64,000 nt of DNA, from positions 1 through 64,000 of the forward strand of contig JARKPO010000087.1 of NCBI GenBank assembly GCA_029975215.1. The letters run 5' to 3'. Under the pieces are notes generated by a model. The model saw nothing but the letters and a program-made list of their open reading frames with translations, searched no databases and had not been told where the DNA came from. Of this stretch, positions 1 through 64,000 are shown piece after piece (within the stretch, counting starts at the first letter, position 1; each line of letters starts with the position of its first letter). The position numbers and the translations under genes are program-made. Source of the DNA: Levilinea sp. Its GTDB lineage: Bacteria > Chloroflexota > Anaerolineae > Anaerolineales > Anaerolineaceae.

Positions 1-78
1 CTCACTGACGTTCCCAAGCGCTTCCGCTAATTGCAGTACGCTCAACTTGTGATGCGCTACTCTCATTTCCGCTTCCAT
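1..78 (-). CDS. IS481-like transposase, N-terminal fragment at window edge
   Basis: Only the first 26 residues are visible; the gene runs off the left edge. The stretch KLSVLQLAEALGNVSE resembles the N-terminal helix-turn-helix of IS481-type transposases, which usually continues with ACRRRGM (family knowledge). AGGAG lies on the minus strand at 85-89, six bases before the ATG, and a TACAAT box at 96-101. The sequence read on the minus strand from 141 begins TGTACTCTAGTGAATC, which could be the terminal inverted repeat; the matching end is outside the window. Whether the element is intact cannot be judged. Confidence 0.6.
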   Translation of the reverse strand, partial: MEAEMRVAHHKLSVLQLAEALGNVSE

Positions 79-120
79 CGTGATCTCCTGTTATCATTGT
101 ACCGTAGGATCACAATGTTA

Positions 121-141
121 GGCTTGATTCACTAGAGTACA
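121..141 (-). mobile_element. Possible right terminal inverted repeat of the IS481-like element
   Basis: Read inward on the minus strand the segment starts TGTACTCTAGTG, consistent with the TGT ends of IS481-family elements, and lies just upstream of the transposase promoter and start. The partner repeat is outside the window, so this is inference from position and the TGT start only. Confidence 0.35.
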
Positions 142-145
142 CCAG

Positions 146-367
146 ATGGAACCGGTGCGTCAAATCTTACCGGCGAAATTGAACGCGAGAGGGTTGGAGC
201 TGCAAGGGATCGATATGCAGCGGCTGGAACAGCGCCGCTTCAAGTTTGAGAAGGATTGGGAACGCCGGCTGCATTATCTGGTTGTCAATCAAGACGTGCG
301 TTTTGAAGAGGCCTGGGATTGCGTTTTGAACCTTCTGAACGATATTTCTGGCTCCCCCGGCATATAA
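146..367 (+). CDS. Small hypothetical protein next to the IS end
   Basis: A 73-residue ORF beginning four bases inside the presumed IS boundary. It is rich in charged residues, with a probable helical segment (LEQRRFKFEKDWERRLHY) and an acidic C-terminal helix. I do not recognise a family. No convincing ribosome binding site is visible, so it may be a fragment whose upstream part was displaced by the insertion, or an intact small gene that lost its promoter. Its base composition is nearer 50% GC than the GC-rich core genes. Confidence 0.35.
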   Translation: MEPVRQILPAKLNARGLELQGIDMQRLEQRRFKFEKDWERRLHYLVVNQDVRFEEAWDCVLNLLNDISGSPGI

Positions 368-382
368 ACCACCCTGTGCGCT

Positions 383-502
383 TTACGCCGCTTTCCATCG
401 CCGCACCAGTGACCAGGCGGCCGCGGGCAGCAGGGCCAGGATCACCGGCACGGCGGGGCGTTTGTTCAGGTCATGTGTGATATTTTTAAACAGTTGGGGC
501 TT
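383..502 (-). pseudogene. C-terminal remnant of a membrane protein
   Basis: On the minus strand an open stretch of 39 codons ends at TAA (383-385) and is cut upstream by an in-frame TGA (503-505). The product has a typical membrane segment (AVPVILALLPAAAWSLVRRW) and a basic tail, with GC-rich codon use like the core genes. The composition turns AT-rich at about 480-510. I read this as the end of a truncated membrane-protein gene disrupted where the AT-rich segment joined. No start codon with a binding site is present. Confidence 0.4.
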
Positions 503-520
503 TCAATTTTTAAACCATGG

Positions 521-1306
521 TCAAATCATCTGCGCTTCTGTCCAAATATCATCGTAAATATCTTTTGCAAGTGCTAAGTCATTGATGTCATTTGAAAGTT
601 CTAATTCAGTCCATTTTCGATTGCGATCTAAATACACTTTGAAGACGTGCGTATTATCTAGAATGGCATAATCAAACGTACCAAATTTTTTAATATTTTG
701 CGAAGTAACGCTCAATTGATTTAGGGTTGCTAATTCAATATAGCGAACCTGAATCCCTATTTCTTTTTGCGACTGCATGACTCGTTTAAGTTCTTGAAAT
801 TCAGTCGGATCTTTTACGATAAAAATTCGGGTAATATGAACTCCATTGGCGATTTTCTCTTTGTGCAGCAGCATACTCTTATCACTAAAACCTCTTTCCC
901 AGCCTTCGCTATATGGAGTGAAGGTCGTTGCCTGGTAACTGGCTTCAACATAAGGAAACAACCGCAGCCAAAAGGAATGTCCTTCAGAAGCAGGGATTCG
1001 TATTTTATTGATTTCTGATTTTTGAAAACTTCTGTTCAACTGAGAAAGCAACAAAGTATTGAAATATGAATCCAGATTATTGCGAATCGGCGTTTGGAGC
1101 GATTTTATGACTTCCGCAATAGTTTCAACGGAACGGCTCATATTGTCAACTTTAAGCCCTATGCGAAGAACCTCGAACATGATAAACGAAGTTATGCCAA
1201 TGGTAAGATCAACATAAGGATCTCTCACAAAAAAACTCGATATTAATCCAATCACTAAGGCAGATAGTATTTCGAGGCCGATTCGAATTGCTGGTTGCAT
1301 TTTCAT
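521..1306 (-). CDS. AT-rich orphan two-TM membrane protein of unknown function
   Basis: A 261-residue protein with two hydrophobic segments at about residues 10-27 and 32-48, then a short helical region and a soluble domain of about 170 residues. The soluble part contains KIANGVHITRIFIV, an EIGIQVRYIEL strand and an FDYAILDNTHVFKVYLD strand. That alternation is reminiscent of phospholipase-D-like sensor or effector folds, but no HKD motif is present and I cannot name a family. The DNA is much more AT-rich than both neighbours and codon use differs, indicating horizontal acquisition next to an IS end. A minus-strand TATAAT box (1355-1360) with TTGCGC 16 bp upstream may drive it. The start may instead be the ATG at 1300. 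Confidence 0.65.
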   Translation of the reverse strand: MKMQPAIRIGLEILSALVIGLISSFFVRDPYVDLTIGITSFIMFEVLRIGLKVDNMSRSVETIAEVIKSLQTPIRNNLDSYFNTLLLSQLNRSFQKSEINKIRIPASEGHSFWLRLFPYVEASYQATTFTPYSEGWERGFSDKSMLLHKEKIANGVHITRIFIVKDPTEFQELKRVMQSQKEIGIQVRYIELATLNQLSVTSQNIKKFGTFDYAILDNTHVFKVYLDRNRKWTELELSNDINDLALAKDIYDDIWTEAQMI

Positions 1307-1408
1307 GGATCCCCAAAAAACTCAGAATAATGCTTAAGCTGCCCAATATAAAAGATTATACTGAAAACCGCACACCGCGCAACTCGATTCCCCTCCCGCG
1401 GACTGCTG

Positions 1409-1414
1409 TATAAT
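1409..1414 (+). promoter_or_regulatory. -10 box TATAAT of leaderless glycosyltransferase mRNA
   Basis: TATAAT followed by seven bases and then ATG (1422). Transcription normally starts 6-7 nt after the -10 box, so the mRNA would begin at or one base before the start codon. No good -35 match is visible at 16-18 bp. Confidence 0.55.
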
Positions 1415-1421
1415 GGCTGCA

Positions 1422-2951
1422 ATGAAACCGCACGCACGCATTGGGTTGGGGATGGGGCTGGTGATCCTGGCCCTGGCGGCGCGGCTGATCCCGGGGCCGC
1501 GCACCATTGACGATTCCTTCATCACCTACCGCTACGCCCGCAACCTGCTGGCGGGGGAAGGCTTTGTCTATAACCCCGGCGAGCGCGTGCAGGGCACCAC
1601 CACGCCGGTCTACACCCTGCTGATGGCCGGGCTGGGCGCGCTGAGCGGCGGCACGCAGGCGCCTTTCCCCTGGTTGGCCCTGGGGGTCAACGCCCTGGCC
1701 GACGCGGCCACCGCCTTGCTCCTGGTGCGCTTAGGCCGGCACGCCGGCGCACGCTGGGCGGGCTGGGCGGCGGGGCTGGTGTGGGCGGTGGCCCCCTACT
1801 CCGTCACCTTTGCCATCGGCGGGCTGGAAACCAGCCTGTACGTGCTGCTGCTCACCGGGGCGGTGTGCGCCTATGTGGAACAGCGCCGCGTGTGGACGGC
1901 GCTGCTGGGCGCGCTGGCCATCCTCACCCGCCCGGACGCGCTGATTTTGGCCCTGCCGTTGGGGCTAGACCGCCTGTGGCGCGCGCTGCGCAAGGGCGAA
2001 CGGCTGGGGTGGGGCGAGGTGCTGGCGCTGGCCCTGCCGGGGGCGGCCTGGGGGTTGTTTGCCACTCTCTATTTCGGCAGCCCCATCCCCCATTCGGTGC
2101 AGGCCAAGCTGGAGGTGTACCGCCTGGGGGCCAACGAGGGTCTGATCCGCTTATTGCAGCATTACGCCACGCCGTTTTTTGAAAACCTGTGGGGCGGGGC
2201 CTGGGCCATCGGCGCCGGGCTGCTGCTGTACCCCTTTCTCTATCTGGTGGGCGCCCGCCGCGCGGCCCGCGTTCAGCCGCGGCTGCTGGGGTGGCTGGTG
2301 TACCCCTGGCTGTACCTGCTGGTGTTTGCCGTCTCCAACCCGCTCATCTTCCGCTGGTATCTGACCCCGCCCTTGCCCGCCTATTTCCTCTTTCTGCTGC
2401 TGGGGGCCGAGGAACTGCTCAGCCGCCTGCTGCGGGTGGATGCGGCCCACGCCCGGCGCGCGGCCCTGGCGGCGGCCTGTGTGTGCCTGCTGCCGCTGGC
2501 CTCCACTTTGGGTGAATGGCGGCTGCGGCCCGACGGCGGCGCGCTGCGCCCTGCCCCGCACATGGCCTATATCGAGCTGGAGCGCCTCTACCGGCAAGCG
2601 GCGGATGCGCTGGCCCCCCACATGACCCCGCAGACGCGCCTGGCGGCGGGGGATGTGGGCGTGCTGGGCTTTTTCACCCCCGCGCAGATTTTGGACACAG
2701 TCGGCCTGAACTCGCCCGTCTCCCTGGGCTATTACCCGCTGGATCCGGCCGCCTATGTGATCAACTACGCCGTCCCCGCGGATCTGCTGGTGGAGCAGCA
2801 GCCGGATTGGGTGGTGGTGCTGGAGGTGTACGGCCGCCGCACCTTTTTGCAAGACGCGCGTTTTCTGAATCAATACCGCCTGTGGAAAACCCTGCCCACC
2901 GATATGTACGGCAGCCAGGGCATGCTCATTTTCCAGCGCGCGGCCCCCTAA
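1422..2951 (+). CDS. GT39/ArnT-like polytopic membrane glycosyltransferase
   Basis: About 509 residues with around ten membrane segments and a C-terminal soluble part. The N-terminal loop DDSFITYRYARNLLAGEGF followed by YNPGERVQGTTTP is characteristic of the polyprenyl-phosphate-sugar-using GT-C transferases related to PMT/ArnT/AftB; the Asp pair near the first loop is the usual catalytic site. It probably transfers a lipid-linked sugar at the outer face of the membrane; substrate unknown. A perfect TATAAT (1409-1414) ends 7 nt before ATG 1422 and there is no ribosome binding site, so I choose 1422 as a leaderless start over the ATG at 1413, which lies inside the -10 box. Confidence 0.8.
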   Translation: MKPHARIGLGMGLVILALAARLIPGPRTIDDSFITYRYARNLLAGEGFVYNPGERVQGTTTPVYTLLMAGLGALSGGTQAPFPWLALGVNALADAATALLLVRLGRHAGARWAGWAAGLVWAVAPYSVTFAIGGLETSLYVLLLTGAVCAYVEQRRVWTALLGALAILTRPDALILALPLGLDRLWRALRKGERLGWGEVLALALPGAAWGLFATLYFGSPIPHSVQAKLEVYRLGANEGLIRLLQHYATPFFENLWGGAWAIGAGLLLYPFLYLVGARRAARVQPRLLGWLVYPWLYLLVFAVSNPLIFRWYLTPPLPAYFLFLLLGAEELLSRLLRVDAAHARRAALAAACVCLLPLASTLGEWRLRPDGGALRPAPHMAYIELERLYRQAADALAPHMTPQTRLAAGDVGVLGFFTPAQILDTVGLNSPVSLGYYPLDPAAYVINYAVPADLLVEQQPDWVVVLEVYGRRTFLQDARFLNQYRLWKTLPTDMYGSQGMLIFQRAAP

Positions 2952-2999
2952 GCCTGTACAATTCCGTGAATTCTCCCCCCGATTGGGTAGAATGGGACT

Positions 3000-3662
3000 A
3001 TGTATCAACTCCCGCTCTTCCCGCTGCATACCGTGTTGTTCCCCGGGATGCCCATTCACCTGCACATTTTCGAGCCGCGCTACCGTGAAATGATGCGTCT
3101 GTGCCTGGACGATCAGCGCCCCTTTGGGGTGGTGCTCATCCGCCAGGGCATGGAGGCGCTGGGGCCGCTGGCCGATCCTTTTCCGGTGGGAACCACCGCC
3201 CACATCACCGAGGTGGCTACCCTGCCCGACGGGCGCATGAACCTGGTGGCGTTGGGGGATGAACGCTTTCGCATTCTGTCGCTCGACCGTTCTCACACCT
3301 ATCTGACCGCGCAGGTGGAATCCCTGCCGCTGGACACCGCCCACACCCTGCAAGTGGCGCGCGGCGGGCATCTGCTGCGCAAATACCTGGCGCGCTACAT
3401 CCGCCTGCTGGCGCGCACCGGTCTGCGCGACCTGATGGAGTTAAACCAGCTGGAAATGCCGGACGACCCCATGTTCCTCACCTATCTGGCCGCGGCTCTG
3501 CTCCAGCTCCCCGCGGTGGAAAAGCAGGCCCTGCTGGAAGACGTGTGTGGGCAGGATTTGCAGGCGCATGTGCTGCGCCTGTACAGCCGCGAAATCCCCC
3601 TGCTAGCGCGCCTGCTGGGGGTGGAAGAGCGCCGCGCTGAACGGGCCGCCTGGCTGAATTAG
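3000..3662 (+). CDS. Lon N-terminal-domain (LonN/PUA-like) protein
   Basis: A 220-residue cytoplasmic protein. It opens with LPLFPLHTVLFPGMPIHLHIFEPRYREMM, the hallmark of the Lon protease substrate-binding domain (PF02190), followed by GVVLI and the conserved MNLVALGDERFRI strand. There is no AAA+ or Ser-Lys protease domain, so it is the stand-alone family of unknown biochemical role, proposed to bind unfolded or hydrophobic peptides (family knowledge). TAGAAT at 2988-2993 ends six bases before the ATG and no Shine-Dalgarno is present, another leaderless arrangement. It follows the glycosyltransferase by 48 bp but appears to have its own promoter. Confidence 0.85.
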   Translation: MYQLPLFPLHTVLFPGMPIHLHIFEPRYREMMRLCLDDQRPFGVVLIRQGMEALGPLADPFPVGTTAHITEVATLPDGRMNLVALGDERFRILSLDRSHTYLTAQVESLPLDTAHTLQVARGGHLLRKYLARYIRLLARTGLRDLMELNQLEMPDDPMFLTYLAAALLQLPAVEKQALLEDVCGQDLQAHVLRLYSREIPLLARLLGVEERRAERAAWLN

Positions 3663-3851
3663 CCCGCGCGGGCTTCAACCGCGCTCAGGGCGTGATGCAG
3701 CAGGGGGAGGAGGATTCAGGCAGCCTTCGCTTGGGGCAGCCTGTCACCGCTGCCTGCCGCACAATTGAATGACCGCCCCCAACGGGTTGTGGTTTGCCCC
3801 AAAATTTGATACGCTTATGCCATCCCCATTTCTCCACCCCCGGAGGTGCGC

Positions 3852-4721
3852 ATGACCCCCATACCGGCCCCCACCCTCACCATCGCCCTGCTGCAATTGG
3901 CTCCCTGCGGCCAGGATCCACAGGCCAACCTGGAAAAAGGGCTGACCGCCTGTCAGGCCGCCCGCGACCTGGGCGCGGATGTGGCCCTGTTTCCCGAAAT
4001 GTGGAGCACGGGCTACGCTGGATTCGACCCAACGGATGAAGACCAACGCCGCGCCTGGGAAGCACAGGCGCTGAGCCTGGACAGCCCCTTTGTGCGCGCC
4101 TATCAGGAACAGGCGCGGCAGCTGGGCATGGCGATTGGGTTGACCTTACTGGAACGCTGGTCCGGCGGGCCGCGCAACACCCTGGTGCTGTTCGATCGTT
4201 GGGGCCAGCCGGTCCTGACCTACGCCAAGGCCCACCCCTGTGCCTTTGGTTGGGAAGCCGCCCTGACCCCCGGCGAGGATTTCCCCGTGTGCGCCCTGGA
4301 TACCGCCCAGGGGCAGGTGCGCGTGGGGGCCATGATTTGCTTTGACCGCGAATTCCCCGAAAGCGCCCGCCTCTTAGCCCTGAACGGTGCCGAGCTGATT
4401 CTGGTTCCCAACGCCTGCCAGTTGGAGGGCAACCGTCTGGCTCAGTTCCGCGCGCGGGCCTTTGAGAACATGACCGCCCTGGCCATGACCAACTACCCCG
4501 CGCCGTTTGAGAACGGCGCTTCACTGGTTTTAGACGGGCGTGCCTTTGGCCCGAACGACGAGTCACGCGATATGATCGTGGCCCAGGCAGGCGCTGAGGA
4601 GGGCATCTTTCTGGCCTGCCTCGATCTGGAGTCCCTGCGCGGCTACCGCGAACATGAAGTCTGGCTGGCCTACCGCCGCCCGCACCTCTACGGGTCCCTA
4701 AGCCGCCCGCCCCAGCCCTGA
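3852..4721 (+). CDS. Carbon-nitrogen hydrolase (nitrilase superfamily)
   Basis: 289 residues, the usual length for a single nitrilase domain. The catalytic triad is visible as Glu in FPEMWSTGY, Lys in YAKAHPC and Cys in AMICFDREFPESARLL. The family hydrolyses amides or nitriles such as carbamoylputrescine, omega-amides or N-carbamyl amino acids; the sequence alone does not fix the substrate. GGAGG at 3842-3846 is five bases from ATG 3852, which I prefer over the GTG at 3846 inside the binding site. It stands alone between the LonN gene and yitT. Confidence 0.88.
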   Translation: MTPIPAPTLTIALLQLAPCGQDPQANLEKGLTACQAARDLGADVALFPEMWSTGYAGFDPTDEDQRRAWEAQALSLDSPFVRAYQEQARQLGMAIGLTLLERWSGGPRNTLVLFDRWGQPVLTYAKAHPCAFGWEAALTPGEDFPVCALDTAQGQVRVGAMICFDREFPESARLLALNGAELILVPNACQLEGNRLAQFRARAFENMTALAMTNYPAPFENGASLVLDGRAFGPNDESRDMIVAQAGAEEGIFLACLDLESLRGYREHEVWLAYRRPHLYGSLSRPPQP

Positions 4722-4807
4722 CCCCACCGCCGCGAGCCATTTTGCCACTTTCGCAAACGGGCGCAGCCGTTTATAATCCATCTCCGCATTCTTATGGAGG
4801 GTAGGAT

Positions 4808-5719
4808 ATGAAAGTTCAACCGGTAGCCCGCGAAACGCTGCGCGACCTGGCGCGGTCGGTGCGTTTCTCGCGAAATTCTGTGCAGGATTATGCGTTGGTC
4901 CTCTTAGGAACTCTGATTCAGGCGCTGGCGCTGCGTCTGTTCCTCATCCCCGCCACACTGGTCAGCGGCGGGGTCAGCGGCGCGGCCCAAATTATCAATT
5001 TCTTCACCGGCTGGCCCATCGGTTTGATGGTTTTTATCGGGAATGTGCCCTTATTCGTGCTTGGCTGGCGCTATCTGGGCGGGGTGCGCTTCGCCCTGCG
5101 CACGGCGGCAGCCATCGCCTCATTCTCGTTTCTCACCGATCTGCTGGTGGTCTTCATCCCTGCGGGTGGGGTTACGGATGATCTGTTCTTGAACAGCATC
5201 TACGGCGGCGTGGTGTTGGGTATTGGCCTGGGGATTGTCTACCGCGGCAAGGGCACCAGCGGCGGCTCAGACATTTTGGGCCGCATCCTCAATCACCGTC
5301 TGGGCATTTCGATTTCGCAGGCCTACATGATCACCGACACCCTGGTGGTGCTGCTGGGCGGCATCGCCTTTGACTGGGAACACGCCCTGTACGGCGTGGT
5401 GGTGATTTACGTCAGCGGGCTGGCGGCGGAGATGGCTTCTGAGGGGAATAACATCTACCGCACCGCCATGATCATCACCGCCCTGCCGCAGGAGGTCACC
5501 CAGCGGGTGCTGACGGTGCTGGAGCGCGGGGTGACTCTGCTGGAGGCCACCGGTGGGTACACCGGTGAGCAGCGTCCGGTGCTGTACTGCGTGGTGACCC
5601 GTTCGGAGGTCAACCAGTTGAAGGAGCTGGTGCGCGAGGCCGATCCCAACGCGTTTATGGTGATTGGGCAGGCCAATGAGGCCCTGGGAGAGGGTTTCCG
5701 CCCGCTGGAAAAACAGTAG
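4808..5719 (+). CDS. YitT family membrane protein (DUF161-DUF2179)
   Basis: 303 residues with five or six membrane segments in the first ~200 residues, including the conserved GGVSGAAQIINFFTGWPIG and GKGTSGGSDILGRILN loops, then a cytosolic DUF2179 domain from about residue 215 ending FMVIGQANEALGEGF. YitT proteins are widespread inner-membrane proteins of unknown transport function. A TATAAT lies at 4772-4777 and GGAGG at 4796-4800, seven bases before the ATG, so this gene has a normal leader of about 25 nt. Convergent with the DUF4013 gene. Confidence 0.9.
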   Translation: MKVQPVARETLRDLARSVRFSRNSVQDYALVLLGTLIQALALRLFLIPATLVSGGVSGAAQIINFFTGWPIGLMVFIGNVPLFVLGWRYLGGVRFALRTAAAIASFSFLTDLLVVFIPAGGVTDDLFLNSIYGGVVLGIGLGIVYRGKGTSGGSDILGRILNHRLGISISQAYMITDTLVVLLGGIAFDWEHALYGVVVIYVSGLAAEMASEGNNIYRTAMIITALPQEVTQRVLTVLERGVTLLEATGGYTGEQRPVLYCVVTRSEVNQLKELVREADPNAFMVIGQANEALGEGFRPLEKQ

Positions 5720-5797
5720 GGGCGGCTGTCCTGTCATCGCGAACGAATTGCACCCGTCCTCAATAACAAAGGCGTGTTCGATGAAGCCGAACAACCC

Positions 5798-6562
5798 CTA
5801 CCGGCTGCCGTCCGCCTCTGCAGCCTGCCGCTCCAACCCCTCACGGTACAGCAAAACCGAAAGGCCGTCCACCACCAGCGTGGCGTAGGCGATAAACGCC
5901 GCCGACACGAAGGGCAGCAGCGCACACAGCACCAGGGTCATATACAGGAACTGCAAAGCGAAGGTAAAGACCATATAGCCGCCGACCGACAGCAAAAACA
6001 AAATGGCAAACCCGCCAAAATTGGCTTTAAGCACGCGGCCCCATTCGCCCACGGCAAACGCCGCGCCGAAGCGGTCTTTGGCCGCCAAATGAGCGTTCGC
6101 TGCCGGCAGGAAAAAATACAGCACGGCCTGGAAGATCAGCATCACCAGCATCACCACGGCCATCAGAATGGGGAAAAAGGCGCCCAGCACCGAAAACGCA
6201 GCCAGGATGTCGCTTTCGCGCCCCGCCGAAGCGGCGATGAGGGTGATCATAAACAGCGCGTACAGGGTGAACATCCCCGCCCACAGCACCAGCAGGGGCA
6301 GGCTGTACACCAGGTTTGCACCCCACAAACGCAGCCCATCCTTCAAGAACTGCCCCCAGTCATCCCATTCCGGCATGTCTAACTGTCCGTCCTCCTGAAG
6401 GACGCGCTTCATGATGCGGAAAGAATAACCCCGCAGAGCCAGATAGGGCACAATGGGGATGAGAAACATGGAGAAGGTGACCAGACAGGCAATCAGAAAT
6501 TTATTGTCGCGAAACGGAAAGGTAAGCGCCTGGCTTAACCCGCGGGTCGAGAATGACGGCAT
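5798..6562 (-). CDS. DUF4013 polytopic membrane protein
   Basis: 254 residues with about six membrane segments. The opening ALTFPFRDNKFLIACLV and the loop RGYSFRIMKRVLQEDGQLDMPEW are typical of DUF4013 proteins, found in archaea and Chloroflexota; function unknown. AGGAGGGAGTT directly precedes the ATG. The downstream aminotransferase-like gene lies on the same strand behind its own 60-bp gap (that gene ends upstream at 6623), so this gene may be read through from it. Confidence 0.85.
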   Translation of the reverse strand: MPSFSTRGLSQALTFPFRDNKFLIACLVTFSMFLIPIVPYLALRGYSFRIMKRVLQEDGQLDMPEWDDWGQFLKDGLRLWGANLVYSLPLLVLWAGMFTLYALFMITLIAASAGRESDILAAFSVLGAFFPILMAVVMLVMLIFQAVLYFFLPAANAHLAAKDRFGAAFAVGEWGRVLKANFGGFAILFLLSVGGYMVFTFALQFLYMTLVLCALLPFVSAAFIAYATLVVDGLSVLLYREGLERQAAEADGSR

Positions 6563-6622
6563 AACTCCCTCCTATTCTTTTTCCATCTTCTTTTTCTATC
6601 GGTGCTGCTGGGTAAAGCGCTG

Positions 6623-7690
6623 TTACTGCGTCAGGAACGCATCAAGAGCGTTCAGCAAAGCCTCAAGATCGTGCAGCTGCAGCTCGCCTCCGTGGGCCAC
6701 ACGGATGGTGCGGTCGCGCAGTATGCCCACGCCCTGCCCCACACGCAGACCGCGCGGCTGTAAAAAGCGGTTGAGGGCTGTCACATCCAGCCCCAGGCGG
6801 TTCTGCAGACAGCTCACCAGCGGAGACTGGGCCGCGGCGGGGGCCAGCAAGGGCATTCCACGGCTTTCAGCCCATTCGCGCAGGCGCTGACCCAGGGCAG
6901 CATGACGCGCCCAGCGCAGCGGCAGCCCTTCGGCCTGCATGCGGTCTAACTGCACATCCAGGGCGTACAGCAAACCCAACGGCGGGCAGTCCTGGGTTTG
7001 GTCGCGCAGGCGCTGGCGTTCCAGTGTGAGCAGGTCAAAATACCAGCCCCGCCCGGCCACCTGCGTCGCCCGCTCCAAAGCCCGCGCCGAAACGCTGAAG
7101 ATTCCCAATCCCGGCGGCGCGTTCAGAGCGTGGTGTGAGACCCCCAAAACAAAATCTGCCCCCCAGGCATCCATCTCCACCGGCAGCCCGCCCAGCGAAG
7201 AAGCAGCGTCCACCAGGATGAGGGTATCGGGGCTGGCCTGATGCACCGCCTCAGCCAGCTCCGCCAGTGGGTTCAGCGTGCCGGTGGCGGTTTCGTGATG
7301 GATCAGCGCCACAGCTTGAAAAGGTTGGGCCTGCAGGGCCGCCGCCAGCTTTTCCGCGGAGAGGGGCTCGCCCCAATCCACTTCCAGGCGTTCCACCGTC
7401 CGGCCGCAGCTTGCAGCCACACGCGCCCAGCGTTCACCCGCGGGGCCGCCCACGCCCACCAGAACCGCCTCATCCACCAAATTGCGCACGGCGGCTTCCA
7501 TCAGCCCGCTGGCGCTGCTGCCCAAAAAATACACCGGCCGCGCGGTGCCCAACAGCGGCTGCATGCGTTCGGCCAGGCTTTGCAGCAGCGCATCCAATTC
7601 ACCGCCGGGGCACGGCAAAGCCGGGCGCGCCTGAGCGGCCAACACTTCGGGGGCAATATCGCCCGATCCGGGGGAAAAACTAGGGCTCAT
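6623..7690 (-). CDS. Class V aminotransferase homologue lacking the PLP lysine
   Basis: About 355 residues of fold-type I, class V (serine-pyruvate/alanine-glyoxylate aminotransferase group). SPSFSPGSGDIAPEVL is the usual family start, VALIHHETATGTLNP and LILVDAASSLGGLPVEMDAWGAD carry the conserved Asp that binds the pyridine nitrogen. The segment that normally reads SGSQK-x-L-x-x-PPG reads GVSHHALNAPPG, so His (codon 7130-7132, minus) replaces the Schiff-base lysine. PLP chemistry should be lost or altered; a regulatory or scaffold role is possible. I place the start at 7690 because the TTG (7726) and ATG (7720) further up lie inside a terminator hairpin. No clear ribosome binding site is seen. 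Confidence 0.75.
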   Translation of the reverse strand: MSPSFSPGSGDIAPEVLAAQARPALPCPGGELDALLQSLAERMQPLLGTARPVYFLGSSASGLMEAAVRNLVDEAVLVGVGGPAGERWARVAASCGRTVERLEVDWGEPLSAEKLAAALQAQPFQAVALIHHETATGTLNPLAELAEAVHQASPDTLILVDAASSLGGLPVEMDAWGADFVLGVSHHALNAPPGLGIFSVSARALERATQVAGRGWYFDLLTLERQRLRDQTQDCPPLGLLYALDVQLDRMQAEGLPLRWARHAALGQRLREWAESRGMPLLAPAAAQSPLVSCLQNRLGLDVTALNRFLQPRGLRVGQGVGILRDRTIRVAHGGELQLHDLEALLNALDAFLTQ

Positions 7691-7703
7691 ACAGAGGGCG
7701 GGG

Positions 7704-7743
7704 AACACAAAACGGGCCATGTCCAAAGTGAAGACATGGCCCG
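7704..7743 (-). terminator. Intrinsic terminator after the small membrane protein gene
   Basis: On the minus strand an 11-bp perfect stem (CGGGCCATGTC pairing with GACATGGCCCG, loop 9 nt) is followed by TTTTGTGTT. It closes the sortase/small-protein unit and lies only about 14 nt before the start of the aminotransferase-like gene, so it could also limit that gene's expression. Confidence 0.8.
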
Positions 7744-7757
7744 CACGGAAGGTTGAA

Positions 7758-7967
7758 TTAGCGAATAATGAAAGACAGGATCACCAGCACGGCGATGAAC
7801 GAGCCCGCCAGGATGCCGATGCGCTTGAGGTCGCTGATCACATACCCATAATCGGGGTTGAACTCCGTTGTCAAGGACGAGCGCGGAGCGGCTGGGGCGC
7901 TGGGAGCGGCGGCAGCCGGAGCGGCAACTTCACTGCGAGAAACCTGGCGTTTGTTTTTCTTGGACAT
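7758..7967 (-). CDS. Small single-TM membrane protein
   Basis: 69 residues: a basic N-terminus (MSKKNKRQVSR), an Ala/Pro-rich linker, then a C-terminal membrane helix (IGILAGSFIAVLVILSFII). AAGGAGAG stands nine bases before the ATG at 7967, fixing this start. It follows the sortase gene by 37 bp on the same strand and ends at a terminator, so the two are probably co-transcribed. No family recognised; tail-anchored topology is inferred from the single C-terminal helix. Confidence 0.7.
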   Translation of the reverse strand: MSKKNKRQVSRSEVAAPAAAAPSAPAAPRSSLTTEFNPDYGYVISDLKRIGILAGSFIAVLVILSFIIR

Positions 7968-8004
7968 ACAAACTCTCCTTACAATGATTTTCGCGCTGCA
8001 GCCC

Positions 8005-8949
8005 TTATTCTTGCAGCGCCGCGCTGACCACAATGCGCAGGTCGTCCACCATATAAGGGTAGCAGGATATCAATGTTACCACAGGTTCGCGAGTCTGGGC
8101 CATAACTTCTACCCGAGTCGGCTCTACAATTTGGGTTTGCTGCACGATATAGGTGTAAGTGCGCTGGCTGGTGAATAAAATCACCTCGTCCCCCGGGTTT
8201 AAACGATCGAGATGGCGGAAAATTTCGCCGAAAACGTCATTATGGGCCGACAGCACGATATTCCCAGCCTGGCCGGGGTTCGGGGTTCCAACGCTCTGAC
8301 CCACGCCTTTTTTCAATTGTTCAAAGCCGTCCCCCTGCACCACCGGGTGATCCACGCCAATGGCGGGGATCTGGATGCGCACAGCCTGCTGAGGGCCGGC
8401 CGTGGGCGCAGGCAAATTCGCCAGGGACTGCACCAGAGGCCGCAGATGTTCGGGGATTTCTGCATCATTGGGCTGCACGCCGCCCGGCGCGTTGGGTGGG
8501 GTATGACCGGAGGGCAGCACCACTGCCATGATCAGCGGGGTAGGTGTCAACGTGGGCTGGATCAGCGCCGAAGCCACTTTCTGATTCAAGCTGCGCAGGG
8601 AGTTCATGCCGTTAAACAGCACGAACACCAACCCCAATACCGCGGCAATCTCCACCCCCAGCAGCAGCCGGTCTACCCAGCTGCGGGGTGGGCGCGTGCG
8701 CCGGGCCGCGGTGTCAGCGGAACTGCGGCGCGGTCCTTCCCAATCTTCCTCCCCCTCTTCATCCGCCGCTATGCTCCCGCTGCGCAGCCGCTCCAGGGGC
8801 ACAGCCGCGGGCTGCGGCTCCACCATCACCACCCGCCCGGTCACGCGGTAGCGTTCCAGGCGCATCTGACGTTCTGCGCGCCGCTTTTCAATCAGCAGAT
8901 GGCGCAGTTCTTCGACAGTCAGTTCTTCAGGGGTTCGTTTACGGGCCAC
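8005..8949 (-). CDS. Class D/E-like sortase
   Basis: 314 residues: a charged cytosolic N-terminus of about 95 residues, one membrane anchor (LLLGVEIAAVLGLVFVLFNGM), a Pro-rich spacer, and a C-terminal sortase domain. The catalytic residues are visible: His in NIVLSAHND, Cys in VTLISCYPY and Arg in DDLRIVVSA. QIPAIGVDHPVVQGDG is the usual sortase N-terminal strand. It would cleave sorting signals or act on other extracellular substrates; no LPXTG-type substrate is evident nearby. The start is a GTG. A TTGGAA-16-TATAAT promoter lies 40-67 bp upstream on the minus strand. Confidence 0.85.
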   Translation of the reverse strand: MARKRTPEELTVEELRHLLIEKRRAERQMRLERYRVTGRVVMVEPQPAAVPLERLRSGSIAADEEGEEDWEGPRRSSADTAARRTRPPRSWVDRLLLGVEIAAVLGLVFVLFNGMNSLRSLNQKVASALIQPTLTPTPLIMAVVLPSGHTPPNAPGGVQPNDAEIPEHLRPLVQSLANLPAPTAGPQQAVRIQIPAIGVDHPVVQGDGFEQLKKGVGQSVGTPNPGQAGNIVLSAHNDVFGEIFRHLDRLNPGDEVILFTSQRTYTYIVQQTQIVEPTRVEVMAQTREPVVTLISCYPYMVDDLRIVVSAALQE

Positions 8950-8988
8950 AGAATCCGCTCACTTTGTAAATACACACGATCCGATAGG

Positions 8989-9016
8989 ATTATACCCCAG
9001 ATTTCAGCACTTCCAA
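8989..9016 (-). promoter_or_regulatory. Promoter of the sortase unit
   Basis: On the minus strand TTGGAA (9011-9016) is followed after 16 bp by a perfect TATAAT (8989-8994). It faces away from another TATAAT at 9044-9049 that serves the divergent GT39 gene. Confidence 0.6.
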
Positions 9017-9043
9017 CGCAGCCCACATGCGCGCGAGAACCGC

Positions 9044-9049
9044 TATAAT
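9044..9049 (+). promoter_or_regulatory. -10 box for the large GT39 gene
   Basis: A perfect TATAAT 33 bp before ATG 9082, giving a leader of about 25 nt that carries AGGA just before the start. No clear -35 element is seen. Confidence 0.45.
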
Positions 9050-9081
9050 ACATAGCAGTCCCGTAATGGACAGCAGGATGT

Positions 9082-11568
9082 ATGCCAAACCCAAAACGTC
9101 GTTTCCCTCTTCTTCTCTGGCTGCGTTCCCGCGCCGTACCCCCGGTGGAGGATACCGTTCACCCGTCAGAAACGACCACCGCAGACGCGGCGGAGGAAGT
9201 GCGCGCGCTGCGGGCAGAGGTGGCCGCCCTGCGCGCCGAACGCGACGCCCTACGCGCCCAACTGCAAGCCCTACAGTCCCCCCCCCCCCTCCCCGATGAA
9301 CCCGGCCCTCACGTCACACCGCGCTGGGCGGCCTGGGTACGCCGCCATGCCCGCGCGCTGGCGGTGGGTCTGGGACTGGCGCTCAGCCTGGCTGTCCCTG
9401 TATGGCTCATCCTGCGCGAACGCTGGCTGCAAGAGCCGATCCGCGACATGCTCTACCGTGAGTGGAACGCCGTTCCTTTCTTAAAAACTCTGGCGCTGCC
9501 CTCTTACTTCCTGATCGTATTTGTCTGTCTGTTGGCCGCATTTTTCATTTACATGCGCTGGATTCCGCGCGACCGTGAAGCCTATCTGCCCGACCCGGCT
9601 GCAACCGTAGAGCCGCTGCCCCGCCTTTCGCCGGTTGAACGGTGGGTCTGCCGCGGGCTGCAAATCGCGGCGGTGCTGCTGGCCATGTTCAGCTTTGGGC
9701 GCGCTGCCCTGCGCCAGACCTACCCCGGGGCCGAGCTGCTGCTGGCGCTGCTGTTTTACCTGCTAGGACGGCTGCTGGTGGAATACCCCTGGGTGCGCCT
9801 GCGCGCCGCCCTGAGGCACATGCCCGGGTGGCCCTGGCTGCTCGCTCTGGTGATCGCTGCCCTGACGCTGTTCCTGCGCGCCCTCACCTGGAGCCAAAGC
9901 GCCGCGGCCTGGGGGTTAGGGGCCTTTTTGGCCCTGGCTTTGGCGGCCCTGTGGCCGCAGCGCGCCCGTATGCCTGCCGCCGCATGGGTGGCGCTGCTGG
10001 CGTTGGTGTTATATTCCCTGCAAATCCTCTCCTGGCAGTTCGCTGCCATTGGCGACGAGCACAGTTTTTACACCTACGCCCGCTCCCAACTGGAAGAATT
10101 CACCCTCAGCACGCACCTGTCGCGTTTCTTCTCCGGTCAGGCGGTGTACGGCAGTCACCCCTATTTTTCCTCCCTCATTCAGGCCGTTTTCATGGGAATC
10201 CTGGGCAAAGACGCCTTCGGGTGGCGTTTTAGCAACATCTTTTTGATCTCCATCGCCGCGGCCCTGTTTTACGCCTTCTTCTGGCGCTTCACCCACCCGC
10301 GCACGGCCTTCCTGACCGCCTTTTGGATGGCCTGCTCCCATTATTTGATGGCCTTCAGCAAGATCGGCTACAACAATTTGCAGGCTCTGTTCCTCATGGG
10401 GGTGGTGCTGGCGCTGACGGCCGAGGCGGCCTACACCCGCCGCCGCCTGGCGTACAGCCTGTTGGGGACCGCCCTGGGCTTTTGCTTTTATGTCTATCCG
10501 GCGGCTCTGTACGTGCTGCCCCTGCCGGTGGTCTTCCTATTGTTTTATGACTTCCCCCGCGACCGGCAGTCCTGGGGACGCTGGTGGCTGATGTTCACCC
10601 CCTTGTTCCTGCTGATGGCGCCGCTGGTTTTCCAGCCCGGCTATTGGGCCGAAAAAATCCCAGGGACCTTTCTGAACAAGCCGGAACTGGCGAGCAACAG
10701 CAGCTCTTTGGGACAGCATTTCCTCAGCAACCTGCTCTATTCGGCCCTGGGCTATCTGTACATCCCCAATGAGTCGCATTTCGTAGTTTCTTCATATGTG
10801 GACCCGCTCAGCGGGGTTTTGGTGACCCTGGGCTTCTTTGAGCTGCTGCGCCAGGCAGGCCGCCGACGCTTTGCCCGCGCCGGGTTGGCCTGCTTTGCCC
10901 TGCTGCTGATCCTGGTGGGCACCACCCACGACCGAGAGTTCCCCGCCAACACGCGCATGTTTATGCTGTTGCCGTTTTGGGCCTGGATGGCGGCCAGCGC
11001 GCTGGATGGATGGATGCGGCGCTGGGCCAATGCCTGGCCGGGCAAGGCCGGGCTGCAGCGCGCGGTTTTAGGGGCGGTGCTGTTGGGGACGGCGGCTCTG
11101 AATGTTTATCAGGGCTACGGTCTGTCGCGCCTGCGCACGGTGGGCATCCCCGAAATTGAGGTGCTGTTTGTGCGCCTGATGCAGCGCGACCATGCTCTCT
11201 TTGCCGATGCTGACAAAACTTTCCTGTTCCTAACCGAAGAGGACTGGGGCATTGACGGCATCCGCGTGCTGCGCGATATCTACCGCCTGCCGCCTTCTCA
11301 GAAGCAGTTGGATCGGGCAGTGGTCACAGAGCCAAAATTCTCCCCCGAACTGGCCGCACGCATCCGCCAGCCGGACGTGCTGGTGATCTTTGAGCCGTGG
11401 ATGAATGAAGATTTGCTGGTGGCTTTGGAAGGAGAGATGGTGCGCCTGGGCAAATATGACTGTCCGGTGCAGGACGCGGTGTGGACCCCGCCGCGCTTCG
11501 ACCTGTGGACGTCGCGCGAATGGGTGGCGCTTTGCCCGCGCGATGGGGATTGGACAGCCCGCCCCTGA
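9082..11568 (+). CDS. Large GT39/PMT-like membrane glycosyltransferase with N-terminal coiled coil
   Basis: 828 residues. Residues ~30-65 form a strong heptad coiled coil (RAEVAALRAERDALRAQL); about 12 membrane helices follow. The loop IGDEHSFYTYARSQLEEF holds the Asp-Glu pair expected in the first extracytoplasmic loop of GT-C enzymes, and SKIGYNNLQALFLMGVVLAL is typical of GT39 family members. The C-terminal ~100 residues are soluble. It likely moves a sugar from a polyprenyl-phosphate donor to an envelope acceptor, fitting the LCP and SLT-like genes downstream. The coiled coil is unusual for the family and may mediate assembly with a partner. Confidence 0.8.
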   Translation: MPNPKRRFPLLLWLRSRAVPPVEDTVHPSETTTADAAEEVRALRAEVAALRAERDALRAQLQALQSPPPLPDEPGPHVTPRWAAWVRRHARALAVGLGLALSLAVPVWLILRERWLQEPIRDMLYREWNAVPFLKTLALPSYFLIVFVCLLAAFFIYMRWIPRDREAYLPDPAATVEPLPRLSPVERWVCRGLQIAAVLLAMFSFGRAALRQTYPGAELLLALLFYLLGRLLVEYPWVRLRAALRHMPGWPWLLALVIAALTLFLRALTWSQSAAAWGLGAFLALALAALWPQRARMPAAAWVALLALVLYSLQILSWQFAAIGDEHSFYTYARSQLEEFTLSTHLSRFFSGQAVYGSHPYFSSLIQAVFMGILGKDAFGWRFSNIFLISIAAALFYAFFWRFTHPRTAFLTAFWMACSHYLMAFSKIGYNNLQALFLMGVVLALTAEAAYTRRRLAYSLLGTALGFCFYVYPAALYVLPLPVVFLLFYDFPRDRQSWGRWWLMFTPLFLLMAPLVFQPGYWAEKIPGTFLNKPELASNSSSLGQHFLSNLLYSALGYLYIPNESHFVVSSYVDPLSGVLVTLGFFELLRQAGRRRFARAGLACFALLLILVGTTHDREFPANTRMFMLLPFWAWMAASALDGWMRRWANAWPGKAGLQRAVLGAVLLGTAALNVYQGYGLSRLRTVGIPEIEVLFVRLMQRDHALFADADKTFLFLTEEDWGIDGIRVLRDIYRLPPSQKQLDRAVVTEPKFSPELAARIRQPDVLVIFEPWMNEDLLVALEGEMVRLGKYDCPVQDAVWTPPRFDLWTSREWVALCPRDGDWTARP

Positions 11569-11581
11569 GGGCGGCGCGTGC

Positions 11582-11587
11582 TATAAT
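11582..11587 (+). promoter_or_regulatory. -10 box of leaderless LCP mRNA
   Basis: TATAAT followed by six bases (GCCCTT) and then ATG 11594. There is no ribosome binding site in between, so the transcript should start at or next to the start codon. Confidence 0.55.
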
Positions 11588-11593
11588 GCCCTT

Positions 11594-13057
11594 ATGTGCG
11601 CCGCCCCATCTGCCCGTGTGATCACCCGCCGCTGCCTGGCGGTTTGCCTGGCAGCCGGGTCGCTTTTGATGGCGGTGAGCTGCGCCTGGCTGTCGGCTCC
11701 CAATGCCGCCCCCACCCCTTCCGTCAGCCCTTCACCCCCGCCCACGGCTTCGGCCACGATGCAGCCCAGCCCTGTGCTTTCCCCTACCTTTGGCCTGAAC
11801 CCCGACCTGCCGGTCTGGCAGGAGTATCCCGCCCCGCGTCAGACGCCGGTCCTGCCCATCCCGCCGCCCGAAGCCCCGCTGGAGCTGGGGGATGAGGTGC
11901 GGGTGCTGGTGCTGATGGGCACGGATCAGGACGCGCCTTTTGTGGGGCGCACAGACGCTATGCTGCTGATTCTGTACCACCCGCGCTTTGGGCGCGCCAG
12001 CGTGGTGGCCCTGCCCGCGGACCTGATGGGCTATCTGCCCGGCCACACCATGCAGCGCATCCAAACCGCTTACGGTTTGGGCAGTTTGGATCTGCTTCGG
12101 CAGACCCTGCGCTATAACTTCGGCCTGCCGGTAGACGATTTTGCCCTGGTGAACGCCGACCTCTTCAGCGATTATGTGGATGCAGAAGGCGGTTTAGAGA
12201 TCACCGTGCTGCGCGACTACCCAAAATCCTGCGGCGGCATCCGCACCGGCCCAGCGCGCATGAACGGGCAAAAGCTGCTGTGCTACGTCAGTTTCCGCGA
12301 GGAAAACGACGAGATTGACCGCAATATCCGGCAGTTACAGGTATTCGAGCTGATCTTCATGCGCATGGCGCAGGGCGGGGCCTTGAGCCGTCTGGATGAA
12401 CTGAGCAAGCGCTACCAGGAGGTGCTGGCGACCAATTTGACGCCGGACGACCTGGTGAAAAATATTCCCCTGGCGCTGCGCGTGGCGGATGTGGGCCGGT
12501 TGGGGCTGTACACCCTCTCGAGGGCCGACATCTCCGCCTGGAGCCTGCCGGGGCAGGGCGGGGCGGTGGTGTTCTTGCCCAACCGCGAACGGATTCGCCC
12601 GGTGCTCCAGCAGGCCGCAAACTTCCTGAACGACCCCGGCCCGGTCACCGACCGCGTGCTGACCTTGCAATATGAGCTGACCCGTTCACCCACCGCCACC
12701 ATCACCCTGACCCCCACGTTAACGCCCACGCGCACGCCGACCCGCACGCGCACCATCACCCCCACCCGCACTATCACGCGCACGCGCACCATCACCCTGA
12801 CGCGTACCATTACCCGCACGCGCACCATTACCCCCACGCGCACCATCACCCCCACGCGCACGGTCACGCGCACCGGCACCATCACGCGCACGCCCACCAT
12901 CTCGACGACGCCGACCATCTCCACCACGCCGACCATCTCGGCCACCCCTACCATTTCGGCCACGCCTACGATTACGCTGACCCCCACCCTCACGCTGACC
13001 CCCACCCTCACCCTCACACCCTCGCCCACGATGACGTTCACCATTCCGCCGCCCTAG
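11594..13057 (+). CDS. LytR-CpsA-Psr (LCP) lipoprotein-like protein with Thr-rich repeat tail
   Basis: 487 residues. A signal segment with a Cys (LAAGSLLMAVSCAW) is followed by a Pro/Thr spacer, an LCP domain at about 90-270 and a 120-residue low-complexity tail. LCP hallmarks include VLVLMGTDQDAPFVGRTDAM, VVALPADLMGYLPG and the Arg/Asp set in REENDEIDRNIRQLQ. LCP enzymes attach undecaprenyl-linked glycopolymers to the cell wall or proteins. The tail is built from six-residue TITPTR/TITRTR and TISxTP units. The reading frame is open upstream to 11405, but that part overlaps the previous gene; the signal peptide and TATAAT spacing make 11594 the start. Confidence 0.82.
   Translation: MCAAPSARVITRRCLAVCLAAGSLLMAVSCAWLSAPNAAPTPSVSPSPPPTASATMQPSPVLSPTFGLNPDLPVWQEYPAPRQTPVLPIPPPEAPLELGDEVRVLVLMGTDQDAPFVGRTDAMLLILYHPRFGRASVVALPADLMGYLPGHTMQRIQTAYGLGSLDLLRQTLRYNFGLPVDDFALVNADLFSDYVDAEGGLEITVLRDYPKSCGGIRTGPARMNGQKLLCYVSFREENDEIDRNIRQLQVFELIFMRMAQGGALSRLDELSKRYQEVLATNLTPDDLVKNIPLALRVADVGRLGLYTLSRADISAWSLPGQGGAVVFLPNRERIRPVLQQAANFLNDPGPVTDRVLTLQYELTRSPTATITLTPTLTPTRTPTRTRTITPTRTITRTRTITLTRTITRTRTITPTRTITPTRTVTRTGTITRTPTISTTPTISTTPTISATPTISATPTITLTPTLTLTPTLTLTPSPTMTFTIPPP
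12700..13044 (+). repeat. 18-bp tandem repeat coding the Thr-rich LCP tail
   Basis: Imperfect 18-bp units of the type ACCATCACCCCCACGCGC encode TITxTR about eight times, then change to TISTTP and TISATP units and end in TLTLTP. The array is in frame and has no stop. Such arrays often vary in copy number between strains (general knowledge). Confidence 0.85.
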
Positions 13058-13063
13058 GGCGGC
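13048..13063. other. Perfect 16-bp palindrome centred on the LCP stop codon
   Basis: GCCGCCC-TA-GGGCGGC; the TAG stop is 13055-13057. It can form a short GC hairpin with a CTAG loop but no T-tract follows, so terminator function is uncertain. Confidence 0.4.
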
Positions 13064-13208
13064 ATTCATCCGCAAGATTTCATCTGGTTTTAAAAGTTTT
13101 ATGATACACTACACGCAAGAGACGACGCTTTCTTCCAGAAACCGCCGCTTTCGAGGTGGGATGCGGGCGAAACACAGTTTGTAGGTTGGGAGGAGTTTTG
13201 CCACGATC

Positions 13209-15008
13209 ATGAGGCGCTGGCTGCTGGGCGGTATTATCGGTGTCCTTTTGTTGGGGAGCTTTCTGGCCTCTCCCATGACCTGGGCACGCGCCCAAGACGG
13301 TTCCACCCCTACCCCAACCCCCACCGACGGCCCCATTCGCCAAACCATCTTGAATATTGATGTCGACCGTTACACCTGGTGGCTGCTGCGCTGGGCCGAT
13401 AACCGCATCGTCTGCACGGTGGTGGTGGAGCACCCCGATGCGCCCACCGGCGCGGAGGTGCTGAATACCTGCGGATTGGACATTTATGAAGACTGGGAAG
13501 AAAGTGCCCCCTGCGACCAATCCTTGGGGGATAAAAGCACCTGTCCGGGGGTGTATCTGCATCGGGTGAATCAAGAGCGGGTGCAAAAAGAGGTCAAGAT
13601 TGAGCTGCCCGCCCCCGAAGTGTGGGTTTCATTGGAAGGCTGCCAGCCCGAACCCCCCGATAACCGCTGTTCCACCATCCCCAGCCTGGTGATCAGCGCC
13701 AAAGAACCCCTGCCCAACGAAAGCATCATGCGCATTCAAGGCGCGTACGGCTCCGAGCCGTTCTCGTGCACCGGCGAAACCTGCGTGCTGCCCATGCGCC
13801 CCACCGGCCCCAAAGGGGAGACGGTTCAGTTTTGGGCCGATTCCAGCTTTGGCGACTCCAGCCAACGCTACACCGCCCTGGTGCGCGTACTGCCCTGGGG
13901 CGATTTTATGTCTCCCGAAGGCCGCAAAAGCGACCCGCGCCTGTATTATGTGGATGTACTCTCCTCTCAGTGGCGCGGACAGCGCCCGGCCTCTTGCTCT
14001 GATATCTGGCAGGCCCTGCCCGATGTGGGCGGGCTGCCCGCCTGGCTTTCCAGCCCGCAGAGCGCAGATGAACTGCGCTCGTCCATCTCCTATTACTACC
14101 TGGCCGGCATCTTGATCCAGAACGGCGCGGTGGACGCGGGCATGTGCCCCAACGACGGGCTGCAGAAAGACGGCGTGGCCAACGCCTGCGGGGTGCAGGT
14201 GGCCATGCCGGAAGTGTTGGAGTGGCAGAACCGCTTTGATGCCGAAATTCTCCAAGTCTCGCAGGATACCGGTGTCCCGGCACAACTGGTGAAAAACATC
14301 TTCTCGCGCGAAAGCCAGCTTTGGCCGGGCCTTTATAAGACCTTCCGCGAGGCGGGGTTGGGCCAGCTGACCTCCAACGGGGCCGATACGGTGCTTTTAT
14401 GGAATTCCAGCTTTTTTGACCAGTTTTGCCCCCTGGTGCTCAGCCGCGACGCTTGCCAGCAAGGTTTTCTGAAATTGGGCGAGAAGGAACAAAACATTCT
14501 GCGCGGCGCGCTGGTGCAAAAGGTGAACGCGGCCTGTGCCGACTGCCCCGAGGGAATTGATATGACCCAGGCCAATTTCAGCGTGGGCGTGTTTGCCGAA
14601 GGGCTGCTGGCCAACTGCGAGCAGGTAGCGCGCATCGTTCGCAACGTCACCGAACGCGAGCCGGGGCAGGTCTCCAGCTACACCGACCTGTGGCGCTTCA
14701 CCCTGGTAAATTACAACGCCGGAGCGGGCTGTCTGGCGGAGGCGATTCAGACCACCTACGACAACGAAGACCCGCTGGAATGGCGTTATGTCTCCAAGAA
14801 TCTGGAACCCGCCTGCCGCGGGTCGGTGAAATATGTGGCGGACATCGTCCAGGTTCCGGGGGCAGCCCCCACCCCCACACCCTGGCTGGCGGTCAACATC
14901 ACCCCCACCCCCGACACGCCCTATCTGGACGGGGATTGGACAGATGAAGACAGCTGGGACGATGAGGATTATGAGGATTGGGAAACCGAGGACTGGGAAG
15001 ACTGGTAA
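13209..15008 (+). CDS. Secreted lytic-transglycosylase-like protein with acidic C-terminal tail
   Basis: 599 residues. Signal peptide at 1-30 (LLGGIIGVLLLGSF, then SPMTWARA). Residues ~40-280 are a Cys-rich beta-type region without an obvious family. From about 345 the pattern QDTGVPAQLVKNIFSRESQLWPG, then GLGQLT, and later NYNAGAGCL follows the SLT/goose-lysozyme order (catalytic Glu, GLGQMT motif, NYNxG motif), so it may cleave peptidoglycan. The final ~25 residues are almost all Asp, Glu and Trp in WEDW-like units. GGAGGAG lies 13 bases before the ATG. The transglycosylase call is from motifs only; Cys pairs suggest disulfide bonds. Confidence 0.7.
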   Translation: MRRWLLGGIIGVLLLGSFLASPMTWARAQDGSTPTPTPTDGPIRQTILNIDVDRYTWWLLRWADNRIVCTVVVEHPDAPTGAEVLNTCGLDIYEDWEESAPCDQSLGDKSTCPGVYLHRVNQERVQKEVKIELPAPEVWVSLEGCQPEPPDNRCSTIPSLVISAKEPLPNESIMRIQGAYGSEPFSCTGETCVLPMRPTGPKGETVQFWADSSFGDSSQRYTALVRVLPWGDFMSPEGRKSDPRLYYVDVLSSQWRGQRPASCSDIWQALPDVGGLPAWLSSPQSADELRSSISYYYLAGILIQNGAVDAGMCPNDGLQKDGVANACGVQVAMPEVLEWQNRFDAEILQVSQDTGVPAQLVKNIFSRESQLWPGLYKTFREAGLGQLTSNGADTVLLWNSSFFDQFCPLVLSRDACQQGFLKLGEKEQNILRGALVQKVNAACADCPEGIDMTQANFSVGVFAEGLLANCEQVARIVRNVTEREPGQVSSYTDLWRFTLVNYNAGAGCLAEAIQTTYDNEDPLEWRYVSKNLEPACRGSVKYVADIVQVPGAAPTPTPWLAVNITPTPDTPYLDGDWTDEDSWDDEDYEDWETEDWEDW

Positions 15009-15032
15009 GTCCGTTCCAGCCCTTTCAACGCT

Positions 15033-16091
15033 TTACGACCAGATGCCCGCGATCGCCGTTCCGCAGCGCGGGCATTTTCCTTGCGGGGTCAGCGCGTTTT
15101 CCAGCACCATAAAACCGCGCCGCTGCACCAGGGGCAGAGCGCACTGGGGACAGTAAGTGTTTTCCAGCGGCCCCACCCGCCCCGGGCGGTTGCCCGCGTA
15201 CACATAGCGCAGTCCGGCCTCCTGGCCAATTTCTGCTGCCTGCTGCAGCAAGGCTGAAGAGGTAGGCTCAGCCTGGGTGTGGTGATAATCCGGGTGGAAA
15301 GCGGTCACATGCCAGGGGATGTCAGCCGACAGCGCGCGCAGGGTGCGGGCCGCCTCCCACAGCTCCTCCGGGCTGTCGTTGAAGCCGGGGATCACCAGGG
15401 TAACCACCTCGACCCACAGGCCCATGTTGTGCGCCTGGGCGATGCTGTCTAAGACGGCCTGCAGTTTGCCGCCCATCTCACGGTAGCGGCGCTCCTGCAT
15501 GCTCTTCAGGTCAATTTTGTACGCATCCAGATACGGGCGCAGATAGGCCAGCACTTCGGGGGTGGCGTGCCCATTGGAAACGTAGGCCGTGCGCAGACCG
15601 GCGGTTTTGGCCTCACGGAAGATGGCCACGGCCCATTCGCTGGTGATGAGTGGCTCGTTGTAGGAGGAAATCAGGGCTGCGGCTCCAGCGCGCACAGCCG
15701 TCCGCACCAGTTCCTGAGGGGAAGTTCGCTGCAGGAGCGCGGGCGGCACCCCATTCAGCGGGTCGCAGTATTCCTGGCTGATCTGCCAGTTCTGACAAAA
15801 ATCGCAGTGAAAGTCGCAGCCCAACATGCCAAAGGTCAGGGCGGTGCGCCCTGGCAGCAGATGGTTGAAAGGTTTTTTCTCAACGGGGTCCACATGCAGG
15901 GCAGCCACATAGCCGTAGGGCACGCGCAGCTGCCCCTGTCGGTGAAAACGCACCTCACAGATACCCCGCCGCCCTTCGGCCAGGGTGCAGCGGTGGGCAC
16001 AGGCGGTGCAGCGCAGGCGGCCGTCCTCCAGCCGCTCCACCAGCTCGCCGTCGGCGGTCATCTCATCCAGAAGCGCCCGCCAGTCATTCAT
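15033..16091 (-). CDS. amrS: AmmeMemoRadiSam system radical SAM enzyme
   Basis: 352 residues. An N-terminal Cys/His motif (CTACAHRCTLAEGRRGICEVR) precedes VDPVEKKPFNHLLPG and the cluster motif CDFHCDFCQNW (CxxxCxxC), the signature of the AmrS/PflA-like group. A C-terminal CPQC...CPRCG pair forms a second zinc-ribbon-like site. AmrS is linked by co-occurrence to MEMO and AMMECR1 domain proteins; its reaction is not settled. Neither partner is in this window. AAGGAGG is five bases from ATG 16091, preferred over GTG 16097. Confidence 0.88.
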   Translation of the reverse strand: MNDWRALLDEMTADGELVERLEDGRLRCTACAHRCTLAEGRRGICEVRFHRQGQLRVPYGYVAALHVDPVEKKPFNHLLPGRTALTFGMLGCDFHCDFCQNWQISQEYCDPLNGVPPALLQRTSPQELVRTAVRAGAAALISSYNEPLITSEWAVAIFREAKTAGLRTAYVSNGHATPEVLAYLRPYLDAYKIDLKSMQERRYREMGGKLQAVLDSIAQAHNMGLWVEVVTLVIPGFNDSPEELWEAARTLRALSADIPWHVTAFHPDYHHTQAEPTSSALLQQAAEIGQEAGLRYVYAGNRPGRVGPLENTYCPQCALPLVQRRGFMVLENALTPQGKCPRCGTAIAGIWS

Positions 16092-16124
16092 GCGCACCTC
16101 CTTAAGCTGATTATACCCACACCG

Positions 16125-16727
16125 TCAAGCGCGCTGCGCAAAGCGCGGATTGTGCAGCACCCCCACCCATTGGAACCAGGCCGGTTCTGGCAGCGGATTG
16201 CGCCGCAGCGTCATGCCCAGGTGGCGCATCACCGCCCGCGAGGCGGGATTGTCATCACGGGTGGTGGCCACCACTCGCGCCAAATGCAGTTCCTCGAAGG
16301 CGTAGTGCACCAGGGCGCGCGCGGCCTCCAAGGCATAGCCCTGCCGCTGCCAGCCAGGGTGGACGGCATAAAACAGGCCCACTTCGGGGGTCATGGCCCC
16401 CGGCGCGGCCTCACCCAGGCCAATTTGCCCAAAAGGCCCCAGGCTGGGCACCAGGCCGCACACGCCGATCAGCTCCTCGCTGGATTTGAGGACAACAGCG
16501 CGGTCGTTATAAGGCGGCTGGAACAACTGGCCCAGCTCACGATAGCCACGCACCGTCCATTCCAGCCAGCGCCGCCGCTCGCGCAGGCCGCGCAGTTCCT
16601 GGGCGCCGCCGTCGGTGAAACCCAGAGCTTCGTCTAAAATTTGGCTGACGGCCGCCAGATCGCTGCGCCGCAGGGGGCGAATCCACAGCCGTTCCGTCTC
16701 CAAAATGGGCATTTCGGTGTTTTTCAT
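16125..16727 (-). CDS. RimJ/RimL-type GNAT N-acetyltransferase
   Basis: 200 residues. It opens with LETERLWIRPLRRSDL, the RimJ/RimL-type start, and has the acetyl-CoA binding pattern VHPGWQRQGYALEAARALVHYAF followed by VVATTRDDNPASRAVMRHLGM. It should transfer an acetyl group to an amine, perhaps a protein N-terminus or small molecule; the substrate cannot be read from sequence. GAGG precedes the ATG by ten bases. It lies 33 bp upstream of amrS and may be co-transcribed with it. Confidence 0.88.
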   Translation of the reverse strand: MKNTEMPILETERLWIRPLRRSDLAAVSQILDEALGFTDGGAQELRGLRERRRWLEWTVRGYRELGQLFQPPYNDRAVVLKSSEELIGVCGLVPSLGPFGQIGLGEAAPGAMTPEVGLFYAVHPGWQRQGYALEAARALVHYAFEELHLARVVATTRDDNPASRAVMRHLGMTLRRNPLPEPAWFQWVGVLHNPRFAQRA

Positions 16728-16781
16728 CCGGTTTTTACCTCAAAATCGGGGGGCTGCACACATATTTGGAAGATCACCCGC

Positions 16782-16810
16782 TTGATTCTCGTTCATAAAT
16801 CTTGTACAAT
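16782..16810 (+). promoter_or_regulatory. Promoter of spoVS
   Basis: TTGATT (16782-16787), a 17-bp spacer and TACAAT (16805-16810). The predicted start near 16817 gives a leader of about 95 nt before the spoVS start, which carries GGGAGG. Confidence 0.7.
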
Positions 16811-16912
16811 TCCCATATATATTCGGAGCAATGTACGATCAATCTATTGGTAAGGCCCCCGGGAACTTAACCGCAACCATCATCCGACATTCACCAGCAT
16901 GGGAGGTTCGAA

Positions 16913-17173
16913 ATGGACGTCATCAAAGTAAAGGCCAACTCCCGCACAGCAGCCGTTGCAGGGGCAATCGCTGGAGTGATCCGCGAACACCACCGCGCGG
17001 AGGTGCAAGCCATTGGCGCCGGCGCGGTCAATCAGGCTGTCAAAGCTCTGGTACTTGCCAAAGGATACCTGAGCGAAGATGGGATCTCCGTGGTCTGCAT
17101 CCCAGAATTTGTTGATGTGGAAATTGATGAGAAAGTCCGAACGGCGGTGAAGCTGGTCATCGAGCCGAGGTAA
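16913..17173 (+). CDS. spoVS: Stage V sporulation protein S
   Basis: 86 residues matching SpoVS over the full length: DVIKVKANSRTAAVAGAIAG, QAIGAGAVNQAVKALVLAKGYL and VCIPEFVDVEI. SpoVS is an Alba-like small nucleic-acid-binding protein. It acts in sporulation in Bacillus but is conserved in many non-sporulating Chloroflexota and Deinococcota, where its role is less clear. It has its own promoter and a hairpin terminator on both sides of a compact unit, so it is probably monocistronic and well expressed. GGGAGG is seven bases before the ATG. Confidence 0.95.
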   Translation: MDVIKVKANSRTAAVAGAIAGVIREHHRAEVQAIGAGAVNQAVKALVLAKGYLSEDGISVVCIPEFVDVEIDEKVRTAVKLVIEPR

Positions 17174-17207
17174 GCCGTTCCTCGGCCTCAACGCAAGCAG
17201 GCAACTT

Positions 17208-17232
17208 AAACCCCGGAACCCCACCGGGGTTT
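17208..17232. terminator. Bidirectional terminator between spoVS and the deoxynucleoside kinase gene
   Basis: Stem AAACCCCGG with CCGGGGTTT, loop AACCCCA. The A/T ends give a short U-run in either direction. It overlaps the stop codon of the convergent kinase gene. Confidence 0.75.
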
Positions 17233-17893
17233 AATCGCTTGCCTCGGAGACCTCATCCGGCGCAAACATGACCACCTCTTTGCCGGTGAGCTTTTCTTCC
17301 ACTTTGCGCACCACCAGATCCAAATGGCGAGGGTGGGCCACATAGTCCAGGTCGTCAGCAGGCACCGTCAGCACAGGGCACAGGACAAAATTGGAAATCC
17401 AGGTTTCGTACAGGTCGTTGAGCTGCGCCAGGTAACCGGGGGCGATGGTGCGTTCATAATCGCGGTCGCGGCGGGCGATGCGCTGCAGCAGGGTGGGAAC
17501 CGAAGCGCGCAGGTAAATCACCAGGTCGGGCGGCGGAAGAAAATCGGACAGGGTTTGATAGAGGGTGTGGTAGGTGTGATAATCGCGCTCGCTTAAGTGC
17601 CCCTGCAGAAACAGATTGCGCGCGAACACCTCGGCGTCTTCGTAAATGCTGCGGTCTTGAATCACCGACCCGCTGTGGCGCAGCAGGTCCTGGTGAATAC
17701 GCAGGCGGTGGGTGAGGAAGAAGATCTGCGAATGGAAGCCCCAGGTGCTCATGGCCTGGTAAAAATCGGCTAGGTAGGGGTTTTCGGTCACCGGCTCAAA
17801 AAACGGCTCCCAGCCCAGGCGTTGGCTGACCAGAGTGACCAGGGTGGATTTGCCCACGCCAATGTTCCCAGCGACGGCAATGAATTTGTTCAT
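17231..17893 (-). CDS. Deoxynucleoside kinase (dNK/dGK family)
   Basis: 220 residues, typical of bacterial deoxyguanosine/deoxyadenosine kinases. The P-loop is GNIGVGKST; FFEPVTENPYLADFY contains the family Glu; VIQDRSIYEDAEVF is the DRS motif with the catalytic-site acidic residue; the lid region reads RIARRDRDYER. It phosphorylates deoxynucleosides for DNA precursor salvage. AGGAGGATCT precedes the ATG. It lies 21 bp after the DsbA gene and is probably co-transcribed with it. Confidence 0.92.
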   Translation of the reverse strand: MNKFIAVAGNIGVGKSTLVTLVSQRLGWEPFFEPVTENPYLADFYQAMSTWGFHSQIFFLTHRLRIHQDLLRHSGSVIQDRSIYEDAEVFARNLFLQGHLSERDYHTYHTLYQTLSDFLPPPDLVIYLRASVPTLLQRIARRDRDYERTIAPGYLAQLNDLYETWISNFVLCPVLTVPADDLDYVAHPRHLDLVVRKVEEKLTGKEVVMFAPDEVSEASD

Positions 17894-17914
17894 AGATCCT
17901 CCTGCGGTGAGGGC

Positions 17915-18619
17915 TTAGGGGTTCAGTTCAGACTGCATGAGCATGGGGTCAATCAGCTCTTGAAAACTGCGCAGGGGCTGGTTTCCCACGATGCGAATGC
18001 CGTTGACAAAGAAAGTGGGCGTGCCTTCAATGCCCAGGGTGATACCGTCGCGAAAATCTGCGGCCACCTCGGCGCGGAATTTTTGCGTATCCATGCAGGA
18101 TTGGAACTTGCCAGCGTCGAGGCCCAGCTCGACAGCCAGGGTGTTAAAGGCGGCTGTCTCCAGGCTTTCCTGGGCAAACAGGCGGTCGTGATATTCCCAA
18201 TACTTCCCCTGGTCGCCAGCGCAGTTGGCAGCTTCGGCAGCAGGGGCAGCGTTGGGGTGGATGCCCAGCAGCGGGAAATCACGGTACACCAGGCGAATTT
18301 TGCCGGGGTAGGCTTGATCCAACTGGGGCCAAACATTCTGTTCCCAGTGGCGGCAGTAGGGGCATTCGTAATCGCTGAAGGCGATGATGATGATGGGGGC
18401 GTCGGCCGGTCCGCGCGAAGGGTCATCATCCAACAGGGCGGCGGCCAATGCGCTTTGAGGGACCGCCGGGCCGCGGTTCCACAGCAAATAGCCGCCCAGC
18501 AGCCCCAGGCCAAAGGCCAGCGTCAGCAGCAAGCCGCGGCGCAGCAGGGGGGTCAGGTGGGCCGCCACGCTTGGCTCGCGCAGCGGTTCTTGCAAGGTAG
18601 GTGGGGTGGGTTCTTCCAT
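17915..18619 (-). CDS. Membrane-anchored DsbA-family thiol-disulfide oxidoreductase
   Basis: 234 residues: a short cytosolic N-terminus, one membrane anchor (GLLLTLAFGLGLLGGYLLW) and an extracytoplasmic thioredoxin-fold domain. The active site is SDYECPYCRHWE (CPYC), and the cis-Pro loop is GIEGTPTFFVNG. It probably forms or isomerises disulfides in exported proteins, for example the Cys-rich proteins encoded in this window. A minus-strand TATAAT (18627-18632) is seven bases from ATG 18619 and there is no ribosome binding site, so the mRNA is likely leaderless. The frame is open further upstream, but through a terminator and the ferredoxin 3' region. Confidence 0.88.
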   Translation of the reverse strand: MEEPTPPTLQEPLREPSVAAHLTPLLRRGLLLTLAFGLGLLGGYLLWNRGPAVPQSALAAALLDDDPSRGPADAPIIIIAFSDYECPYCRHWEQNVWPQLDQAYPGKIRLVYRDFPLLGIHPNAAPAAEAANCAGDQGKYWEYHDRLFAQESLETAAFNTLAVELGLDAGKFQSCMDTQKFRAEVAADFRDGITLGIEGTPTFFVNGIRIVGNQPLRSFQELIDPMLMQSELNP

Positions 18620-18626
18620 CAGCGCG

Positions 18627-18632
18627 ATTATA
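18627..18632 (-). promoter_or_regulatory. -10 box of leaderless dsbA-like mRNA
   Basis: TATAAT on the minus strand, seven bases upstream of the ATG at 18617-18619, with no Shine-Dalgarno between. Confidence 0.55.
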
Positions 18633-18674
18633 ACACTTCCCCACCCTCCGGGGCACAGCAGCTTTTTAATAAGC

Positions 18675-18700
18675 CCAGCCCCTCCTAAGCGAGGGGCTGG
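18675..18700 (-). terminator. Terminator after the ferredoxin gene
   Basis: Perfect 10-bp stem CCAGCCCCTC/GAGGGGCTGG with a 6-nt loop. On the minus strand it is followed by GCTTATT. It separates the ferredoxin gene from the DsbA promoter. Confidence 0.65.
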
Positions 18701-18732
18701 AACTTGCCGATTGTTGAAAAAACTAAGGAGGA

Positions 18733-18936
<204 letters not shown>

Positions 18937-19056
18937 TTATATTCATTACTGTGTGAAGGATAGCACAATCTGAGTTTTTTTGTCAACATTCATCCGGCGG
19001 TCATCTGTCATCAGATTCGCTTCAAAATGTCATAACTGCCGGGCGACACTTATACA

Positions 19057-19089
19057 ACTCCCCCCTCCGGACGAACCAGAGGGGGGAGT
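19057..19089. terminator. Strong hairpin downstream of glutamate dehydrogenase
   Basis: ACTCCCCCCTC pairs perfectly with GAGGGGGGAGT around an 11-nt loop that can extend the stem. On the plus strand a TTTTT follows a few bases later; on the minus (gdh) side only TTGTAT follows. Probable terminator for gdh. Confidence 0.6.
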
Positions 19090-19114
19090 AAGAATTTTTA
19101 CGGTAGGCCTGCGA

Positions 19115-20401
19115 TTAGATCCAGCCGCGCAGCTGCATGGCTTTCACCACGCGCGCAATCGAGACCATGTAGGCCGCATCGCGCATGTAGACCTTTTCCT
19201 TCAGAGCCATATCCAAAACGCCCTGGAAGGCCACGGTCATCTTCTCATCGAGCTTGGTCAGCACTTCTTCCTTGCTCCAGTAGAAGTTCATGTCGTTCTG
19301 CACGCCTTCAAAGTAAGACACCGTCACGCCGCCCGCATTGCACAGGAAATCGGGAACCAGGAAGATGCCGCGTTCCTTGATAACTTCGTCGGCTTCGGGG
19401 GTGGTGGGGCCGTTGGCGCCTTCAGCGATGATGCGCACTTTGCTGCTGATCTTCTTGACGGTATCGGCATTGACCTGACCTTCGAGGGCCGCGGGGATGA
19501 GCACGTCCACTTCCTTGCTGATCCAGGCTTCGCCGTCTTCGATGACGTAGCCGGCCGCTTTGGCTTTTGCTTTGTCAATCGTGCCGTACTGGTCGGTGAT
19601 GCTCATCAGGAAGCGCGGATCCACACCGTCCATCTTGGTGAAGGTGTAGGAAACTTTGTCTTCGCGATCCCAGCAGGAAACGCAGACCACTTTACCCTTG
19701 AGCAGTTCTACAAAGCCGATGGCGGCGTATTGAGCGACATTGCCGAAGCCCTGCAGGGCCGCGGTGCACTTGCTGGAGTCCATGCCCAGGTGCTTCATAG
19801 CTTCGCGCACGGTGTAGATCACGCCGAAACCAGTGGCTTCGGTGCGGCCCAAGGAGCCGCCGCCGCCCACGGGCTTGCCAGTGATCACGCCGGGGGTGTA
19901 ATCGCCCTGCAGCTTGGAATATTCATCCATCATCCAGCCCATCATCTGCGGGGTGGTTCCAACGTCGGGGGCGGGCACGTCTTTGCGTGGGCCGATGTTT
20001 TTCCACATCTGCTGCACCCAGCCGCGCACCAACCGTTCCTTTTCGCCAGTGGACATGGTGGCGGGATCAACCACCACACCGCCCTTGCCGCCGCCCAGCG
20101 GGATATCGACCACGGCGCATTTCCAGGTCATCCAGGTGGCCAGGGCGCGCACGGTGTCAATGGTTTCCGAGGGGTGGAAGCGGATGCCGCCCTTGTTGGG
20201 GCCGCGGGCGTCGTTGTGCTGAACGCGGAAGCCCTGGAAAACCTTAATGGTGCCGTCATCCATCCGCACGGGAATGCGAAAATGGAATTCGCGCAGCGGC
20301 CACCGCAGGATTTCACGAACCTGCGGATCGAGCTTGAGGAGGTCGGCCACATGGTCGAATTGGCGCTGTGCCATTTCAAACGCATTGGTTGTTCCTGCCA
20401 T
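19115..20401 (-). CDS. gdhA: Glutamate dehydrogenase (Glu/Leu/Phe/Val family)
   Basis: 428 residues, the length of hexameric NAD(P)-dependent GDH of thermophiles and anaerobes. GGIRFHPSETIDTVRALATWMTWKCAVVDIPLGGGKGGV contains the substrate-binding and catalytic lysines; VQGFGNVAQYAA is the Rossmann nucleotide loop; EGANGPTTPEAD follows as expected. It interconverts glutamate with 2-oxoglutarate and ammonia; cofactor choice cannot be decided by eye. AGGAGAATTTTCT precedes the ATG. It has a ~250-bp upstream region to itself and ends at a strong hairpin, so it is monocistronic. Confidence 0.95.
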   Translation of the reverse strand: MAGTTNAFEMAQRQFDHVADLLKLDPQVREILRWPLREFHFRIPVRMDDGTIKVFQGFRVQHNDARGPNKGGIRFHPSETIDTVRALATWMTWKCAVVDIPLGGGKGGVVVDPATMSTGEKERLVRGWVQQMWKNIGPRKDVPAPDVGTTPQMMGWMMDEYSKLQGDYTPGVITGKPVGGGGSLGRTEATGFGVIYTVREAMKHLGMDSSKCTAALQGFGNVAQYAAIGFVELLKGKVVCVSCWDREDKVSYTFTKMDGVDPRFLMSITDQYGTIDKAKAKAAGYVIEDGEAWISKEVDVLIPAALEGQVNADTVKKISSKVRIIAEGANGPTTPEADEVIKERGIFLVPDFLCNAGGVTVSYFEGVQNDMNFYWSKEEVLTKLDEKMTVAFQGVLDMALKEKVYMRDAAYMVSIARVVKAMQLRGWI

Positions 20402-20668
20402 AGAAAATTCTCCTATCGTTAGGATCTAAAGGAATTGTGGGACTGAGGTTGTGCGCCGGGCGAGTCTGGAAAACAATAAGCGGACACGTTCGTGGTGTGC
20501 CCGCCTCTACCAGGGTTGTTTCGTCCTATCGTACACTGCTTTCCTCCGCCCGCCGGTTTACTGTGTTAAAGGTAACAAATTTGACGGTGTGGGTCAATAT
20601 GATGAAAGTCGCCTGTTACCATGATGACCTTCTTCAACCCGGGGGAAAGGCAGCTGAAAGCAGCTTTT
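20402..20668. other. Intergenic region between gdh and pstB
   Basis: This segment contains the presumed gdh leader, including an imperfect hairpin near 20478-20504 (GCGGACAC against GTGTGCCCGC), and a weak hairpin AGCTG-AAAG-CAGCT at 20652-20665 next to the pstB stop with a T-run on the plus strand. I see no gene and no clear promoter boxes. Confidence 0.4.
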
Positions 20669-21424
20669 TTAACCGAAACGCCCTTGAATATACTCCTGGG
20701 TGCGCGAATCTTTGGGGTTCACAAACAGTTTTTCGCCCTCCTCCATCTCCACCAATTCGCCCGCCAGGAAAAAGGCGGCGTAATCGGCAATGCGCGCGGC
20801 CTGCTGGGTGCTGTGGGGGGCCAGGACGATGGTCAGCTCACTGCGCAGTTCGCGCAGGGTGGTTTCGATCTTAAACGTGGATACCGGGTCGAGGGCCGAG
20901 GTAGGCTCATCTAACAAAATCACCTCCGGCTGCAGCGCCAGCACCCGCGCAATGCACAGGCGCTGCTGCTGGCCGCCGCTGAGGGCGTGGGCCGGGTCAT
21001 GCAGCCGGTCGCTGACCTCATCCCACAGCACAACCTGGCGCAGGGCGCGCTCCACAGCCTCGTCCAGGCGGGTCTTGCGCCGTTCCCCGGCGATCTCTAA
21101 CCCATAGGTGATGTTTTGATAGATGCTCAACGGTAAAGGCACCGGCCGCGAAAACACCATGCCCACCCGCCGCCGCAGTTCAATCACGTTGGTGTGCGGA
21201 TCCAGCACATTTTCGCCGTTCAGCAGCACCCGTCCCGACAGCATGGTCACATCCGCCAGATCATTCAGGCGGTTGATGCAGCGCAGCAGGGTAGATTTTC
21301 CTCCGCCTGCCGGGCCAAACAGCACAGTAATGCAGTTGGCTGGAATACACAGACTGACGTCCTTCAGGCTCTCGGTGCCGTCGGAGTAGTTCAGGCTGAG
21401 GTGTTCAATGACAATTTTATCCAT
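20669..21424 (-). CDS. pstB: Phosphate ABC transporter ATPase
   Basis: 251 residues. Walker A is GPAGGGKST, the signature LSGGQQQRLCIAR and Walker B VILLDEPTSALDP, and the context VGMVF...SIYQNITYGL is specific to PstB. Two deviations stand out: the Q-loop reads VGMVFSRPVP, with Ser (21150-21152, minus) where PstB has VGMVFQKP, and the H-loop region is APHSTQQA rather than THNMQQA, though the His is kept. It energises phosphate uptake through PstCA. Four bp after pstA, last gene of the operon. No phoU follows. Confidence 0.9.
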   Translation of the reverse strand: MDKIVIEHLSLNYSDGTESLKDVSLCIPANCITVLFGPAGGGKSTLLRCINRLNDLADVTMLSGRVLLNGENVLDPHTNVIELRRRVGMVFSRPVPLPLSIYQNITYGLEIAGERRKTRLDEAVERALRQVVLWDEVSDRLHDPAHALSGGQQQRLCIARVLALQPEVILLDEPTSALDPVSTFKIETTLRELRSELTIVLAPHSTQQAARIADYAAFFLAGELVEMEEGEKLFVNPKDSRTQEYIQGRFG

Positions 21425-21428
21425 ACGC

Positions 21429-22301
21429 TCACCAATGCCGCCGGGCGCGCGCCCGCGAACGGATGAAATTGGCGATCAGATTCATGCCCAGCACAAAGGT
21501 CAGCAGCACCAGCACTGTGCCGTATTGGATCTGAATGGGCATCCCCGGAATCTGGGTGGAAATGACAAACAGATGATAGGGGAGGGCCATGGTGGGGTCG
21601 AGGGGGGAACCGGGTAAATTGGGCAGGAAAAAGGCCGCGCCGGTGAACAGGATGGGGGCAGTTTCGCCCGCGGCCCGCTCCAGGCCCAGGATGATGCCGG
21701 TGATGATCCCCGGCAGACCCTGCGGCAGCACAATGCGCCAGATGGTCTCCCATTTGCTGGCCCCCATCGAAATGCTCACCACCCGAAAACTGGTGGGCAC
21801 CGAACGCAGCGCCTCTTCGGTGGTGCTGATGATCACCGGCAGGGTCATGATCGAAAGGGTCAGCGAGGCAGCCAGGATGCTGGTGCCGAAATTGAGGAAG
21901 AGAACAAACAGCCCCAGGCCAAACAGGCCGTACACCACTGAGGGGATGCCAGACAGGTTGATCATGGCGATGCGGATGGCGCGGGTCAGACCGTTATCCG
22001 GCGCGTACTCAGCCAGGTACACCGCTGCGGCGATTCCCGGCGGAACGGAGAAGAGCGCCGTGCCCAGGGTCAAATACAGCGTGCCCAAAATGGCTGGAAG
22101 GATACCCCCGCTGCGCATGCCGTCACGCGGGAAACTGCTGAGGAATTCCCAGCTGATAGCGGGCAGACCGGCGATCAGAATGTAGATAAATAGAGCGATG
22201 ATGGGGATCACGGTCAGCACGGCCACGCCCGCCAAAGCGGCATAGCCCACTTTTTGGGTCTGGCGTGCGGTCAGGAAGGGTTTTGGCTGGTTCAATCCCA
22301 A
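21429..22301 (-). CDS. pstA: Phosphate ABC transporter permease
   Basis: 290 residues with six membrane segments. DGMRSGGILPAILGTLYLTLG, IRIAMINLSGIPSVVYGLFGLGLFV and ALRSVPTSFRVVSISMGASKWETIWRIVLPQGLPGIITG (the EAA-type coupling loop) are typical of PstA. With PstC it forms the inner-membrane channel for phosphate. The start lies 4 bp after the pstC stop and its own stop 4 bp before pstB, so the genes are translationally close. Confidence 0.93.
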   Translation of the reverse strand: MGLNQPKPFLTARQTQKVGYAALAGVAVLTVIPIIALFIYILIAGLPAISWEFLSSFPRDGMRSGGILPAILGTLYLTLGTALFSVPPGIAAAVYLAEYAPDNGLTRAIRIAMINLSGIPSVVYGLFGLGLFVLFLNFGTSILAASLTLSIMTLPVIISTTEEALRSVPTSFRVVSISMGASKWETIWRIVLPQGLPGIITGIILGLERAAGETAPILFTGAAFFLPNLPGSPLDPTMALPYHLFVISTQIPGMPIQIQYGTVLVLLTFVLGMNLIANFIRSRARARRHW

Positions 22302-22305
22302 CTCC

Positions 22306-23232
22306 TCAGGAGAGCAGGCGCTCCACGCGCTGAGTACGGCGGTTGCTGATGATGAAGGCGGTGATGTTGATGATCAGAGAAAGGGCAAACAGGACGATGC
22401 CGATGAAGAAAAGCACCTGGTAATGTTGGCTGCCGGTGGCTACCTCGCCCATTTCAGAGGCGATGGTGGCGGTCATGGTGCGCACCGGCCCAAACAGGGC
22501 GTTCAGCCCGCTGGGCAGCACCGGCGCGTTGCCGGTCACCATCATCACGGCCATGGTCTCGCCGATGACGCGCCCAACGCCCAGCATGACCGCGGTGAGC
22601 ACACCCGAGCGCGCCGCCGGAAGGGTAACGCCCCAAATGACCTGCCAGGGGGTAGCCCCCACAGCTAAAGCCGCCTCGCGGTAGGAGCGCGGCACGCCGT
22701 ACAGAGCGTCTTCAGCGATGGACACAATGGTGGGAATGGCCGCCCAGCCCAACAGCAAAGCACCGGTGAAGGCCGTCAGGCCGGTGGGCAGATCGAGGGC
22801 TTTGCGGAGGAAAGGCGACAGCACCAGAATGCCCACAAACCCCAGCACCACCGAGGGCAGGCCCGCCAGAAGCTCCACCAGGGGTTTGAGGGTCTCTTTG
22901 ACCCACTGGGGGGCTATTTCAGACAGGAAGATGGCGGTTCCCAACCCCAACGGCACAGCGAACAGGGCCGCGCCCAGGGTGACAGTGAGCGAGCCGAAAA
23001 TCAGCGGCCACAGGCTGTAATACCCTTCGATGGGGTACCAGAATTTGCCCGCCAGGCTGGAAAGCGGCACATCCGTCAGAGCCGGCAGGCCCTCTTTGAG
23101 CAGAAACAGACAGATGAGCGCCACATAAAAGATGCTCAAATAACCCGCCACGCGGATCAGCAGGGTGATGATCCATTCTGTGCGGCGGGCGGGCGGACGG
23201 GCGGATTCCAGAGAGGAGTGTGGAGAGGTCAT
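22306..23232 (-). CDS. pstC: Phosphate ABC transporter permease
   Basis: 308 residues with six membrane helices. LAGLPSVVLGFVGILVL and the coupling loop YGVPRSYREAALAVGATPWQVIWGVTLPAARSGVLT identify PstC. The ATG (23230-23232) overlaps the pstS stop as ATGA; the open frame continues upstream inside pstS, but the overlap and the polar N-terminus MTSPHSS support this start. Pairs with PstA. Confidence 0.93.
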   Translation of the reverse strand: MTSPHSSLESARPPARRTEWIITLLIRVAGYLSIFYVALICLFLLKEGLPALTDVPLSSLAGKFWYPIEGYYSLWPLIFGSLTVTLGAALFAVPLGLGTAIFLSEIAPQWVKETLKPLVELLAGLPSVVLGFVGILVLSPFLRKALDLPTGLTAFTGALLLGWAAIPTIVSIAEDALYGVPRSYREAALAVGATPWQVIWGVTLPAARSGVLTAVMLGVGRVIGETMAVMMVTGNAPVLPSGLNALFGPVRTMTATIASEMGEVATGSQHYQVLFFIGIVLFALSLIINITAFIISNRRTQRVERLLS

Positions 23233-24119
23233 GGCGTCTCCAGCTTCACCGGCACAAAGCCGAGGTCGTCCACAATTTGCTGGGCCTCGGCAGAAAGGAT
23301 CCAATCCAGATAGGTCTTGAGCGTGCCCTGCGGGGCGCTGCGGGTATACATGTACAGGTCGCGGGCGATGGGGTACGAGCCGTCGTTGACCGTGGCCACT
23401 GAGGGGCGCACATACGGCGCTCCGGCCCTGGCGGCTACGGCGATCATTTTGACATGGTCGGTGACGTATCCCAGGCCGTCGTAGCCGATGGCGTTGGGGT
23501 TATCACTGACTTCGGCGATGATGCCTTCGGAGGAGGGCAGCAGCAGGGTTTGCGGCGAAAAAATGCTCTTATCTTTGGAATTACCCAGGCGCACAACCTC
23601 TTCCAGAAAGTAGACGTGCGTGCCAGAATTGGTCTCACGCGACAGGCGCACAATGGGCCGGTCTTCGCCCCCCACCTCCAACCAGTTGTTGATCTCGCCG
23701 CGGTAAATCAGGGCAATCTGTTCCAGGGTCAGGTTGTCCACCGGGTTATCGGGGTGAACGATGACGGCGATAGCGTCTCGTGCGACCACAAATTCCTGCG
23801 GGTCTGCCCCCGCGGCGGCGGCCTGAGCCAGTTCTTCGTCTTTGATCTTACGCGAGGCGTTGGCCAGATCCACGGTATTGTTGGCCAGCGAAGCCAGCCC
23901 CGTGCCCGAACCGCCGCCGGTGACGGCGATGGTCACCTCCGGATGAGCGCTTTGGTAGCGCTCGGCCCAGGCCAGGGCCAGGTTCACCATCGTGTCGGAG
24001 CCTTTATTTTGCAGATATACGCTCGCCGTCTGTCCCGGTTCGCTGCTGGAGCGGGCAGAGCAGCCCCCTACCAGCACGGCGACGATCAGGATACAGCAGG
24101 TGATGCGCAGAAGTTTCAT
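23229..24119 (-). CDS. pstS: Phosphate-binding lipoprotein
   Basis: 296 residues. A lipoprotein signal with lipobox VGGC is followed by the PstS/PBP-like-2 domain: GSDTMVNLALAWAERYQ and GGGSGTGLASL bind phosphate, and SRETNSGTHVYFLEEV carries the Arg/Ser/Thr set. It captures phosphate outside the membrane and hands it to PstCA. AAAGG is six bases before the ATG. It starts only 10 bp after gatB on the same strand, leaving no room for an intergenic Pho-type promoter. Confidence 0.93.
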   Translation of the reverse strand: MKLLRITCCILIVAVLVGGCSARSSSEPGQTASVYLQNKGSDTMVNLALAWAERYQSAHPEVTIAVTGGGSGTGLASLANNTVDLANASRKIKDEELAQAAAAGADPQEFVVARDAIAVIVHPDNPVDNLTLEQIALIYRGEINNWLEVGGEDRPIVRLSRETNSGTHVYFLEEVVRLGNSKDKSIFSPQTLLLPSSEGIIAEVSDNPNAIGYDGLGYVTDHVKMIAVAARAGAPYVRPSVATVNDGSYPIARDLYMYTRSAPQGTLKTYLDWILSAEAQQIVDDLGFVPVKLETP

Positions 24120-24129
24120 GGTGTGCCTT

Positions 24130-25596
24130 TTATGAAGCGGCTTGTTTGCGTTCCGCCAGCTGCCGTTCCAACTCGGCGCGGATGACCTGCGGGTTGCCCT
24201 GCCCGCGGGCCGCGCGCATCACCTGGCCGAAGAACCAGTTGGCCAGGGTCTCTTTGCCGCTCAGGTAACTTTGCAGTTCGGCGGGGTTTTCTTCCAGCGC
24301 CTGCCGCACCAGGGCCGCCAGCACGTCGCTGTCGGAAATCTGCCGCAGGCCGCGGCTTTGGATCAGGGCGGCTGCGCTCTGTCCGCTGGAAAGCATCTCG
24401 CCCAGCAGGGTTTTAGCGGTGGCCATGTTGATCTCGCCCCGCTCCAAAAAGCCCAGCAGTTCCGCCAGCCCTTCGGGCGCAACCCGCAGAGATTCGATTT
24501 CGCCGCCGTTCTGGTTGATCCAGCCGAACAGCTCCCCCGTAATCCACAGCGCCAGGGTGCGCGGGGCTACTTCCTTGCCCGCGGCGACAGCGCGCTCAAA
24601 GTAGCGGGCCACGGCCTGATCTTCGGCCAGCAAACGGGCTTCGTAGGGGGTCAGGCCAAATTCGGCCTGGAAGCGGGCGCGTTTGGCGCGCGGCAGTTCC
24701 GGCAGGCTGGCGGCCACGGCCTGGACCCATTCCGGCTCCACCACCAGGGGGGGCAGATCGGGTTCGGGGAAGTAGCGGTAATCGTGGGCTTCTTCCTTGC
24801 TGCGCTGCGAAAAGGTTTTCCCGGCGCTTTCATCCCATCCCAGGGTCTGCTGCACCACACTTTCACCCCGTTCCAGGGCAGCGATTTGCTCTTCGATCTG
24901 GTAGGCCACGGAGCGTTCCAAGGCGCGGAAGCTGTTCAGATTCTTAATCTCCACGCGCGTGCCCAGGGTCTGGCTGCCCACCGGCCGCACCGAAACATTG
25001 GCCTCAAAGCGGATGACGCCCTTTTCCATATCGCCCGAATTGACCCCCAGATAACGCACAATGGCGCGCAGCCCGTCGGCATAGGCGCGCACCTCTTCCA
25101 CCGTGTGCATATCCGGCTCGGAGACGATCTCCAGCAGGGCGATGCCCGCACGGTTCAGATCCACCAGAGAATAGCTCTCGCCGTCGCGGGTGACGTGAGT
25201 GAGCTTGCCGGTGTCTTCTTCCAGGTGCACCCGCCGCACGCGGATGGCGCGTTCGCCCTGGCTGGTGGTGATCCACAGCTGTCCGTGCTGGGCCAGCGGG
25301 TATTCGTACTGAGAAATCTGGTAGCCTTTGGGCAGGTCGGGGTAGAAATAGTTCTTGCGGTCAAACAGGCTGGTGTGCGCCACTTCGCATTCCAACGCCA
25401 GCGCCACCCGCAGGCCGTATTCCACCGCCTGGCGGTTGACCACCGGCAGAACGCCGGGCATGCCTGCGCACACCGGGCAGACAGCGACATTGGCTTCCAC
25501 CTGGGTGGTGTCCACCACTGGACAGGCGCAGAACATCTTGGAGCGCGTCTGCATTTCGGCATGAACTTCCAGACCAATGACCGCTTCGTATTCCAT
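24130..25596 (-). CDS. gatB: Aspartyl/glutamyl-tRNA amidotransferase subunit B
   Basis: 488 residues. EYEAVIGLEVHAEMQTRSKMFC opens the catalytic domain; CPVCAGMPGVLPVVN, DRKNYFYPDLPKGYQISQYEYP and HLEEDTGKLTH are GatB signatures, and the C-terminal ~100 residues are the YqeY-like tRNA-binding domain. With GatA and GatC it converts Glu-tRNA(Gln) or Asp-tRNA(Asn) to the cognate amide. Neither gatA nor gatC is adjacent. I choose ATG 25596 (MEYEAV), the family start; no good binding site is visible. The pst genes follow immediately. Confidence 0.95.
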   Translation of the reverse strand: MEYEAVIGLEVHAEMQTRSKMFCACPVVDTTQVEANVAVCPVCAGMPGVLPVVNRQAVEYGLRVALALECEVAHTSLFDRKNYFYPDLPKGYQISQYEYPLAQHGQLWITTSQGERAIRVRRVHLEEDTGKLTHVTRDGESYSLVDLNRAGIALLEIVSEPDMHTVEEVRAYADGLRAIVRYLGVNSGDMEKGVIRFEANVSVRPVGSQTLGTRVEIKNLNSFRALERSVAYQIEEQIAALERGESVVQQTLGWDESAGKTFSQRSKEEAHDYRYFPEPDLPPLVVEPEWVQAVAASLPELPRAKRARFQAEFGLTPYEARLLAEDQAVARYFERAVAAGKEVAPRTLALWITGELFGWINQNGGEIESLRVAPEGLAELLGFLERGEINMATAKTLLGEMLSSGQSAAALIQSRGLRQISDSDVLAALVRQALEENPAELQSYLSGKETLANWFFGQVMRAARGQGNPQVIRAELERQLAERKQAAS

Positions 25597-25784
25597 CAGG
25601 TTCGTTTTCCGTCCTTCCCCGCGAAATGACCGCAAAAGCGCAGTCTGCTCCTGATTTTACCATAGGCAACCCCGCGCGGCGGAGAAAGTCTGGCGAAGGA
25701 GTCCTGCGTTTTTTAAGCGGAAATGTGCCCCCAAATGTGACCCCAATATGCCCAGGTGCTCTGCGCGAGGCGAAGGGCGCAGCG

Positions 25785-25807
25785 TACAATAAAACCAACC
25801 AGTCGGT
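25785..25807 (+). promoter_or_regulatory. Promoter -10 and TetR-type operator upstream of tetR
   Basis: TACAAT (25785-25790) is followed by the imperfect palindrome ACCAACCAGTCGGT (25794-25807), which fits the ACCnACnnGTnGGT pattern used by several TetR-family repressors. It covers the expected transcription start, so autorepression is likely (inference). Confidence 0.6.
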
Positions 25808-25830
25808 ATGTTATGAATCTCGGAGGAATC

Positions 25831-26430
25831 ATGCAAGAACGCAGTGAAGAGACCCGCGCCCGTATCCTGGCTGCGGCGGTGGAGCAGTTTTCCAAATTTG
25901 GCTTTGACGCCGCCAGCGTTTCGGATTTGTGCGCCGCAGCGGGGGTCAGCAAGGGCGCGTTTTATCACCACTTTCCCAGCAAGCAGTCCGTCTTTCTGGA
26001 ACTACTGAACCAGTGGCTGGCGCAAATCGAAGCCCAGTTTGCCCATTTCTTTGAAGAAGCGCCAGATATCCCCACCCTGCTGCTGTGGATGGCCGATTTA
26101 ACCCCCGCCGTGTTTGCCGACGCAGCCGGGCGGCTGCCGATCATTTTGGAATTTTGGAATCAGGCTCGCAAAGATCCGGCGGTGTGGGCGGCTGCCATGG
26201 CCCCCTATGACCGTTTTGAAAAAATGTTTGCAGAGATCATCGCCCAGGGCATCGAAGAAGGCCACCTGCGGCCGGTGGAACCCCAGACGGTGGCGCACAC
26301 CCTGATGAGCCTGGCGGTGGGGATGCTGCTGCAAAGCGTGTTGAACCCCAAAGGCACCGATTGGGCAGCGGCCACGCGCCAATCTATTCAATTCTTAATG
26401 GACGGTTTACGAAGGAGTGAAGCAGGATGA
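25831..26430 (+). CDS. TetR/AcrR-family transcriptional regulator
   Basis: 199 residues. The N-terminal helix-turn-helix is RARILAAAVEQFSKFGFDAASVSDLCAAAGVSKGAFYHHFPSK, the TetR signature. The C-terminal ligand domain (FWNQARKDPAVW, LMSLAVGMLLQSVL) resembles the AcrR/QacR type. CGGAGG is six bases before ATG 25831. The stop overlaps the next start as ATGA, and a TetR-type palindrome lies 24 bp upstream, so it probably controls its own three-gene operon with two dehydrogenases. Ligand unknown. Confidence 0.9.
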   Translation: MQERSEETRARILAAAVEQFSKFGFDAASVSDLCAAAGVSKGAFYHHFPSKQSVFLELLNQWLAQIEAQFAHFFEEAPDIPTLLLWMADLTPAVFADAAGRLPIILEFWNQARKDPAVWAAAMAPYDRFEKMFAEIIAQGIEEGHLRPVEPQTVAHTLMSLAVGMLLQSVLNPKGTDWAAATRQSIQFLMDGLRRSEAG

Positions 26431-27437
26431 ACCTGGTAACCGGAGCGACAGGACATATTGGCAACACCCTGGTGCGCGCTTTGCGCGCGCGGGGGCTGCC
26501 AGTGCGGGCCATGATCCTCCCTAACGAAGACCGCACCCCCCTGGAAGATTTGGATGTGGAGGTCGTGGAAGGCAACGTGCTGCACCCGCAGGAGCTGCAG
26601 CGGGCTGTGCAGGGTGTGGATACGGTCTACCATCTGGCAGCGATAGTCTCCATTCTGCCCGGACAAAACGAGATGATGCGGCGGGTGAACGTGGAAGGCA
26701 CGCGCAACGTCATCGCCGCGGCACGGGCGGCGGGGGTGCGGCGGCTGGTGTACACCAGTTCCATCCATGCCATTCTGCGCGCCCCCCACGGCACGCCCAT
26801 TGATGAAAGCCTGCCTTTTGACCCCCAGAATCCGGCGGGTGAATACGACCGCACCAAAGCCCAAGCCAGCCTGGCGGTGCTGCAGGCCGCCCAGGACGGG
26901 CTGGACGCGGTCATCGTCTGCCCCACCGGTGTGGTCGGCCCCGGCGATTACCGCTGGTCAGAGATGGGCAATTTGATCTTCTCCTGGATGAAGCGCGGCC
27001 TGCACGTGATTGTGGACGGGCATTTTGACTTCGTGGACGTGCGCGACGTGGCCGAAGGGCACATCCTGGCGGCCCAGTACGGGCTGCGCGGGCAGACCTA
27101 TATCCTGGGCGGCGAAAACATCAGCCTGGACTCCATGCTGCGCATCGTACAGGAGGCCGCCGGCATCCGCAGCCCGCGGATCAAGATCCCCTTCAGCCTG
27201 GCGATGGCTGCGGCGCATTTGACCCCCTGGTATTACCGCCTGACGCATACCCGCCCGCGCTTTACCCCCTATTCGCTGGAGACGGTGCAGAGCAATTCGG
27301 AAATCAGCAGCCAACGCGCCCGCAGCGAGTTGGGCTTTGCCCCGCGCAGCCTGCGCGATACCCTGGCCGATACGGTGCAGTGGTGGCGGCAAAACGCCGG
27401 TCGTCTGCGCTCTCTGGCCGCTCTGGGGCGCATGTGA
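26427..27437 (+). CDS. NAD(P)-dependent epimerase/dehydratase (extended SDR)
   Basis: 336 residues. VTGATGHIGNTLVRAL is the nucleotide-binding loop; the Ser of VYTSSIHA and the YxxxK pair in YDRTK form the catalytic set; FDFVDVRDVAEGHILAA is typical of atypical/extended SDRs such as dihydroflavonol-reductase-like and sterol-dehydrogenase-like enzymes. Substrate unknown. It overlaps tetR by 4 bp and is overlapped by the next SDR, so translation is coupled across all three genes. Confidence 0.88.
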   Translation: MNLVTGATGHIGNTLVRALRARGLPVRAMILPNEDRTPLEDLDVEVVEGNVLHPQELQRAVQGVDTVYHLAAIVSILPGQNEMMRRVNVEGTRNVIAAARAAGVRRLVYTSSIHAILRAPHGTPIDESLPFDPQNPAGEYDRTKAQASLAVLQAAQDGLDAVIVCPTGVVGPGDYRWSEMGNLIFSWMKRGLHVIVDGHFDFVDVRDVAEGHILAAQYGLRGQTYILGGENISLDSMLRIVQEAAGIRSPRIKIPFSLAMAAAHLTPWYYRLTHTRPRFTPYSLETVQSNSEISSQRARSELGFAPRSLRDTLADTVQWWRQNAGRLRSLAALGRM

Positions 27438-28270
27438 ACGGGCAAAACCCGTGGGCGGGCAAGCTGGCGCTGGTGACGGGGGCCTCCAGCGGCATTGGAG
27501 CCGCCATCGCCCGCCGCCTGGCGCGGGAGGGGCTGCGCGTGGCGCTGACAGCCCGCCGGGCCGACCGGTTGGAGTCCCTGGCCGCGGAGATCACCCAGGC
27601 AGGCGGGCAGGCCGCCGCCTTTCCAGCCGACCTGAGCAGCCCTGCGCAGCGCGGGGATCTGTGGGCGCAGGTGAACGCCCGTTGGGGCGCGCCGGATGTG
27701 CTGGTCAACAACGCCGGGCTGGGCTGGTACGGCTGGTTTACGCACATGCCCGCCGAGACCGCCCGCGAACTGCTGGCGGTGAATGTGGAGGCGGCGGTGG
27801 ATTTGACCCAGCGCGCGCTGCCTGACATGCTGGCGCGGCACAGCGGTGCGGTGATCAACATCAGCTCGGTGGCCGGCAGCCTGCCCATGCAGGGCATCGC
27901 CCTCTACGGCGCCAGTAAAGCCTTTCTGGACAGCTTTTCCACTTCACTGCACCGCGAACTGCGCGGCAGCGGCGTACAGATCAGCGTGCTGCGCCCTGGG
28001 CCGGTGCGCAGTGAATTCTACCCCCAGGCAGCCCAGCGCTCCGGGGGCAGCCCAGTGCCCGCGGAGCGTTTTGCGGTTTCTTGTGAACAGGTGGCCGACA
28101 GCTTGTGGCGGCTGCTGCGCCGCCCGCGCCGCGTGGTGTATGTTCCCGCGCTGCTGCGCACGGCTCCCTGGTTGGAAATCAGCTTTGGTTGGCTGATCGA
28201 CCGTCTGGGCCCGCTGCTGCTGCGGCGCACCGCACAGCCCTCGCCGTTGAGCTCACCACACGCGCACTAG
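27434..28270 (+). CDS. Classical short-chain dehydrogenase
   Basis: 278 residues. LALVTGASSGIGAAIARRLA is the NADP-type glycine loop, VNNAGLGWYG the NNAG motif, INISSVAGS the catalytic Ser and YGASK the Tyr-Lys pair. The C-terminal part is basic with a hydrophobic end, as in the DltE/3-ketoacyl-reductase-like SDRs near membranes. I choose GTG 27434, which overlaps the previous stop as GTGA; the frame is open to 27380. Its 3' end overlaps the convergent nicotinate phosphoribosyltransferase gene by 18 bp. Confidence 0.88.
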   Translation: MNGQNPWAGKLALVTGASSGIGAAIARRLAREGLRVALTARRADRLESLAAEITQAGGQAAAFPADLSSPAQRGDLWAQVNARWGAPDVLVNNAGLGWYGWFTHMPAETARELLAVNVEAAVDLTQRALPDMLARHSGAVINISSVAGSLPMQGIALYGASKAFLDSFSTSLHRELRGSGVQISVLRPGPVRSEFYPQAAQRSGGSPVPAERFAVSCEQVADSLWRLLRRPRRVVYVPALLRTAPWLEISFGWLIDRLGPLLLRRTAQPSPLSSPHAH

Positions 28271-29596
28271 GTTGGGGTTATCGCAGGGTTGACGCCCCAC
28301 CTTGGCCATGTCCACCCACTGGCCGTGCACCTTCACGCGCACCACATCGGCGGTGAAATCGGTGACGGTGGGACCGTGGTTGTCGAACAGCGAAGAACCC
28401 ACGGCGTAAATATCCACCGGCACGTTCAGTTTTTCAAAGCGGCGGATTTTTTCGGGGTTAAACCCGCCCGAAACGACGATCTTGACCGCCTGACAATACT
28501 TGCGGGCGCGCTCGCGCCAATGTTGGGGCAGGTCCCAGCTTTCCCAGGCGGTGTCCAGGGCCTGGCGCACCACAAACACCAGCCGCGGGTTCACACCCAG
28601 GTCCAGAGCGGGGTCGCCCAGCGGTGTCACCGAACGATCGCGCAGGGTGCCGCTCGTATCCAACCGCACGCCGTACAGGCGGTAGCGCTCGGCCTCTTCG
28701 GTTTGCCCGCTGTCCATCAGCGCGCGAAAACGGTCGAACATGCCGCGGCAGACGGTGAGCGAATCGGTCACGCAGTCGTTGTTAAAATCCACCAGGGCGA
28801 TGCGCGGGATGCTGACGGGTAAAACCCGCGAGAAGGCCAGCATGGCTTCACAGGTGTCGCCCAGGTAACAGGCGATGGCCGCGTGCGCCACGGTGCCGCC
28901 CCCTGCCCCGCCCCACCAGTCACCCTGCGCGTCGGTGGATACAAACGGGCCAAGCACACCGGCGAAATCCATGTTAAAACGCTGCACGGCGATGTTATAG
29001 GCGTAACCGTCGGCGGCCTGCACCTCGTGCAGGTCAAAGCGGGCCGGGAAAAACAGCATGGGCTTGCCGCGCGAAGCCTGCAGGGCCTCATATACGTTGG
29101 TGGCCACGCGGCTGGCGCGGGTCAAAATCCCCAGAGTGGGCGTTTCCAACATGGCAAAATCGCGGTAGCGTCCGCGCACGCGCAGTACCGGCTGAATGCT
29201 GCGCGGGTCGCCGTCGTACGTCACGATATCGCCGTCCTGCACCGCCCACACCTGCAGATGATCAGAGGTATCGGTAAAGGTATCGCCCTGCCAGACGCCG
29301 GTGCAGTGGCGCAGCATGGCCAGGGCCTTATCCACACCCACCACCAGGGTTTTGCCAGGGCGGCGTGTGAACCACTGCATTTCCACTTCCAGATCGCCGC
29401 TGCAAATCCCATCGGGGGAAATTTCAGGGGGCAGGCGGTGACCTGTGCCGGTGTACATCTCGCCGCGTTCCGCCAGGGTGGTCAGCATGGCGGCGATGTT
29501 AGTGAAATATTTATCGGTGTACCACCCGCGCCGCATCCGTTCAATATCCAATTTGAAGGTGCTGTTCGTCAGGCGTTTTCCGTCGAAGATACTCAT
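28253..29596 (-). CDS. Nicotinate phosphoribosyltransferase-like enzyme
   Basis: 447 residues. FKLDIERMRRGWYTDKYFTNI at the N-terminus, GGGTVAHAAIACYLGDT with the phosphoaccepting-type His, IALVDFNNDCVTDSL, VRLDTSG and VVSGGFNPEKI are the ordered motifs of NAPRTase/PncB-like proteins. It would make nicotinate mononucleotide from nicotinate and PRPP for NAD salvage. AAGGAG precedes the ATG. A TTGACA-16-TATAAT promoter and a small inverted repeat over the start site suggest regulated expression. The C-terminus overlaps the opposite SDR gene. Confidence 0.9.
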   Translation of the reverse strand: MSIFDGKRLTNSTFKLDIERMRRGWYTDKYFTNIAAMLTTLAERGEMYTGTGHRLPPEISPDGICSGDLEVEMQWFTRRPGKTLVVGVDKALAMLRHCTGVWQGDTFTDTSDHLQVWAVQDGDIVTYDGDPRSIQPVLRVRGRYRDFAMLETPTLGILTRASRVATNVYEALQASRGKPMLFFPARFDLHEVQAADGYAYNIAVQRFNMDFAGVLGPFVSTDAQGDWWGGAGGGTVAHAAIACYLGDTCEAMLAFSRVLPVSIPRIALVDFNNDCVTDSLTVCRGMFDRFRALMDSGQTEEAERYRLYGVRLDTSGTLRDRSVTPLGDPALDLGVNPRLVFVVRQALDTAWESWDLPQHWRERARKYCQAVKIVVSGGFNPEKIRRFEKLNVPVDIYAVGSSLFDNHGPTVTDFTADVVRVKVHGQWVDMAKVGRQPCDNPNLVRVW

Positions 29597-29621
29597 TTTG
29601 GCTCCTTGTGTGCCGCAATTG

Positions 29622-29636
29622 GTGTAATTTATACAC
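29622..29636 (-). promoter_or_regulatory. Inverted repeat at the NAPRTase transcription start
   Basis: GTGTA and TACAC arms separated by five bases (ATTTA). It sits immediately downstream of the minus-strand TATAAT (29638-29643), over the predicted start, a position suited to a repressor. No match to a named NAD-regulator motif is claimed. Confidence 0.4.
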
Positions 29637-29637
29637 T

Positions 29638-29665
29638 ATTATAGGCGTTTTCCCGCGCTTGTCAA
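29638..29665 (-). promoter_or_regulatory. Promoter of the nicotinate phosphoribosyltransferase gene
   Basis: On the minus strand TTGACA (29660-29665) and TATAAT (29638-29643), both perfect, with a 16-bp spacer. Leader about 35 nt including AAGGAG. Confidence 0.85.
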
Positions 29666-29686
29666 CCCCTCAGGCACCCATTTCAG

Positions 29687-29719
29687 CCCAATAAAAAACC
29701 GCCTGGTTTCAGGCGGTTT
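29687..29719 (-). terminator. Intrinsic terminator of the 6-TM protein gene
   Basis: On the minus strand AAACCGCCTG-AAAC-CAGGCGGTTT forms a perfect 10-bp stem with a 4-nt loop followed by TTTATTGGG. It lies 22 bp after the stop of the gene at 29741-30421. Confidence 0.9.
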
Positions 29720-29740
29720 GTACGCAGCGGTGAATGCGGC

Positions 29741-30421
29741 TCAGGACGCTGGTTGGTTCGAAAGGAAAAGCGCCAGGCCGGCGTTGACCACAAACAACGA
29801 CAAAGCCAGAATGATGCTGAAATCAAAAGCCATCTCCAGGCCGTTCGCGCTGCGGTACAACCACATGCCAATTTGCGCCACAGCGGTGATGATATACACC
29901 ACCATGCTGCCCTGCAGGGAAGCCTGCAGCACGGCTTCTACAAACGGATCCATGCCCTTCAGCGCAATCTGCAGCACGCGCCCCATGACGAAACCTAAGA
30001 GGGCCGTGCCCCCCGACAGGCACAGCATGACCACATAGCGGGTAAATTGGGCGCTGTGGTAGGTGAGGATGAAGCGCTGGCAGGTCAGCAGGAACAGCCC
30101 GGTGTAGCTCAAGAAATGCAGCCAGAAGAACAGGATCATCAGGCAGCTCAGGATGATCTGAAAGGCCTGAAATTCCAGGGTGTGGGCGGGCCGGCCCGTG
30201 CCGTAGGCCAGCACCAGGGCCTGGGAAAACAAAAAACAGATCGCCACCAACATGGCCAGGGTGATAAGGGCCGGATTGATGCCCTCAGGCATCTTTTCAA
30301 AGAAGTAGCGGCGCACCAGGTCAATGCCAAACACAAACTCGGCAAACAGGGTAAAAACCGCCGTGCTGCCGATCAGCAGCTTGGAAAAATCTTCACGTAA
30401 CACGCGCACATCGGTTGTCAC
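29741..30421 (-). CDS. Six-TM hypothetical membrane protein
   Basis: 226 residues, mostly hydrophobic, with about six membrane segments (e.g. LITLAMLVAICFLFSQALVL and FSIILALSLFVVNAGLALFL). No known family or catalytic motif recognised. The start is a GTG preceded by GGGGAGG at a good distance. It has its own strong terminator and lies between two nucleotide-metabolism genes on different strands, which gives no functional hint. Confidence 0.8.
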   Translation of the reverse strand: MTTDVRVLREDFSKLLIGSTAVFTLFAEFVFGIDLVRRYFFEKMPEGINPALITLAMLVAICFLFSQALVLAYGTGRPAHTLEFQAFQIILSCLMILFFWLHFLSYTGLFLLTCQRFILTYHSAQFTRYVVMLCLSGGTALLGFVMGRVLQIALKGMDPFVEAVLQASLQGSMVVYIITAVAQIGMWLYRSANGLEMAFDFSIILALSLFVVNAGLALFLSNQPAS

Positions 30422-30546
30422 AAGCTACCTCCCCTATATCAGTATGGCGTGAGTGGAGAAAAATCGATTCTCCCCCTGTTTTCGGCTGTTCGCCATCTAA
30501 GCCGACACGCTCCGTATAGGTTGCAAAAAGCATACCAGCCCGATGA

Positions 30547-30552
30547 TACAAT
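30547..30552 (+). promoter_or_regulatory. Possible -10 box of the DNPH1-like gene
   Basis: TACAAT 40 bp before the start codon; the best upstream TTGCAA is 20 bp away, longer than ideal, so the assignment is weak. Confidence 0.35.
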
Positions 30553-30591
30553 TACGCAATCCCCATCTCCAGCGTGTTGAAAGGCGGCCCC

Positions 30592-31011
30592 ATGCAAATT
30601 TACTTCTCCTGTTCCATCACCGGCGGACGGCAAGACCAGCCCATCTATCAGCGCATCGTGACCCATTTGCAGGCGCGCGGCCATGTGGTGCCCACCGCGC
30701 TTCTGGCGGATGCACAGATGGAGCCGCCCGAAGCCCAGTTCGATGCGGCCGCCATCTACCAGCGCGACGTGAACTGGGTTAAAACCAGTCAGGCCCTCAT
30801 CGCCGAGGTCAGCACACCCTCACACGGCGTGGGGTATGAAATTGCCCTGGCCGAAAGCCTGGGCCTGCCGGTGCTGTGCTGCTATCAGGCCGGGCGGAAG
30901 GTAAGCAAAATGATCACGGGCAACCCTAACCCCGCGGTGGTGGTGTGCGCCTACCGCACCCCTGAAGAAGCCCTGAATATGGTGGATGCGTTCCTGGAGA
31001 AAATCGGCTGA
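30592..31011 (+). CDS. DNPH1/nucleoside 2-deoxyribosyltransferase-like hydrolase
   Basis: 139 residues. YFSCSITGGR at the N-terminus, DVNW in the middle and AEVSTPSHGVGYEIALAESL (with the catalytic Glu) are the signature of the Rcl/DNPH1 branch of the nucleoside 2-deoxyribosyltransferase superfamily. DNPH1 hydrolyses the N-glycosidic bond of modified deoxynucleotides such as 5-hydroxymethyl-dUMP, cleaning the dNTP pool (family knowledge). GAAAGGCGG lies before ATG 30592. Confidence 0.85.
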   Translation: MQIYFSCSITGGRQDQPIYQRIVTHLQARGHVVPTALLADAQMEPPEAQFDAAAIYQRDVNWVKTSQALIAEVSTPSHGVGYEIALAESLGLPVLCCYQAGRKVSKMITGNPNPAVVVCAYRTPEEALNMVDAFLEKIG

Positions 31012-31050
31012 AAGGTGAGGAACATCATTCAAAAGCGGTGACGTTCTCCT

Positions 31051-31080
31051 TTGCATTCAGCCTGCTATATCCGGTATATT
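31051..31080 (+). promoter_or_regulatory. Promoter of a candidate small RNA
   Basis: TTGCAT (31051-31056), 18-bp spacer, TATATT (31075-31080). The predicted start at 31087 coincides with the first base of a GGAGACA element that pairs downstream. Confidence 0.5.
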
Positions 31081-31086
31081 GTATAT

Positions 31087-31186
31087 GGAGACACAACTCA
31101 GACACTCCAAAACAGCTTATCGCTGTCTCCTCCTTTGGCGAAAGCCTCCGCCAGGTCCCTCACCGCCCCTGGCGGAGGCTCTTTTT
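31087..31186 (+). ncRNA. Candidate ~100-nt structured small RNA
   Basis: Between the DNPH1-like gene and the nuclease gene, a promoter at 31051-31080 is followed by a segment without an ORF that folds by eye. GGAGACA (31087-31093) pairs with TGTCTCC (31124-31130); ACAGC (31112-31116) can alternatively pair with GCTGT (31122-31126); GGC-GAAA-GCC (31137-31146) forms a GNRA tetraloop; and a 13-bp terminator closes the unit. The mutually exclusive pairings could be a switch. It could instead be only a leader-less terminator of the upstream gene. No known RNA family recognised. Confidence 0.45.
31143..31186 (+). terminator. Strong intrinsic terminator
   Basis: AGCCTCCGCCAGG pairs with CCTGGCGGAGGCT (13 bp) and is followed by CTTTTT. 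It ends the DNPH1-like transcript and/or the candidate small RNA. Confidence 0.92.
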
Positions 31187-31242
31187 AACCCCCCGCTCTG
31201 AATCCAATCGAAAAAAGAACAGTGAAAGCGGATGGCGCCGCC

Positions 31243-34203
31243 TTAGCGCAGGGCGAATTTCACCATGGTCAGGCGCACATTCACATCCAGGGACAGGCCG
31301 GTGCTGTCGGTGACACGCAGGCGCACGTAGTAGTAGGGGCGCTTTTCGTAGCGGAAGGTGGTGGCCAGTACCAGTTTGTTATCCTGCACGGCGAACCGAG
31401 CGTTGTCATAGCCGCCGGGGGCCAACGAGTAGGTGAAGGTTTCACCCGGGTTGGGGTCTTTGGCGGTCAGCGTGCCCACCACCGTGCCGGGCAGCGCGTA
31501 CTTGAAGAAAATCAGGCGCGAAAGCTTCAGGCTGGTGGGAGCCAGAGCCGGCGCATCCAACGTGAGGCCCACCACGGCGGGGTCGTGATCCGAAGATCGG
31601 TAGGCATCCGGGGCGTAGGGGTCAAGGGCGGGCTTGTACTCGGTGTTGTAGTCAATGAACGAAGGTTCATCCGTGTTGATGTGCCAGAAGGCCGCGCTGG
31701 TCACCTGAGAGGCCATGCTGGCGGTGCTGAGCATTTGATCCAGATTGCCCGCGGCGCCGTCATAGATGTAGCTGTAGCGGTCAGCAGCGGGGATGCGGTC
31801 CGCATGGTTCACCAGACCGCCGGCTTCCAACACGTCAATGGGATCCTCTTCATTGTAGGAGTTCAGGTCGCCCAGAACGAGCACATCCGGGTCGCCGGAC
31901 GCGGTGACGATCTCATCAATGAAATCCAGCAGAGCTTCAGCTTCCTGCATGCGGGTGGCATTCCAGCAGCCCTGCCCGTCACCCTGATCGGCGTCCAGCC
32001 CCGTGGCGCTGGCGTCGCAGCCTTTGGATTTGAAGTGATTGACCACAGCGGTGAACTTGGCGCCGGTGGCTTTTTCTTTGAAAGTCTGGGCCACAGGAGC
32101 GCGCTTGTGGATGGGGTCGGTGCTGCTCATGGAAGCGCCCACCAATTCAACCTTGGCGGGTTTGTAGATGAATCCGACTTTGATCACGTCCGTGCCCACG
32201 CCGCTGGCGGGATCCGCCACTTTGGCGTAGGTTCCGGCGCCCATCACGGCGTTCAGGCTGGCGACCAGGTCGTCCACAGCCCCGGCGGCGGGGTCGCTTT
32301 CCAATTCGATCAAACCGTACACGTCCGCGTTGAGCGCAGACAGGGCAGCCACGATTTTTGCCTTTTGGCGCGCGAATTCAGTGGAGGTATTGGCCCCGCG
32401 GCTGTTCAGGGTGGTGAAGTAATTCAGCACGTTGAAGCCGACCACCTTCAGGCTGCCGGTGGTGGCGGGGGGGCCGCTGCGCGGGTTGCCGGAGGTGAAG
32501 GCCACCGGCGCAACCGGGTGCAGGCGGTAGTGAATGGGGGCGGTGGAGTTGGAGGTGATCAGACCGTGATCCAAAACACCCACCAGGCTGCCGCTGGTTA
32601 AATCACCGGAGCGCGGGAAGTAGTTGACGCCGGAGGGGTTGCCGTAGGTGTAATAGGGCACGGGGTCGGGATTCTGAAGGCTCTTGCCATCATCCAGCAT
32701 GATCATGCGGCGCAGATTCGCATCCGTCAGATCGGCGTAGGTGCCGGCCTCATTGCCGTTGGTGGGGTTAAACAAGCGTCCCCCCGCAGAGAGGTTCACC
32801 TGCCCGTAGCGGCCCTGCCAGTAGTTCTGCGTCACGGTCAGGGGCTGGTCAATCTGCACCAGCATGCCCTCATAGGGTTCCAGGGTGGTGCCCACGGGAA
32901 CCGGCAGGGTGATCTGCACCGGCGTAATCACGGCAGGCGTGCCGCATTTGGCCACCGAGGTGACCGTTCCGATTTCGGTCATGCCCTTGTATTCGGTGAC
33001 GGTTCCGGTGACCTGAACGGCATCGCCAACGGCCACATCCACGGCGGGGGTGGCGCCGTCATAAATCAGGATGCCCTCCGAGGTAGTCGGGTCTGCATCC
33101 GGATCACTTTGCAGGAAGAAACCGCTCATGCCCGCGGAGGTCTGGAAATCCGCGGTGACAGTGCCGCGCACCGTGACCACCTGACCGGTGAAGGGGCTGG
33201 AGGCCCCAGTCCCCTGCACCTCTTCAATCTCTTTGAGATTGGTGGGCACAGGGCAGGCGCCCACGGTGGCGAAGTTGATCACATAATCGCCGCTCATGGC
33301 AGCCCCGTCCGCGTCCGTCACTTTGGCGGCAGCCACGGTGGCGGTGCAGTTGGCCGCCAGGGGCAGGCCGCCGGTGGGGGTCATCACGTAGGTGGGAGCG
33401 CCAGTGGCGTCTTCCGTGAAGGCCACGGGGGTGCCGCCGCAGGTCAGGCTGAACCAATCCGCGGCCAAAGTCACCGGCTCGCTGAAGACCACCGTCAGGG
33501 TGGCATCCGCGGCCACATTGGTGGCGTTTTTGGCGGGCACGCTGGAGAGCACGCTGGGCAGCGGGTTGCTGGAGCAGGTGTTGGTGGGGCTGGCGGAGTT
33601 GCGCGGAGCGGGCGCACCGGTTTCAAAATCGGCGCTGTTGTTGTCCGTGTCCGTGCAGCCGTTCAGCTTGCGGAAAATGGACGTCGTGGTGCTGGGGGCC
33701 GGGGCGGCAGCGGTGCCTTCATAGCCATTCGCCGTGCCAAAACCCACCAAATCCACCAGGCTGCCGCCGCTGGGGTTGGTGCCCGACAGCGCGGTGGTGC
33801 TGGACACCAGGGCCACCTTGCCATTCGTGCCGCTCAGGTTGATCGTGCCGGTGGCATCAGGGGTAGGCAGGTCTGCAATACCCGTTCCAGACGCTTCCTG
33901 GATCAGGAAATATCCGCCAGCGGCAACGCTGCCGGACAGACTGGTTACCTGCCAGGTGCTTCCGGTGGCGCTGGCGTACTGAACGGAGTAGCCCGTGAGG
34001 GAAACCGCGGAGGAGCCGGCGTTGTACAGCTCGATGTAATCATATTTGTATGGTGAGCTGGCATTGCTATTGCCCCCATACACTTGACTGATGCGCAGAT
34101 CGCTGGCAGCCTGCACCGTGTGTTGCGGGGCGGGCAGCATGACCAAACCGAGCGCAATGGAAATTGCGACGATCAGGTTGAAGAACCGATTGGCAGTTCT
34201 CAT
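31243..34203 (-). CDS. Secreted ExeM/NucH-type extracellular endonuclease
   Basis: 986 residues. A signal peptide (FFNLIVAISIALGLVMLPAPQ) is followed by a lamin-tail domain (DLRISQVYGGNS, YDYIELYNAG) to ~170, an Ig-like Big_5 domain (PAKNATNVAADATLTVVFSEPV) to ~300, an OB-like NucH region (VTVRGTVTADFQT) to ~420, then an endonuclease/exonuclease/phosphatase domain: VVGFNVLNYFTTL, YGLIELESD, LVLGDLNSYNEEDPI and YRSSDHDPAVVG supply the metal and catalytic Asn, Glu, Asp and His. A cadherin-like module ends the protein. It probably degrades extracellular DNA for nutrients or biofilm turnover. AGGAGA lies before ATG 34203. Confidence 0.9.
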   Translation of the reverse strand: MRTANRFFNLIVAISIALGLVMLPAPQHTVQAASDLRISQVYGGNSNASSPYKYDYIELYNAGSSAVSLTGYSVQYASATGSTWQVTSLSGSVAAGGYFLIQEASGTGIADLPTPDATGTINLSGTNGKVALVSSTTALSGTNPSGGSLVDLVGFGTANGYEGTAAAPAPSTTTSIFRKLNGCTDTDNNSADFETGAPAPRNSASPTNTCSSNPLPSVLSSVPAKNATNVAADATLTVVFSEPVTLAADWFSLTCGGTPVAFTEDATGAPTYVMTPTGGLPLAANCTATVAAAKVTDADGAAMSGDYVINFATVGACPVPTNLKEIEEVQGTGASSPFTGQVVTVRGTVTADFQTSAGMSGFFLQSDPDADPTTSEGILIYDGATPAVDVAVGDAVQVTGTVTEYKGMTEIGTVTSVAKCGTPAVITPVQITLPVPVGTTLEPYEGMLVQIDQPLTVTQNYWQGRYGQVNLSAGGRLFNPTNGNEAGTYADLTDANLRRMIMLDDGKSLQNPDPVPYYTYGNPSGVNYFPRSGDLTSGSLVGVLDHGLITSNSTAPIHYRLHPVAPVAFTSGNPRSGPPATTGSLKVVGFNVLNYFTTLNSRGANTSTEFARQKAKIVAALSALNADVYGLIELESDPAAGAVDDLVASLNAVMGAGTYAKVADPASGVGTDVIKVGFIYKPAKVELVGASMSSTDPIHKRAPVAQTFKEKATGAKFTAVVNHFKSKGCDASATGLDADQGDGQGCWNATRMQEAEALLDFIDEIVTASGDPDVLVLGDLNSYNEEDPIDVLEAGGLVNHADRIPAADRYSYIYDGAAGNLDQMLSTASMASQVTSAAFWHINTDEPSFIDYNTEYKPALDPYAPDAYRSSDHDPAVVGLTLDAPALAPTSLKLSRLIFFKYALPGTVVGTLTAKDPNPGETFTYSLAPGGYDNARFAVQDNKLVLATTFRYEKRPYYYVRLRVTDSTGLSLDVNVRLTMVKFALR

Positions 34204-34303
34204 ACAATGTTCTCCTATTCTGTTTCTTGGGTGTTCCGAGGAACCAATGGGATTTCCCTCCAGGGGAGGCCGGTTTGTGATTTTCGGTGCAGAGGCCAAG
34301 GTA

Positions 34304-34309
34304 ATTATA
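34304..34309 (-). promoter_or_regulatory. -10 box of the extracellular nuclease gene
   Basis: Perfect TATAAT on the minus strand with TTTCTG 17 bp upstream, giving a leader of about 95 nt before ATG 34203. Confidence 0.5.
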
Positions 34310-34390
34310 ACCTTACATTCTCTAATCAGAAATTAATTTAAGTGGGGAGTTTCCGGCCGCGGCGGTCAACTCGCCCCTTGTGCAAGGCCT

Positions 34391-34420
34391 GATCCGCAGA
34401 TGACGCAGATTTCGCAGATC
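34391..34420 (+). repeat. Dispersed CGCAGAT-type repeat, copy 1
   Basis: The unit GATCCGCAGATGACGCAG plus TTTCGCAGAT-like continuation is almost identical (26 of 29 positions) to 48314-48342 in another intergenic space. Confidence 0.6.
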
Positions 34421-34440
34421 CATCCTTGCGTACCCTGCAT

Positions 34441-34500
34441 GTCATCGCGACCACCGAAAACCGGTGGCTTGGCCGGTGCACTTCCGGCCGTGGCGATCTC
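34441..34500. repeat. REP-like element with three nested hairpins
   Basis: ATCGC (34444-34448) pairs with GCGAT (34493-34497) and encloses two hairpins, CCACCG/CGGTGG (34451-34467) and GGCCGG/CCGGCC (34471-34489). The flanks GTCATCGCGA and GGCGATCTC resemble a palindromic intergenic repeat seen in many bacterial genomes; GTCATCGCGA also occurs at 5733-5742. Confidence 0.55.
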
Positions 34501-34534
34501 TACCTCGGCTTTCTCCCTTCCCTCGAGGCCGTAC

Positions 34535-34555
34535 GGGCGCGTCTGAGACGCGCCC
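34535..34555. repeat. Perfect palindrome GGGCGCGTC-TGA-GACGCGCCC
   Basis: Nine-bp arms with a 3-nt centre in non-coding DNA, not followed by a T-tract. Likely a REP-type palindromic repeat rather than a terminator. Confidence 0.5.
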
Positions 34556-34613
34556 CAACCCCCTGTCCACCCCGGCCCCGCCAAATCCAGGCGGATTTTG
34601 CCGCAGGCGAAGT

Positions 34614-34619
34614 ATAATG
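34614..34619 (+). promoter_or_regulatory. -10 box of the mutarotase-like gene
   Basis: Perfect TATAAT. Transcription would start near 34626, so the ATG at 34648 with GAGG upstream is favoured over the ATG at 34621. Confidence 0.5.
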
Positions 34620-34647
34620 AATGAAAATCCTGAACGAGGTTGCCTGC

Positions 34648-35544
34648 ATGTCTGCTTTTCCCGCCCACTGGTCTGTAAACACCCTCCAGAACCCCAGCCT
34701 AACCGTCACCTACCTCACCCGCGGCGCCATGCGCATTGTGGGCCTGTCTACCCCCGCTGCCCCCGAAAACTGGCTGGCGGTTCTGCCCACCACCGCCTGG
34801 GAAACCCCCTACGGCTACTTCCAGGCCTACGGCGGTCACCGCTTTTGGCACGCGCCCGAAGCGCACCCCCGCACCTACGTCCCCGACGCCCCCGAAATGG
34901 ACATCACCCCCCTGCCGGACGGGGTGCGGCTGGTTCAGCCCCCCGAAGCACCCACCGGCCTGCAGAAAAGCCTGGAACTGCACCTGGACGCGCAGCGCCC
35001 GCGCTTGACCGTGCAGCACACCCTCACCAATCACAACCTCTTCGCCGTGGAGGCCGCCCCCTGGGGCATCACCCAGCTGCCGTTGGGCGGCACGGCCGTT
35101 TTGCCGCAGGGCGCGCCGGTGACCTCCGAATTCACCCCCAACCGCACCCTGGCCCTGTGGCCCTACACCCGCTGGGACGACCCGCGCCTGAACCTGCACG
35201 GCGATATGCTGCTGGTGCAGGCCCAGGCGGCTCTGCCGCCCTTTAAAGTGGGCTTCCCCAACCATGCCGGCTGGCTGGCCTATCTGCGCGGGGAGACCCT
35301 CTTCATCAAGCGCTTCACCCGCCAAGCCGAAGCCGCCTACGCCGACCTGAACAGCAACGCCCAGGTGTACGTCAACGACGCCTTCATCGAATTGGAAAGC
35401 CAGGGGCCGCTGACCCGCCTGGAACCGGGGGCCTCTGTGCAGCACAGCGAAGTGTGGGAAATGCACGCGCCGGTGGATTGCCCGCCCACCCCGCAGGCCC
35501 TGCGCGGCCTGCTGGCCGAACTGGGCTGCCCCAGCGGAGGATAA
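34648..35544 (+). CDS. Galactose-mutarotase-like fold protein
   Basis: 298 residues of predicted beta-sandwich. Repeating features such as GGHRFWHAPE, LTVQHTLTNHNLFAVEAAPWGITQLPLGG and the C-terminal FIELESQGPLTRLEPGASVQHSEVWEM are typical of aldose-epimerase-like (glycoside-binding) proteins, including the DUF4380 group. The canonical epimerase His/Glu residues cannot be assigned with confidence, so sugar binding or epimerase action is only probable. The start is set by the TATAAT position and GAGG. The next gene follows after 5 bp. Confidence 0.72.
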   Translation: MSAFPAHWSVNTLQNPSLTVTYLTRGAMRIVGLSTPAAPENWLAVLPTTAWETPYGYFQAYGGHRFWHAPEAHPRTYVPDAPEMDITPLPDGVRLVQPPEAPTGLQKSLELHLDAQRPRLTVQHTLTNHNLFAVEAAPWGITQLPLGGTAVLPQGAPVTSEFTPNRTLALWPYTRWDDPRLNLHGDMLLVQAQAALPPFKVGFPNHAGWLAYLRGETLFIKRFTRQAEAAYADLNSNAQVYVNDAFIELESQGPLTRLEPGASVQHSEVWEMHAPVDCPPTPQALRGLLAELGCPSGG

Positions 35545-35549
35545 GGCGC

Positions 35550-36284
35550 ATGCCGACCCGCTGGCGCGCGCTGTGGACGGCTCTGATCCCGCTGCTGCTG
35601 GTGGCGGCAGTGGGTATCGCCTGCAACTACCCCACCCAGCGCGCGCGGCCTACCCCCGGCCTGCCGCCGTACCTGGAACTCTTCCCCGAACTCAACAGCC
35701 CGCCCACCACCCCCAGTGCCGCGCCGGTGCTGCAATGCACCCCGCCGCCCTGCGGGCCGGGCGAGGTTTACGACTGCCCTGGGGACTGCCCGGGCGGCTG
35801 CGGCACGCGCTGCGCCACCCCCACGGCCATCCCCCTGGCGCGCGCCTGCCCCATCCTGGCCACGCGCACCCCACCGCCCAGCGCGCCCACCAGCCAGCCG
35901 GGCGTGTTTGTGGATCCCCATCTGGAATTGTGCGCCGACCGCCTGGAGCTGAAGGTCGGCCAAACCGTCACCGTGCGCGTCTACACCGTGGATTTAGGGC
36001 TGCCCGTCTACAATCTTGTGGCCCTGGGCAAAGACGGCACAGGGGTGATGATGGCCTCGGTGGATTATGAAAACAAAGCCCGCCTGTCCACCCCGCCGGG
36101 GCTGCCCCTGCAGGTGATCGAGGTCAGCGCCGAGATGCGCCAGGCGGTTTTCACCCTGCGCGCCGCGGCGGCCGGAGAAGCCCAGTTGTGGATCAGCGCC
36201 ACGGGTGAAGTGCACTACGGCTACCCTGGCCCCGCCACCTATACCGGCGTCAGTTCAGACCGGCTGGTGCTGACCATCCGCTAA
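35550..36284 (+). CDS. Cys-rich lipoprotein of unknown function
   Basis: 244 residues. A signal peptide ends in the lipobox VGIAC. A Pro-rich linker and a short Cys-dense knot (CTPPPCGPGEVYDCPGDCPGG) follow, then a C-terminal beta-rich domain of ~120 residues (LELKVGQTVTVRVYTVDL) resembling Ig-like or cohesin-type modules. The knot may bind metal or form disulfides. GGAGG stands before ATG 35550. It is 5 bp from the mutarotase-like gene and 22 bp from the GNAT gene, so a three-gene unit is likely. Function not recognised. Confidence 0.75.
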   Translation: MPTRWRALWTALIPLLLVAAVGIACNYPTQRARPTPGLPPYLELFPELNSPPTTPSAAPVLQCTPPPCGPGEVYDCPGDCPGGCGTRCATPTAIPLARACPILATRTPPPSAPTSQPGVFVDPHLELCADRLELKVGQTVTVRVYTVDLGLPVYNLVALGKDGTGVMMASVDYENKARLSTPPGLPLQVIEVSAEMRQAVFTLRAAAAGEAQLWISATGEVHYGYPGPATYTGVSSDRLVLTIR

Positions 36285-36306
36285 CCCCCCCAAGGAATAT
36301 TCCGCC

Positions 36307-37176
36307 ATGAAAGTGACCTTTTATACCGATACCCGCGCCTTCCACGCGCGCACGCTGGACTCGTTTCTGCAGCAGGAAGCCTTCAATGGGCTGATTTTGG
36401 GACTGACGGAAAACGTGATGGTTCATCCGGAGCGCTACGCCGAGGATGTGCTTCTCGCCGCGGTGGAGGACGACAGCGGCCAACTGGTGTTGAGCGCGCT
36501 GATGACCCCGCCGCACAATTTGATCCTGCACGCCGCCCAGGAGAACGGCCTGGGGGAGGCCCAGGAGGCGCTGGCCGATGCCCTGCAAAGCGCGGGGCGT
36601 CCGGTTCCGGGGGTTAACGGCCCAGCGCAGCTCAGCGGGGCTTTTGCCCGCCTGTGGGCCCAGCGCACCGGTCAGACGGCCGCCCTGGCCATGCACGAGC
36701 GCGTGTACGAACTGCGCCGGGTAGTGCCGCCGCCCCAGCCCCCCAGCGGAAGCATGCGGCTGGCGCAGGAGGCCGAGATCGAATATCTGGCGGGCTGGTC
36801 GCAGGCTTTTGAAGAAGAAGCCATCGGCGCCGCGCGCGATTGGGAAGACCTGCTGCGGCGGACGCGTTTTCGCATTGAGGACGGCAGTCTGTTTGTTTGG
36901 GAAGCCGAAGGCCAGCCGGTGAGTATGACGGCCACCACGCGCCCCACACGCAGCGGCATCACCATTGGGGTGGTGTACACCCCCAGCGCCCAGCGCCGCC
37001 GCGGCTACGCCAGCGCCCTGGTGGCCGCCGTCAGCCAGCGCATGCTGGATTCAGGCCGCCAGTTCTGCACCCTGTTCACCGACCTGTCGAACCCCACCTC
37101 CAACGCCATCTACCAGCAGATCGGCTATGTGCCCGTGGGCGATTTTGACGAGTACCGGTTTTCCCCCGCCGCCTAA
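36307..37176 (+). CDS. GNAT N-acetyltransferase with N-terminal extension
   Basis: 289 residues. The C-terminal ~140 residues are a GNAT domain: VYTPSAQRRRGYASALVAAVSQRM is the acetyl-CoA loop and LSNPTSNAIYQQIGYVPVGDFDEY the closing motif. The N-terminal half (FNGLILGLTENVMVHPERY) looks like a second, degenerate GNAT-like lobe, as in the GCN5-like family with duplicated domains. AAGGA lies nine bases before the ATG. Convergent with the Gmad2 lipoprotein gene with a 4-bp overlap. Confidence 0.85.
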   Translation: MKVTFYTDTRAFHARTLDSFLQQEAFNGLILGLTENVMVHPERYAEDVLLAAVEDDSGQLVLSALMTPPHNLILHAAQENGLGEAQEALADALQSAGRPVPGVNGPAQLSGAFARLWAQRTGQTAALAMHERVYELRRVVPPPQPPSGSMRLAQEAEIEYLAGWSQAFEEEAIGAARDWEDLLRRTRFRIEDGSLFVWEAEGQPVSMTATTRPTRSGITIGVVYTPSAQRRRGYASALVAAVSQRMLDSGRQFCTLFTDLSNPTSNAIYQQIGYVPVGDFDEYRFSPAA

Positions 37177-37679
37177 GGCTGCAAAATCACCCAGGTGGAA
37201 ACCAGATCTTCCAGCCCGCCGTCGCGCATGGAGAAAATCGCCACGGACAGGCGCGCGTTAGTGCGCTGGCTGACGCTGTAGGGGATGTTGAGGTCAAACG
37301 GGCCGGGAAAGCCGATGTCCTGAGCGTGGATGGTGGCCGGGGCGCTGAAGAGGATGTTGTCGTCCGTGCCGCACACCGCGTCCGGCGCGCCTTCGCCGCC
37401 CTCACCGCACAGATACACCACCACCGTGTTTTCAAATGCCGGGCCGCCGTAGCCCATCATGGTGAAGCCGCCCCCGCTGACCTCTTCCCCCGGCTGGGGG
37501 GAGAGGATGCGCAGGCGCGGCGCGGCCTGGGTGGGGGCCGCCGTGGCTGGCGGCGGGCAGGGCGCGCAGGCCGCCTCGGGGCAGGGGGTGGCAGCGGCCG
37601 GGGGTTGGGGCACGCTCCACGAGCAGGCCAGGCTGATCCCCGCCAAAATCACGCAGAATCCAATCCAACGGGTTTTCAT
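37173..37679 (-). CDS. Gmad2-domain lipoprotein
   Basis: 168 residues. Signal peptide with lipobox GISLAC, a Cys/Pro/Ala-rich linker, then a Gmad2 immunoglobulin-like domain (LRILSPQPGEEVSGGGFTMMGYG) found in spore-germination proteins and many secreted proteins of non-sporulators. It probably mediates surface binding. GGAGG precedes the ATG, which overlaps the upstream stop as TGATG; both genes form one unit. Confidence 0.8.
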   Translation of the reverse strand: MKTRWIGFCVILAGISLACSWSVPQPPAAATPCPEAACAPCPPPATAAPTQAAPRLRILSPQPGEEVSGGGFTMMGYGGPAFENTVVVYLCGEGGEGAPDAVCGTDDNILFSAPATIHAQDIGFPGPFDLNIPYSVSQRTNARLSVAIFSMRDGGLEDLVSTWVILQP

Positions 37680-38503
37680 CACGGCACCTCCTGTGCGCCC
37701 AACGGCGGGTACGGGCGGCATTCCGCCTCCAGATCCGCGCCCGCGTACAAACAGGCCAGCATGCGGCCGTTGTCAAAATGCGCCACCACCACCGACATTT
37801 CGTATTCGGGGCGGTTGGGGCGCGGGATGGCAAAACGCTCCAGGCTGCGCGATTCCCAGGCCAGCTCATAGTTGGGGCTGGAGATGCCCAGGAAATCGGG
37901 CACATCCGGGGCCTGCAGCGGCACAGGCAGCGCCTCGGGCGAAGCGGCCTGCAGCCCGGCCTGCAGCAGGACGTCCATGCGCTGCAGGGCGTCGCGGCCT
38001 TCGACCGGCAGGAAAGAGATCATCCCCAGGCCCACCGCCATCGCCAGCGCCGCCACCGTGCGCCAGATACGCACAAAGAAGTTGATCCTTCGCCCGCGGT
38101 GCAGTTGGAGCTTATCCAGCGTCCAGCGGAAGAAAATCAGCACCGGTGCCACCATGCCCGTCAGGGGGATGTACAGGAAAAGGGTCGTGGCAATTTTGCC
38201 CATGCGCATCTCCGCCGGGGTGCTGCCCGACACCAGCAGGCCGATACCCACAAACAAGGCTGCCACAATGCTGCCGTAAATCCAGCCCACCGCGCCGGTG
38301 GGCGGCCAGCCGGTGATCCAGCCCAACACCAGACCGATCCCCCCTGCTAACGCGGTGTTGAGCATCGGCCCAAAAGGCGGCTGGTACAGGGGTACACCCG
38401 GCAAGGCGAACTGATTGGCGTATTGGGTGGTGAAACCGTAGATCAAGCCCAGCACCAGCCCAAAAATCGGGCCGAGCCAGCGGCGAAAAGCAGTATCCGA
38501 CAT
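37679..38503 (-). CDS. Multi-TM hypothetical membrane protein
   Basis: 274 residues. Four N-terminal membrane segments (GPIFGLVLGLIYGF; GGIGLVLGWITGW; GSIVAALFVGIGLLV; TLFLYIPLTGMVAPVLIFF), one further helix (VAALAMAVGLGMISFL) and a soluble C-terminal domain of ~85 residues. No family recognised. AGGAG precedes ATG 38503. It overlaps the Gmad2 lipoprotein gene, so the two products may act together at the membrane (inference). Confidence 0.8.
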   Translation of the reverse strand: MSDTAFRRWLGPIFGLVLGLIYGFTTQYANQFALPGVPLYQPPFGPMLNTALAGGIGLVLGWITGWPPTGAVGWIYGSIVAALFVGIGLLVSGSTPAEMRMGKIATTLFLYIPLTGMVAPVLIFFRWTLDKLQLHRGRRINFFVRIWRTVAALAMAVGLGMISFLPVEGRDALQRMDVLLQAGLQAASPEALPVPLQAPDVPDFLGISSPNYELAWESRSLERFAIPRPNRPEYEMSVVVAHFDNGRMLACLYAGADLEAECRPYPPLGAQEVP

Positions 38504-38538
38504 ACAAACTCCTATGAGTGGATTAATTTCGGGCCGTT

Positions 38539-39009
38539 TTACCAAAAGCCGCTGTGAACCTCGCGGGCCTCCGGCAGATCCGCCGGACCTTCCACTTCCA
38601 CCGTGTGTTGGCCGCGGGCAAAGACCTCGCGGCAGGACAGCACCAGGGCGTCGTGTTCCGTGTTCGGGCCGATCATCTCGCGCAGCTGGTCTTCACCCAG
38701 GGCAAACACCACCCGCCCCACCGCTCCCCAATAAATCGCCCCGGAGCACATGGGGCACGGCTCGGTGCTGGCGTACAGGGTGCAGGTGCGCAGGACCTCG
38801 GGGGAGTAACGAGCCGTGGCGGCTCGCATCAAGTTGGTTTCGGCGTGGCCGGTGCAGTCGCGCTCGGTGATCACGGTGCTTTCGGCTTCCAGGAGGAGGC
38901 TGCCGTTTTTATCCACCAAAACCGCGCCAAAAGGAAGGTTGCCGTGCTGGCGCGCCTTTTGGGCCACCGAAACGGCCCAGCGCAAATAATACAGATCCAT
39001 GTCGTTCAT
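38539..39009 (-). CDS. Nucleoside/guanine deaminase (CDA fold)
   Basis: 156 residues. HAETNLMRAA and TEPCPMCSGAIYWGAVGRVVFAL give the zinc-binding His and two Cys and the catalytic Glu of the cytidine-deaminase-like family. The C-terminal SCREVFARGQHTVEVEGP is closer to GuaD/tRNA-type deaminases than to cytidine deaminase, and with ~156 residues guanine deaminase is my preferred reading. A minus-strand TATACT lies near 39065-39070. AGGGAG is five bases before the ATG. Confidence 0.88.
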   Translation of the reverse strand: MNDMDLYYLRWAVSVAQKARQHGNLPFGAVLVDKNGSLLLEAESTVITERDCTGHAETNLMRAATARYSPEVLRTCTLYASTEPCPMCSGAIYWGAVGRVVFALGEDQLREMIGPNTEHDALVLSCREVFARGQHTVEVEGPADLPEAREVHSGFW

Positions 39010-39185
39010 TGTGGCTCCCTTCCCGTTCCAAAAAGGCCGTACCGCGGTAGAAATTGGTTTTCTAAGTATAACCAGTTTTGCGCCGGAAGGGGGGAGGATT
39101 CCCGCCCGCTGCGCGCTGAGCGGCGAGATTTTCCGATGGATCCATTCTTATGTACAGGCTTAAGCATCCAAAATCGCCCCAGCCG

Positions 39186-39214
39186 TTGACAAATCCACCC
39201 GCGGGCAGTAGAAT
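39186..39214 (+). promoter_or_regulatory. Promoter of the his leader and operon
   Basis: TTGACA (39186-39191), 17-bp spacer, TAGAAT (39209-39214). The predicted start at 39221-39223 coincides with the ATG of the leader peptide. Confidence 0.85.
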
Positions 39215-39222
39215 GCCACACA

Positions 39223-39276
39223 ATGAACGCCATTTTCTGCCAGTTCCATCATCATACCAGCCGCCCCCCTGCCTGA
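39223..39276 (+). CDS. hisL: his operon leader peptide (17 aa, three His codons)
   Basis: The short ORF encodes MNAIFCQFHHHTSRPPA and stops at TGA (39274-39276). Three consecutive His codons (39247-39255) lie just before sequence able to pair downstream, and a strong intrinsic terminator follows 44 nt after the stop, before hisG. This is the layout of histidine attenuators in enterobacteria, which are rarely reported outside Proteobacteria. No Shine-Dalgarno is present; the promoter places the mRNA 5' end within two bases of the ATG, so the peptide would be translated leaderless. Start, His codons and terminator are seen directly; the regulatory role is inferred. Confidence 0.8.
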   Translation: MNAIFCQFHHHTSRPPA

Positions 39277-39320
39277 CCGGAGGTCTGGTTCGTTTTACGT
39301 ACCTGACAAAGCACATCTAA

Positions 39321-39350
39321 CCCCCCGGTCTGCCGGGGGGTTTTTATTTT
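39321..39350 (+). terminator. his attenuator terminator
   Basis: CCCCCCGG (39321-39328), loop TCTG, CCGGGGGG (39333-39340), then TTTTTATTTT. It separates hisL from hisG. A competing pairing is CCGGAGG (39277-39283) with CCCCCGG (39322-39328), 6 of 7 bases, which would prevent the terminator. Confidence 0.9.
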
Positions 39351-39380
39351 CTCGAAGTTCCGTTCTGAAAGGATCGAAGG

Positions 39381-40394
39381 ATGACTGAACCCAACCCCGC
39401 CATACGCCTGTCGCTGCCCTCCAAAGGCCGCCTGGCTGAAGACTGCCTGTCTTTTTTAGCGGCCTGCGGGCTGCCCGTGTACAAGCCCAACCCGCGCCAA
39501 TACGAAGCCGTGCTGCCGGCTATCCCCGACCTGCACGTGCTCTTCCAGCGGCCCGTGGATATCGCCGTATCGGTGCGGGACGGCTCCGTGACCTTTGGCA
39601 TCACCGGCCGCGACGTGGTGGAGGAATTCAAAGGGGAAAACAGCGACGTGATCCTGCTGCACAACGCGCTCAATTTTGGCGGCTGCACGCTCAATCTGGC
39701 TGTGCCGGAAGACTGGCAGAACGTGCTGTGCGTGCCCGATCTGGCCGACCGCGCCCGACAGTTGGGCCGCCCGCTGCGCGTGGCCACCAAATACCCCAGT
39801 CTGGCCGGGCGCTTCTTGGCCCAACACAACGTGCCCTACCAGCTGGTGCACGCCGAAGGCACGCTGGAAACCGCCCCCGCCATCGGCTACGCCGACCTGA
39901 TCTGCGACATCGTCTCCTCCGGCCAAACCCTGCGCGACAACCGCCTGCGGCCCCTGCCGGATGGGGTGCTGCTGACCTCGCAGGCGGTGCTGATCGCCAA
40001 CCGGCAGGCGCTGCGGCGCAACCCGGCCGCCCTGCCCGCCGCTCGTCAGCTGCTGGAATATTTTGAGGCTTATCTGCGCGCCAGCGACAACCTGGCCGTG
40101 TTCGTCAACATGCGCGGGGATTCGCCCGAGGCCATCGCCGAGCGCATCTTCCAGGAATGTCACATCCACGGCCTGCAAGGCCCCACCATCTCGCGCGTGA
40201 TTCTGCCCCAGGACTCGCAAAGCTGGTACGCCGTGAACCTGATCGTGCCGCGGCGGGATTTATTTCAGACTATCCAGGATCTGCGCCGCATCGGCGGCTC
40301 AGGCGTGGTGGCCGTGCCGGTGACCTACATTTTTGAAGAAGAGCCGCCGCGCTACACCGCCTTGCTGACCGCGCTGAATGACCCCAACGCATAA
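39381..40394 (+). CDS. hisG: ATP phosphoribosyltransferase, long form
   Basis: 337 residues. It opens with IRLSLPSKGRLAEDCLSFL and includes FGITGRDVVEEF, the DLICDIVSSGQTLRDNRLRPL PRPP loop and a C-terminal ACT-like regulatory domain ending VVAVPVTYIFEEEPPRY. The long form does not need HisZ and is feedback-inhibited by histidine. It catalyses the first step of histidine synthesis. AAGGATCGAAGG precedes the ATG. First structural gene behind the attenuator. Confidence 0.95.
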   Translation: MTEPNPAIRLSLPSKGRLAEDCLSFLAACGLPVYKPNPRQYEAVLPAIPDLHVLFQRPVDIAVSVRDGSVTFGITGRDVVEEFKGENSDVILLHNALNFGGCTLNLAVPEDWQNVLCVPDLADRARQLGRPLRVATKYPSLAGRFLAQHNVPYQLVHAEGTLETAPAIGYADLICDIVSSGQTLRDNRLRPLPDGVLLTSQAVLIANRQALRRNPAALPAARQLLEYFEAYLRASDNLAVFVNMRGDSPEAIAERIFQECHIHGLQGPTISRVILPQDSQSWYAVNLIVPRRDLFQTIQDLRRIGGSGVVAVPVTYIFEEEPPRYTALLTALNDPNA

Positions 40395-40408
40395 ATTTGG
40401 AGACCGCC

Positions 40409-41737
40409 ATGACCCTCTTTCCCATTCTCGATGTGCCCACCGCCCAATCCAGCCTGCTGCTGCGCCGCCCGCCGGATGAAATCTCCGTGCCGCCCGCGGT
40501 ATCGCAGCGCCTGGCTGATTTGTTTGGTGAAACCCTGACCCCCGCCCAGGCCGTGCAGCGCATCCTGCGCGATGTGCGCTCTCGCGGCGACCAGGCCGTG
40601 CGCGACTGGGGCCAGCGGCTGGACGGCGCTGCCCCCGACTCGCTGCGCGTGCCGCCCGAGGCCCTGCGTCAGGCCCTGACAGAACTGCCCCCAGACCTAC
40701 GCGCCGCTTTGCAGGAATCGGCCGACCGCGTGCGCGCCTTTTACCAACGCCAGCCGCTGACTTCGTGGATCACCAACACCAGCGGCGGCACCCTGGGCCA
40801 ATGGGTGCGGCCCATTCGGCGCGTGGGCCTGTACGTTCCCGCCGGAACCGCCCCGCTGCCCTCCAGCGTGATCATGAGCGCCGTCCCCGCCCAGGTGGCT
40901 GGCGTCCCAGAGATCGTCCTGGCTGCGCCGCCCGCCCGCGGCACAGGGCGCATCGCTCCGGTGATTTTGGCCGCCGCCGCCCTGCTGGGCATTGAAGAAG
41001 TCTACGTCATGGGTGGGGCGCAGGCCGTGGCCGCCCTGGCCTACGGAACCCCCAGCGTGCCGCCCGTGGATAAAATCTTCGGCCCCGGCAACCTGTTTGT
41101 CACCCTGGCCAAGCGCGAGGTGTACGGCCTGGTGGGCATTGATTCCCTGGCCGGGCCGACCGAGACCCTCATCATCGCCGACGACACCGCCCGCCCCGAT
41201 TGGGTGGCCGCCGACCTGCTGGCCCAGGCGGAACACGATGTGCTGGCCTCGGCCGTGCTGCTGACTCCCTCGCCCCGCCTGGCCGAAGCCGTGCGCAGCC
41301 AGGTGCTGAGCCAGATGCAGTCCCTCAGCCGCCTCAGCATCCTGCAAACCTCGCTCAGCCAAAGCAGCGGGGCCGTGCTGACCCGCGATCTGGACGAGGC
41401 TGCCGCACTGGCTAACGCCTTTGGCGCAGAACACCTGTGCCTGTCGGTGGCCGACCCCTGGCGGCTGGCAGAAAAAATCACCTGTGCGGGCGGGGTCTTC
41501 CTGGGAGAACACTCCTGCGAAGTGCTGGGGGATTATGCTGCCGGCCCCAGCCATGTGATGCCCACGGGGGGATCGGCGCGCTTTTCCTCGCCGGTGAATG
41601 TCTGGGATTTCGTCAAGCTCATCAGCCTGGTAGCGCTGGATCCGCAAACCGCCGCCCAAATCAGCCGGTCGGCCGCCCGTCTGGCCGATGCGGAGGGGTT
41701 AGATGGGCACGCCGCCGCCGCGAGGATGCGCCAATGA
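40409..41737 (+). CDS. hisD: Histidinol dehydrogenase
   Basis: 442 residues. RRVGLYVPAGTAPLPSSVIMSAVPA, VYVMGGAQAVAALAYGT, DSLAGPTETLIIADDTA and GEHSCEVLGDYAAGPSHVMPTGG give the NAD and zinc sites. It oxidises histidinol to histidine in two steps. TTGGAG precedes ATG 40409; the upstream TTG at 40397 lies in the binding site and is rejected. The stop overlaps the hisC start. Confidence 0.96.
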   Translation: MTLFPILDVPTAQSSLLLRRPPDEISVPPAVSQRLADLFGETLTPAQAVQRILRDVRSRGDQAVRDWGQRLDGAAPDSLRVPPEALRQALTELPPDLRAALQESADRVRAFYQRQPLTSWITNTSGGTLGQWVRPIRRVGLYVPAGTAPLPSSVIMSAVPAQVAGVPEIVLAAPPARGTGRIAPVILAAAALLGIEEVYVMGGAQAVAALAYGTPSVPPVDKIFGPGNLFVTLAKREVYGLVGIDSLAGPTETLIIADDTARPDWVAADLLAQAEHDVLASAVLLTPSPRLAEAVRSQVLSQMQSLSRLSILQTSLSQSSGAVLTRDLDEAAALANAFGAEHLCLSVADPWRLAEKITCAGGVFLGEHSCEVLGDYAAGPSHVMPTGGSARFSSPVNVWDFVKLISLVALDPQTAAQISRSAARLADAEGLDGHAAAARMRQ

Positions 41738-42831
41738 TGCCCCTGCCCGCCCGCATCCTCAACCTGCCGCCCTATGCCCCCGTGGAGCCGCTGGACGTGC
41801 TTTCGGCGCGCTGGGGACGGCCGGTGGACTCTCTGGTCAAGCTGGACGCCAACGAGAACCCCTACGGCCCCGCGCCGCGCGTGCGGCAGGCGCTGGCCGA
41901 GCTGCCCTGGGTGAATATCTACCCCGACCCCGAAAGCCGCGCCCTACGCGCCGCCCTGGCGGATTTCACCGGCGTGCCCGCCGAATTTCTCCTGGCGGGG
42001 GCGGGCGCGGACGAGCTGATCGACCTGCTGCTACGCGTCTTGCTGGAACCCGGCGACCGGGCAGCCGTGTGCTCGCCGACCTTCGGCATGTACGCCTTCG
42101 GGGCACGCCTGAACGCCGGTCATGAGATGGATATCCCCCGCCGTGCGGATTTTTCCCTGGATCTGCCTGCCCTGCAGGCCGTATGCGCGCAGCAGCGGCC
42201 CAAAGTGCTCTTTTTGGCCAACCCCAACAACCCCGACGGTCAGCTCCTGACCGCAGAGGAGATCGAAACCCTGCTGGCGCTGCCCACCCTGGTGGTGCTG
42301 GATGAAGCTTACATCGAATTCAGCCACAGCCCCAGCCTGGGCGCAGCCCGCTCCTGCATCCAGCAGGTGCCTCAGCGCGATAATTTGATCGTGCTGCGCA
42401 CATTCAGCAAATGGGCGGGGCTGGCCGGGCTGCGGGTGGGCTACGGGGCCTTTCCAGGCTGGCTGCTGCCCGCTTTGTGGAAAGCCAAACAGCCCTACAA
42501 TGTCAACATCGCAGCCAGCGCCGCCGCCCTGGCCTCGCTGGAAGAGCGCGTCCTGCTGGGTGAGCGTGTGGGGCAGATCTGCGCGGAACGCGAACGCCTG
42601 CGCCAGGCCCTGAGCGCCTTCCCCGGCCTGGAACCGCTGCCAAGCGCGGCCAATTTCATCCTCTGCCACGTGTCGGCCCGCCCGGCGGCCGAGCTGCACC
42701 AGGCCTTGCTGGAACGCGGCATTCTGGTGCGGCGCTACGCCACTCCCCGCCTGCAAAATTACCTGCGTATCAGCGTGGGCCGTCCGCAAGACAGCCGCGC
42801 CCTGCTGGACGCACTGGAGGAACTGCTATGA
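41734..42831 (+). CDS. hisC: Histidinol-phosphate aminotransferase
   Basis: 365 residues, class I/II aminotransferase. KLDANENPYGPAPRV at the N-terminus, NPNNPDGQLL, VLDEAYIEFS and RTFSKWAGLAGLRVGYG (PLP lysine) are HisC motifs. It converts imidazole-acetol phosphate to histidinol phosphate. The ATG overlaps the hisD stop as ATGA; the same frame is open upstream to 41437 but inside hisD and without family similarity. Confidence 0.95.
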   Translation: MMPLPARILNLPPYAPVEPLDVLSARWGRPVDSLVKLDANENPYGPAPRVRQALAELPWVNIYPDPESRALRAALADFTGVPAEFLLAGAGADELIDLLLRVLLEPGDRAAVCSPTFGMYAFGARLNAGHEMDIPRRADFSLDLPALQAVCAQQRPKVLFLANPNNPDGQLLTAEEIETLLALPTLVVLDEAYIEFSHSPSLGAARSCIQQVPQRDNLIVLRTFSKWAGLAGLRVGYGAFPGWLLPALWKAKQPYNVNIAASAAALASLEERVLLGERVGQICAERERLRQALSAFPGLEPLPSAANFILCHVSARPAAELHQALLERGILVRRYATPRLQNYLRISVGRPQDSRALLDALEELL

Positions 42832-43439
42832 CCCTTTCCCCTGAGCCTGACCGCACGGCCGAGGTGCGGCGCACAACCGCCGAAACCGATATCACCGTGC
42901 GCATCAATTTGGACGGCAGCGGCCAGCACAAGCTCTCCACCGGCGTCGGCTTTTTGGATCACATGCTGGCGCAGCTGGCCTGCCACAGCCTGGTGGACAT
43001 CGAGGTACAGGCGCGCGGCGATCTGCACATTGACGCTCACCACACAGTGGAAGACTGCGCCCTGGCCCTGGGCAGCGCCTTCCACCAGGCCCTGGGGGCG
43101 CGCACCGGAATCCAGCGCATGGCCTCGGCCTGGGTACCGATGGATGAAGCCCTGGCCTTCGCCGCCCTCGATTTTTCCGGTCGGGGGGTGGCGGTAATCG
43201 AGGCCGAATTCAGCGCGCCCAGCCTGGGCAGCCTGCCCACCAGCCTGATCGCCCACTTTTTGGACTCCTTCGCGCGCGAAGCCGGGGTGAACCTGCACGC
43301 GCGCATCTGCGCCGGGCGCGACGATCACCACAAGGCCGAGGCCCTGTTTAAGGCCCTGGCGCGCGCCGTGCGCGAGGCTGTGCAGCGCGACCCGCGCCGC
43401 GCGGGCATTCCCTCTACGAAAGGCAGACTGCAGCCATGA
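42828..43439 (+). CDS. hisB: Imidazoleglycerol-phosphate dehydratase
   Basis: 203 residues, monofunctional. AEVRRTTAETDITVRINLDGSG, GVGFLDHMLAQLACHS, DAHHTVEDCALALG and GRDDHHKAEALFKAL carry the two HHxxE-type manganese sites. No phosphatase domain is fused, so histidinol-phosphate phosphatase (hisN/hisJ type) must be encoded elsewhere. Overlaps hisC and hisH by 4 bp each. Confidence 0.96.
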   Translation: MTLSPEPDRTAEVRRTTAETDITVRINLDGSGQHKLSTGVGFLDHMLAQLACHSLVDIEVQARGDLHIDAHHTVEDCALALGSAFHQALGARTGIQRMASAWVPMDEALAFAALDFSGRGVAVIEAEFSAPSLGSLPTSLIAHFLDSFAREAGVNLHARICAGRDDHHKAEALFKALARAVREAVQRDPRRAGIPSTKGRLQP

Positions 43440-44053
43440 ACCCGCGCCGAGTCTCTTTGATTGACGCTGGAACGGGCAATCTGCGTTCGGTGGAAAAAGC
43501 CCTGCGCGCCCTGGGGGCTGAGATTGAAGCCGTGCGCCGCCCCGAAGATCTGCGCCCTGGGCAGCGCATCCTGCTGCCGGGGGTGGGGGCCTTCGCCAGC
43601 TTTATGGCCGGGCTGCGCGCCGCCGGGTTGGATCGGGCCGTGCGGCAGGCCGTGCAGCGCGGCGACCCGCTGCTGGGCATCTGCGTGGGCATGCAGGCCC
43701 TCTTTGAAAGCAGCGAAGAAATGGGCGAATGTGCCGGGCTGGGGCTGCTGCCGGGCCGCGTGCAGCGCTTCCCCGACCTGCCGGGGCTCAAAATTCCCCA
43801 CACCGGCTGGAACAGCCTGCACCAGACCCGGCCCAGCCCCCTGCTGGATGGGCTGGGGGAAGAGCCTTACGTGTACTATAACCACAGCTACCTGTGCCAG
43901 GCCGCACCAGAAGACGAGGCCGCCGAAAGCCTGTACGGCCAGGCCTTTGCCAGCGTGGTGCAGCGCGGACGTTTGTACGGCGTGCAGTTTCACCCCGAAA
44001 AGAGTCAGCGGGTGGGGCTGCGGTTTCTGGATAACTTTCTGACCCAAGGATGA
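43436..44053 (+). CDS. hisH: Imidazole glycerol phosphate synthase glutaminase subunit
   Basis: 205 residues, class I glutamine amidotransferase. LIDAGTGNLRSVEKAL, LGICVGMQALFESSEE (nucleophile Cys) and VQFHPEKSQ (His-Glu) form the catalytic triad. It supplies ammonia to HisF. The ATG overlaps the hisB stop. Confidence 0.96.
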   Translation: MNPRRVSLIDAGTGNLRSVEKALRALGAEIEAVRRPEDLRPGQRILLPGVGAFASFMAGLRAAGLDRAVRQAVQRGDPLLGICVGMQALFESSEEMGECAGLGLLPGRVQRFPDLPGLKIPHTGWNSLHQTRPSPLLDGLGEEPYVYYNHSYLCQAAPEDEAAESLYGQAFASVVQRGRLYGVQFHPEKSQRVGLRFLDNFLTQG

Positions 44054-44061
44054 GGTGAATC

Positions 44062-44808
44062 ATGAGCGTTTTTATTCCCTTCCCCGCCATTGACCTGCGC
44101 CGCGGACAGGTGGTGCGGCTGCGCGGCGGCGCGCCCGGCAGTGAAACCGTCTTCAGCAGCGACCCGGCCGAATGCGCCCGGCGCTGGATTGAGGCCGGAG
44201 CGCACTGGCTACATGTGGTGAATCTGGACGGCGCCTTTGGCGAAGACGATGACGCCAACCGCACCGCCCTGGGCGGCATCATCAAAACCGCTGCAGAACT
44301 GGGCGCAGCCGTGCAGTTCGGCGGCGGCCTGCGCACCGAAGAGGCCGTGCGCGCCGCCCTGGAAGCCGGGGTGCAGCGCGCCGTTTTGGGCACCAGCGCG
44401 GTGGAAAACCCCGATATGCTGGCGGGCGTGCTGGATCGCTGGGGGCCAGAGCGCATCGCCGCGGGTGTGGACGCGCGCGAGGGGGTGGTGTATGTGCGCG
44501 GCTGGCGCACGGGCAGCGGCTTTGATCCCCTGTCGGTGGCCCGCCGCCTGCAGGACGCGGGTGTGCGCTGGGTGCTGTATACCGACATCGCCCGCGACGG
44601 GCTGAACCAGGGGCTGAACCTGAGCGTGGCTCAAAGCCTGGCCAGCGGCACCGCCCTGAATGTGGTCGCTTCTGGGGGCGTGCGCAGCCTGAGCGAGGTG
44701 GAAGAAGCTCGCCGCGCTGGCCTGGCGGGCGTCATCGTGGGGCGCGCCCTGTACACCGGCCAGATGGACCCCCAGGCGCTGTTTGCCCTGGAGACGCCCG
44801 CATGTTAG
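44062..44808 (+). CDS. hisA: ProFAR isomerase
   Basis: 248 residues, (beta-alpha)8 barrel. [18 protein letters not shown] carries the N-terminal catalytic Asp, [15 protein letters not shown] the second Asp, and [33 protein letters not shown] the phosphate-binding end. It isomerises ProFAR to PRFAR. GGATGAGG precedes the ATG. Its end overlaps hisF by 7 bp. Confidence 0.95.
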
Positions 44809-45569
44809 CCCGCCGCATCATCCCCTGCCTGGATATTCACGCCGGCCGGGTGGTGAAAGGGGTCAACTTTGTCCACCTGCGCGACGCCGGTGATGCCGTG
44901 GAACAGGCCGCGGCCTACGATCAGGCGGGGGCGGATGAACTGGTCTTTCTGGATATCAGCGCCACGGTGGAGGGTCGCGACACGATGGTGCAGGTGGTGG
45001 AGCGCGTGGCCGAGCGGGTGTTCATGCCGCTGACGGTGGGTGGCGGCATCCGCACGGTGGAAGATATGCGCCGCCTACTGCTGGCCGGGGCCGACAAAAT
45101 CAGCCTGAATTCCGCCGCCGTGCGTAGCCCGCAGCTGATCGCCGCGGGGGCCGAGCGCTTCGGCAGCCAGTGTATGGTGCTGGCGGTGGACGCGCGCCAG
45201 CACAGCCCAGGCCGCTGGCGGGTGGTGATTGACGGCGGGCGCACCGACACCAGCCTGGACGTGGTGGACTGGTGTCAGCAGGCCGTGGCCCTGGGCGCAG
45301 GGGAGATTCTCTTAACCAGCATGGACCGCGACGGGACCCTGGCGGGCTACGACCTGGCGCTGACCCACACCGTGGCCCAGGCCGTGCCCGTGCCCCTCAT
45401 CGCCTCGGGCGGGGCGGGGCGCTGGCAGGATTTTGCCGATGTGCTTTCCAGCGGCGGTGCGGATGCGGCCCTGGCGGCCTCGCTGTTTCATGACGGCGTG
45501 CTGGCCATCGGCGACCTCAAGCAGCGGCTGGCCGAAGCTGGCTTGCCGGTGCGGCGGGAGGTGCGGTGA
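44802..45569 (+). CDS. hisF: Imidazole glycerol phosphate synthase cyclase subunit
   Basis: 255 residues. [20 protein letters not shown] (Asp11) and MVLAVDARQ (Asp130) are the catalytic residues, [29 protein letters not shown] and [12 protein letters not shown] the phosphate sites. With HisH it closes the imidazole ring and releases AICAR. Overlaps hisI as TGATG. Confidence 0.96.
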
Positions 45570-45901
45570 TGCCCCCCATTCAATTTGACGACCGCGGGCT
45601 GATCCCCGCCGTATTGCAGGACGCCGACAGCGGCCAGGTGCTGATGTTGGCCTGGATGAACGCAGAAGCCCTGCGGCAGACCCAGGCGCGCGGGCAGGTG
45701 GTCTTTTGGTCGCGCAGCCGCCAGGAATTGTGGCACAAAGGGGCCACCAGCGGCCATACCATGCAGGTGGTGGAGCTGCGCCTGGACTGCGACAGCGACG
45801 CCCTGCTGGTGCGCGTACGCCCGAATGGTCCGGCCTGTCACACCGGCGCGGTCAGCTGTTTCTTTCAATCCCTGCCTACTCAGCCGCAGAATGAGGAGTG
45901 A
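45569..45901 (+). CDS. hisI: Phosphoribosyl-AMP cyclohydrolase
   Basis: 110 residues, single domain. [36 protein letters not shown] and [12 protein letters not shown]...[11 protein letters not shown] give the zinc Cys residues. It opens the purine ring of PR-AMP. ATG 45569 overlaps the hisF stop. HisE is a separate gene, unlike the fused HisIE of enterobacteria. Confidence 0.95.
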
Positions 45902-45903
45902 GC

Positions 45904-46182
45904 ATGAACATCAACCAATTATTTGCTGTCATCCAGGCGCGGCGCAGCGCCCCGCCGGAAGAATCCTACACCGCCCGCCTGACGGCCGCCGGGGAAGATG
46001 AAATCTTAAAGAAAGTGGGGGAAGAAGCCGTGGAAGTGATTCTGGCGGCCAAAGGACAGGGGCAGGCCCGCCTGGTGGAGGAACTGGCCGACCTCACCTA
46101 TCACGCCCTGGTGCTGCTGGCCGTGCGCGGGCTGACCCCCCAGGATGTGGAGGCTGAGCTGGCCCGCCGCCACGCAGGTTAG
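45904..46182 (+). CDS. hisE: Phosphoribosyl-ATP pyrophosphatase
   Basis: 92 residues, all-alpha MazG-like fold. [21 protein letters not shown] and [21 protein letters not shown] contain the magnesium-binding acidic residues. It removes pyrophosphate from PR-ATP. AATGAGGAG precedes ATG 45904. Last gene of the operon; its stop overlaps the convergent DUF3592 gene by 4 bp. Confidence 0.95.
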
Positions 46183-46547
46183 ATCTCTAAACAGCACTCA
46201 TGTGGGTCTTTAGGGTTGTAATGCACCACCACCCGCCGCCCCACCGGGTAACGGCGCAGTACGCGCTGCATTTCGGCTTTGGTTCCGCTCATCACCGGCT
46301 GATCCCAGCGCAGACGTTCGCCCCGGTAAATAAAATGGCCTACGCTGAATTCGTAGGCGATGTGGGCGCGGTAAGCCCCCGAGTTGTCTCCCAACCAGCG
46401 TTCGATGACCGCATGGGTGATGTGCCCGTGGGTGGTGGGCCAGGCAGAGCGCGGGTTCAGGCGCTCCCAAATATAGAGCAGCAGCCGCACAAAGATCACG
46501 GCCAGCACAAGAATACCAGCAACCAGCAAGAGGGTGAATGAATCCAC
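46179..46547 (-). CDS. DUF3592 membrane protein
   Basis: 122 residues. An N-terminal membrane helix ([22 protein letters not shown]) is followed by a small beta domain: [31 protein letters not shown] and [23 protein letters not shown] are the DUF3592 pattern. Function unknown. GGAGG is six bases before GTG 46547; the open frame further upstream is not supported. A TATAAT at 46605-46610 (minus) gives a leader of about 50 nt. Confidence 0.82.
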
Positions 46548-46604
46548 GGCGTCCCTCCGGGCGAAAGCGGTTGTGCGGGTGTGTATATGTGTATGTGCAT
46601 CTGT

Positions 46605-46610
46605 ATTATA
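46605..46610 (-). promoter_or_regulatory. -10 box of the DUF3592 gene
   Basis: Perfect TATAAT on the minus strand; no good -35 at the usual distance. Confidence 0.45.
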
Positions 46611-46739
46611 GCGCGCAGAAATCCGCGCCGTACCGGTCAATTTGGTCAGGGCGCCCCTCCAATCGGCATTTATGGGTACACTTAAGGGGTGGGGGCTTTT
46701 GTAGCCAAGAGGCCAGGCGTTTAGCTCAGAGGAGGATGG

Positions 46740-48314
46740 ATGAAAATAGCCCAAAAAACGTGGCGGATCGGGCGGGTGGGGGGCACCGAAATCCACCTGC
46801 ACATTTCAATGCTGTTGGTGATTCCACTCATGTACTTCCTGTTCCGTCCGCAGGTGTGGGAAGATGTGCTGATTGATAGTGTCTGGGCGCTGGGGCTGTT
46901 TGCTTCCATTCTGCTGCACGAACTGGGTCACGCGCTGACCGCCCAGGCCTTTCAGATTGAGGTGAAAAAGATCGTCTTGTGGCCGCTGGGCGGCATCACC
47001 CAGTTGAGCAGCGGGGCTAAGAAACCCTGGCAGCGATTTTTCATCTCGGCGGCTGGGCCGGCAGTGAGCCTGGGTCTGGCGGGGGCCTTTTGGGCAGCCC
47101 ACATCTTCTCCACCGTGCCGATTGAATGGTATTTGGTGGAGAATCTTTGGAAGCTGCGTCTGCACAGCCTGCTCAGCGTGCTGGCGTTGACGAACGGCAT
47201 TCTGACGGTCTTTAATCTGCTGCCCATCTTCCCATTGGACGGCGGCGGCATGCTGCACGCCCTGGGTGAAGGCCTGTTCGGCCGGCGCACCGCCAACGTG
47301 ATCAGCCTGGTGGTGGGCCTGCCCATCCTCATCGGGTTGGTAGCCTTGAGCCTGACCCAGCGCGACTACGTCATGCTGCTGTTTTGCGTTTTGATGGCCC
47401 TGGGGCTGGCCAGTCTGAACCCGCATTCGCAGCGCTGGCTGGCCCTGGCGGTGAATTACCTCTTCCGCCGTTCCGGTTATCACTATATGCAGGAGGATTT
47501 CGACGCCTCCATTCAAATTTACACACAGAAACTGACCGCCCAGCCCCAAGATGTGAACAGCCGCCTGGCACGCAGCCTGGCCTATACCAACCTGGGGGAG
47601 ATCGCCCAGGCCAAAGCGGATGTGGAACAGGTGCTGCAAATGGACCCCCAAAACGCTGTGGCGCTGGAACTGCGCGGGGAAATGTTTGCGATGGACAAAG
47701 ATTACCCAACCGCCCTGGAGCACTACCAGCAGGTGAAAGCCCTCAAGCCCGATTGGGGGGTGCCCTACCTGGACGCAGGCGGAGCATACCTGGATCAAGG
47801 CGACCCCGCGGCAGCCCTGCGCGAGCTGGATCAGGCCGTTGCGATGATGCCGGAGTTTGCCCTGGGCTATCTGGTGCGCTCCATCGCCCATTTTCATCTG
47901 GGAGATCGGGCCGCCGCTCACCGCGATCAAGCCGAGACCCTGAAAATCTCCCCCCAGCAGGCGCTGACCATCAACGAAGTCAACCTGACCCTGTACCGCA
48001 ACAAGCTGGATTGGGCGCTGGATTTCTTCGGCTGGGTGCTGGAAAAATACCCCAAACAGTGGATGGCCTACCAGGGGCGGGGGGATGCGCTGGCAGTGAA
48101 TGGGCAGGAGGAGCAGGCGCTGGATGATTACAACCAGGCTGTCCAATTGGCCCCGCAGCAGCCGGTGCTGTATTTGCGGCGGGGGGCGGCGTACCAACGC
48201 CTGGGCCGCGTGGAAGAGGCCCGCCAGGATTTTCAGCAGGTGTTGGCGCTCAAAGCCAAATCCCACCTGCGCCGCCGGGCTGAGGAGCAGTTGGGGTTGA
48301 TGACGACAGGATAG
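46740..48314 (+). CDS. Site-2-protease-like M50 peptidase fused to TPR repeats
   Basis: 524 residues. Residues ~1-235 are a membrane metalloprotease: ASILLHELGHALTAQAF holds the HELGH zinc motif and NLLPIFPLDGGGMLHAL the FPLDGG third ligand motif. Residues ~245-520 are about eight TPR units (e.g. SLAYTNLGEIAQAKADVEQVLQMDPQNA) on the cytosolic side. The protease part resembles the Rip3/SpoIVFB-like class that usually carries CBS domains; here TPRs take their place. It may cleave a membrane-bound anti-sigma factor or similar, with the TPRs recruiting substrate. GGAGG is four bases before the ATG. Confidence 0.88.
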   Translation: MKIAQKTWRIGRVGGTEIHLHISMLLVIPLMYFLFRPQVWEDVLIDSVWALGLFASILLHELGHALTAQAFQIEVKKIVLWPLGGITQLSSGAKKPWQRFFISAAGPAVSLGLAGAFWAAHIFSTVPIEWYLVENLWKLRLHSLLSVLALTNGILTVFNLLPIFPLDGGGMLHALGEGLFGRRTANVISLVVGLPILIGLVALSLTQRDYVMLLFCVLMALGLASLNPHSQRWLALAVNYLFRRSGYHYMQEDFDASIQIYTQKLTAQPQDVNSRLARSLAYTNLGEIAQAKADVEQVLQMDPQNAVALELRGEMFAMDKDYPTALEHYQQVKALKPDWGVPYLDAGGAYLDQGDPAAALRELDQAVAMMPEFALGYLVRSIAHFHLGDRAAAHRDQAETLKISPQQALTINEVNLTLYRNKLDWALDFFGWVLEKYPKQWMAYQGRGDALAVNGQEEQALDDYNQAVQLAPQQPVLYLRRGAAYQRLGRVEEARQDFQQVLALKAKSHLRRRAEEQLGLMTTG

Positions 48315-48342
48315 ATCCGCAGATAACGCAGCTTTTGCAGAT
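48314..48342 (+). repeat. Dispersed CGCAGAT-type repeat, copy 2
   Basis: GATCCGCAGATAACGCAG followed by CTTTTGCAGAT, 26 of 29 identical to 34391-34419. Lies directly after the M50-TPR stop codon. Confidence 0.6.
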
Positions 48343-48372
48343 GGGGAGAACTTGGCCAATTGGGTTAAATGC

Positions 48373-48402
48373 GCCTGGGGTTGGTAGAGGCCAACCCCAG
48401 GC
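48373..48402 (-). terminator. Terminator of the sugar importer operon
   Basis: GCCTGGGGTTGG pairs with CCAACCCCAGGC (12 bp, 6-nt loop); on the minus strand it is followed by GCATTTAACC. It lies 29 bp after the last permease gene. Confidence 0.7.
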
Positions 48403-48430
48403 TAACAGCGTAGAACCACCCCGATGTATT

Positions 48431-49654
48431 TTAACCTTTGACACCCGAGGACATGGCGCTTTCGATGAAGAAGCGCTGCCCCAGGATAAAGAGGATCATG
48501 GGCGGCAGGATGGAAATGGCCGCACCGGCCAGGATGATATTGCCCTGATCCGACGCCCGACCGCGCAGCATGTTCAGCGTCAGGGTCAAGACGTGGTTGT
48601 CGTAATTGCCCGTGTTAATGATCACCAGCGGCCAGAAGAAGCTGTTCCAGGCATACAGGAAGGTGAAGGTGGCCAGGGTGGCCAGGGCCGGGGCGGCCGC
48701 GGGCAGAAAGATGCGCCACAGAATTTGCAGGCGCGAGGCCCCGTCAATCAGCGCGGCTTCCTCTATCTCTTTCGGCACGGTGATGAAAAACTGGCGCATG
48801 AGGAAGGTGCCGTAGGCCGTGAACACCCAGGGGAAAATCAAGGCCGCAAGGCTGTCTACCCACCCAAATAATACCATCAATTGATACAAAGGGATGATGA
48901 GCATTACGAAGGGGATCATCATCGTGCCCAGATAGACCACAAAGAGCTTGTCGCGCCCCGGGAAACGCAGGCGGGCAAAGGCATAGCCGCCCAGCACCGA
49001 GGTGGTCACCTGCCCAATGACCACAAAGAGGGTCACCAGGGTGGTGTTGGTCAGACTGCGGCCCATGTTCTCCAGGGTCATCACACGCACGTAGTTTTCC
49101 GGGTGCCAGGTGATGCGGTTGACAGGTTCACTCTTGCGCACATTTTGAAAGACTTCTTCGCTGGGGTTATCGGGATTAATAAAACGTCCCAGGGCAGTTT
49201 TGCCCACCTGCACCATCGCAACGATCTGCCCATTCACGGGCACATCCAGCAGGGGCTGTTCCTGGCCGTCCACCACAGCGGTTTGGCCGTTGGGAACCGC
49301 CAGGTCCAGCGGCACCGCCACGGTTTGGTCCAGCGCATCGGGGCGCGCATACACCCCCGCGGGAACCGTCTGCTGAGCCAGGGCAAAGGCGAACCGCTGC
49401 CCGTCCTTTTCTACGTAGTACATCGGCAGAGGTTCAGGATACCCTTCCACCTGGACGGTGGATTGTTCGCGCGGGAAGAAGCGCGGGGGATAGTTATAGG
49501 TATCGTCCGGCGTCTTCAGCGACGTGGCAAACATATATAAGAAAGGGAAGAGCATCACCAGGGCAAAAGCCGAAAGGACGATGTAGGCCAGGGCGTTGGT
49601 CAGCCAGCGGCCCCACTGCGATTTGGAAGGGGAATGGAAGCGGGATGAGTTCAT
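48431..49654 (-). CDS. Sugar ABC transporter permease, MalG-like
   Basis: 407 residues, longer than the usual ~280. The first helix (IVLSAFALVMLFPFLYMFATSLKTP) is followed by a ~140-residue extracytoplasmic insert (about residues 45-185) before the remaining five helices. The coupling loop EIEEAALIDGASRLQILWRIFLPAAAPALATLA is the EAA motif. It forms the channel with the MalF-like partner 9 bp upstream. AGGAGGCCGCC precedes the ATG. No ATPase gene is nearby, so a shared MsmX/UgpC-type ATPase is expected elsewhere. Confidence 0.92.
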   Translation of the reverse strand: MNSSRFHSPSKSQWGRWLTNALAYIVLSAFALVMLFPFLYMFATSLKTPDDTYNYPPRFFPREQSTVQVEGYPEPLPMYYVEKDGQRFAFALAQQTVPAGVYARPDALDQTVAVPLDLAVPNGQTAVVDGQEQPLLDVPVNGQIVAMVQVGKTALGRFINPDNPSEEVFQNVRKSEPVNRITWHPENYVRVMTLENMGRSLTNTTLVTLFVVIGQVTTSVLGGYAFARLRFPGRDKLFVVYLGTMMIPFVMLIIPLYQLMVLFGWVDSLAALIFPWVFTAYGTFLMRQFFITVPKEIEEAALIDGASRLQILWRIFLPAAAPALATLATFTFLYAWNSFFWPLVIINTGNYDNHVLTLTLNMLRGRASDQGNIILAGAAISILPPMILFILGQRFFIESAMSSGVKG

Positions 49655-49663
49655 GGCGGCCTC

Positions 49664-51346
49664 CTACATGTCGTACCCGCCGCCGGTGCGGCGCTGGTTG
49701 CGGAACTGCAGCAGGGTCACGAGGAAAATCACCGTGAACAGCACCCAGGCGATAGCGGCAGCATACCCCTGGCGGAAGCGCTGGAAACCGTTTTGATAGA
49801 GGTACAGCACAATCGTCAGGGTAGAATTGGCCGGAGCCCCCGGCGGGTTGGTCATGATAAAGACCTGTTCAAAGACCTGCATGGCTTGAATGGTGGTGGT
49901 GGTGATCACAAAAAACGTGGTGGGGGCCAGCAGCGGCAAGGTCATTTGCCAGAAGCGCGCCCAAGAGCCCGCGCCGTCCACCGTGGCGGCTTCGTAAATC
50001 TCTTTGGGGATGTTTTGCAGCCCCGCCAGGAACAGCACGGTGTTGAACCCCATCGTCTGCCAGGCAGACATGATCACAATGGCCAGCATGGAGGTGCGCG
50101 CCTCGGATAACCAGCGGATTTGCGGATCCACCAGGGCTGTCCCAAACGTGCCGTTGAAGAACGTCACCGCCAGGGTGATGAAATAATTGATGTAACCGAT
50201 GGAGGCATTGTACAGCCACTGCCAGATGAGGGCAATGCCCACGGTGGCGGCGATGGAGGGCACAAAGTAAATCGCACGGAAAATCTTCATGCCGGGGATT
50301 TTGCTGTTGAGGATATTGGCCAGCAGCAAGGCTGGGACGGCGCTGAGCGGCACGGTAAGGATCACAAACAAAAGGGTGTTGCGCAGCGAAATCCAGAACA
50401 GGGCATCTTTAGCCCCCAGCAGATATTCCTGACCAAAGAAATTGAAGCGCAGCAGCTCCGAAAAGACGGAGCCGTCCATGACCTCGGTCATCAACTGGCC
50501 CGCGTAGGCCAGCGGCTGCAAATTCAGGGTGAAGATGTTAGCGTAATTGCGCAGCCCAATGAAATTCTGGTTACCAAAGGCGTCCCAATCGGTGAGGGAG
50601 ACGAAGAAGGAAAACAGCAGCGGGAAGGCAAAGAAAATCAAAAAGCCGAGCAGATTGGGGGAGAGGAAGAGATAACCTTCCAGCGTTTCGGTTTGCGCGT
50701 TGCTGCGGTTCAGGGCAATTGCCGAATCCTCGCGCCACAGCGCCCAAACCATGAACCCAAACACCAGGCTCAGCAGCAGCGCAGCCGCAGCCGCAGGCTG
50801 GGCCAACTGGCGGGCCAGGAAAAGCAGCCCGTCCACCAGTCCCACAAGGAACAGAAAGACGGCAAAACTGGCCAGAGCCACATATTTGCCGATCTTCTTG
50901 AGCAAGATTTCCGTATCCATGCTGGCATGAAAACGGTCGCCGCTGGCGGAGATCAGGTAGCCCAGCAACACCCCGGCCAGCGCCCCCAAACCGCGTCCGA
51001 AGGTATCCGCCAGAGCATCCACGCCGGTAAAAACCCCCAAAACCTGAAAGAGTGCCAAAAGCGAGACAATAAAACCAAGGTAATTGGTCACCAGTGATAA
51101 GGTGCGGCCCAGGCGTTTGCGCAGATGCAGAAACCAGGCCGCCGCCGCGGAAGCGCCAGTGAAAACCAATAACAACACCCCGGCGGTGATGCGCAGCCAG
51201 GTGGGCAAATTGAGAACAATCACCCCAACGGCGACCAGCGCCACCGCGGCCAGGCCCGCAAGCGCGGCGATGACATGCCAGAGGGTGACGGATTGGATCA
51301 AACGCTGGGTGAGACGCGCGGAACGCGCATCCAAAGCAGGGGTCAT
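49664..51346 (-). CDS. Sugar ABC transporter permease, MalF-like, with N-terminal membrane extension
   Basis: 560 residues. The C-terminal ~300 are a normal MalF-type permease (GYLFLSPNLLGFLIFFAFPLLFSFFVSLTDW; EAA loop IYEAATVDGAGSWARFWQMTLPLLAP). The first ~215 residues add about six extra membrane helices (e.g. VIAALAGLAAVALVAVGVIVL), larger than the three-helix P2 extension of classical MalF. GGAGG lies before ATG 51346, preferred over ATG 51361. It follows the binding-protein gene and a hairpin. Confidence 0.9.
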   Translation of the reverse strand: MTPALDARSARLTQRLIQSVTLWHVIAALAGLAAVALVAVGVIVLNLPTWLRITAGVLLLVFTGASAAAAWFLHLRKRLGRTLSLVTNYLGFIVSLLALFQVLGVFTGVDALADTFGRGLGALAGVLLGYLISASGDRFHASMDTEILLKKIGKYVALASFAVFLFLVGLVDGLLFLARQLAQPAAAAALLLSLVFGFMVWALWREDSAIALNRSNAQTETLEGYLFLSPNLLGFLIFFAFPLLFSFFVSLTDWDAFGNQNFIGLRNYANIFTLNLQPLAYAGQLMTEVMDGSVFSELLRFNFFGQEYLLGAKDALFWISLRNTLLFVILTVPLSAVPALLLANILNSKIPGMKIFRAIYFVPSIAATVGIALIWQWLYNASIGYINYFITLAVTFFNGTFGTALVDPQIRWLSEARTSMLAIVIMSAWQTMGFNTVLFLAGLQNIPKEIYEAATVDGAGSWARFWQMTLPLLAPTTFFVITTTTIQAMQVFEQVFIMTNPPGAPANSTLTIVLYLYQNGFQRFRQGYAAAIAWVLFTVIFLVTLLQFRNQRRTGGGYDM

Positions 51347-51443
51347 CGGACGGCCCTCCATAAAATTCGAAGAAGCTCACAAAACCAACAACGCTGTGCG
51401 GCAGTGCAGTACCAGTGGGGAATACAACGGTTCAAAGAAATTT

Positions 51444-51473
51444 CCTTCCCTGCCCGGCTTCGGGCAGGGAAGG
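51444..51473 (-). terminator. Hairpin between binding-protein and permease genes
   Basis: CCTTCCCTGCCCG pairs perfectly with CGGGCAGGGAAGG (13 bp, 4-nt loop). No long U-run follows on the minus strand, so it more likely stabilises the upstream mRNA or causes partial termination, raising binding protein over permeases. Confidence 0.65.
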
Positions 51474-51492
51474 AGGGAGGGAAACGGAACAC

Positions 51493-52893
51493 CTATTTCG
51501 CGAAAGCTTTGTTGGCTTCCGTGCAGATCTTGGCCTTGAATTCTTCGATGGTCATTTCGCCGTTCATGACCGAGCTGATCATGGGGCCCATAACAGCGTC
51601 GAAATCGGGCCAGGAGCCAGCCCACAGCGGACCTTCGGCGGTGGGTTTATTCTTGGGGTCAATGCCGTTCAAGAAGGCCTGGTTGTTGGCAGGCGGGGTG
51701 AAGGTCAAGAAGGCGTCAAAAGCTTCCTGGCTGACCCGGCTGGGGATGTTGGCGCCCAGAGCCGAGATTTTGCCCTGCGTTTCGGCGGTGGTCAGAGCCT
51801 GCACCAGTTTCCAGGCTTCTTCGGGGTGGGCGGTCTTGGCGTTGACCACGTAAGCGCCCCAGAACAGCCAGTTACCCTGACCGTTGGCGCCAGTGGGCAG
51901 TTCCACCACGTCCCAGTTGAATTTGGCGTTGGCGCGAACCCCGGGGGTGGCCCAGCGGCCGTTTTGGAACATGGCAACCTTACCTGCCATGAAGGGGGGT
52001 TCGGAGTCTTCGCCGTAGGGCACGGCCACTTTTTCGTCCACATACAGCTTACGTTCAAATTCCAGGCCAGCGATGGAGGCGTCTGTGTCCAGGGCGCAGG
52101 CCGTGCGGTCAGCGTTGAAGAAACCGCCGCCAGCGGAGTTCAGCCACACACCGTAGGGACCCCACCAGGCATTGGCACCGTAACCGTAGATGTCGGAGCC
52201 GAGGGCGGTGACTTTCTTGGCTACATCCAGGAAAGCTTCCCAATCCCATTTGCCTTCTTTGGCCAGTTCGCGCGGATCATCCGCACCAGCTTCGGCAATC
52301 AAGTCCAGGTTGAGGTAAAGCACGAAGGTGGAAACGTCGCGGGGGATGCCCCACAGCGCGTCGCCAGCTTTGTTGGTGGTGGGGCTGAAGGTCATGTGGA
52401 ACATGGGGCCTTCGTAGAAATCGGTGGTTTTGAAGCCTTCGGTCTTGTCGGCCATGGCTTTGAGGTCCATGATCAGGCCGCGCTTGGCAAAATCAGCCAC
52501 ATCGGTGCCGGGGATCCAGAACACGTCCGGGGCGGTGCCGTTGGCGATTTCGGTCTTGAGCACATCCTGGTAGCTGGAGGATTCCGAGCCGCCGGGTTCG
52601 TAGGTCAGAGTGATGCCTTCCAGGGCTGCGTCCAGGTCCTGGCTGATGGTGGAATACAGATCAATTTCAGCCTGGTTGTCGGGGCGGGTGCGCCAGCGCA
52701 GGGCCACTTCCGCAGAGGCTTCGGGAGCCTTGGTGGGTTCCACAGCGGCCTCGGGGGCCTTGGTGGGTTCAACCGCGGGGGCGGCGGGTTCAGCGGGGGC
52801 CGCCGGGGCAGGGGTGGCCGCCGGGGCGCAGGCCGCCAACAGCATAGCCGCCATAACCATCAAGCTTAAGGCAAACAACAGGTTCTTCTTCAT
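51493..52893 (-). CDS. Sugar ABC transporter substrate-binding lipoprotein
   Basis: 466 residues, family 1 (MalE-like) solute-binding protein. Lipobox LLAAC is followed by an Ala/Pro linker with two EPTKAPEA repeats, then the binding domain: GTAPDVFWIPGTDVADFAKRGLIMDL, EGPMFHMTFSPTTNKAGDALWGIPRD and FMAGKVAMFQNGRWATPGV. It binds an oligosaccharide outside the membrane; the sugar cannot be named. AAGAGGAG precedes the ATG. 112 bp after lacI. Confidence 0.92.
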   Translation of the reverse strand: MKKNLLFALSLMVMAAMLLAACAPAATPAPAAPAEPAAPAVEPTKAPEAAVEPTKAPEASAEVALRWRTRPDNQAEIDLYSTISQDLDAALEGITLTYEPGGSESSSYQDVLKTEIANGTAPDVFWIPGTDVADFAKRGLIMDLKAMADKTEGFKTTDFYEGPMFHMTFSPTTNKAGDALWGIPRDVSTFVLYLNLDLIAEAGADDPRELAKEGKWDWEAFLDVAKKVTALGSDIYGYGANAWWGPYGVWLNSAGGGFFNADRTACALDTDASIAGLEFERKLYVDEKVAVPYGEDSEPPFMAGKVAMFQNGRWATPGVRANAKFNWDVVELPTGANGQGNWLFWGAYVVNAKTAHPEEAWKLVQALTTAETQGKISALGANIPSRVSQEAFDAFLTFTPPANNQAFLNGIDPKNKPTAEGPLWAGSWPDFDAVMGPMISSVMNGEMTIEEFKAKICTEANKAFAK

Positions 52894-53004
52894 GATTCTC
52901 CTCTTAATATTTTTCGATTGAGAATTGGGTCATCCCCAGCGGGTCAGGCCCAACTTCACACATATGGGGGGAATAGGGGGAAAGTCGCTCCGGTGAAAGG
53001 GGCA

Positions 53005-54012
53005 TCACCTCCTTTGATACGGGGCGGTCGAGCCGCGCGCCACCAACTGGGTGGCCAGGCGGGTGTGCTTTCCGGGGAGTTCGGGGTTTTGCAGCAGTTC
53101 CACCAGGCGCAGCACAGCCTCGCGGCCCAAACCTTCTGTGTCCTGGCGGATCGTAGTGAGCGAAGGGTCAAAATAGGAAGCCAGCGGCATATCATCAAAG
53201 CCGACCACCGCCAAATCTTCGGGAATGCTCAGTCCCGCGTCGCGAGCGGCGCGGATGACGCCCACGGCCATGCGGTCGTTTTGGGCGAAAATGGCCTGGG
53301 GATGATGGTTCCAAATCTTCTGAAAAGCACGGTAGCCGGAAGTGGCCGACCAATCGCCTTCTGCGATTAAGGCTGTATCCAAATCTTCCTGCGCGGCGCG
53401 CACCGCTTCTTCGTAGCCGCGGGTGCGTTCCCGCGAGGTGATCTCGTGCTGCGGGCCGGTGATGAGGCCCACACGGCGGTAGCCCAGGCTGAAGAGGTAG
53501 GTGGTGGCGTCGTAACCGCCCTGGTAGTTGTCAATATCCACGGTTTGCAGCGCACCCGAAGGGTGGGGGGCACTGACAAACACCGAGGGGATGGTGGCAG
53601 CAATGGTGGCCTGATAACTGTCGAGGCAGGGGCTGATGACGATGATGCCGTCAATGCGCTGGTGCCCCACCAACTGCTCAATTACGTTTTCGAAGTCACT
53701 GTCCAAAGCGGCGGCAGCCGCCAGGGTGAAATAGCCTTGTTTGCGGGCTTCGCCCTCGGCCCCTTCGATGATGCTGGAGAAGGTGAAGTCGGTCAGGTTG
53801 GGGGCCACGCAAGCCAACATACAGGTGCGCCCCTGGGCCATGGAGCGAGCAATTGCGTTGGGGCGGTAGCCCAGGGCAGCGATGGCTTCTTCCACTTTCT
53901 CGCGCGTTTCGGGGTTGACCCGTTCAATCCCGTTAATCACCCGCGAGACCGTTTGGTGAGAGACACCGGCCAGGGCAGCAACATCTCGAATGGTGGGGCT
54001 GGAACGTTTCAT
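53005..54012 (-). CDS. LacI-family transcriptional regulator
   Basis: 335 residues. The helix-turn-helix and hinge are TIRDVAALAGVSHQTVSRVING...YRPNAIARSM, followed by a periplasmic-binding-like effector domain (CMLACVAPNLTDFTF, AVVGFDDMPLASYFDPSLTTI). It presumably represses the importer genes and itself until its sugar is present. ATG 54012 is the family start; the frame extends seven codons upstream. A palindromic operator lies 51 bp upstream over its own promoter. Confidence 0.93.
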   Translation of the reverse strand: MKRSSPTIRDVAALAGVSHQTVSRVINGIERVNPETREKVEEAIAALGYRPNAIARSMAQGRTCMLACVAPNLTDFTFSSIIEGAEGEARKQGYFTLAAAAALDSDFENVIEQLVGHQRIDGIIVISPCLDSYQATIAATIPSVFVSAPHPSGALQTVDIDNYQGGYDATTYLFSLGYRRVGLITGPQHEITSRERTRGYEEAVRAAQEDLDTALIAEGDWSATSGYRAFQKIWNHHPQAIFAQNDRMAVGVIRAARDAGLSIPEDLAVVGFDDMPLASYFDPSLTTIRQDTEGLGREAVLRLVELLQNPELPGKHTRLATQLVARGSTAPYQRR

Positions 54013-54062
54013 CCGTACAGGTCGCCTATGCAAACAAAGAAAGAAGGGATGTTACCGGTCAC

Positions 54063-54086
54063 GTTACCGTTCACGTGAACGGTAAC
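54063..54086. promoter_or_regulatory. Perfect 24-bp palindrome, LacI operator
   Basis: GTTACCGTTCAC followed by its exact reverse complement GTGAACGGTAAC with a central CG typical of LacI sites. A third half-site GTTACCGGTCAC lies directly adjacent at 54051-54062. The palindrome covers the predicted transcription start of lacI (near 54083), so binding would block it. Confidence 0.85.
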
Positions 54087-54089
54087 ATC

Positions 54090-54118
54090 AATATAAAAGA
54101 TTTTTGAGGGTTTGTCAA
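54090..54118 (-). promoter_or_regulatory. Promoter of the lacI-importer unit
   Basis: On the minus strand TTGACA (54113-54118), 17-bp spacer, TATATT (54090-54095), directly abutting the operator. Confidence 0.85.
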
Positions 54119-54173
54119 TCCCTCAACGTCTCTTCAAATGGGATTTCAAGTGTTTGGCGGCGGCCTCAGCCCC

Positions 54174-56234
54174 TCAGGGGCAAAATGTCTCCACCAGGAG
54201 AGCCTGCCCCTGCGGGTACTGTTTCCCCCATCCGGCCCCGTCCGCCTGAAACAGCGCGCAGGCCTGATAGCGCAGGTACGGCTGGTCTTTCACGATCACC
54301 GCCAATTGGCGCAAAGCGTCTTCCCGCCCCAGGTAGGCATAAGCCTGGATGAAGGGCATCCACTCCACCCAATCCACAGGGTGAAGCCTGGCCTGGATGG
54401 CCTCATCCCCCAGACGGACCACTTCTTTCCAATCGCCGCGTTGGCGGGCCAGATCAGCGCGCTGATAGGTGTAACACCAGGTGTGAGGCGGCTCCGGCCC
54501 AAAAATGGCCTGGGGGGGCTGGCGGGGGTCGGCCTCGGTCAACACCGCCGACGGATCGGAGCGGGGGGCGATGATCTGCATCTCATAACCCTCCTGGTCG
54601 GAAAGCTCTGGCTGCGCGCCCTGTAGCAGATGTACGCACGAGCCTTCGGTCGGCATGGATAGGGCCAGCACTCGTCCGTAATCGCGGGTCACCTCCAGGC
54701 CGCGCCGGTCCACCGTTTCGGTCACGCCAGCGCCCCGCAGAATGTTTTGCACCGTGGTGCGGTTCAGCACCGCCGCAGGCAGAGAGATGGGCGTGGGACT
54801 GCCGGTTTTCTTTTCGGGGTAAAAGATCAGGTTGGCCGGCCCCCACACAAAATAATCCTCGGCGATGCCGCTGTTGGGGTAATCAGCCACCAGCACCGTG
54901 CCCGACTGGATCTGCGGGGCGCGCCAGGAAACCTGCCACCAAAAATTGCGCAGCGAGCGCCATTCGTTGACGTATTGGGTAGCGTTGCCAAAATGGGCAA
55001 AGACGGCCGCGCCCACCAACACCGCGGTCAGCCCCAGGCGCAGACGCTGCGATGTGAGCATGGAAAGCAGACCGCCCAGAATCAACACCGCACCCAAAGA
55101 TCCCGGCAGGGTGAAGCGGCTGTAAGTGGGAAAGAGAATATGGCGGTCGCCCAGGGTGACGGGGGCCAGGCTGGCCAGCACGCTCAGCGCGCCAATCGCC
55201 AGGGCTTCCCAGGCCCAGTTTTTAGAGGAGGGATCCTCCTCCTTTGCCTGGGGGCTGTCTGCGCCCTTGGCACGGTGAAGCCACCACACCACGCCCACCA
55301 GCAGCAGTGCCGCCGCCGCTCCCAGGGCCATGCCCGTCAGGCTGTCACGCAGCCGCAAGCGGAAAGCGCTCTGATACAGCGGCACGCCCCAGGCCAGGAC
55401 GGTCACATTCCAAAAATCCTGAAGCCAATAGACCCCAAACCACAGTCCGCGCATCAACGGCGATTCGGCCAGACTGCTGAACATGGAGCCAATGTCCGTG
55501 GCGGCGCGCTGACTGTTGAAGAAGAAAATCCGCCAAATTAAGAAACCCGCCGCCGCCGCCCAATAGGGGGCCGCCCGCAGCGCACCCCGCCGCAAACGCG
55601 GCAGCAGGCGCACCCCCGACTGTCCCAGAGCTGCCAGAATCAAGAAGCGGAAAACCTCCATGCCGATGTAATACTCCATCAGCAGCAGGCCCGCCAGGGA
55701 AGACAGCGCCGAGAGCAGTACCAGGCCGATGCGCAGCCCCCGCCGTTCGGTGGTGAGGGCCGCCACCGACCCAGCCATCGAAAGCAAAATGAGCGCAAAA
55801 CTGACCAGGTGTGATTGGTAATCCACCGCGTTGGGCTGATCCAAAAAGCCGGGGTACACGGCGAAGAGAGTCGCCACCAGCAGCATCAGGCGGCTTTGGC
55901 GCGGCCAGACCCGCCGCAGTGTCCACAGTAAACTGAGGGTGCTGATCAAACGCAGCACGTAGGCGCTGTAACTGTACCAGGGGGCGTGCGTGCCCAAAAG
56001 CTGGTAAGCCGCCGAGACCAAAAACGCGCGCGCCGGGCGGTCAATGGCAAAGACATCCGTAAATTTTGCCGTCCCCTGGGTAAAGCCAGCGTACATCAGA
56101 TACCAATCATCGTTATAAAAGCCGAACTGGGCCGCCAAAGGCAGGTAGGCCAGGGCAGAAAGCAAAGCCAGCAAACCAACAGCAGCCAGGGCTTCCAGGC
56201 GTTTGCGTTTCAGTTGAGGTTCGGGTGTGGGCAT
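54174..56234 (-). CDS. Large polytopic membrane protein, glycosyltransferase-like
   Basis: 686 residues with about 11 membrane helices in the first ~440, then a soluble C-terminal domain of ~240 residues. The first loop FGFYNDDWYLMYAGFTQG holds an Asp-Asp pair placed as in GT-C enzymes, and DRPARAFLVSAAYQLLG is common in such proteins. Family identity is less sure than for the GT39 genes; it could be an O-antigen-polymerase-like or oligosaccharyltransferase-like protein. It lies between lacI and a small divergent operon. Confidence 0.75.
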   Translation of the reverse strand: MPTPEPQLKRKRLEALAAVGLLALLSALAYLPLAAQFGFYNDDWYLMYAGFTQGTAKFTDVFAIDRPARAFLVSAAYQLLGTHAPWYSYSAYVLRLISTLSLLWTLRRVWPRQSRLMLLVATLFAVYPGFLDQPNAVDYQSHLVSFALILLSMAGSVAALTTERRGLRIGLVLLSALSSLAGLLLMEYYIGMEVFRFLILAALGQSGVRLLPRLRRGALRAAPYWAAAAGFLIWRIFFFNSQRAATDIGSMFSSLAESPLMRGLWFGVYWLQDFWNVTVLAWGVPLYQSAFRLRLRDSLTGMALGAAAALLLVGVVWWLHRAKGADSPQAKEEDPSSKNWAWEALAIGALSVLASLAPVTLGDRHILFPTYSRFTLPGSLGAVLILGGLLSMLTSQRLRLGLTAVLVGAAVFAHFGNATQYVNEWRSLRNFWWQVSWRAPQIQSGTVLVADYPNSGIAEDYFVWGPANLIFYPEKKTGSPTPISLPAAVLNRTTVQNILRGAGVTETVDRRGLEVTRDYGRVLALSMPTEGSCVHLLQGAQPELSDQEGYEMQIIAPRSDPSAVLTEADPRQPPQAIFGPEPPHTWCYTYQRADLARQRGDWKEVVRLGDEAIQARLHPVDWVEWMPFIQAYAYLGREDALRQLAVIVKDQPYLRYQACALFQADGAGWGKQYPQGQALLVETFCP

Positions 56235-56316
56235 ACGGGCCTCTGCACAGCAAAGATGGCCACATTATACCGGATGTACCGAACAGCGGTGAGGGGCGCG
56301 TTGGAGGGATCAGCAC

Positions 56317-56345
56317 TTGAATAATTCGAAAAAATATCCTACAAT
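56317..56345 (+). promoter_or_regulatory. Promoter of the three-gene membrane unit
   Basis: TTGAAT (56317-56322), 17-bp spacer, TACAAT (56340-56345), 29 bp before the start codon at 56374. Confidence 0.7.
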
Positions 56346-56373
56346 TACGGTACTTTACAAGAGGAGCGGTGCA

Positions 56374-56610
56374 ATGGACTCAGCCGATATCATCCGGTTT
56401 CTTTTAATCGCCGTGATCGCTGTCCTATTTCTCCTGGCGATGCTTTCCCTGCGCCGGCGAAAGGTGGGATTGTTAGAGTTCTGCTGCCTGGGTCTGCTGG
56501 CCCTTTTGGTGCCGCTCCTGGGCCCCTTCCTGGTCATCGCCCTGCGCCCTGGCCGCCCGCGCGCTGCCGCCTCCGCCCATACCGCGCGCCCGCAGCGCGT
56601 TAACGGGTGA
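56374..56610 (+). CDS. Small two-TM membrane protein
   Basis: 78 residues: two hydrophobic segments (IIRFLLIAVIAVLFLLAML and LGLLALLVPLLGPFLVIAL) separated by a basic loop (RRRKVG), with a Pro/Arg-rich tail. The second half resembles the phospholipase_D nuclease N-terminal (PLDc_N)-like GPFLVIA motif, but the assignment is weak. AGAGGAG precedes ATG 56374. First gene after a good promoter. Confidence 0.7.
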   Translation: MDSADIIRFLLIAVIAVLFLLAMLSLRRRKVGLLEFCCLGLLALLVPLLGPFLVIALRPGRPRAAASAHTARPQRVNG

Positions 56611-56641
56611 GCTACTGATCCTACCCTATTCGGAGTTTCGT

Positions 56642-57115
56642 ATGAAACAAGACCGTTTTCTCATGGCCATCCTGGCCGGGATTGGCGTATTGGCGGTTAT
56701 CTCCCTGACCATCTTCCTGGTGCGCCGCCAACAGATCACTTATCTGCCCGAAGATACCCCCAGCGCTGTGGTCCACAACTACGTGGTGGCCCTGCAGTCG
56801 GGTGATTTTGAACGCGCCCACGGCTATCTGGCTGACGCCGCCGGACGCCCCAGCCTGCAGGCCTTCCGAGATGTCTTCCTGACCAAGCAGCTTCAGCCCG
56901 GTCAGGCCAGCCTGAAGCTCGGCGAGACTTTCATCAGCGGGGAGCAAGCCACCGTGCAGCTCACCGTGATCCAGGGCGATTCGGGGTTGGTAGGCTCCAC
57001 CTACCGTCAGAACGACCGCGCCACGCTGGAACAGCAGAACGGCGTTTGGAAGATCCGCTACCTGCCTTATCCCTATTTCAATTGGGATTGGTTCCAGGAA
57101 GAGATCAAAAAGTAA
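56642..57115 (+). CDS. Membrane-anchored NTF2-like hypothetical protein
   Basis: 157 residues. One N-terminal membrane helix (LMAILAGIGVLAVISLTIFLV), then an extracytoplasmic domain beginning TPSAVVHNYVVALQSGDFERAHGYL, the opening helix pattern of NTF2-like/DUF4878 proteins, ending in QNGVWKIRYLPYPYF. Function unknown. CGGAG precedes the ATG by about nine bases; 31 bp after the small two-TM gene. Confidence 0.75.
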   Translation: MKQDRFLMAILAGIGVLAVISLTIFLVRRQQITYLPEDTPSAVVHNYVVALQSGDFERAHGYLADAAGRPSLQAFRDVFLTKQLQPGQASLKLGETFISGEQATVQLTVIQGDSGLVGSTYRQNDRATLEQQNGVWKIRYLPYPYFNWDWFQEEIKK

Positions 57116-57160
57116 GCGGCGCAGCGGCCGTCTGGATTCATCACGCACAAGGAGCAGCCC

Positions 57161-59095
57161 ATGCGCACCGTTCGGCGCTTGTACTTTTATCTGATCGCCC
57201 TCATCAGCCTGGAAGTGATCGTGTGGGGGGTGATTAACCTGGCCCGCACCCTGTTTGATGTGCTGCCGTTGGGGGGTGTCAACTTGTTGGCGGGGGGGCT
57301 TTCGCTGGTGCTGGTGGGCGTGCCTATTTTCGGCATTCACTGGGCCGTGGTGCAGCGCGACGCCCGCAGCGACGAAGAAGAACACACCTCGCGCATCCGC
57401 GCCCTGTTTTTATACGCGGCCCGCTTTGGGTTGCTGGTTCCGGTGGCCCAAAATGTGTTGGCCATCCTCAACCGCGCGCTGATCACATGGATCGGGCGCG
57501 GGCTGGATTCGCCCCTGGTGGGCAGCGGGCAAACCCTGGCGGATAACCTGGCGGCGGTGGCCGTCAATCTGATCGCCTGGGCCTACATCGAACGCGTGCT
57601 GCGCGGCGATTGGCAGGCCGCCGCGCCCAGCGGGGAACTGCCTGAGGTGCGGCGGGTGTACCGCTACGCCTGGGGCATTTACAGCCTGGGATTGGCGGTT
57701 TTCGGCTGCCAGCAGCTCATCCGCTTTATCTTCACCACGCCCGAAGGGCTGAGCGACCTGACTGCGGCCTGGCTGGCCAACGGCATTGCCCTGTGCGCGG
57801 TGGGGGCGCCCTTGTTTGCCCACACCTGGCTGGTCATCCGCCGCGGCCTGGACGAACACCCCAACGAACGCCGTTCCCTGCTGCGCCTGGGGGTGCTGTA
57901 CGCCCTCAGTTGGATCTCGCTGGGGCTGGGGCTGCTGTCTTTGGGAAATCTGGCGGCCTCGCTCATCCGCTGGGGCCTGGGCGAAGCCAACCAGTTAGAG
58001 CTGTGGCTAAACGAAAAGGCCAACTGGCTGGCGGTGATGATCATCGCCGGGGTGGTGTGGGCCTATTTCTCGCGTCAGCGCCAGCAGGCCGTGCGGGATG
58101 AAGACGAAATTCGGCGGCGCGAAGGGCTGGAACGACTGTATGATTCTCTCCTGTCGCTGGGCGGAACGGCGGCTACTTTCTTCAGTCTGTGGGGCCTGGT
58201 CAGCACCTTAACCGAAATTTTGATCAACCAGCCCGCCACACTGGGCGGACTGCGCGACACGCTGAGCTATTCTCTGGCCGGTCTGGCCATTGGCCTGCCT
58301 TTGTGGCTGCGGCCCTGGGGGCGGCTGCAGGCTCAGGCGCGCGCCTTTGGCGACGCAGGCGATCACGCTCGCCGGTCGGTGGTGCGCAAGGCATACCTGT
58401 ACCTGGTGCTGTTCGCCAGCGTGGTGGGCGGCATGGCCGCGGGCGGGACGCTGTTCTTCCTGGTGCTTTCAACCGTGCTGGGCAGCCCCGACCCCAATTT
58501 TTGGCTGGAATTTGCACGCCGCGCCGAAGTGCTGGCGCTGCTGTTGGTGTGGCTCAGCTATCATTTGGGGGCCTTGCGCAGCGACGGGCGCGCCGCCCAA
58601 CAGGCGGTGCACGAGCGCCAGGCGCTCTTCCCCGTGCTGGTGATTCAAGCGCAGGGCGAGGAGGCCTTCAACGAGGCGCTGACCCACGCCCTGCATCAGC
58701 AAGCCCCGCGCCTGCCGGTCATTCCCTTCAAGCTGGGGGTCCAGGCCTTCAGCGATGAGTACTATCAGACCAAAGCCGTACTGCTGCCTGCCGCATTAGC
58801 AGCCAACCCGCCTGAAGCGCTGCGTCTGTGGCTGAGGGAATATCAGGGTCAGCGGGTGCTCATTCCCCTGGAAGCCGAAGGCTGGGTTTGGCCGGGGACG
58901 CCCCTGCGCAGCCCGCGCGAGTTGGCCTTGGAGACGGCGCGAGTGGTGCGCCAGATGGCCGAAGGTCAGCCCGTGCGCACGGCGGCCCCGCTGACCGCCT
59001 GGGTGATCGTCGGCTACGTGCTGGCCGGTCTGTTTGGCCTGCAAATGCTCTTGTTCTTGCTCAGTTTAGGGATATCGCTGCTGGGAGTGGGCTAA
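57161..59095 (+). CDS. Multi-TM protein with repeated DUF5671 units
   Basis: 644 residues with ~16 membrane helices arranged in repeated modules. RRLYFYLIALISLEVIVWGVINLART, VRRVYRYAWGIYSLGLAVFG, ERLYDSLLSLGGTAATFFSLWGL and VRKAYLYLVLFASVVGG are copies of the DUF5671 R-x-Y-L-Y-L module. Residues ~495-600 form a soluble insert before the last helix. Function unknown; found mainly in Chloroflexota. CAAGGAG precedes the ATG. Its stop overlaps the convergent ABC permease gene by 4 bp. Confidence 0.85.
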   Translation: MRTVRRLYFYLIALISLEVIVWGVINLARTLFDVLPLGGVNLLAGGLSLVLVGVPIFGIHWAVVQRDARSDEEEHTSRIRALFLYAARFGLLVPVAQNVLAILNRALITWIGRGLDSPLVGSGQTLADNLAAVAVNLIAWAYIERVLRGDWQAAAPSGELPEVRRVYRYAWGIYSLGLAVFGCQQLIRFIFTTPEGLSDLTAAWLANGIALCAVGAPLFAHTWLVIRRGLDEHPNERRSLLRLGVLYALSWISLGLGLLSLGNLAASLIRWGLGEANQLELWLNEKANWLAVMIIAGVVWAYFSRQRQQAVRDEDEIRRREGLERLYDSLLSLGGTAATFFSLWGLVSTLTEILINQPATLGGLRDTLSYSLAGLAIGLPLWLRPWGRLQAQARAFGDAGDHARRSVVRKAYLYLVLFASVVGGMAAGGTLFFLVLSTVLGSPDPNFWLEFARRAEVLALLLVWLSYHLGALRSDGRAAQQAVHERQALFPVLVIQAQGEEAFNEALTHALHQQAPRLPVIPFKLGVQAFSDEYYQTKAVLLPAALAANPPEALRLWLREYQGQRVLIPLEAEGWVWPGTPLRSPRELALETARVVRQMAEGQPVRTAAPLTAWVIVGYVLAGLFGLQMLLFLLSLGISLLGVG

Positions 59096-59865
59096 AGTTC
59101 CAGATCGCGGCGGTTAAAGCCCACCCAGGCCGCCGCCAGGCACAGCCCCGAAAGACCCGCCAATACCCAGCCTGCCGGGGGCAGGCTGGGTTGCGTATAG
59201 TGGAAGGGGGACAGCCACGAGAAGAAAGAAAGCGCACCTTGAGCAGGGCTCAGGCGGTGCAGCAGGTAAAACAGAACAAATGCCCCCGCGCCCGCCCAGT
59301 GGCTGAGGTTGGGGCGGCCGGTCAGCGCCCCGGTCAAAAAGGCCGCACTGCCCCACAGCAGAGCCAAGAGGGTATTCAGGCCCACTGCGCTCAGCAGAGA
59401 CCCCGTCCTCAACCCCAGGGACAGACTGAGGTTGGCCAACAGCAAAACCCCCGCCAGCCAGCCTCCCAAAACCGCCATCGCCAGCCACAAGACCGCGTAT
59501 TGGGCCAGCAGCAAGCGGCTGCGCGGCATGGGGGCGGCCAGCAGCAGGGTCAGGGTGCGGCGGCGCTCTTCACCCGCCAAAAGCCCTCCCCCCAGCCAGA
59601 TAGCAAAGGAAGAGGTCAGCAGCGGATAGGGCAGGGCAAAGCCGCCCGCCCACAGCCAATTTTCCAGCGCGGCGGGAGGGGTGGGAACGGCTCCCAAAAA
59701 GGCCACCACCTGTCCCATGCCCTGCGCCAGCGGTCCGGCAGGCAGATGGAAACTGGTTAAAAGGTGCCCTGTCCAGAAGAACAGCGCCAGCCCCCAGGCA
59801 AGCAGGGGCCAGCGCGCGCGCTGCACCGCACTGCGCAGCAGATCAGGCAGCACAGGTAATCCCAT
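59092..59865 (-). CDS. ABC-2 type permease
   Basis: 257 residues with six membrane segments. FAIWLGGGLLAGEERRRTLTLLLAAPMPRSRLLLAQY is the ABC-2 family loop between helices 2 and 3. It is the membrane partner of the ATPase encoded just upstream, with which it overlaps by 23 bp. I choose ATG 59865 (MGLPVL); GTG 59871 is an alternative. Substrate unknown. Confidence 0.85.
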   Translation of the reverse strand: MGLPVLPDLLRSAVQRARWPLLAWGLALFFWTGHLLTSFHLPAGPLAQGMGQVVAFLGAVPTPPAALENWLWAGGFALPYPLLTSSFAIWLGGGLLAGEERRRTLTLLLAAPMPRSRLLLAQYAVLWLAMAVLGGWLAGVLLLANLSLSLGLRTGSLLSAVGLNTLLALLWGSAAFLTGALTGRPNLSHWAGAGAFVLFYLLHRLSPAQGALSFFSWLSPFHYTQPSLPPAGWVLAGLSGLCLAAAWVGFNRRDLEL

Positions 59866-60742
59866 AGTCACGGCGGAAGACTTCTTCCAGGCTGAGCGAC
59901 TGGCTGAGCATATCGGTAACGCGGTACTGACTGGCCAGCTTGAGCAGGGTGTCGGGGTCGCCGCGCACCGTGCAGGAAAGAGAATGAGGGGTAATGTGCA
60001 GGTCCTGCAGGTTGGGCAGGGCGTCAAAGGCGCCCGCCGGAACCGGCGTGGCGAAGCGCATCTCAATGCGCCGCAGGGCGCGGGCGCGCAGGTGTACCCC
60101 GCGTTCCACCGCCATCACCTGCCCGCCGTAGAGCACGGCGACGCGGTCGCACAGACGTTCCATCTCACACACCGAGTTGGAAGCCAGGAACACCGTGCGC
60201 CCTTCCTGGCGCACCTCAGCGATCAACTGATAGAGGGCCTGCTGCGTGGCCAAATCCAGGCCGCGGCTGGGCTCATCCAATAAGATCAATTCGGGGCGGT
60301 GCATGAAGGCTTGAATCAGCCCCACTTTGCGGCGTTCCAGGGCTGGCATGTCGCCGATCTTTTGATCCACGTCCAACCCAAAGCGCTCGATCAGGCCGTC
60401 CACGTAGGTCCAATCCAGCTTGCCGCGCAAATTCTCAAAAGAACGCAGGGCGGCGCGGCCGGTTTGGTGGGCGAAGAAATCAAATTCCCCCGGTAAATAA
60501 CCCACCTGGCGGCGAACTTTCAGGCTGTCCAGGCGGCTGTCGAGGCCCAACACCAGGGCGCGGCCCGAAGTGGGGCGTACGAAATCCAGCAGTAAACGGA
60601 TGGTGGTGGTTTTGCCGGAACCGTCTGGGCCCAGGAAGCCAAAAATCTCTCCCGGTTCAACCTCTAACATCAGATCCCGTACGCCGAGATGGCGGCCGTA
60701 CATCTTGGTCAAATTTTCGGTGCGGATCACCAGATAGCGCAT
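59843..60742 (-). CDS. ABC transporter ATPase with degenerate signature and H-loop
   Basis: 299 residues of the DrrA/CcmA (ABC-2 exporter) type. Walker A is GPDGSGKTT and Walker B LILLDEPSRGLD, both intact. The signature that normally reads LSxGxxQ is DMPALERRKVGLIQAF, lacking Ser-Gly, and the H-loop reads FLASNSVCEMERLCDR with Asn (60176-60178, minus) in place of His. It may bind ATP but hydrolyse slowly, or rely on an unlisted partner site. The C-terminal ~90 residues are the usual regulatory extension. Co-transcribed with the permease. Confidence 0.88.
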   Translation of the reverse strand: MRYLVIRTENLTKMYGRHLGVRDLMLEVEPGEIFGFLGPDGSGKTTTIRLLLDFVRPTSGRALVLGLDSRLDSLKVRRQVGYLPGEFDFFAHQTGRAALRSFENLRGKLDWTYVDGLIERFGLDVDQKIGDMPALERRKVGLIQAFMHRPELILLDEPSRGLDLATQQALYQLIAEVRQEGRTVFLASNSVCEMERLCDRVAVLYGGQVMAVERGVHLRARALRRIEMRFATPVPAGAFDALPNLQDLHITPHSLSCTVRGDPDTLLKLASQYRVTDMLSQSLSLEEVFRRDYGITCAA

Positions 60743-60779
60743 CGCTCGCCTCCTTCACAGGGACTGCGGTTTCAAACAA

Positions 60780-60812
60780 AGCGCCGGTTGGAGCGGAGGT
60801 CCAACCGGCGCT
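60780..60812 (-). terminator. Terminator/attenuator between gbsR and the ABC genes
   Basis: AGCGCCGGTTGGA pairs with TCCAACCGGCGCT (13 bp, 7-nt loop), followed on the minus strand by TTGTTTG. It would end the regulator transcript ahead of the ABC genes, or act as an attenuator. Confidence 0.75.
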
Positions 60813-60840
60813 GGAAACGCGCAGGGGGCGGCAGGGCGAA

Positions 60841-61365
60841 TCAGGACCCTGGACCGGCCAAGACCTCCGAACGGGATTGCCACTCGTCTCGGGTGCGCTG
60901 GAGGATGGTTTCCACCATGCCCACCCAATCCATGAGTGATTGCAGGCGCGGCCGAGCGGGATGTTCTGGATGTAAACCCTCCAGGCCCTCTTCCGCCAGT
61001 TCCTTCAAGGGAAGAATGGCAGCCAGGCGCATTTCGAGCGTGTTCTGCCAGGCGAGATCCGAAAGGACGTAGTAGTCCACCCGGTCCCCCGGCAGGGACA
61101 CCTTCTCGACCAGTTCAGCCATGAGCAGCGTGCGCAAATTGGTGGAAATGCTGCTTCGGCTGACCTGCAGGGCCTCGGCCATCTCTTCCGAAGACACCGG
61201 TCGCGGCGTTACCAGGAGATAGCCAACAATCCGCCCGCCGATGCGGGACACGCCGTAATCCTGGTAAAGCAACCCCATATTTTCAACGAACTGGGATAGA
61301 GTCTGTCTATCCTCCCCCTTCGAGGGAGGATTATCCGCAGACTCACCCGAGCTTTCCAGCTCCAT
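60841..61365 (-). CDS. GbsR/MarR-type winged-helix regulator
   Basis: 174 residues. LYQDYGVSRIGGRIVGYLLVTPRPVSSEEMAEALQVSRSSISTNLRTL is the GbsR/MarR winged-helix pattern, with the recognition helix at RSSIS. A C-terminal helical part follows. It lies upstream of the ABC exporter genes and divergent to a chagasin-like gene; a 21-bp palindrome between the two promoters is a probable target. The ATG is preceded by GGAGCG. Confidence 0.88.
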   Translation of the reverse strand: MELESSGESADNPPSKGEDRQTLSQFVENMGLLYQDYGVSRIGGRIVGYLLVTPRPVSSEEMAEALQVSRSSISTNLRTLLMAELVEKVSLPGDRVDYYVLSDLAWQNTLEMRLAAILPLKELAEEGLEGLHPEHPARPRLQSLMDWVGMVETILQRTRDEWQSRSEVLAGPGS

Positions 61366-61441
61366 CCAAACGCTCCTTCACAAAATCCAAAAAATGTGTT
61401 TATTTTCTGGCCAACAACGCTTGGGTGTTCTCACCAGTAGC

Positions 61442-61470
61442 ATTATAGTCGCTCCTGTTATTTCTGTCAA
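61442..61470 (-). promoter_or_regulatory. Consensus promoter of gbsR-like gene
   Basis: On the minus strand TTGACA (61465-61470), 17-bp spacer, TATAAT (61442-61447): a perfect sigma-70 consensus. Leader ~70 nt. Confidence 0.9.
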
Positions 61471-61481
61471 TACTGAAACAA

Positions 61482-61502
61482 CTGTATTTGCTGTAAATAC
61501 AG
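61482..61502. promoter_or_regulatory. 21-bp palindrome between divergent promoters
   Basis: CTGTATTT-GCTGT-AAATACAG, perfect 8-bp arms, centred between the two -35 boxes. A fitting operator for the GbsR/MarR-type regulator, acting on both directions (inference). Confidence 0.7.
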
Positions 61503-61524
61503 AATCGCATGAAATAAAAGCCAC

Positions 61525-61554
61525 TTGACCTACCCGCTGCAACCTCCCTATAAT
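61525..61554 (+). promoter_or_regulatory. Promoter of the chagasin-like gene
   Basis: TTGACC (61525-61530), 18-bp spacer, TATAAT (61549-61554), 22 bp before the start codon. Confidence 0.8.
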
Positions 61555-61576
61555 GAATGTAAAAGGAGGATGGACG

Positions 61577-61921
61577 ATGGATTCCAACCTCGAAGCAAAG
61601 CATATATTGGCCGAAGGCGACCGCGGCAAGAAAATTCAGCTCCAGGCAGGCGAAAGCATCACCGTGGTGCTTTCCGGAAACCCTTCCACAGGGTTTGACT
61701 GGAGCGTGGCCGAGATGAATCCCGAAATTTTGAACCTGGAAGAACGCCAATTCCAACCTGCCAACCCGCATGTGGGCAGCGGCGGGCAGGTGCGGCTGCA
61801 TTTTTGCGCGGTAGGCTCGGGCCGTACGCGCCTGAAGCTGCACTACCGCCGCTCATGGGAGACAGAAAAACGCCCCTTGCGCACCTGGTATGTCACCCTG
61901 CAAATTCAAGGAGAAGACTAA
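61577..61921 (+). CDS. Chagasin-like (I42) cysteine-protease inhibitor
   Basis: 114 residues, one chagasin/ICP domain. The three inhibitory loops are visible: GNPSTGFDW (family NPTTGY), GSGGQVRLHF and RRSWETEKRPLRTWYV (RPW-type loop). Family members block papain-like proteases. No signal peptide is seen, so it would act in the cytosol, unlike many secreted members. AGGAGG lies nine bases before ATG 61577. It is divergent from the regulator and shares the palindrome-containing region. Confidence 0.88.
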   Translation: MDSNLEAKHILAEGDRGKKIQLQAGESITVVLSGNPSTGFDWSVAEMNPEILNLEERQFQPANPHVGSGGQVRLHFCAVGSGRTRLKLHYRRSWETEKRPLRTWYVTLQIQGED

Positions 61922-61926
61922 AGCAA

Positions 61927-61955
61927 GCCCCCCAGGCAAAATACACCCGGGGGGC
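61927..61955. terminator. Terminator between the chagasin-like gene and glpX
   Basis: GCCCCCC (61927-61933) pairs with GGGGGGC (61949-61955) with inner GG/CC pairs. On the minus strand TTGCTTT follows, serving glpX; it may also serve the convergent gene. Confidence 0.7.
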
Positions 61956-61981
61956 ATCAACCCGCAGCCAGCGCAGACGCG

Positions 61982-62968
61982 CTAGTATTCGATGGCGCTG
62001 ATTTGGGTGAGCTTGGCCAGGCGGTGGGTGGAGGTGATGCGGCGCACCGTGCCGGTCAGCCCGCGCATCACGATGCTGTCGGTCACCGCCCCGCCCGCGA
62101 AGTAATCCACCCCGCGCAGCAAATCGCCGTTGGTCAGGCCGGTGGCAGCAAAAAAGACATCATCCGAAGATACCAGGGTATCCATAGTCAGGACTTTGTT
62201 AAAGTCAATGCCCGCCTCATCCCCACGGCGGCGCTCTTCGTCGTTGCGCGCCACCAGCAAGCCCTGGATGTTGCCGCCCGCTGCGCGCAGGGCGCAGGCT
62301 GCCAATACGCCCTCAGGCGTGCCGCCGATGCCCAGGAGCACATCAATGCCCGAATCCGGCAAAGCGGTCATCAAGGCCCCGGCCACATCCCCATCGGGGA
62401 TCAGGCGGATGCGCGCGCCGCAGCGCCGCACCTCGGCGATCATCTCCTCATGGCGGGGACGGTCCAAAATGACTACCGTCAGGTCTTTCACATCTTCACC
62501 TCTGGCCCTGGCAATGGCGTTGAGGTTGTCGGTGATCGAGGCGCGGATGTCAATCACATCCCGCGCCTGGGGGCCGACTGCGATTTTCTTCATGTACACA
62601 TACGGGCCGGGGTTAAACATGGCGCCGCGCGGGGCCAGAGCCACGGTGGTGATAGAGTTTTGCAATCCCAGCGCCAGCGGGCGCGTGCCGTCAATGGGGT
62701 CCACGGCAATATCCACCATCGGCGGGTCGCCTGTGCCCAGCTTCTCGCCATTGTACAGCATGGGCGCCTCATCTTTTTCGCCCTCGCCGATCACAATAAC
62801 CCCGTCCATTTGGATGGAATTGAGCACCAGGCGCATTCCATTGACCGCAGCGCGGTCCGCGGCGATTTTATCTCCGCGGCCCATATAACGGCCAGCCCCC
62901 AGGGCAGCAGCTTCGGTCACCCGGACCAGTTCCAGAGCCAGGTTACGAGTGGGGCGTGTGTCAATCAT
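61982..62968 (-). CDS. glpX: Fructose-1,6-bisphosphatase class II
   Basis: 328 residues. KIAADRAAVNGMRLVLN, VIGEGEKDEAPMLYNGEKLG, DIAVDPIDGTRPLALG and LLGIGGTPEGVLAACALRA are the GlpX motifs, with the metal-binding Asp/Glu residues present. It makes fructose 6-phosphate in gluconeogenesis. GAGGAGG precedes the ATG. Separated from cdsA by 119 bp on the same strand. Confidence 0.96.
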   Translation of the reverse strand: MIDTRPTRNLALELVRVTEAAALGAGRYMGRGDKIAADRAAVNGMRLVLNSIQMDGVIVIGEGEKDEAPMLYNGEKLGTGDPPMVDIAVDPIDGTRPLALGLQNSITTVALAPRGAMFNPGPYVYMKKIAVGPQARDVIDIRASITDNLNAIARARGEDVKDLTVVILDRPRHEEMIAEVRRCGARIRLIPDGDVAGALMTALPDSGIDVLLGIGGTPEGVLAACALRAAGGNIQGLLVARNDEERRRGDEAGIDFNKVLTMDTLVSSDDVFFAATGLTNGDLLRGVDYFAGGAVTDSIVMRGLTGTVRRITSTHRLAKLTQISAIEY

Positions 62969-63087
62969 TGCAATCCTCCTCTTCCATAGGCCAGCCCGCG
63001 GGCAGACTGGATCAGTTGGGAAACGTTACAATGCAGACGATGGCGTTCGATTGAGGCAAAACTACATATTCAGCTGTAAAAGAGGGG

Positions 63088-63894
63088 CTACCCCAGCCAC
63101 AGCACCAGATAGTATCCCAGGGTGACCGCCCAAATCCACGAATCCACACGGTCCATGATGCCGCCGTGGCCGGGGAGGAGTTTTCCAGAATCTTTGACCC
63201 CAAACTGACGCTTGAGCATACTTTCGCCCAGATCACCCAGGGGGGTAAGGACAGCCATGACCAGCCCGATTTGCAGACCGTGCAGGGGGGTGACAGCCGG
63301 GGTGCGCAAGTGCCACAGGGCGGCCAGCAGGGGGGTCAGCAGAGCCGCCGCGGCCATACCGCCCAGGTAGCCTTCCCAGGTTTTCTTGGGGCTGACGCGC
63401 GAACACAGCGGGCGCTTGCCAAAGCGGCGGCCGATGATGTACGCGCCTGCATCCGCGGCCCACACCGCCGGCAGCACCACCAACACCCACCACTGTCCGT
63501 CGGGCAGGCTGCGCAGGGAAACAAAATAGGCCCCCAACCAACCCAGATACAGCACGCTGGAGAGGACCATGCCAAAATCACTGGCGGAAGTCTGACTGCC
63601 GCGCTGCTGGGCCACCACCTGAAAAGCCATGGCCAGCAGAACGATCAACGTCAGGATCCAATCGGAATGGGTGAACCCCCAGGCCTGGCGCGCCAGGATC
63701 AGAGCCGCCACCCCGGCCAGGGGCAGCACCGCTGCCGAACCGCGCGCACCGGGGTGGAAAATGCGCACGTATTCCCAGGCGGCCACGGCCATCACCGCGG
63801 CGATCAGCCCGGCAAAGGGCCAGCCGCCCCAAACCGTGAAGCCCACCACCAGGGGGACCAAAACAATGATGACTTTAAGCCGGTTTGCCAGCAT
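63088..63894 (-). CDS. cdsA: Phosphatidate cytidylyltransferase
   Basis: About 268 residues with ~7 membrane helices. The C-terminal signature SPKKTWEGYLGGMAAAALLTP followed by LGDLGESMLKRQFGVKDSGKLLPGHGGIMDRVDS is diagnostic. It makes CDP-diacylglycerol for phospholipids. The start is uncertain: ATG 63894 has GAGGA ten bases upstream, ATG 63903 too close to it. Either start overlaps the upstream uppS end, indicating translational coupling. Confidence 0.94.
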   Translation of the reverse strand: MLANRLKVIIVLVPLVVGFTVWGGWPFAGLIAAVMAVAAWEYVRIFHPGARGSAAVLPLAGVAALILARQAWGFTHSDWILTLIVLLAMAFQVVAQQRGSQTSASDFGMVLSSVLYLGWLGAYFVSLRSLPDGQWWVLVVLPAVWAADAGAYIIGRRFGKRPLCSRVSPKKTWEGYLGGMAAAALLTPLLAALWHLRTPAVTPLHGLQIGLVMAVLTPLGDLGESMLKRQFGVKDSGKLLPGHGGIMDRVDSWIWAVTLGYYLVLWLG

Positions 63895-64000
63895 GGGCTG
63901 CATTGTCCTCGAAGCATTTGGACAGGCGCCCAAAGCGGCGGTCGCGTTTGCTGTAATCTTCTAACGCGGAGCGCAGCGCCTCTTTATCAAAATCAGGCCA
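63875..64000 (-). CDS. uppS: Isoprenyl (undecaprenyl) diphosphate synthase, C-terminal fragment
   Basis: Only the last 41 codons are in the window; the gene continues to the right. WPDFDKEALRSALEDYSKRDRRFG is the conserved C-terminal end of cis-prenyltransferases, and the uppS-cdsA order is common in bacteria. The final ~18 residues (LSKCFEDNAAHAGKPA) extend beyond the usual end and overlap cdsA. It makes the lipid carrier used by the wall and the glycosyltransferases. Confidence 0.85.
   Translation of the reverse strand, partial: WPDFDKEALRSALEDYSKRDRRFGRLSKCFEDNAAHAGKPA

Follow-up and report, generated by a model that had tools for sequence, protein, structure and literature searches.

A predicted histidine attenuator with a leaderless or nearly leaderless leader peptide upstream of the his operon in Anaerolineae

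Does the DNA upstream of hisG in an anaerolineal genome encode a ribosome-mediated histidine attenuator, and is its leader peptide translated from a transcript that begins at, or within a few bases of, the leader ATG? The question was raised by a sequence-only reading of the 64,000-nt stretch of DNA analysed here (the window; contig JARKPO010000087.1), in which a promoter, an adjacent ATG, a His-codon peptide and a terminator were interpreted as a peptide-based, apparently leaderless his attenuator. All of the elements that it named lie where it placed them in the Levilinea saccharolytica window sequence. The closest public relative is L. saccharolytica KIBI-1 (HisG 99% identical), and by its sequence the window genome is L. 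saccharolytica or very close to it. The operon downstream of the leader, hisGDCBHAFIE, is complete and lies on the plus strand: the first gene, hisG, encodes the long form of ATP phosphoribosyltransferase (39381-40394; TIGR00070 and TIGR03455) and is followed by hisD, hisC, hisB, hisH, hisA, hisF, hisI and hisE (40397-46182). The divergent neighbour of the operon (38539-39009, minus strand) encodes a CMP/dCMP-deaminase-like protein with a sub-threshold TadA match.

The promoter of the leader, on the plus strand like all of the elements that follow, consists of a -35 element, TTGACA (39186-39191), and, 17 nt after it, a -10 element, TAGAAT (39209-39214), which ends 8 nt before the leader ATG. 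This pair matches 11 of 12 consensus positions and is the top promoter-like (sigma-70-like) site within the surrounding 10.6 kb; TTGNNN is found at the same place in most relatives. The hisL-like leader ORF, MNAIFCQFHHHTSRPPA (39223-39276), starts with an ATG at 39223 that has no Shine-Dalgarno (SD) motif and stops with a TGA at 39274-39276. It contains three His codons only, the consecutive CAT CAT CAT at 39247-39255, at which a ribosome is predicted to stall if His-tRNA is uncharged; its Pro codons contribute the CCCCCC at 39264-39269, which might capture the terminator 3' arm. An intrinsic terminator (39319-39349) precedes hisG. Its GC-rich hairpin, AACCCCCCGG-TCTG-CCGGGGGGTT (39319-39342), has a 10-bp stem (39319-39328 with 39333-39342), a loop at 39329-39332 and a stability of -20.4 kcal/mol, and is followed by a T-run to 39349. 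When the window leader was folded alone, it was no better than shuffled sequence (z -0.59). Taken by itself, the window could owe its three His codons and hairpin to chance, and the locus could be no more than a constitutive promoter, a chance mini-ORF and an ordinary terminator. Since the single leader fold was unremarkable, significance was sought in relatives.

A HisG protein scan gave 80 loci, most of them labelled Anaerolineae or Chloroflexota and including Anaerolineales, Thermoflexales and Ardenticatenales; the HisG proteins of the compared loci are 54-99% identical to that of the window. A mini-ORF was counted if it began with ATG, lay no more than 360 nt from hisG and contained a run of three or more His codons, with dinucleotide shuffles as the control. 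Such an ATG...HHH mini-ORF is present upstream of hisG in 63 of the 78 loci with enough upstream DNA, against 0.34 expected, and further leaders have broken or shorter His runs (HAHA, HRH, HTHAH; L028, L073, L077). Of 70 leaders, 69 have an intrinsic terminator, which lies 57-89 nt downstream of the His codons. The leader occurs in the family, the order and other orders of the class. Comparison of hisG upstream regions had been named in the sequence-only reading as a check that could refute it; His codons and terminator both proved to be conserved. These counts, together with two covarying helices (below), make a chance mini-ORF between a constitutive promoter and an ordinary terminator extremely improbable.

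Not every locus has the leader in the same place. In L035 and L066 it lies further upstream, with other sequence between leader and hisG; L045 is cut by a contig end and L036 is partly cut; and no leader was found in the stretch inspected of L011, L042 or L054. In L066 the intervening sequence includes a four-helix-bundle-like (23S rRNA IVS-type) gene between the his terminator and hisG (locus position 2001), so the attenuator would control that gene too. A sample of the phylum included two loci, L135 and L167, that represent more distant families within the class and lack the leader; none of the inspected hisG loci of other classes showed the leaderless form. His-run ORFs (MLISPRSSTIEIHRHHHHHIRG; VRAKTQSNNCTASKLYNHHHHEQG) lie upstream of hisG in two loci outside the class, L134 (at about 1050-1250, numbered on the reverse complement) and L129 (at about 1100-1250). 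These mini-ORFs lie well downstream of a promoter-like site and are followed by complementary GAGGGTGAGGG- and CACCCC-type stretches; judged by these features, they look like led his leaders (SD-led or with a long 5' UTR), a different version.

The distance between promoter and leader is as conserved as the leader itself. The ATG closest to the His codons was taken as the leader start, and the gap from the end of the best -10-like hexamer to that ATG was measured. In 55 of 63 leaders this gap is 6-11 nt, compared with 5.3 expected from shuffles. Its mode is 10 nt (36 of the 63), and most leaders have a TTGACA-like -35 element 16-18 nt further upstream of the -10. The promoter aimed at an adjacent ATG, as first described for the window, is therefore kept in most relatives. 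One of the 63 leader ATGs has an SD-like tetramer before it, compared with 61 of 63 hisG starts, which indicates that these genomes use SD sequences, though not at the leader. Leaderless genes are conventionally recognised in silico by a TANNNT (TA-like) box about 10-12 bp upstream of the start codon (PMC3160421), and the his leader has a TANNNT -10 box at about this distance and no SD. From the usual distance between a -10 box and a start site, we infer a true 5' end that would leave a 5' UTR of 0-2 nt in the window and mostly 2-4 nt in the relatives, making the leader leaderless or nearly so; the modal gap of 10 nt fits a 5' UTR of 2-4 nt as well as it fits a true 5'-AUG.

An attenuator that is real but conventionally led, with a start further upstream and a conserved TANNNT that is not a working promoter, would accommodate the handful of the 63 leaders in which the best -10 match precedes the ATG closest to the His codons by 15-44 nt. 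Of the eight exceptions, however, several regain the spacing through an earlier in-frame ATG (e.g. L043, L046, L053, L058), and a conventional leader is at odds both with a -35/-10 pair conserved at 16-18 nt spacing and at a fixed distance from the ATG and with the lack of an SD before 62 of 63 leader ATGs where hisG has one in 61 of 63. We consider this alternative improbable. The predicted leaderless arrangement, with a 5' UTR of about 0-4 nt, is the rule in the class and not peculiar to the window genome. In the window genome as a whole, the TTGAC...-10...ATG pattern occurs 124 times, versus 48 times for a reversed control pattern, so further leaderless genes are likely.

Three segments of the window leader can form alternative helices. 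Segment 1, GCCAGTTCC (39239-39247), pairs with segment 2, GACCGGAGGTCTGGT (39275-39289), through GCCAG:CTGGT plus TTCC:GGAG, its partner within segment 2 being 39279-39289. Segment 2 is also the 5' strand of the predicted antiterminator: its core, GACCGG (39275-39280), pairs with CCGGTC (39325-39330) in segment 3, the terminator 5' arm (39319-39330). Each leader segment was scored against its own partner and against partners swapped from other leaders, and the set was dereplicated at 72% identity to 26 leaders; the permutation tests reduce, and do not fully remove, the effect of relatedness. For the antiterminator (2:3), own partners gave -18.1 kcal/mol and swapped partners -14.2 kcal/mol, with none of 20000 permutations as good; among the 26 dereplicated leaders, z was -6.6 (0/50000). 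The 2:3 cores differ between leaders and stay complementary (GACCGG/CCGGTC, GGTCGGG/CCCGACC, TCGAAGG/CCTTCGA, GATTCGGG/CCCGAATC and GGTCAGG/CCTGACC). For the protector (1:2), the region between the start codon and a point shortly after the His codons was scored as segment 1 against the 3' part of segment 2; the dereplicated leaders gave z -6.96 (0/50000), and two control regions were not significant (z -0.4 and -1.7). On these tests, the mutually exclusive 1:2 and 2:3 helices covary across lineages, and protector 1:2, antiterminator 2:3 and terminator 3:4 make up the classical triad.

One pairing first suggested for the window was that of CCGGAGG (39277-39283) with the terminator 5' arm; CCGGAGG is present and lies within segment 2, whose pairing with that arm covaries. 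Another joined ACCAG (39256-39260), directly after the His codons, with CTGGT (39285-39289). Both are present and can pair, but the covarying helix uses segment 1 (39239-39247), which is upstream of the first His codon and overlaps it; ACCAG is a second CCAG copy, able to compete for CTGGT. A local hairpin after the His codons was also tried as the protector. It was not stabler than shuffles (mean z -0.56) and was weakly partner-specific (z -2.7), and was therefore replaced by the 1:2 helix, which begins before the His codons.

In one subfamily (L010, L012, L016, L017, L019-L024, L026, L029, L030, L035, L038 and L040), the peptide HHHHIQPPHGREVYVRVP and the DNA encoding it have hardly changed, even outside the pairing core (GGTCGGGAGGTTTATGTGCGCGTACCTG). 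In these loci a GTGCGCG is complementary to a CGCGCAC before the His codons. Conservation of peptide beyond the His codons is what would be expected if the His-rich leader acted by translation control, or as a trans-acting peptide or RNA, rather than through a terminator/antiterminator switch, and trans-acting leader peptides are known (Sinorhizobium meliloti peTrpL; PMC7298713). The conserved codons, however, overlie segment 2 and the segment-1 partner and can be explained by RNA pairing, and a terminator with a T-run, whose 5' arm covaries with segment 2, is present in 69 of 70 leaders. We regard action by translation or in trans as very unlikely.

Very probably, then, the locus is a ribosome-mediated his transcription attenuator whose leader peptide would be translated from a leaderless or nearly leaderless transcript; the apparently leaderless, peptide-based reading of the window is supported by the conserved ATG adjacency and SD absence and by the covariation of both helices. 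The promoter/ATG adjacency, His codons, missing SD, terminator, covarying helices and operon are read from sequence and comparison, and we infer from them the translation of the leader, the ribosome footprints and the response to histidine. A 70S ribosome would load on an AUG that lies at the 5' end or at most a few nt from it. If charged His-tRNA were plentiful, the ribosome would reach the stop codon at 39274, located at segment 2, and mask that segment; the 3:4 terminator would then form, and transcription would end before hisG. Without translation, 1:2 would pair and the terminator would likewise be free to form. If charged His-tRNA were scarce, the ribosome would stall at the CAT codons (39247-39255) and cover segment 1 (39239-39247), leaving segment 2 (from 39275) free to capture the terminator 5' arm through GACCGG:CCGGTC; with this antiterminator formed, the polymerase would read through into hisGDCBHAFIE. 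A median of 18.5 nt separates the last His codon from the core of segment 2. Where the stop codon falls with respect to that segment differs between subfamilies, so masking by a ribosome at the stop codon fits some of them better than others.

Leaderless mini-ORFs may serve other genes as well. Scanning the matches to the leaderless pattern in the window genome revealed one followed by an intrinsic terminator before a dihydroorotase-like amidohydrolase gene (L180; G000:C31:96900-97900, minus strand); Pfam assigns the gene product to the amidohydrolase family, and the name dihydroorotase is our reading of its sequence. The same arrangement (TTGAC-17-TANNNT, 5-11 nt, ATG, terminator) is found in 15 of 22 loci, with 0.08 expected (L180, L203-L218). 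Eight of the 15 have an ORF that continues through the terminator T-run, resembling E. coli pyrBI, where the ORF is translated through the terminator; the pyrBI attenuator senses UTP. These leaders make it more probable that the class uses leaderless attenuation as a general practice. Leaderless mini-ORFs might be a general format for attenuation sensors in Anaerolineae, with His codons for his and a pyrBI-like, coupling-sensitive form for the dihydroorotase-like gene, a tentative proposal to which we lean slightly less than we lean away. If it is true, the whole class regulates several pathways through 70S loading on the 5'-terminal AUG of nascent RNA.

Two other searches beyond his gave negative outcomes. 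A leaderless-looking ORF, MLTANLHLHYYIYMEHRIAP, with three Tyr residues in YYIY, precedes an SNF/NSS transporter gene (L186; G000:C50:247650-248700, minus strand), together with a segment-2-like GACCGGCGGAGG and a terminator, CTCCCCGGTC...CCGGGGAG. As a Tyr attenuator of the transporter it was rejected, the Tyr codons not being conserved in the two relatives found. No leaderless Trp peptide was seen at the trpE loci of relatives in a weak scan in which the loci were not all oriented. There was no TrpE match at E <= 0.001 in the window genome (G000) or its one congener, suggesting tryptophan auxotrophy or a divergent pathway.

In classical attenuation, which was worked out on SD-led leaders, the first ribosome and RNA polymerase must be closely timed to each other. 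In a leaderless, class-wide version, it is a 70S ribosome loading on a freshly emerged 5' AUG that has to keep this timing, and the his leaders would be a natural, testable system for the coupling of leaderless initiation to transcription. A large environmental class also gains a candidate his regulator, an RNA family absent from Rfam. At the gathering threshold Rfam had no match on the window, and no RF00514 match in 17 relatives; the RF00514 (His_leader) model itself scored 22.9 bits on the window against a cut-off of 49.

Neither a leaderless his attenuator nor any Chloroflexota his attenuator was found in the literature searched, which is thin on subscription papers. A survey of Rfam motifs, with five Chloroflexi genomes among those covered, suggested that amino-acid attenuators may stem from gamma-proteobacteria, with few transfers (PMC3766115). 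The his attenuator of E. coli and Salmonella (RF00514) has the same His-codon peptide, exclusive 1:2, 2:3 and 3:4 helices and terminator before the first his gene; the enterobacterial leader, however, is SD-led and has seven His codons, whereas that of Anaerolineae has no SD and a predicted 5' UTR of 0-4 nt. Peptide-based his attenuation, which the sequence-only reading described as established for enterobacteria, has already been proposed outside them too: such attenuators are proposed in Firmicutes (the B. cereus group, Peptostreptococcaceae and Erysipelotrichales; PMC9413887), which similarly have 3-5 His codons and a terminator and antiterminator identified by comparative genomics. They belong to another phylum, and leaderless initiation is not among the features described in the text consulted. 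Leaderless attenuators are represented by the polycysteine ORFs of mycobacteria (Canestrari et al. 2020, as cited in PMC9031893 and PMC13236596), which likewise combine a leaderless short ORF, a codon run of the sensed amino acid and control of a downstream operon. A review places this control at the level of translation of the genes downstream, whereas a terminator/antiterminator is predicted for the his leaders of Anaerolineae. The S. meliloti attenuator RNA rnTrpL starts with the trpL ATG and has a transcription terminator, but responds to tryptophan and belongs to the Alphaproteobacteria (PMC7298713). Corynebacterium glutamicum has some leaderless his mRNAs, and attenuation has been proposed for hisDCB; there, in contrast, no His-rich peptide is described and a T-box is proposed (PMC3896937). 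Ribosome-mediated attenuation and leaderless attenuators are already known, and the novelty is the predicted leaderless his version in Anaerolineae.
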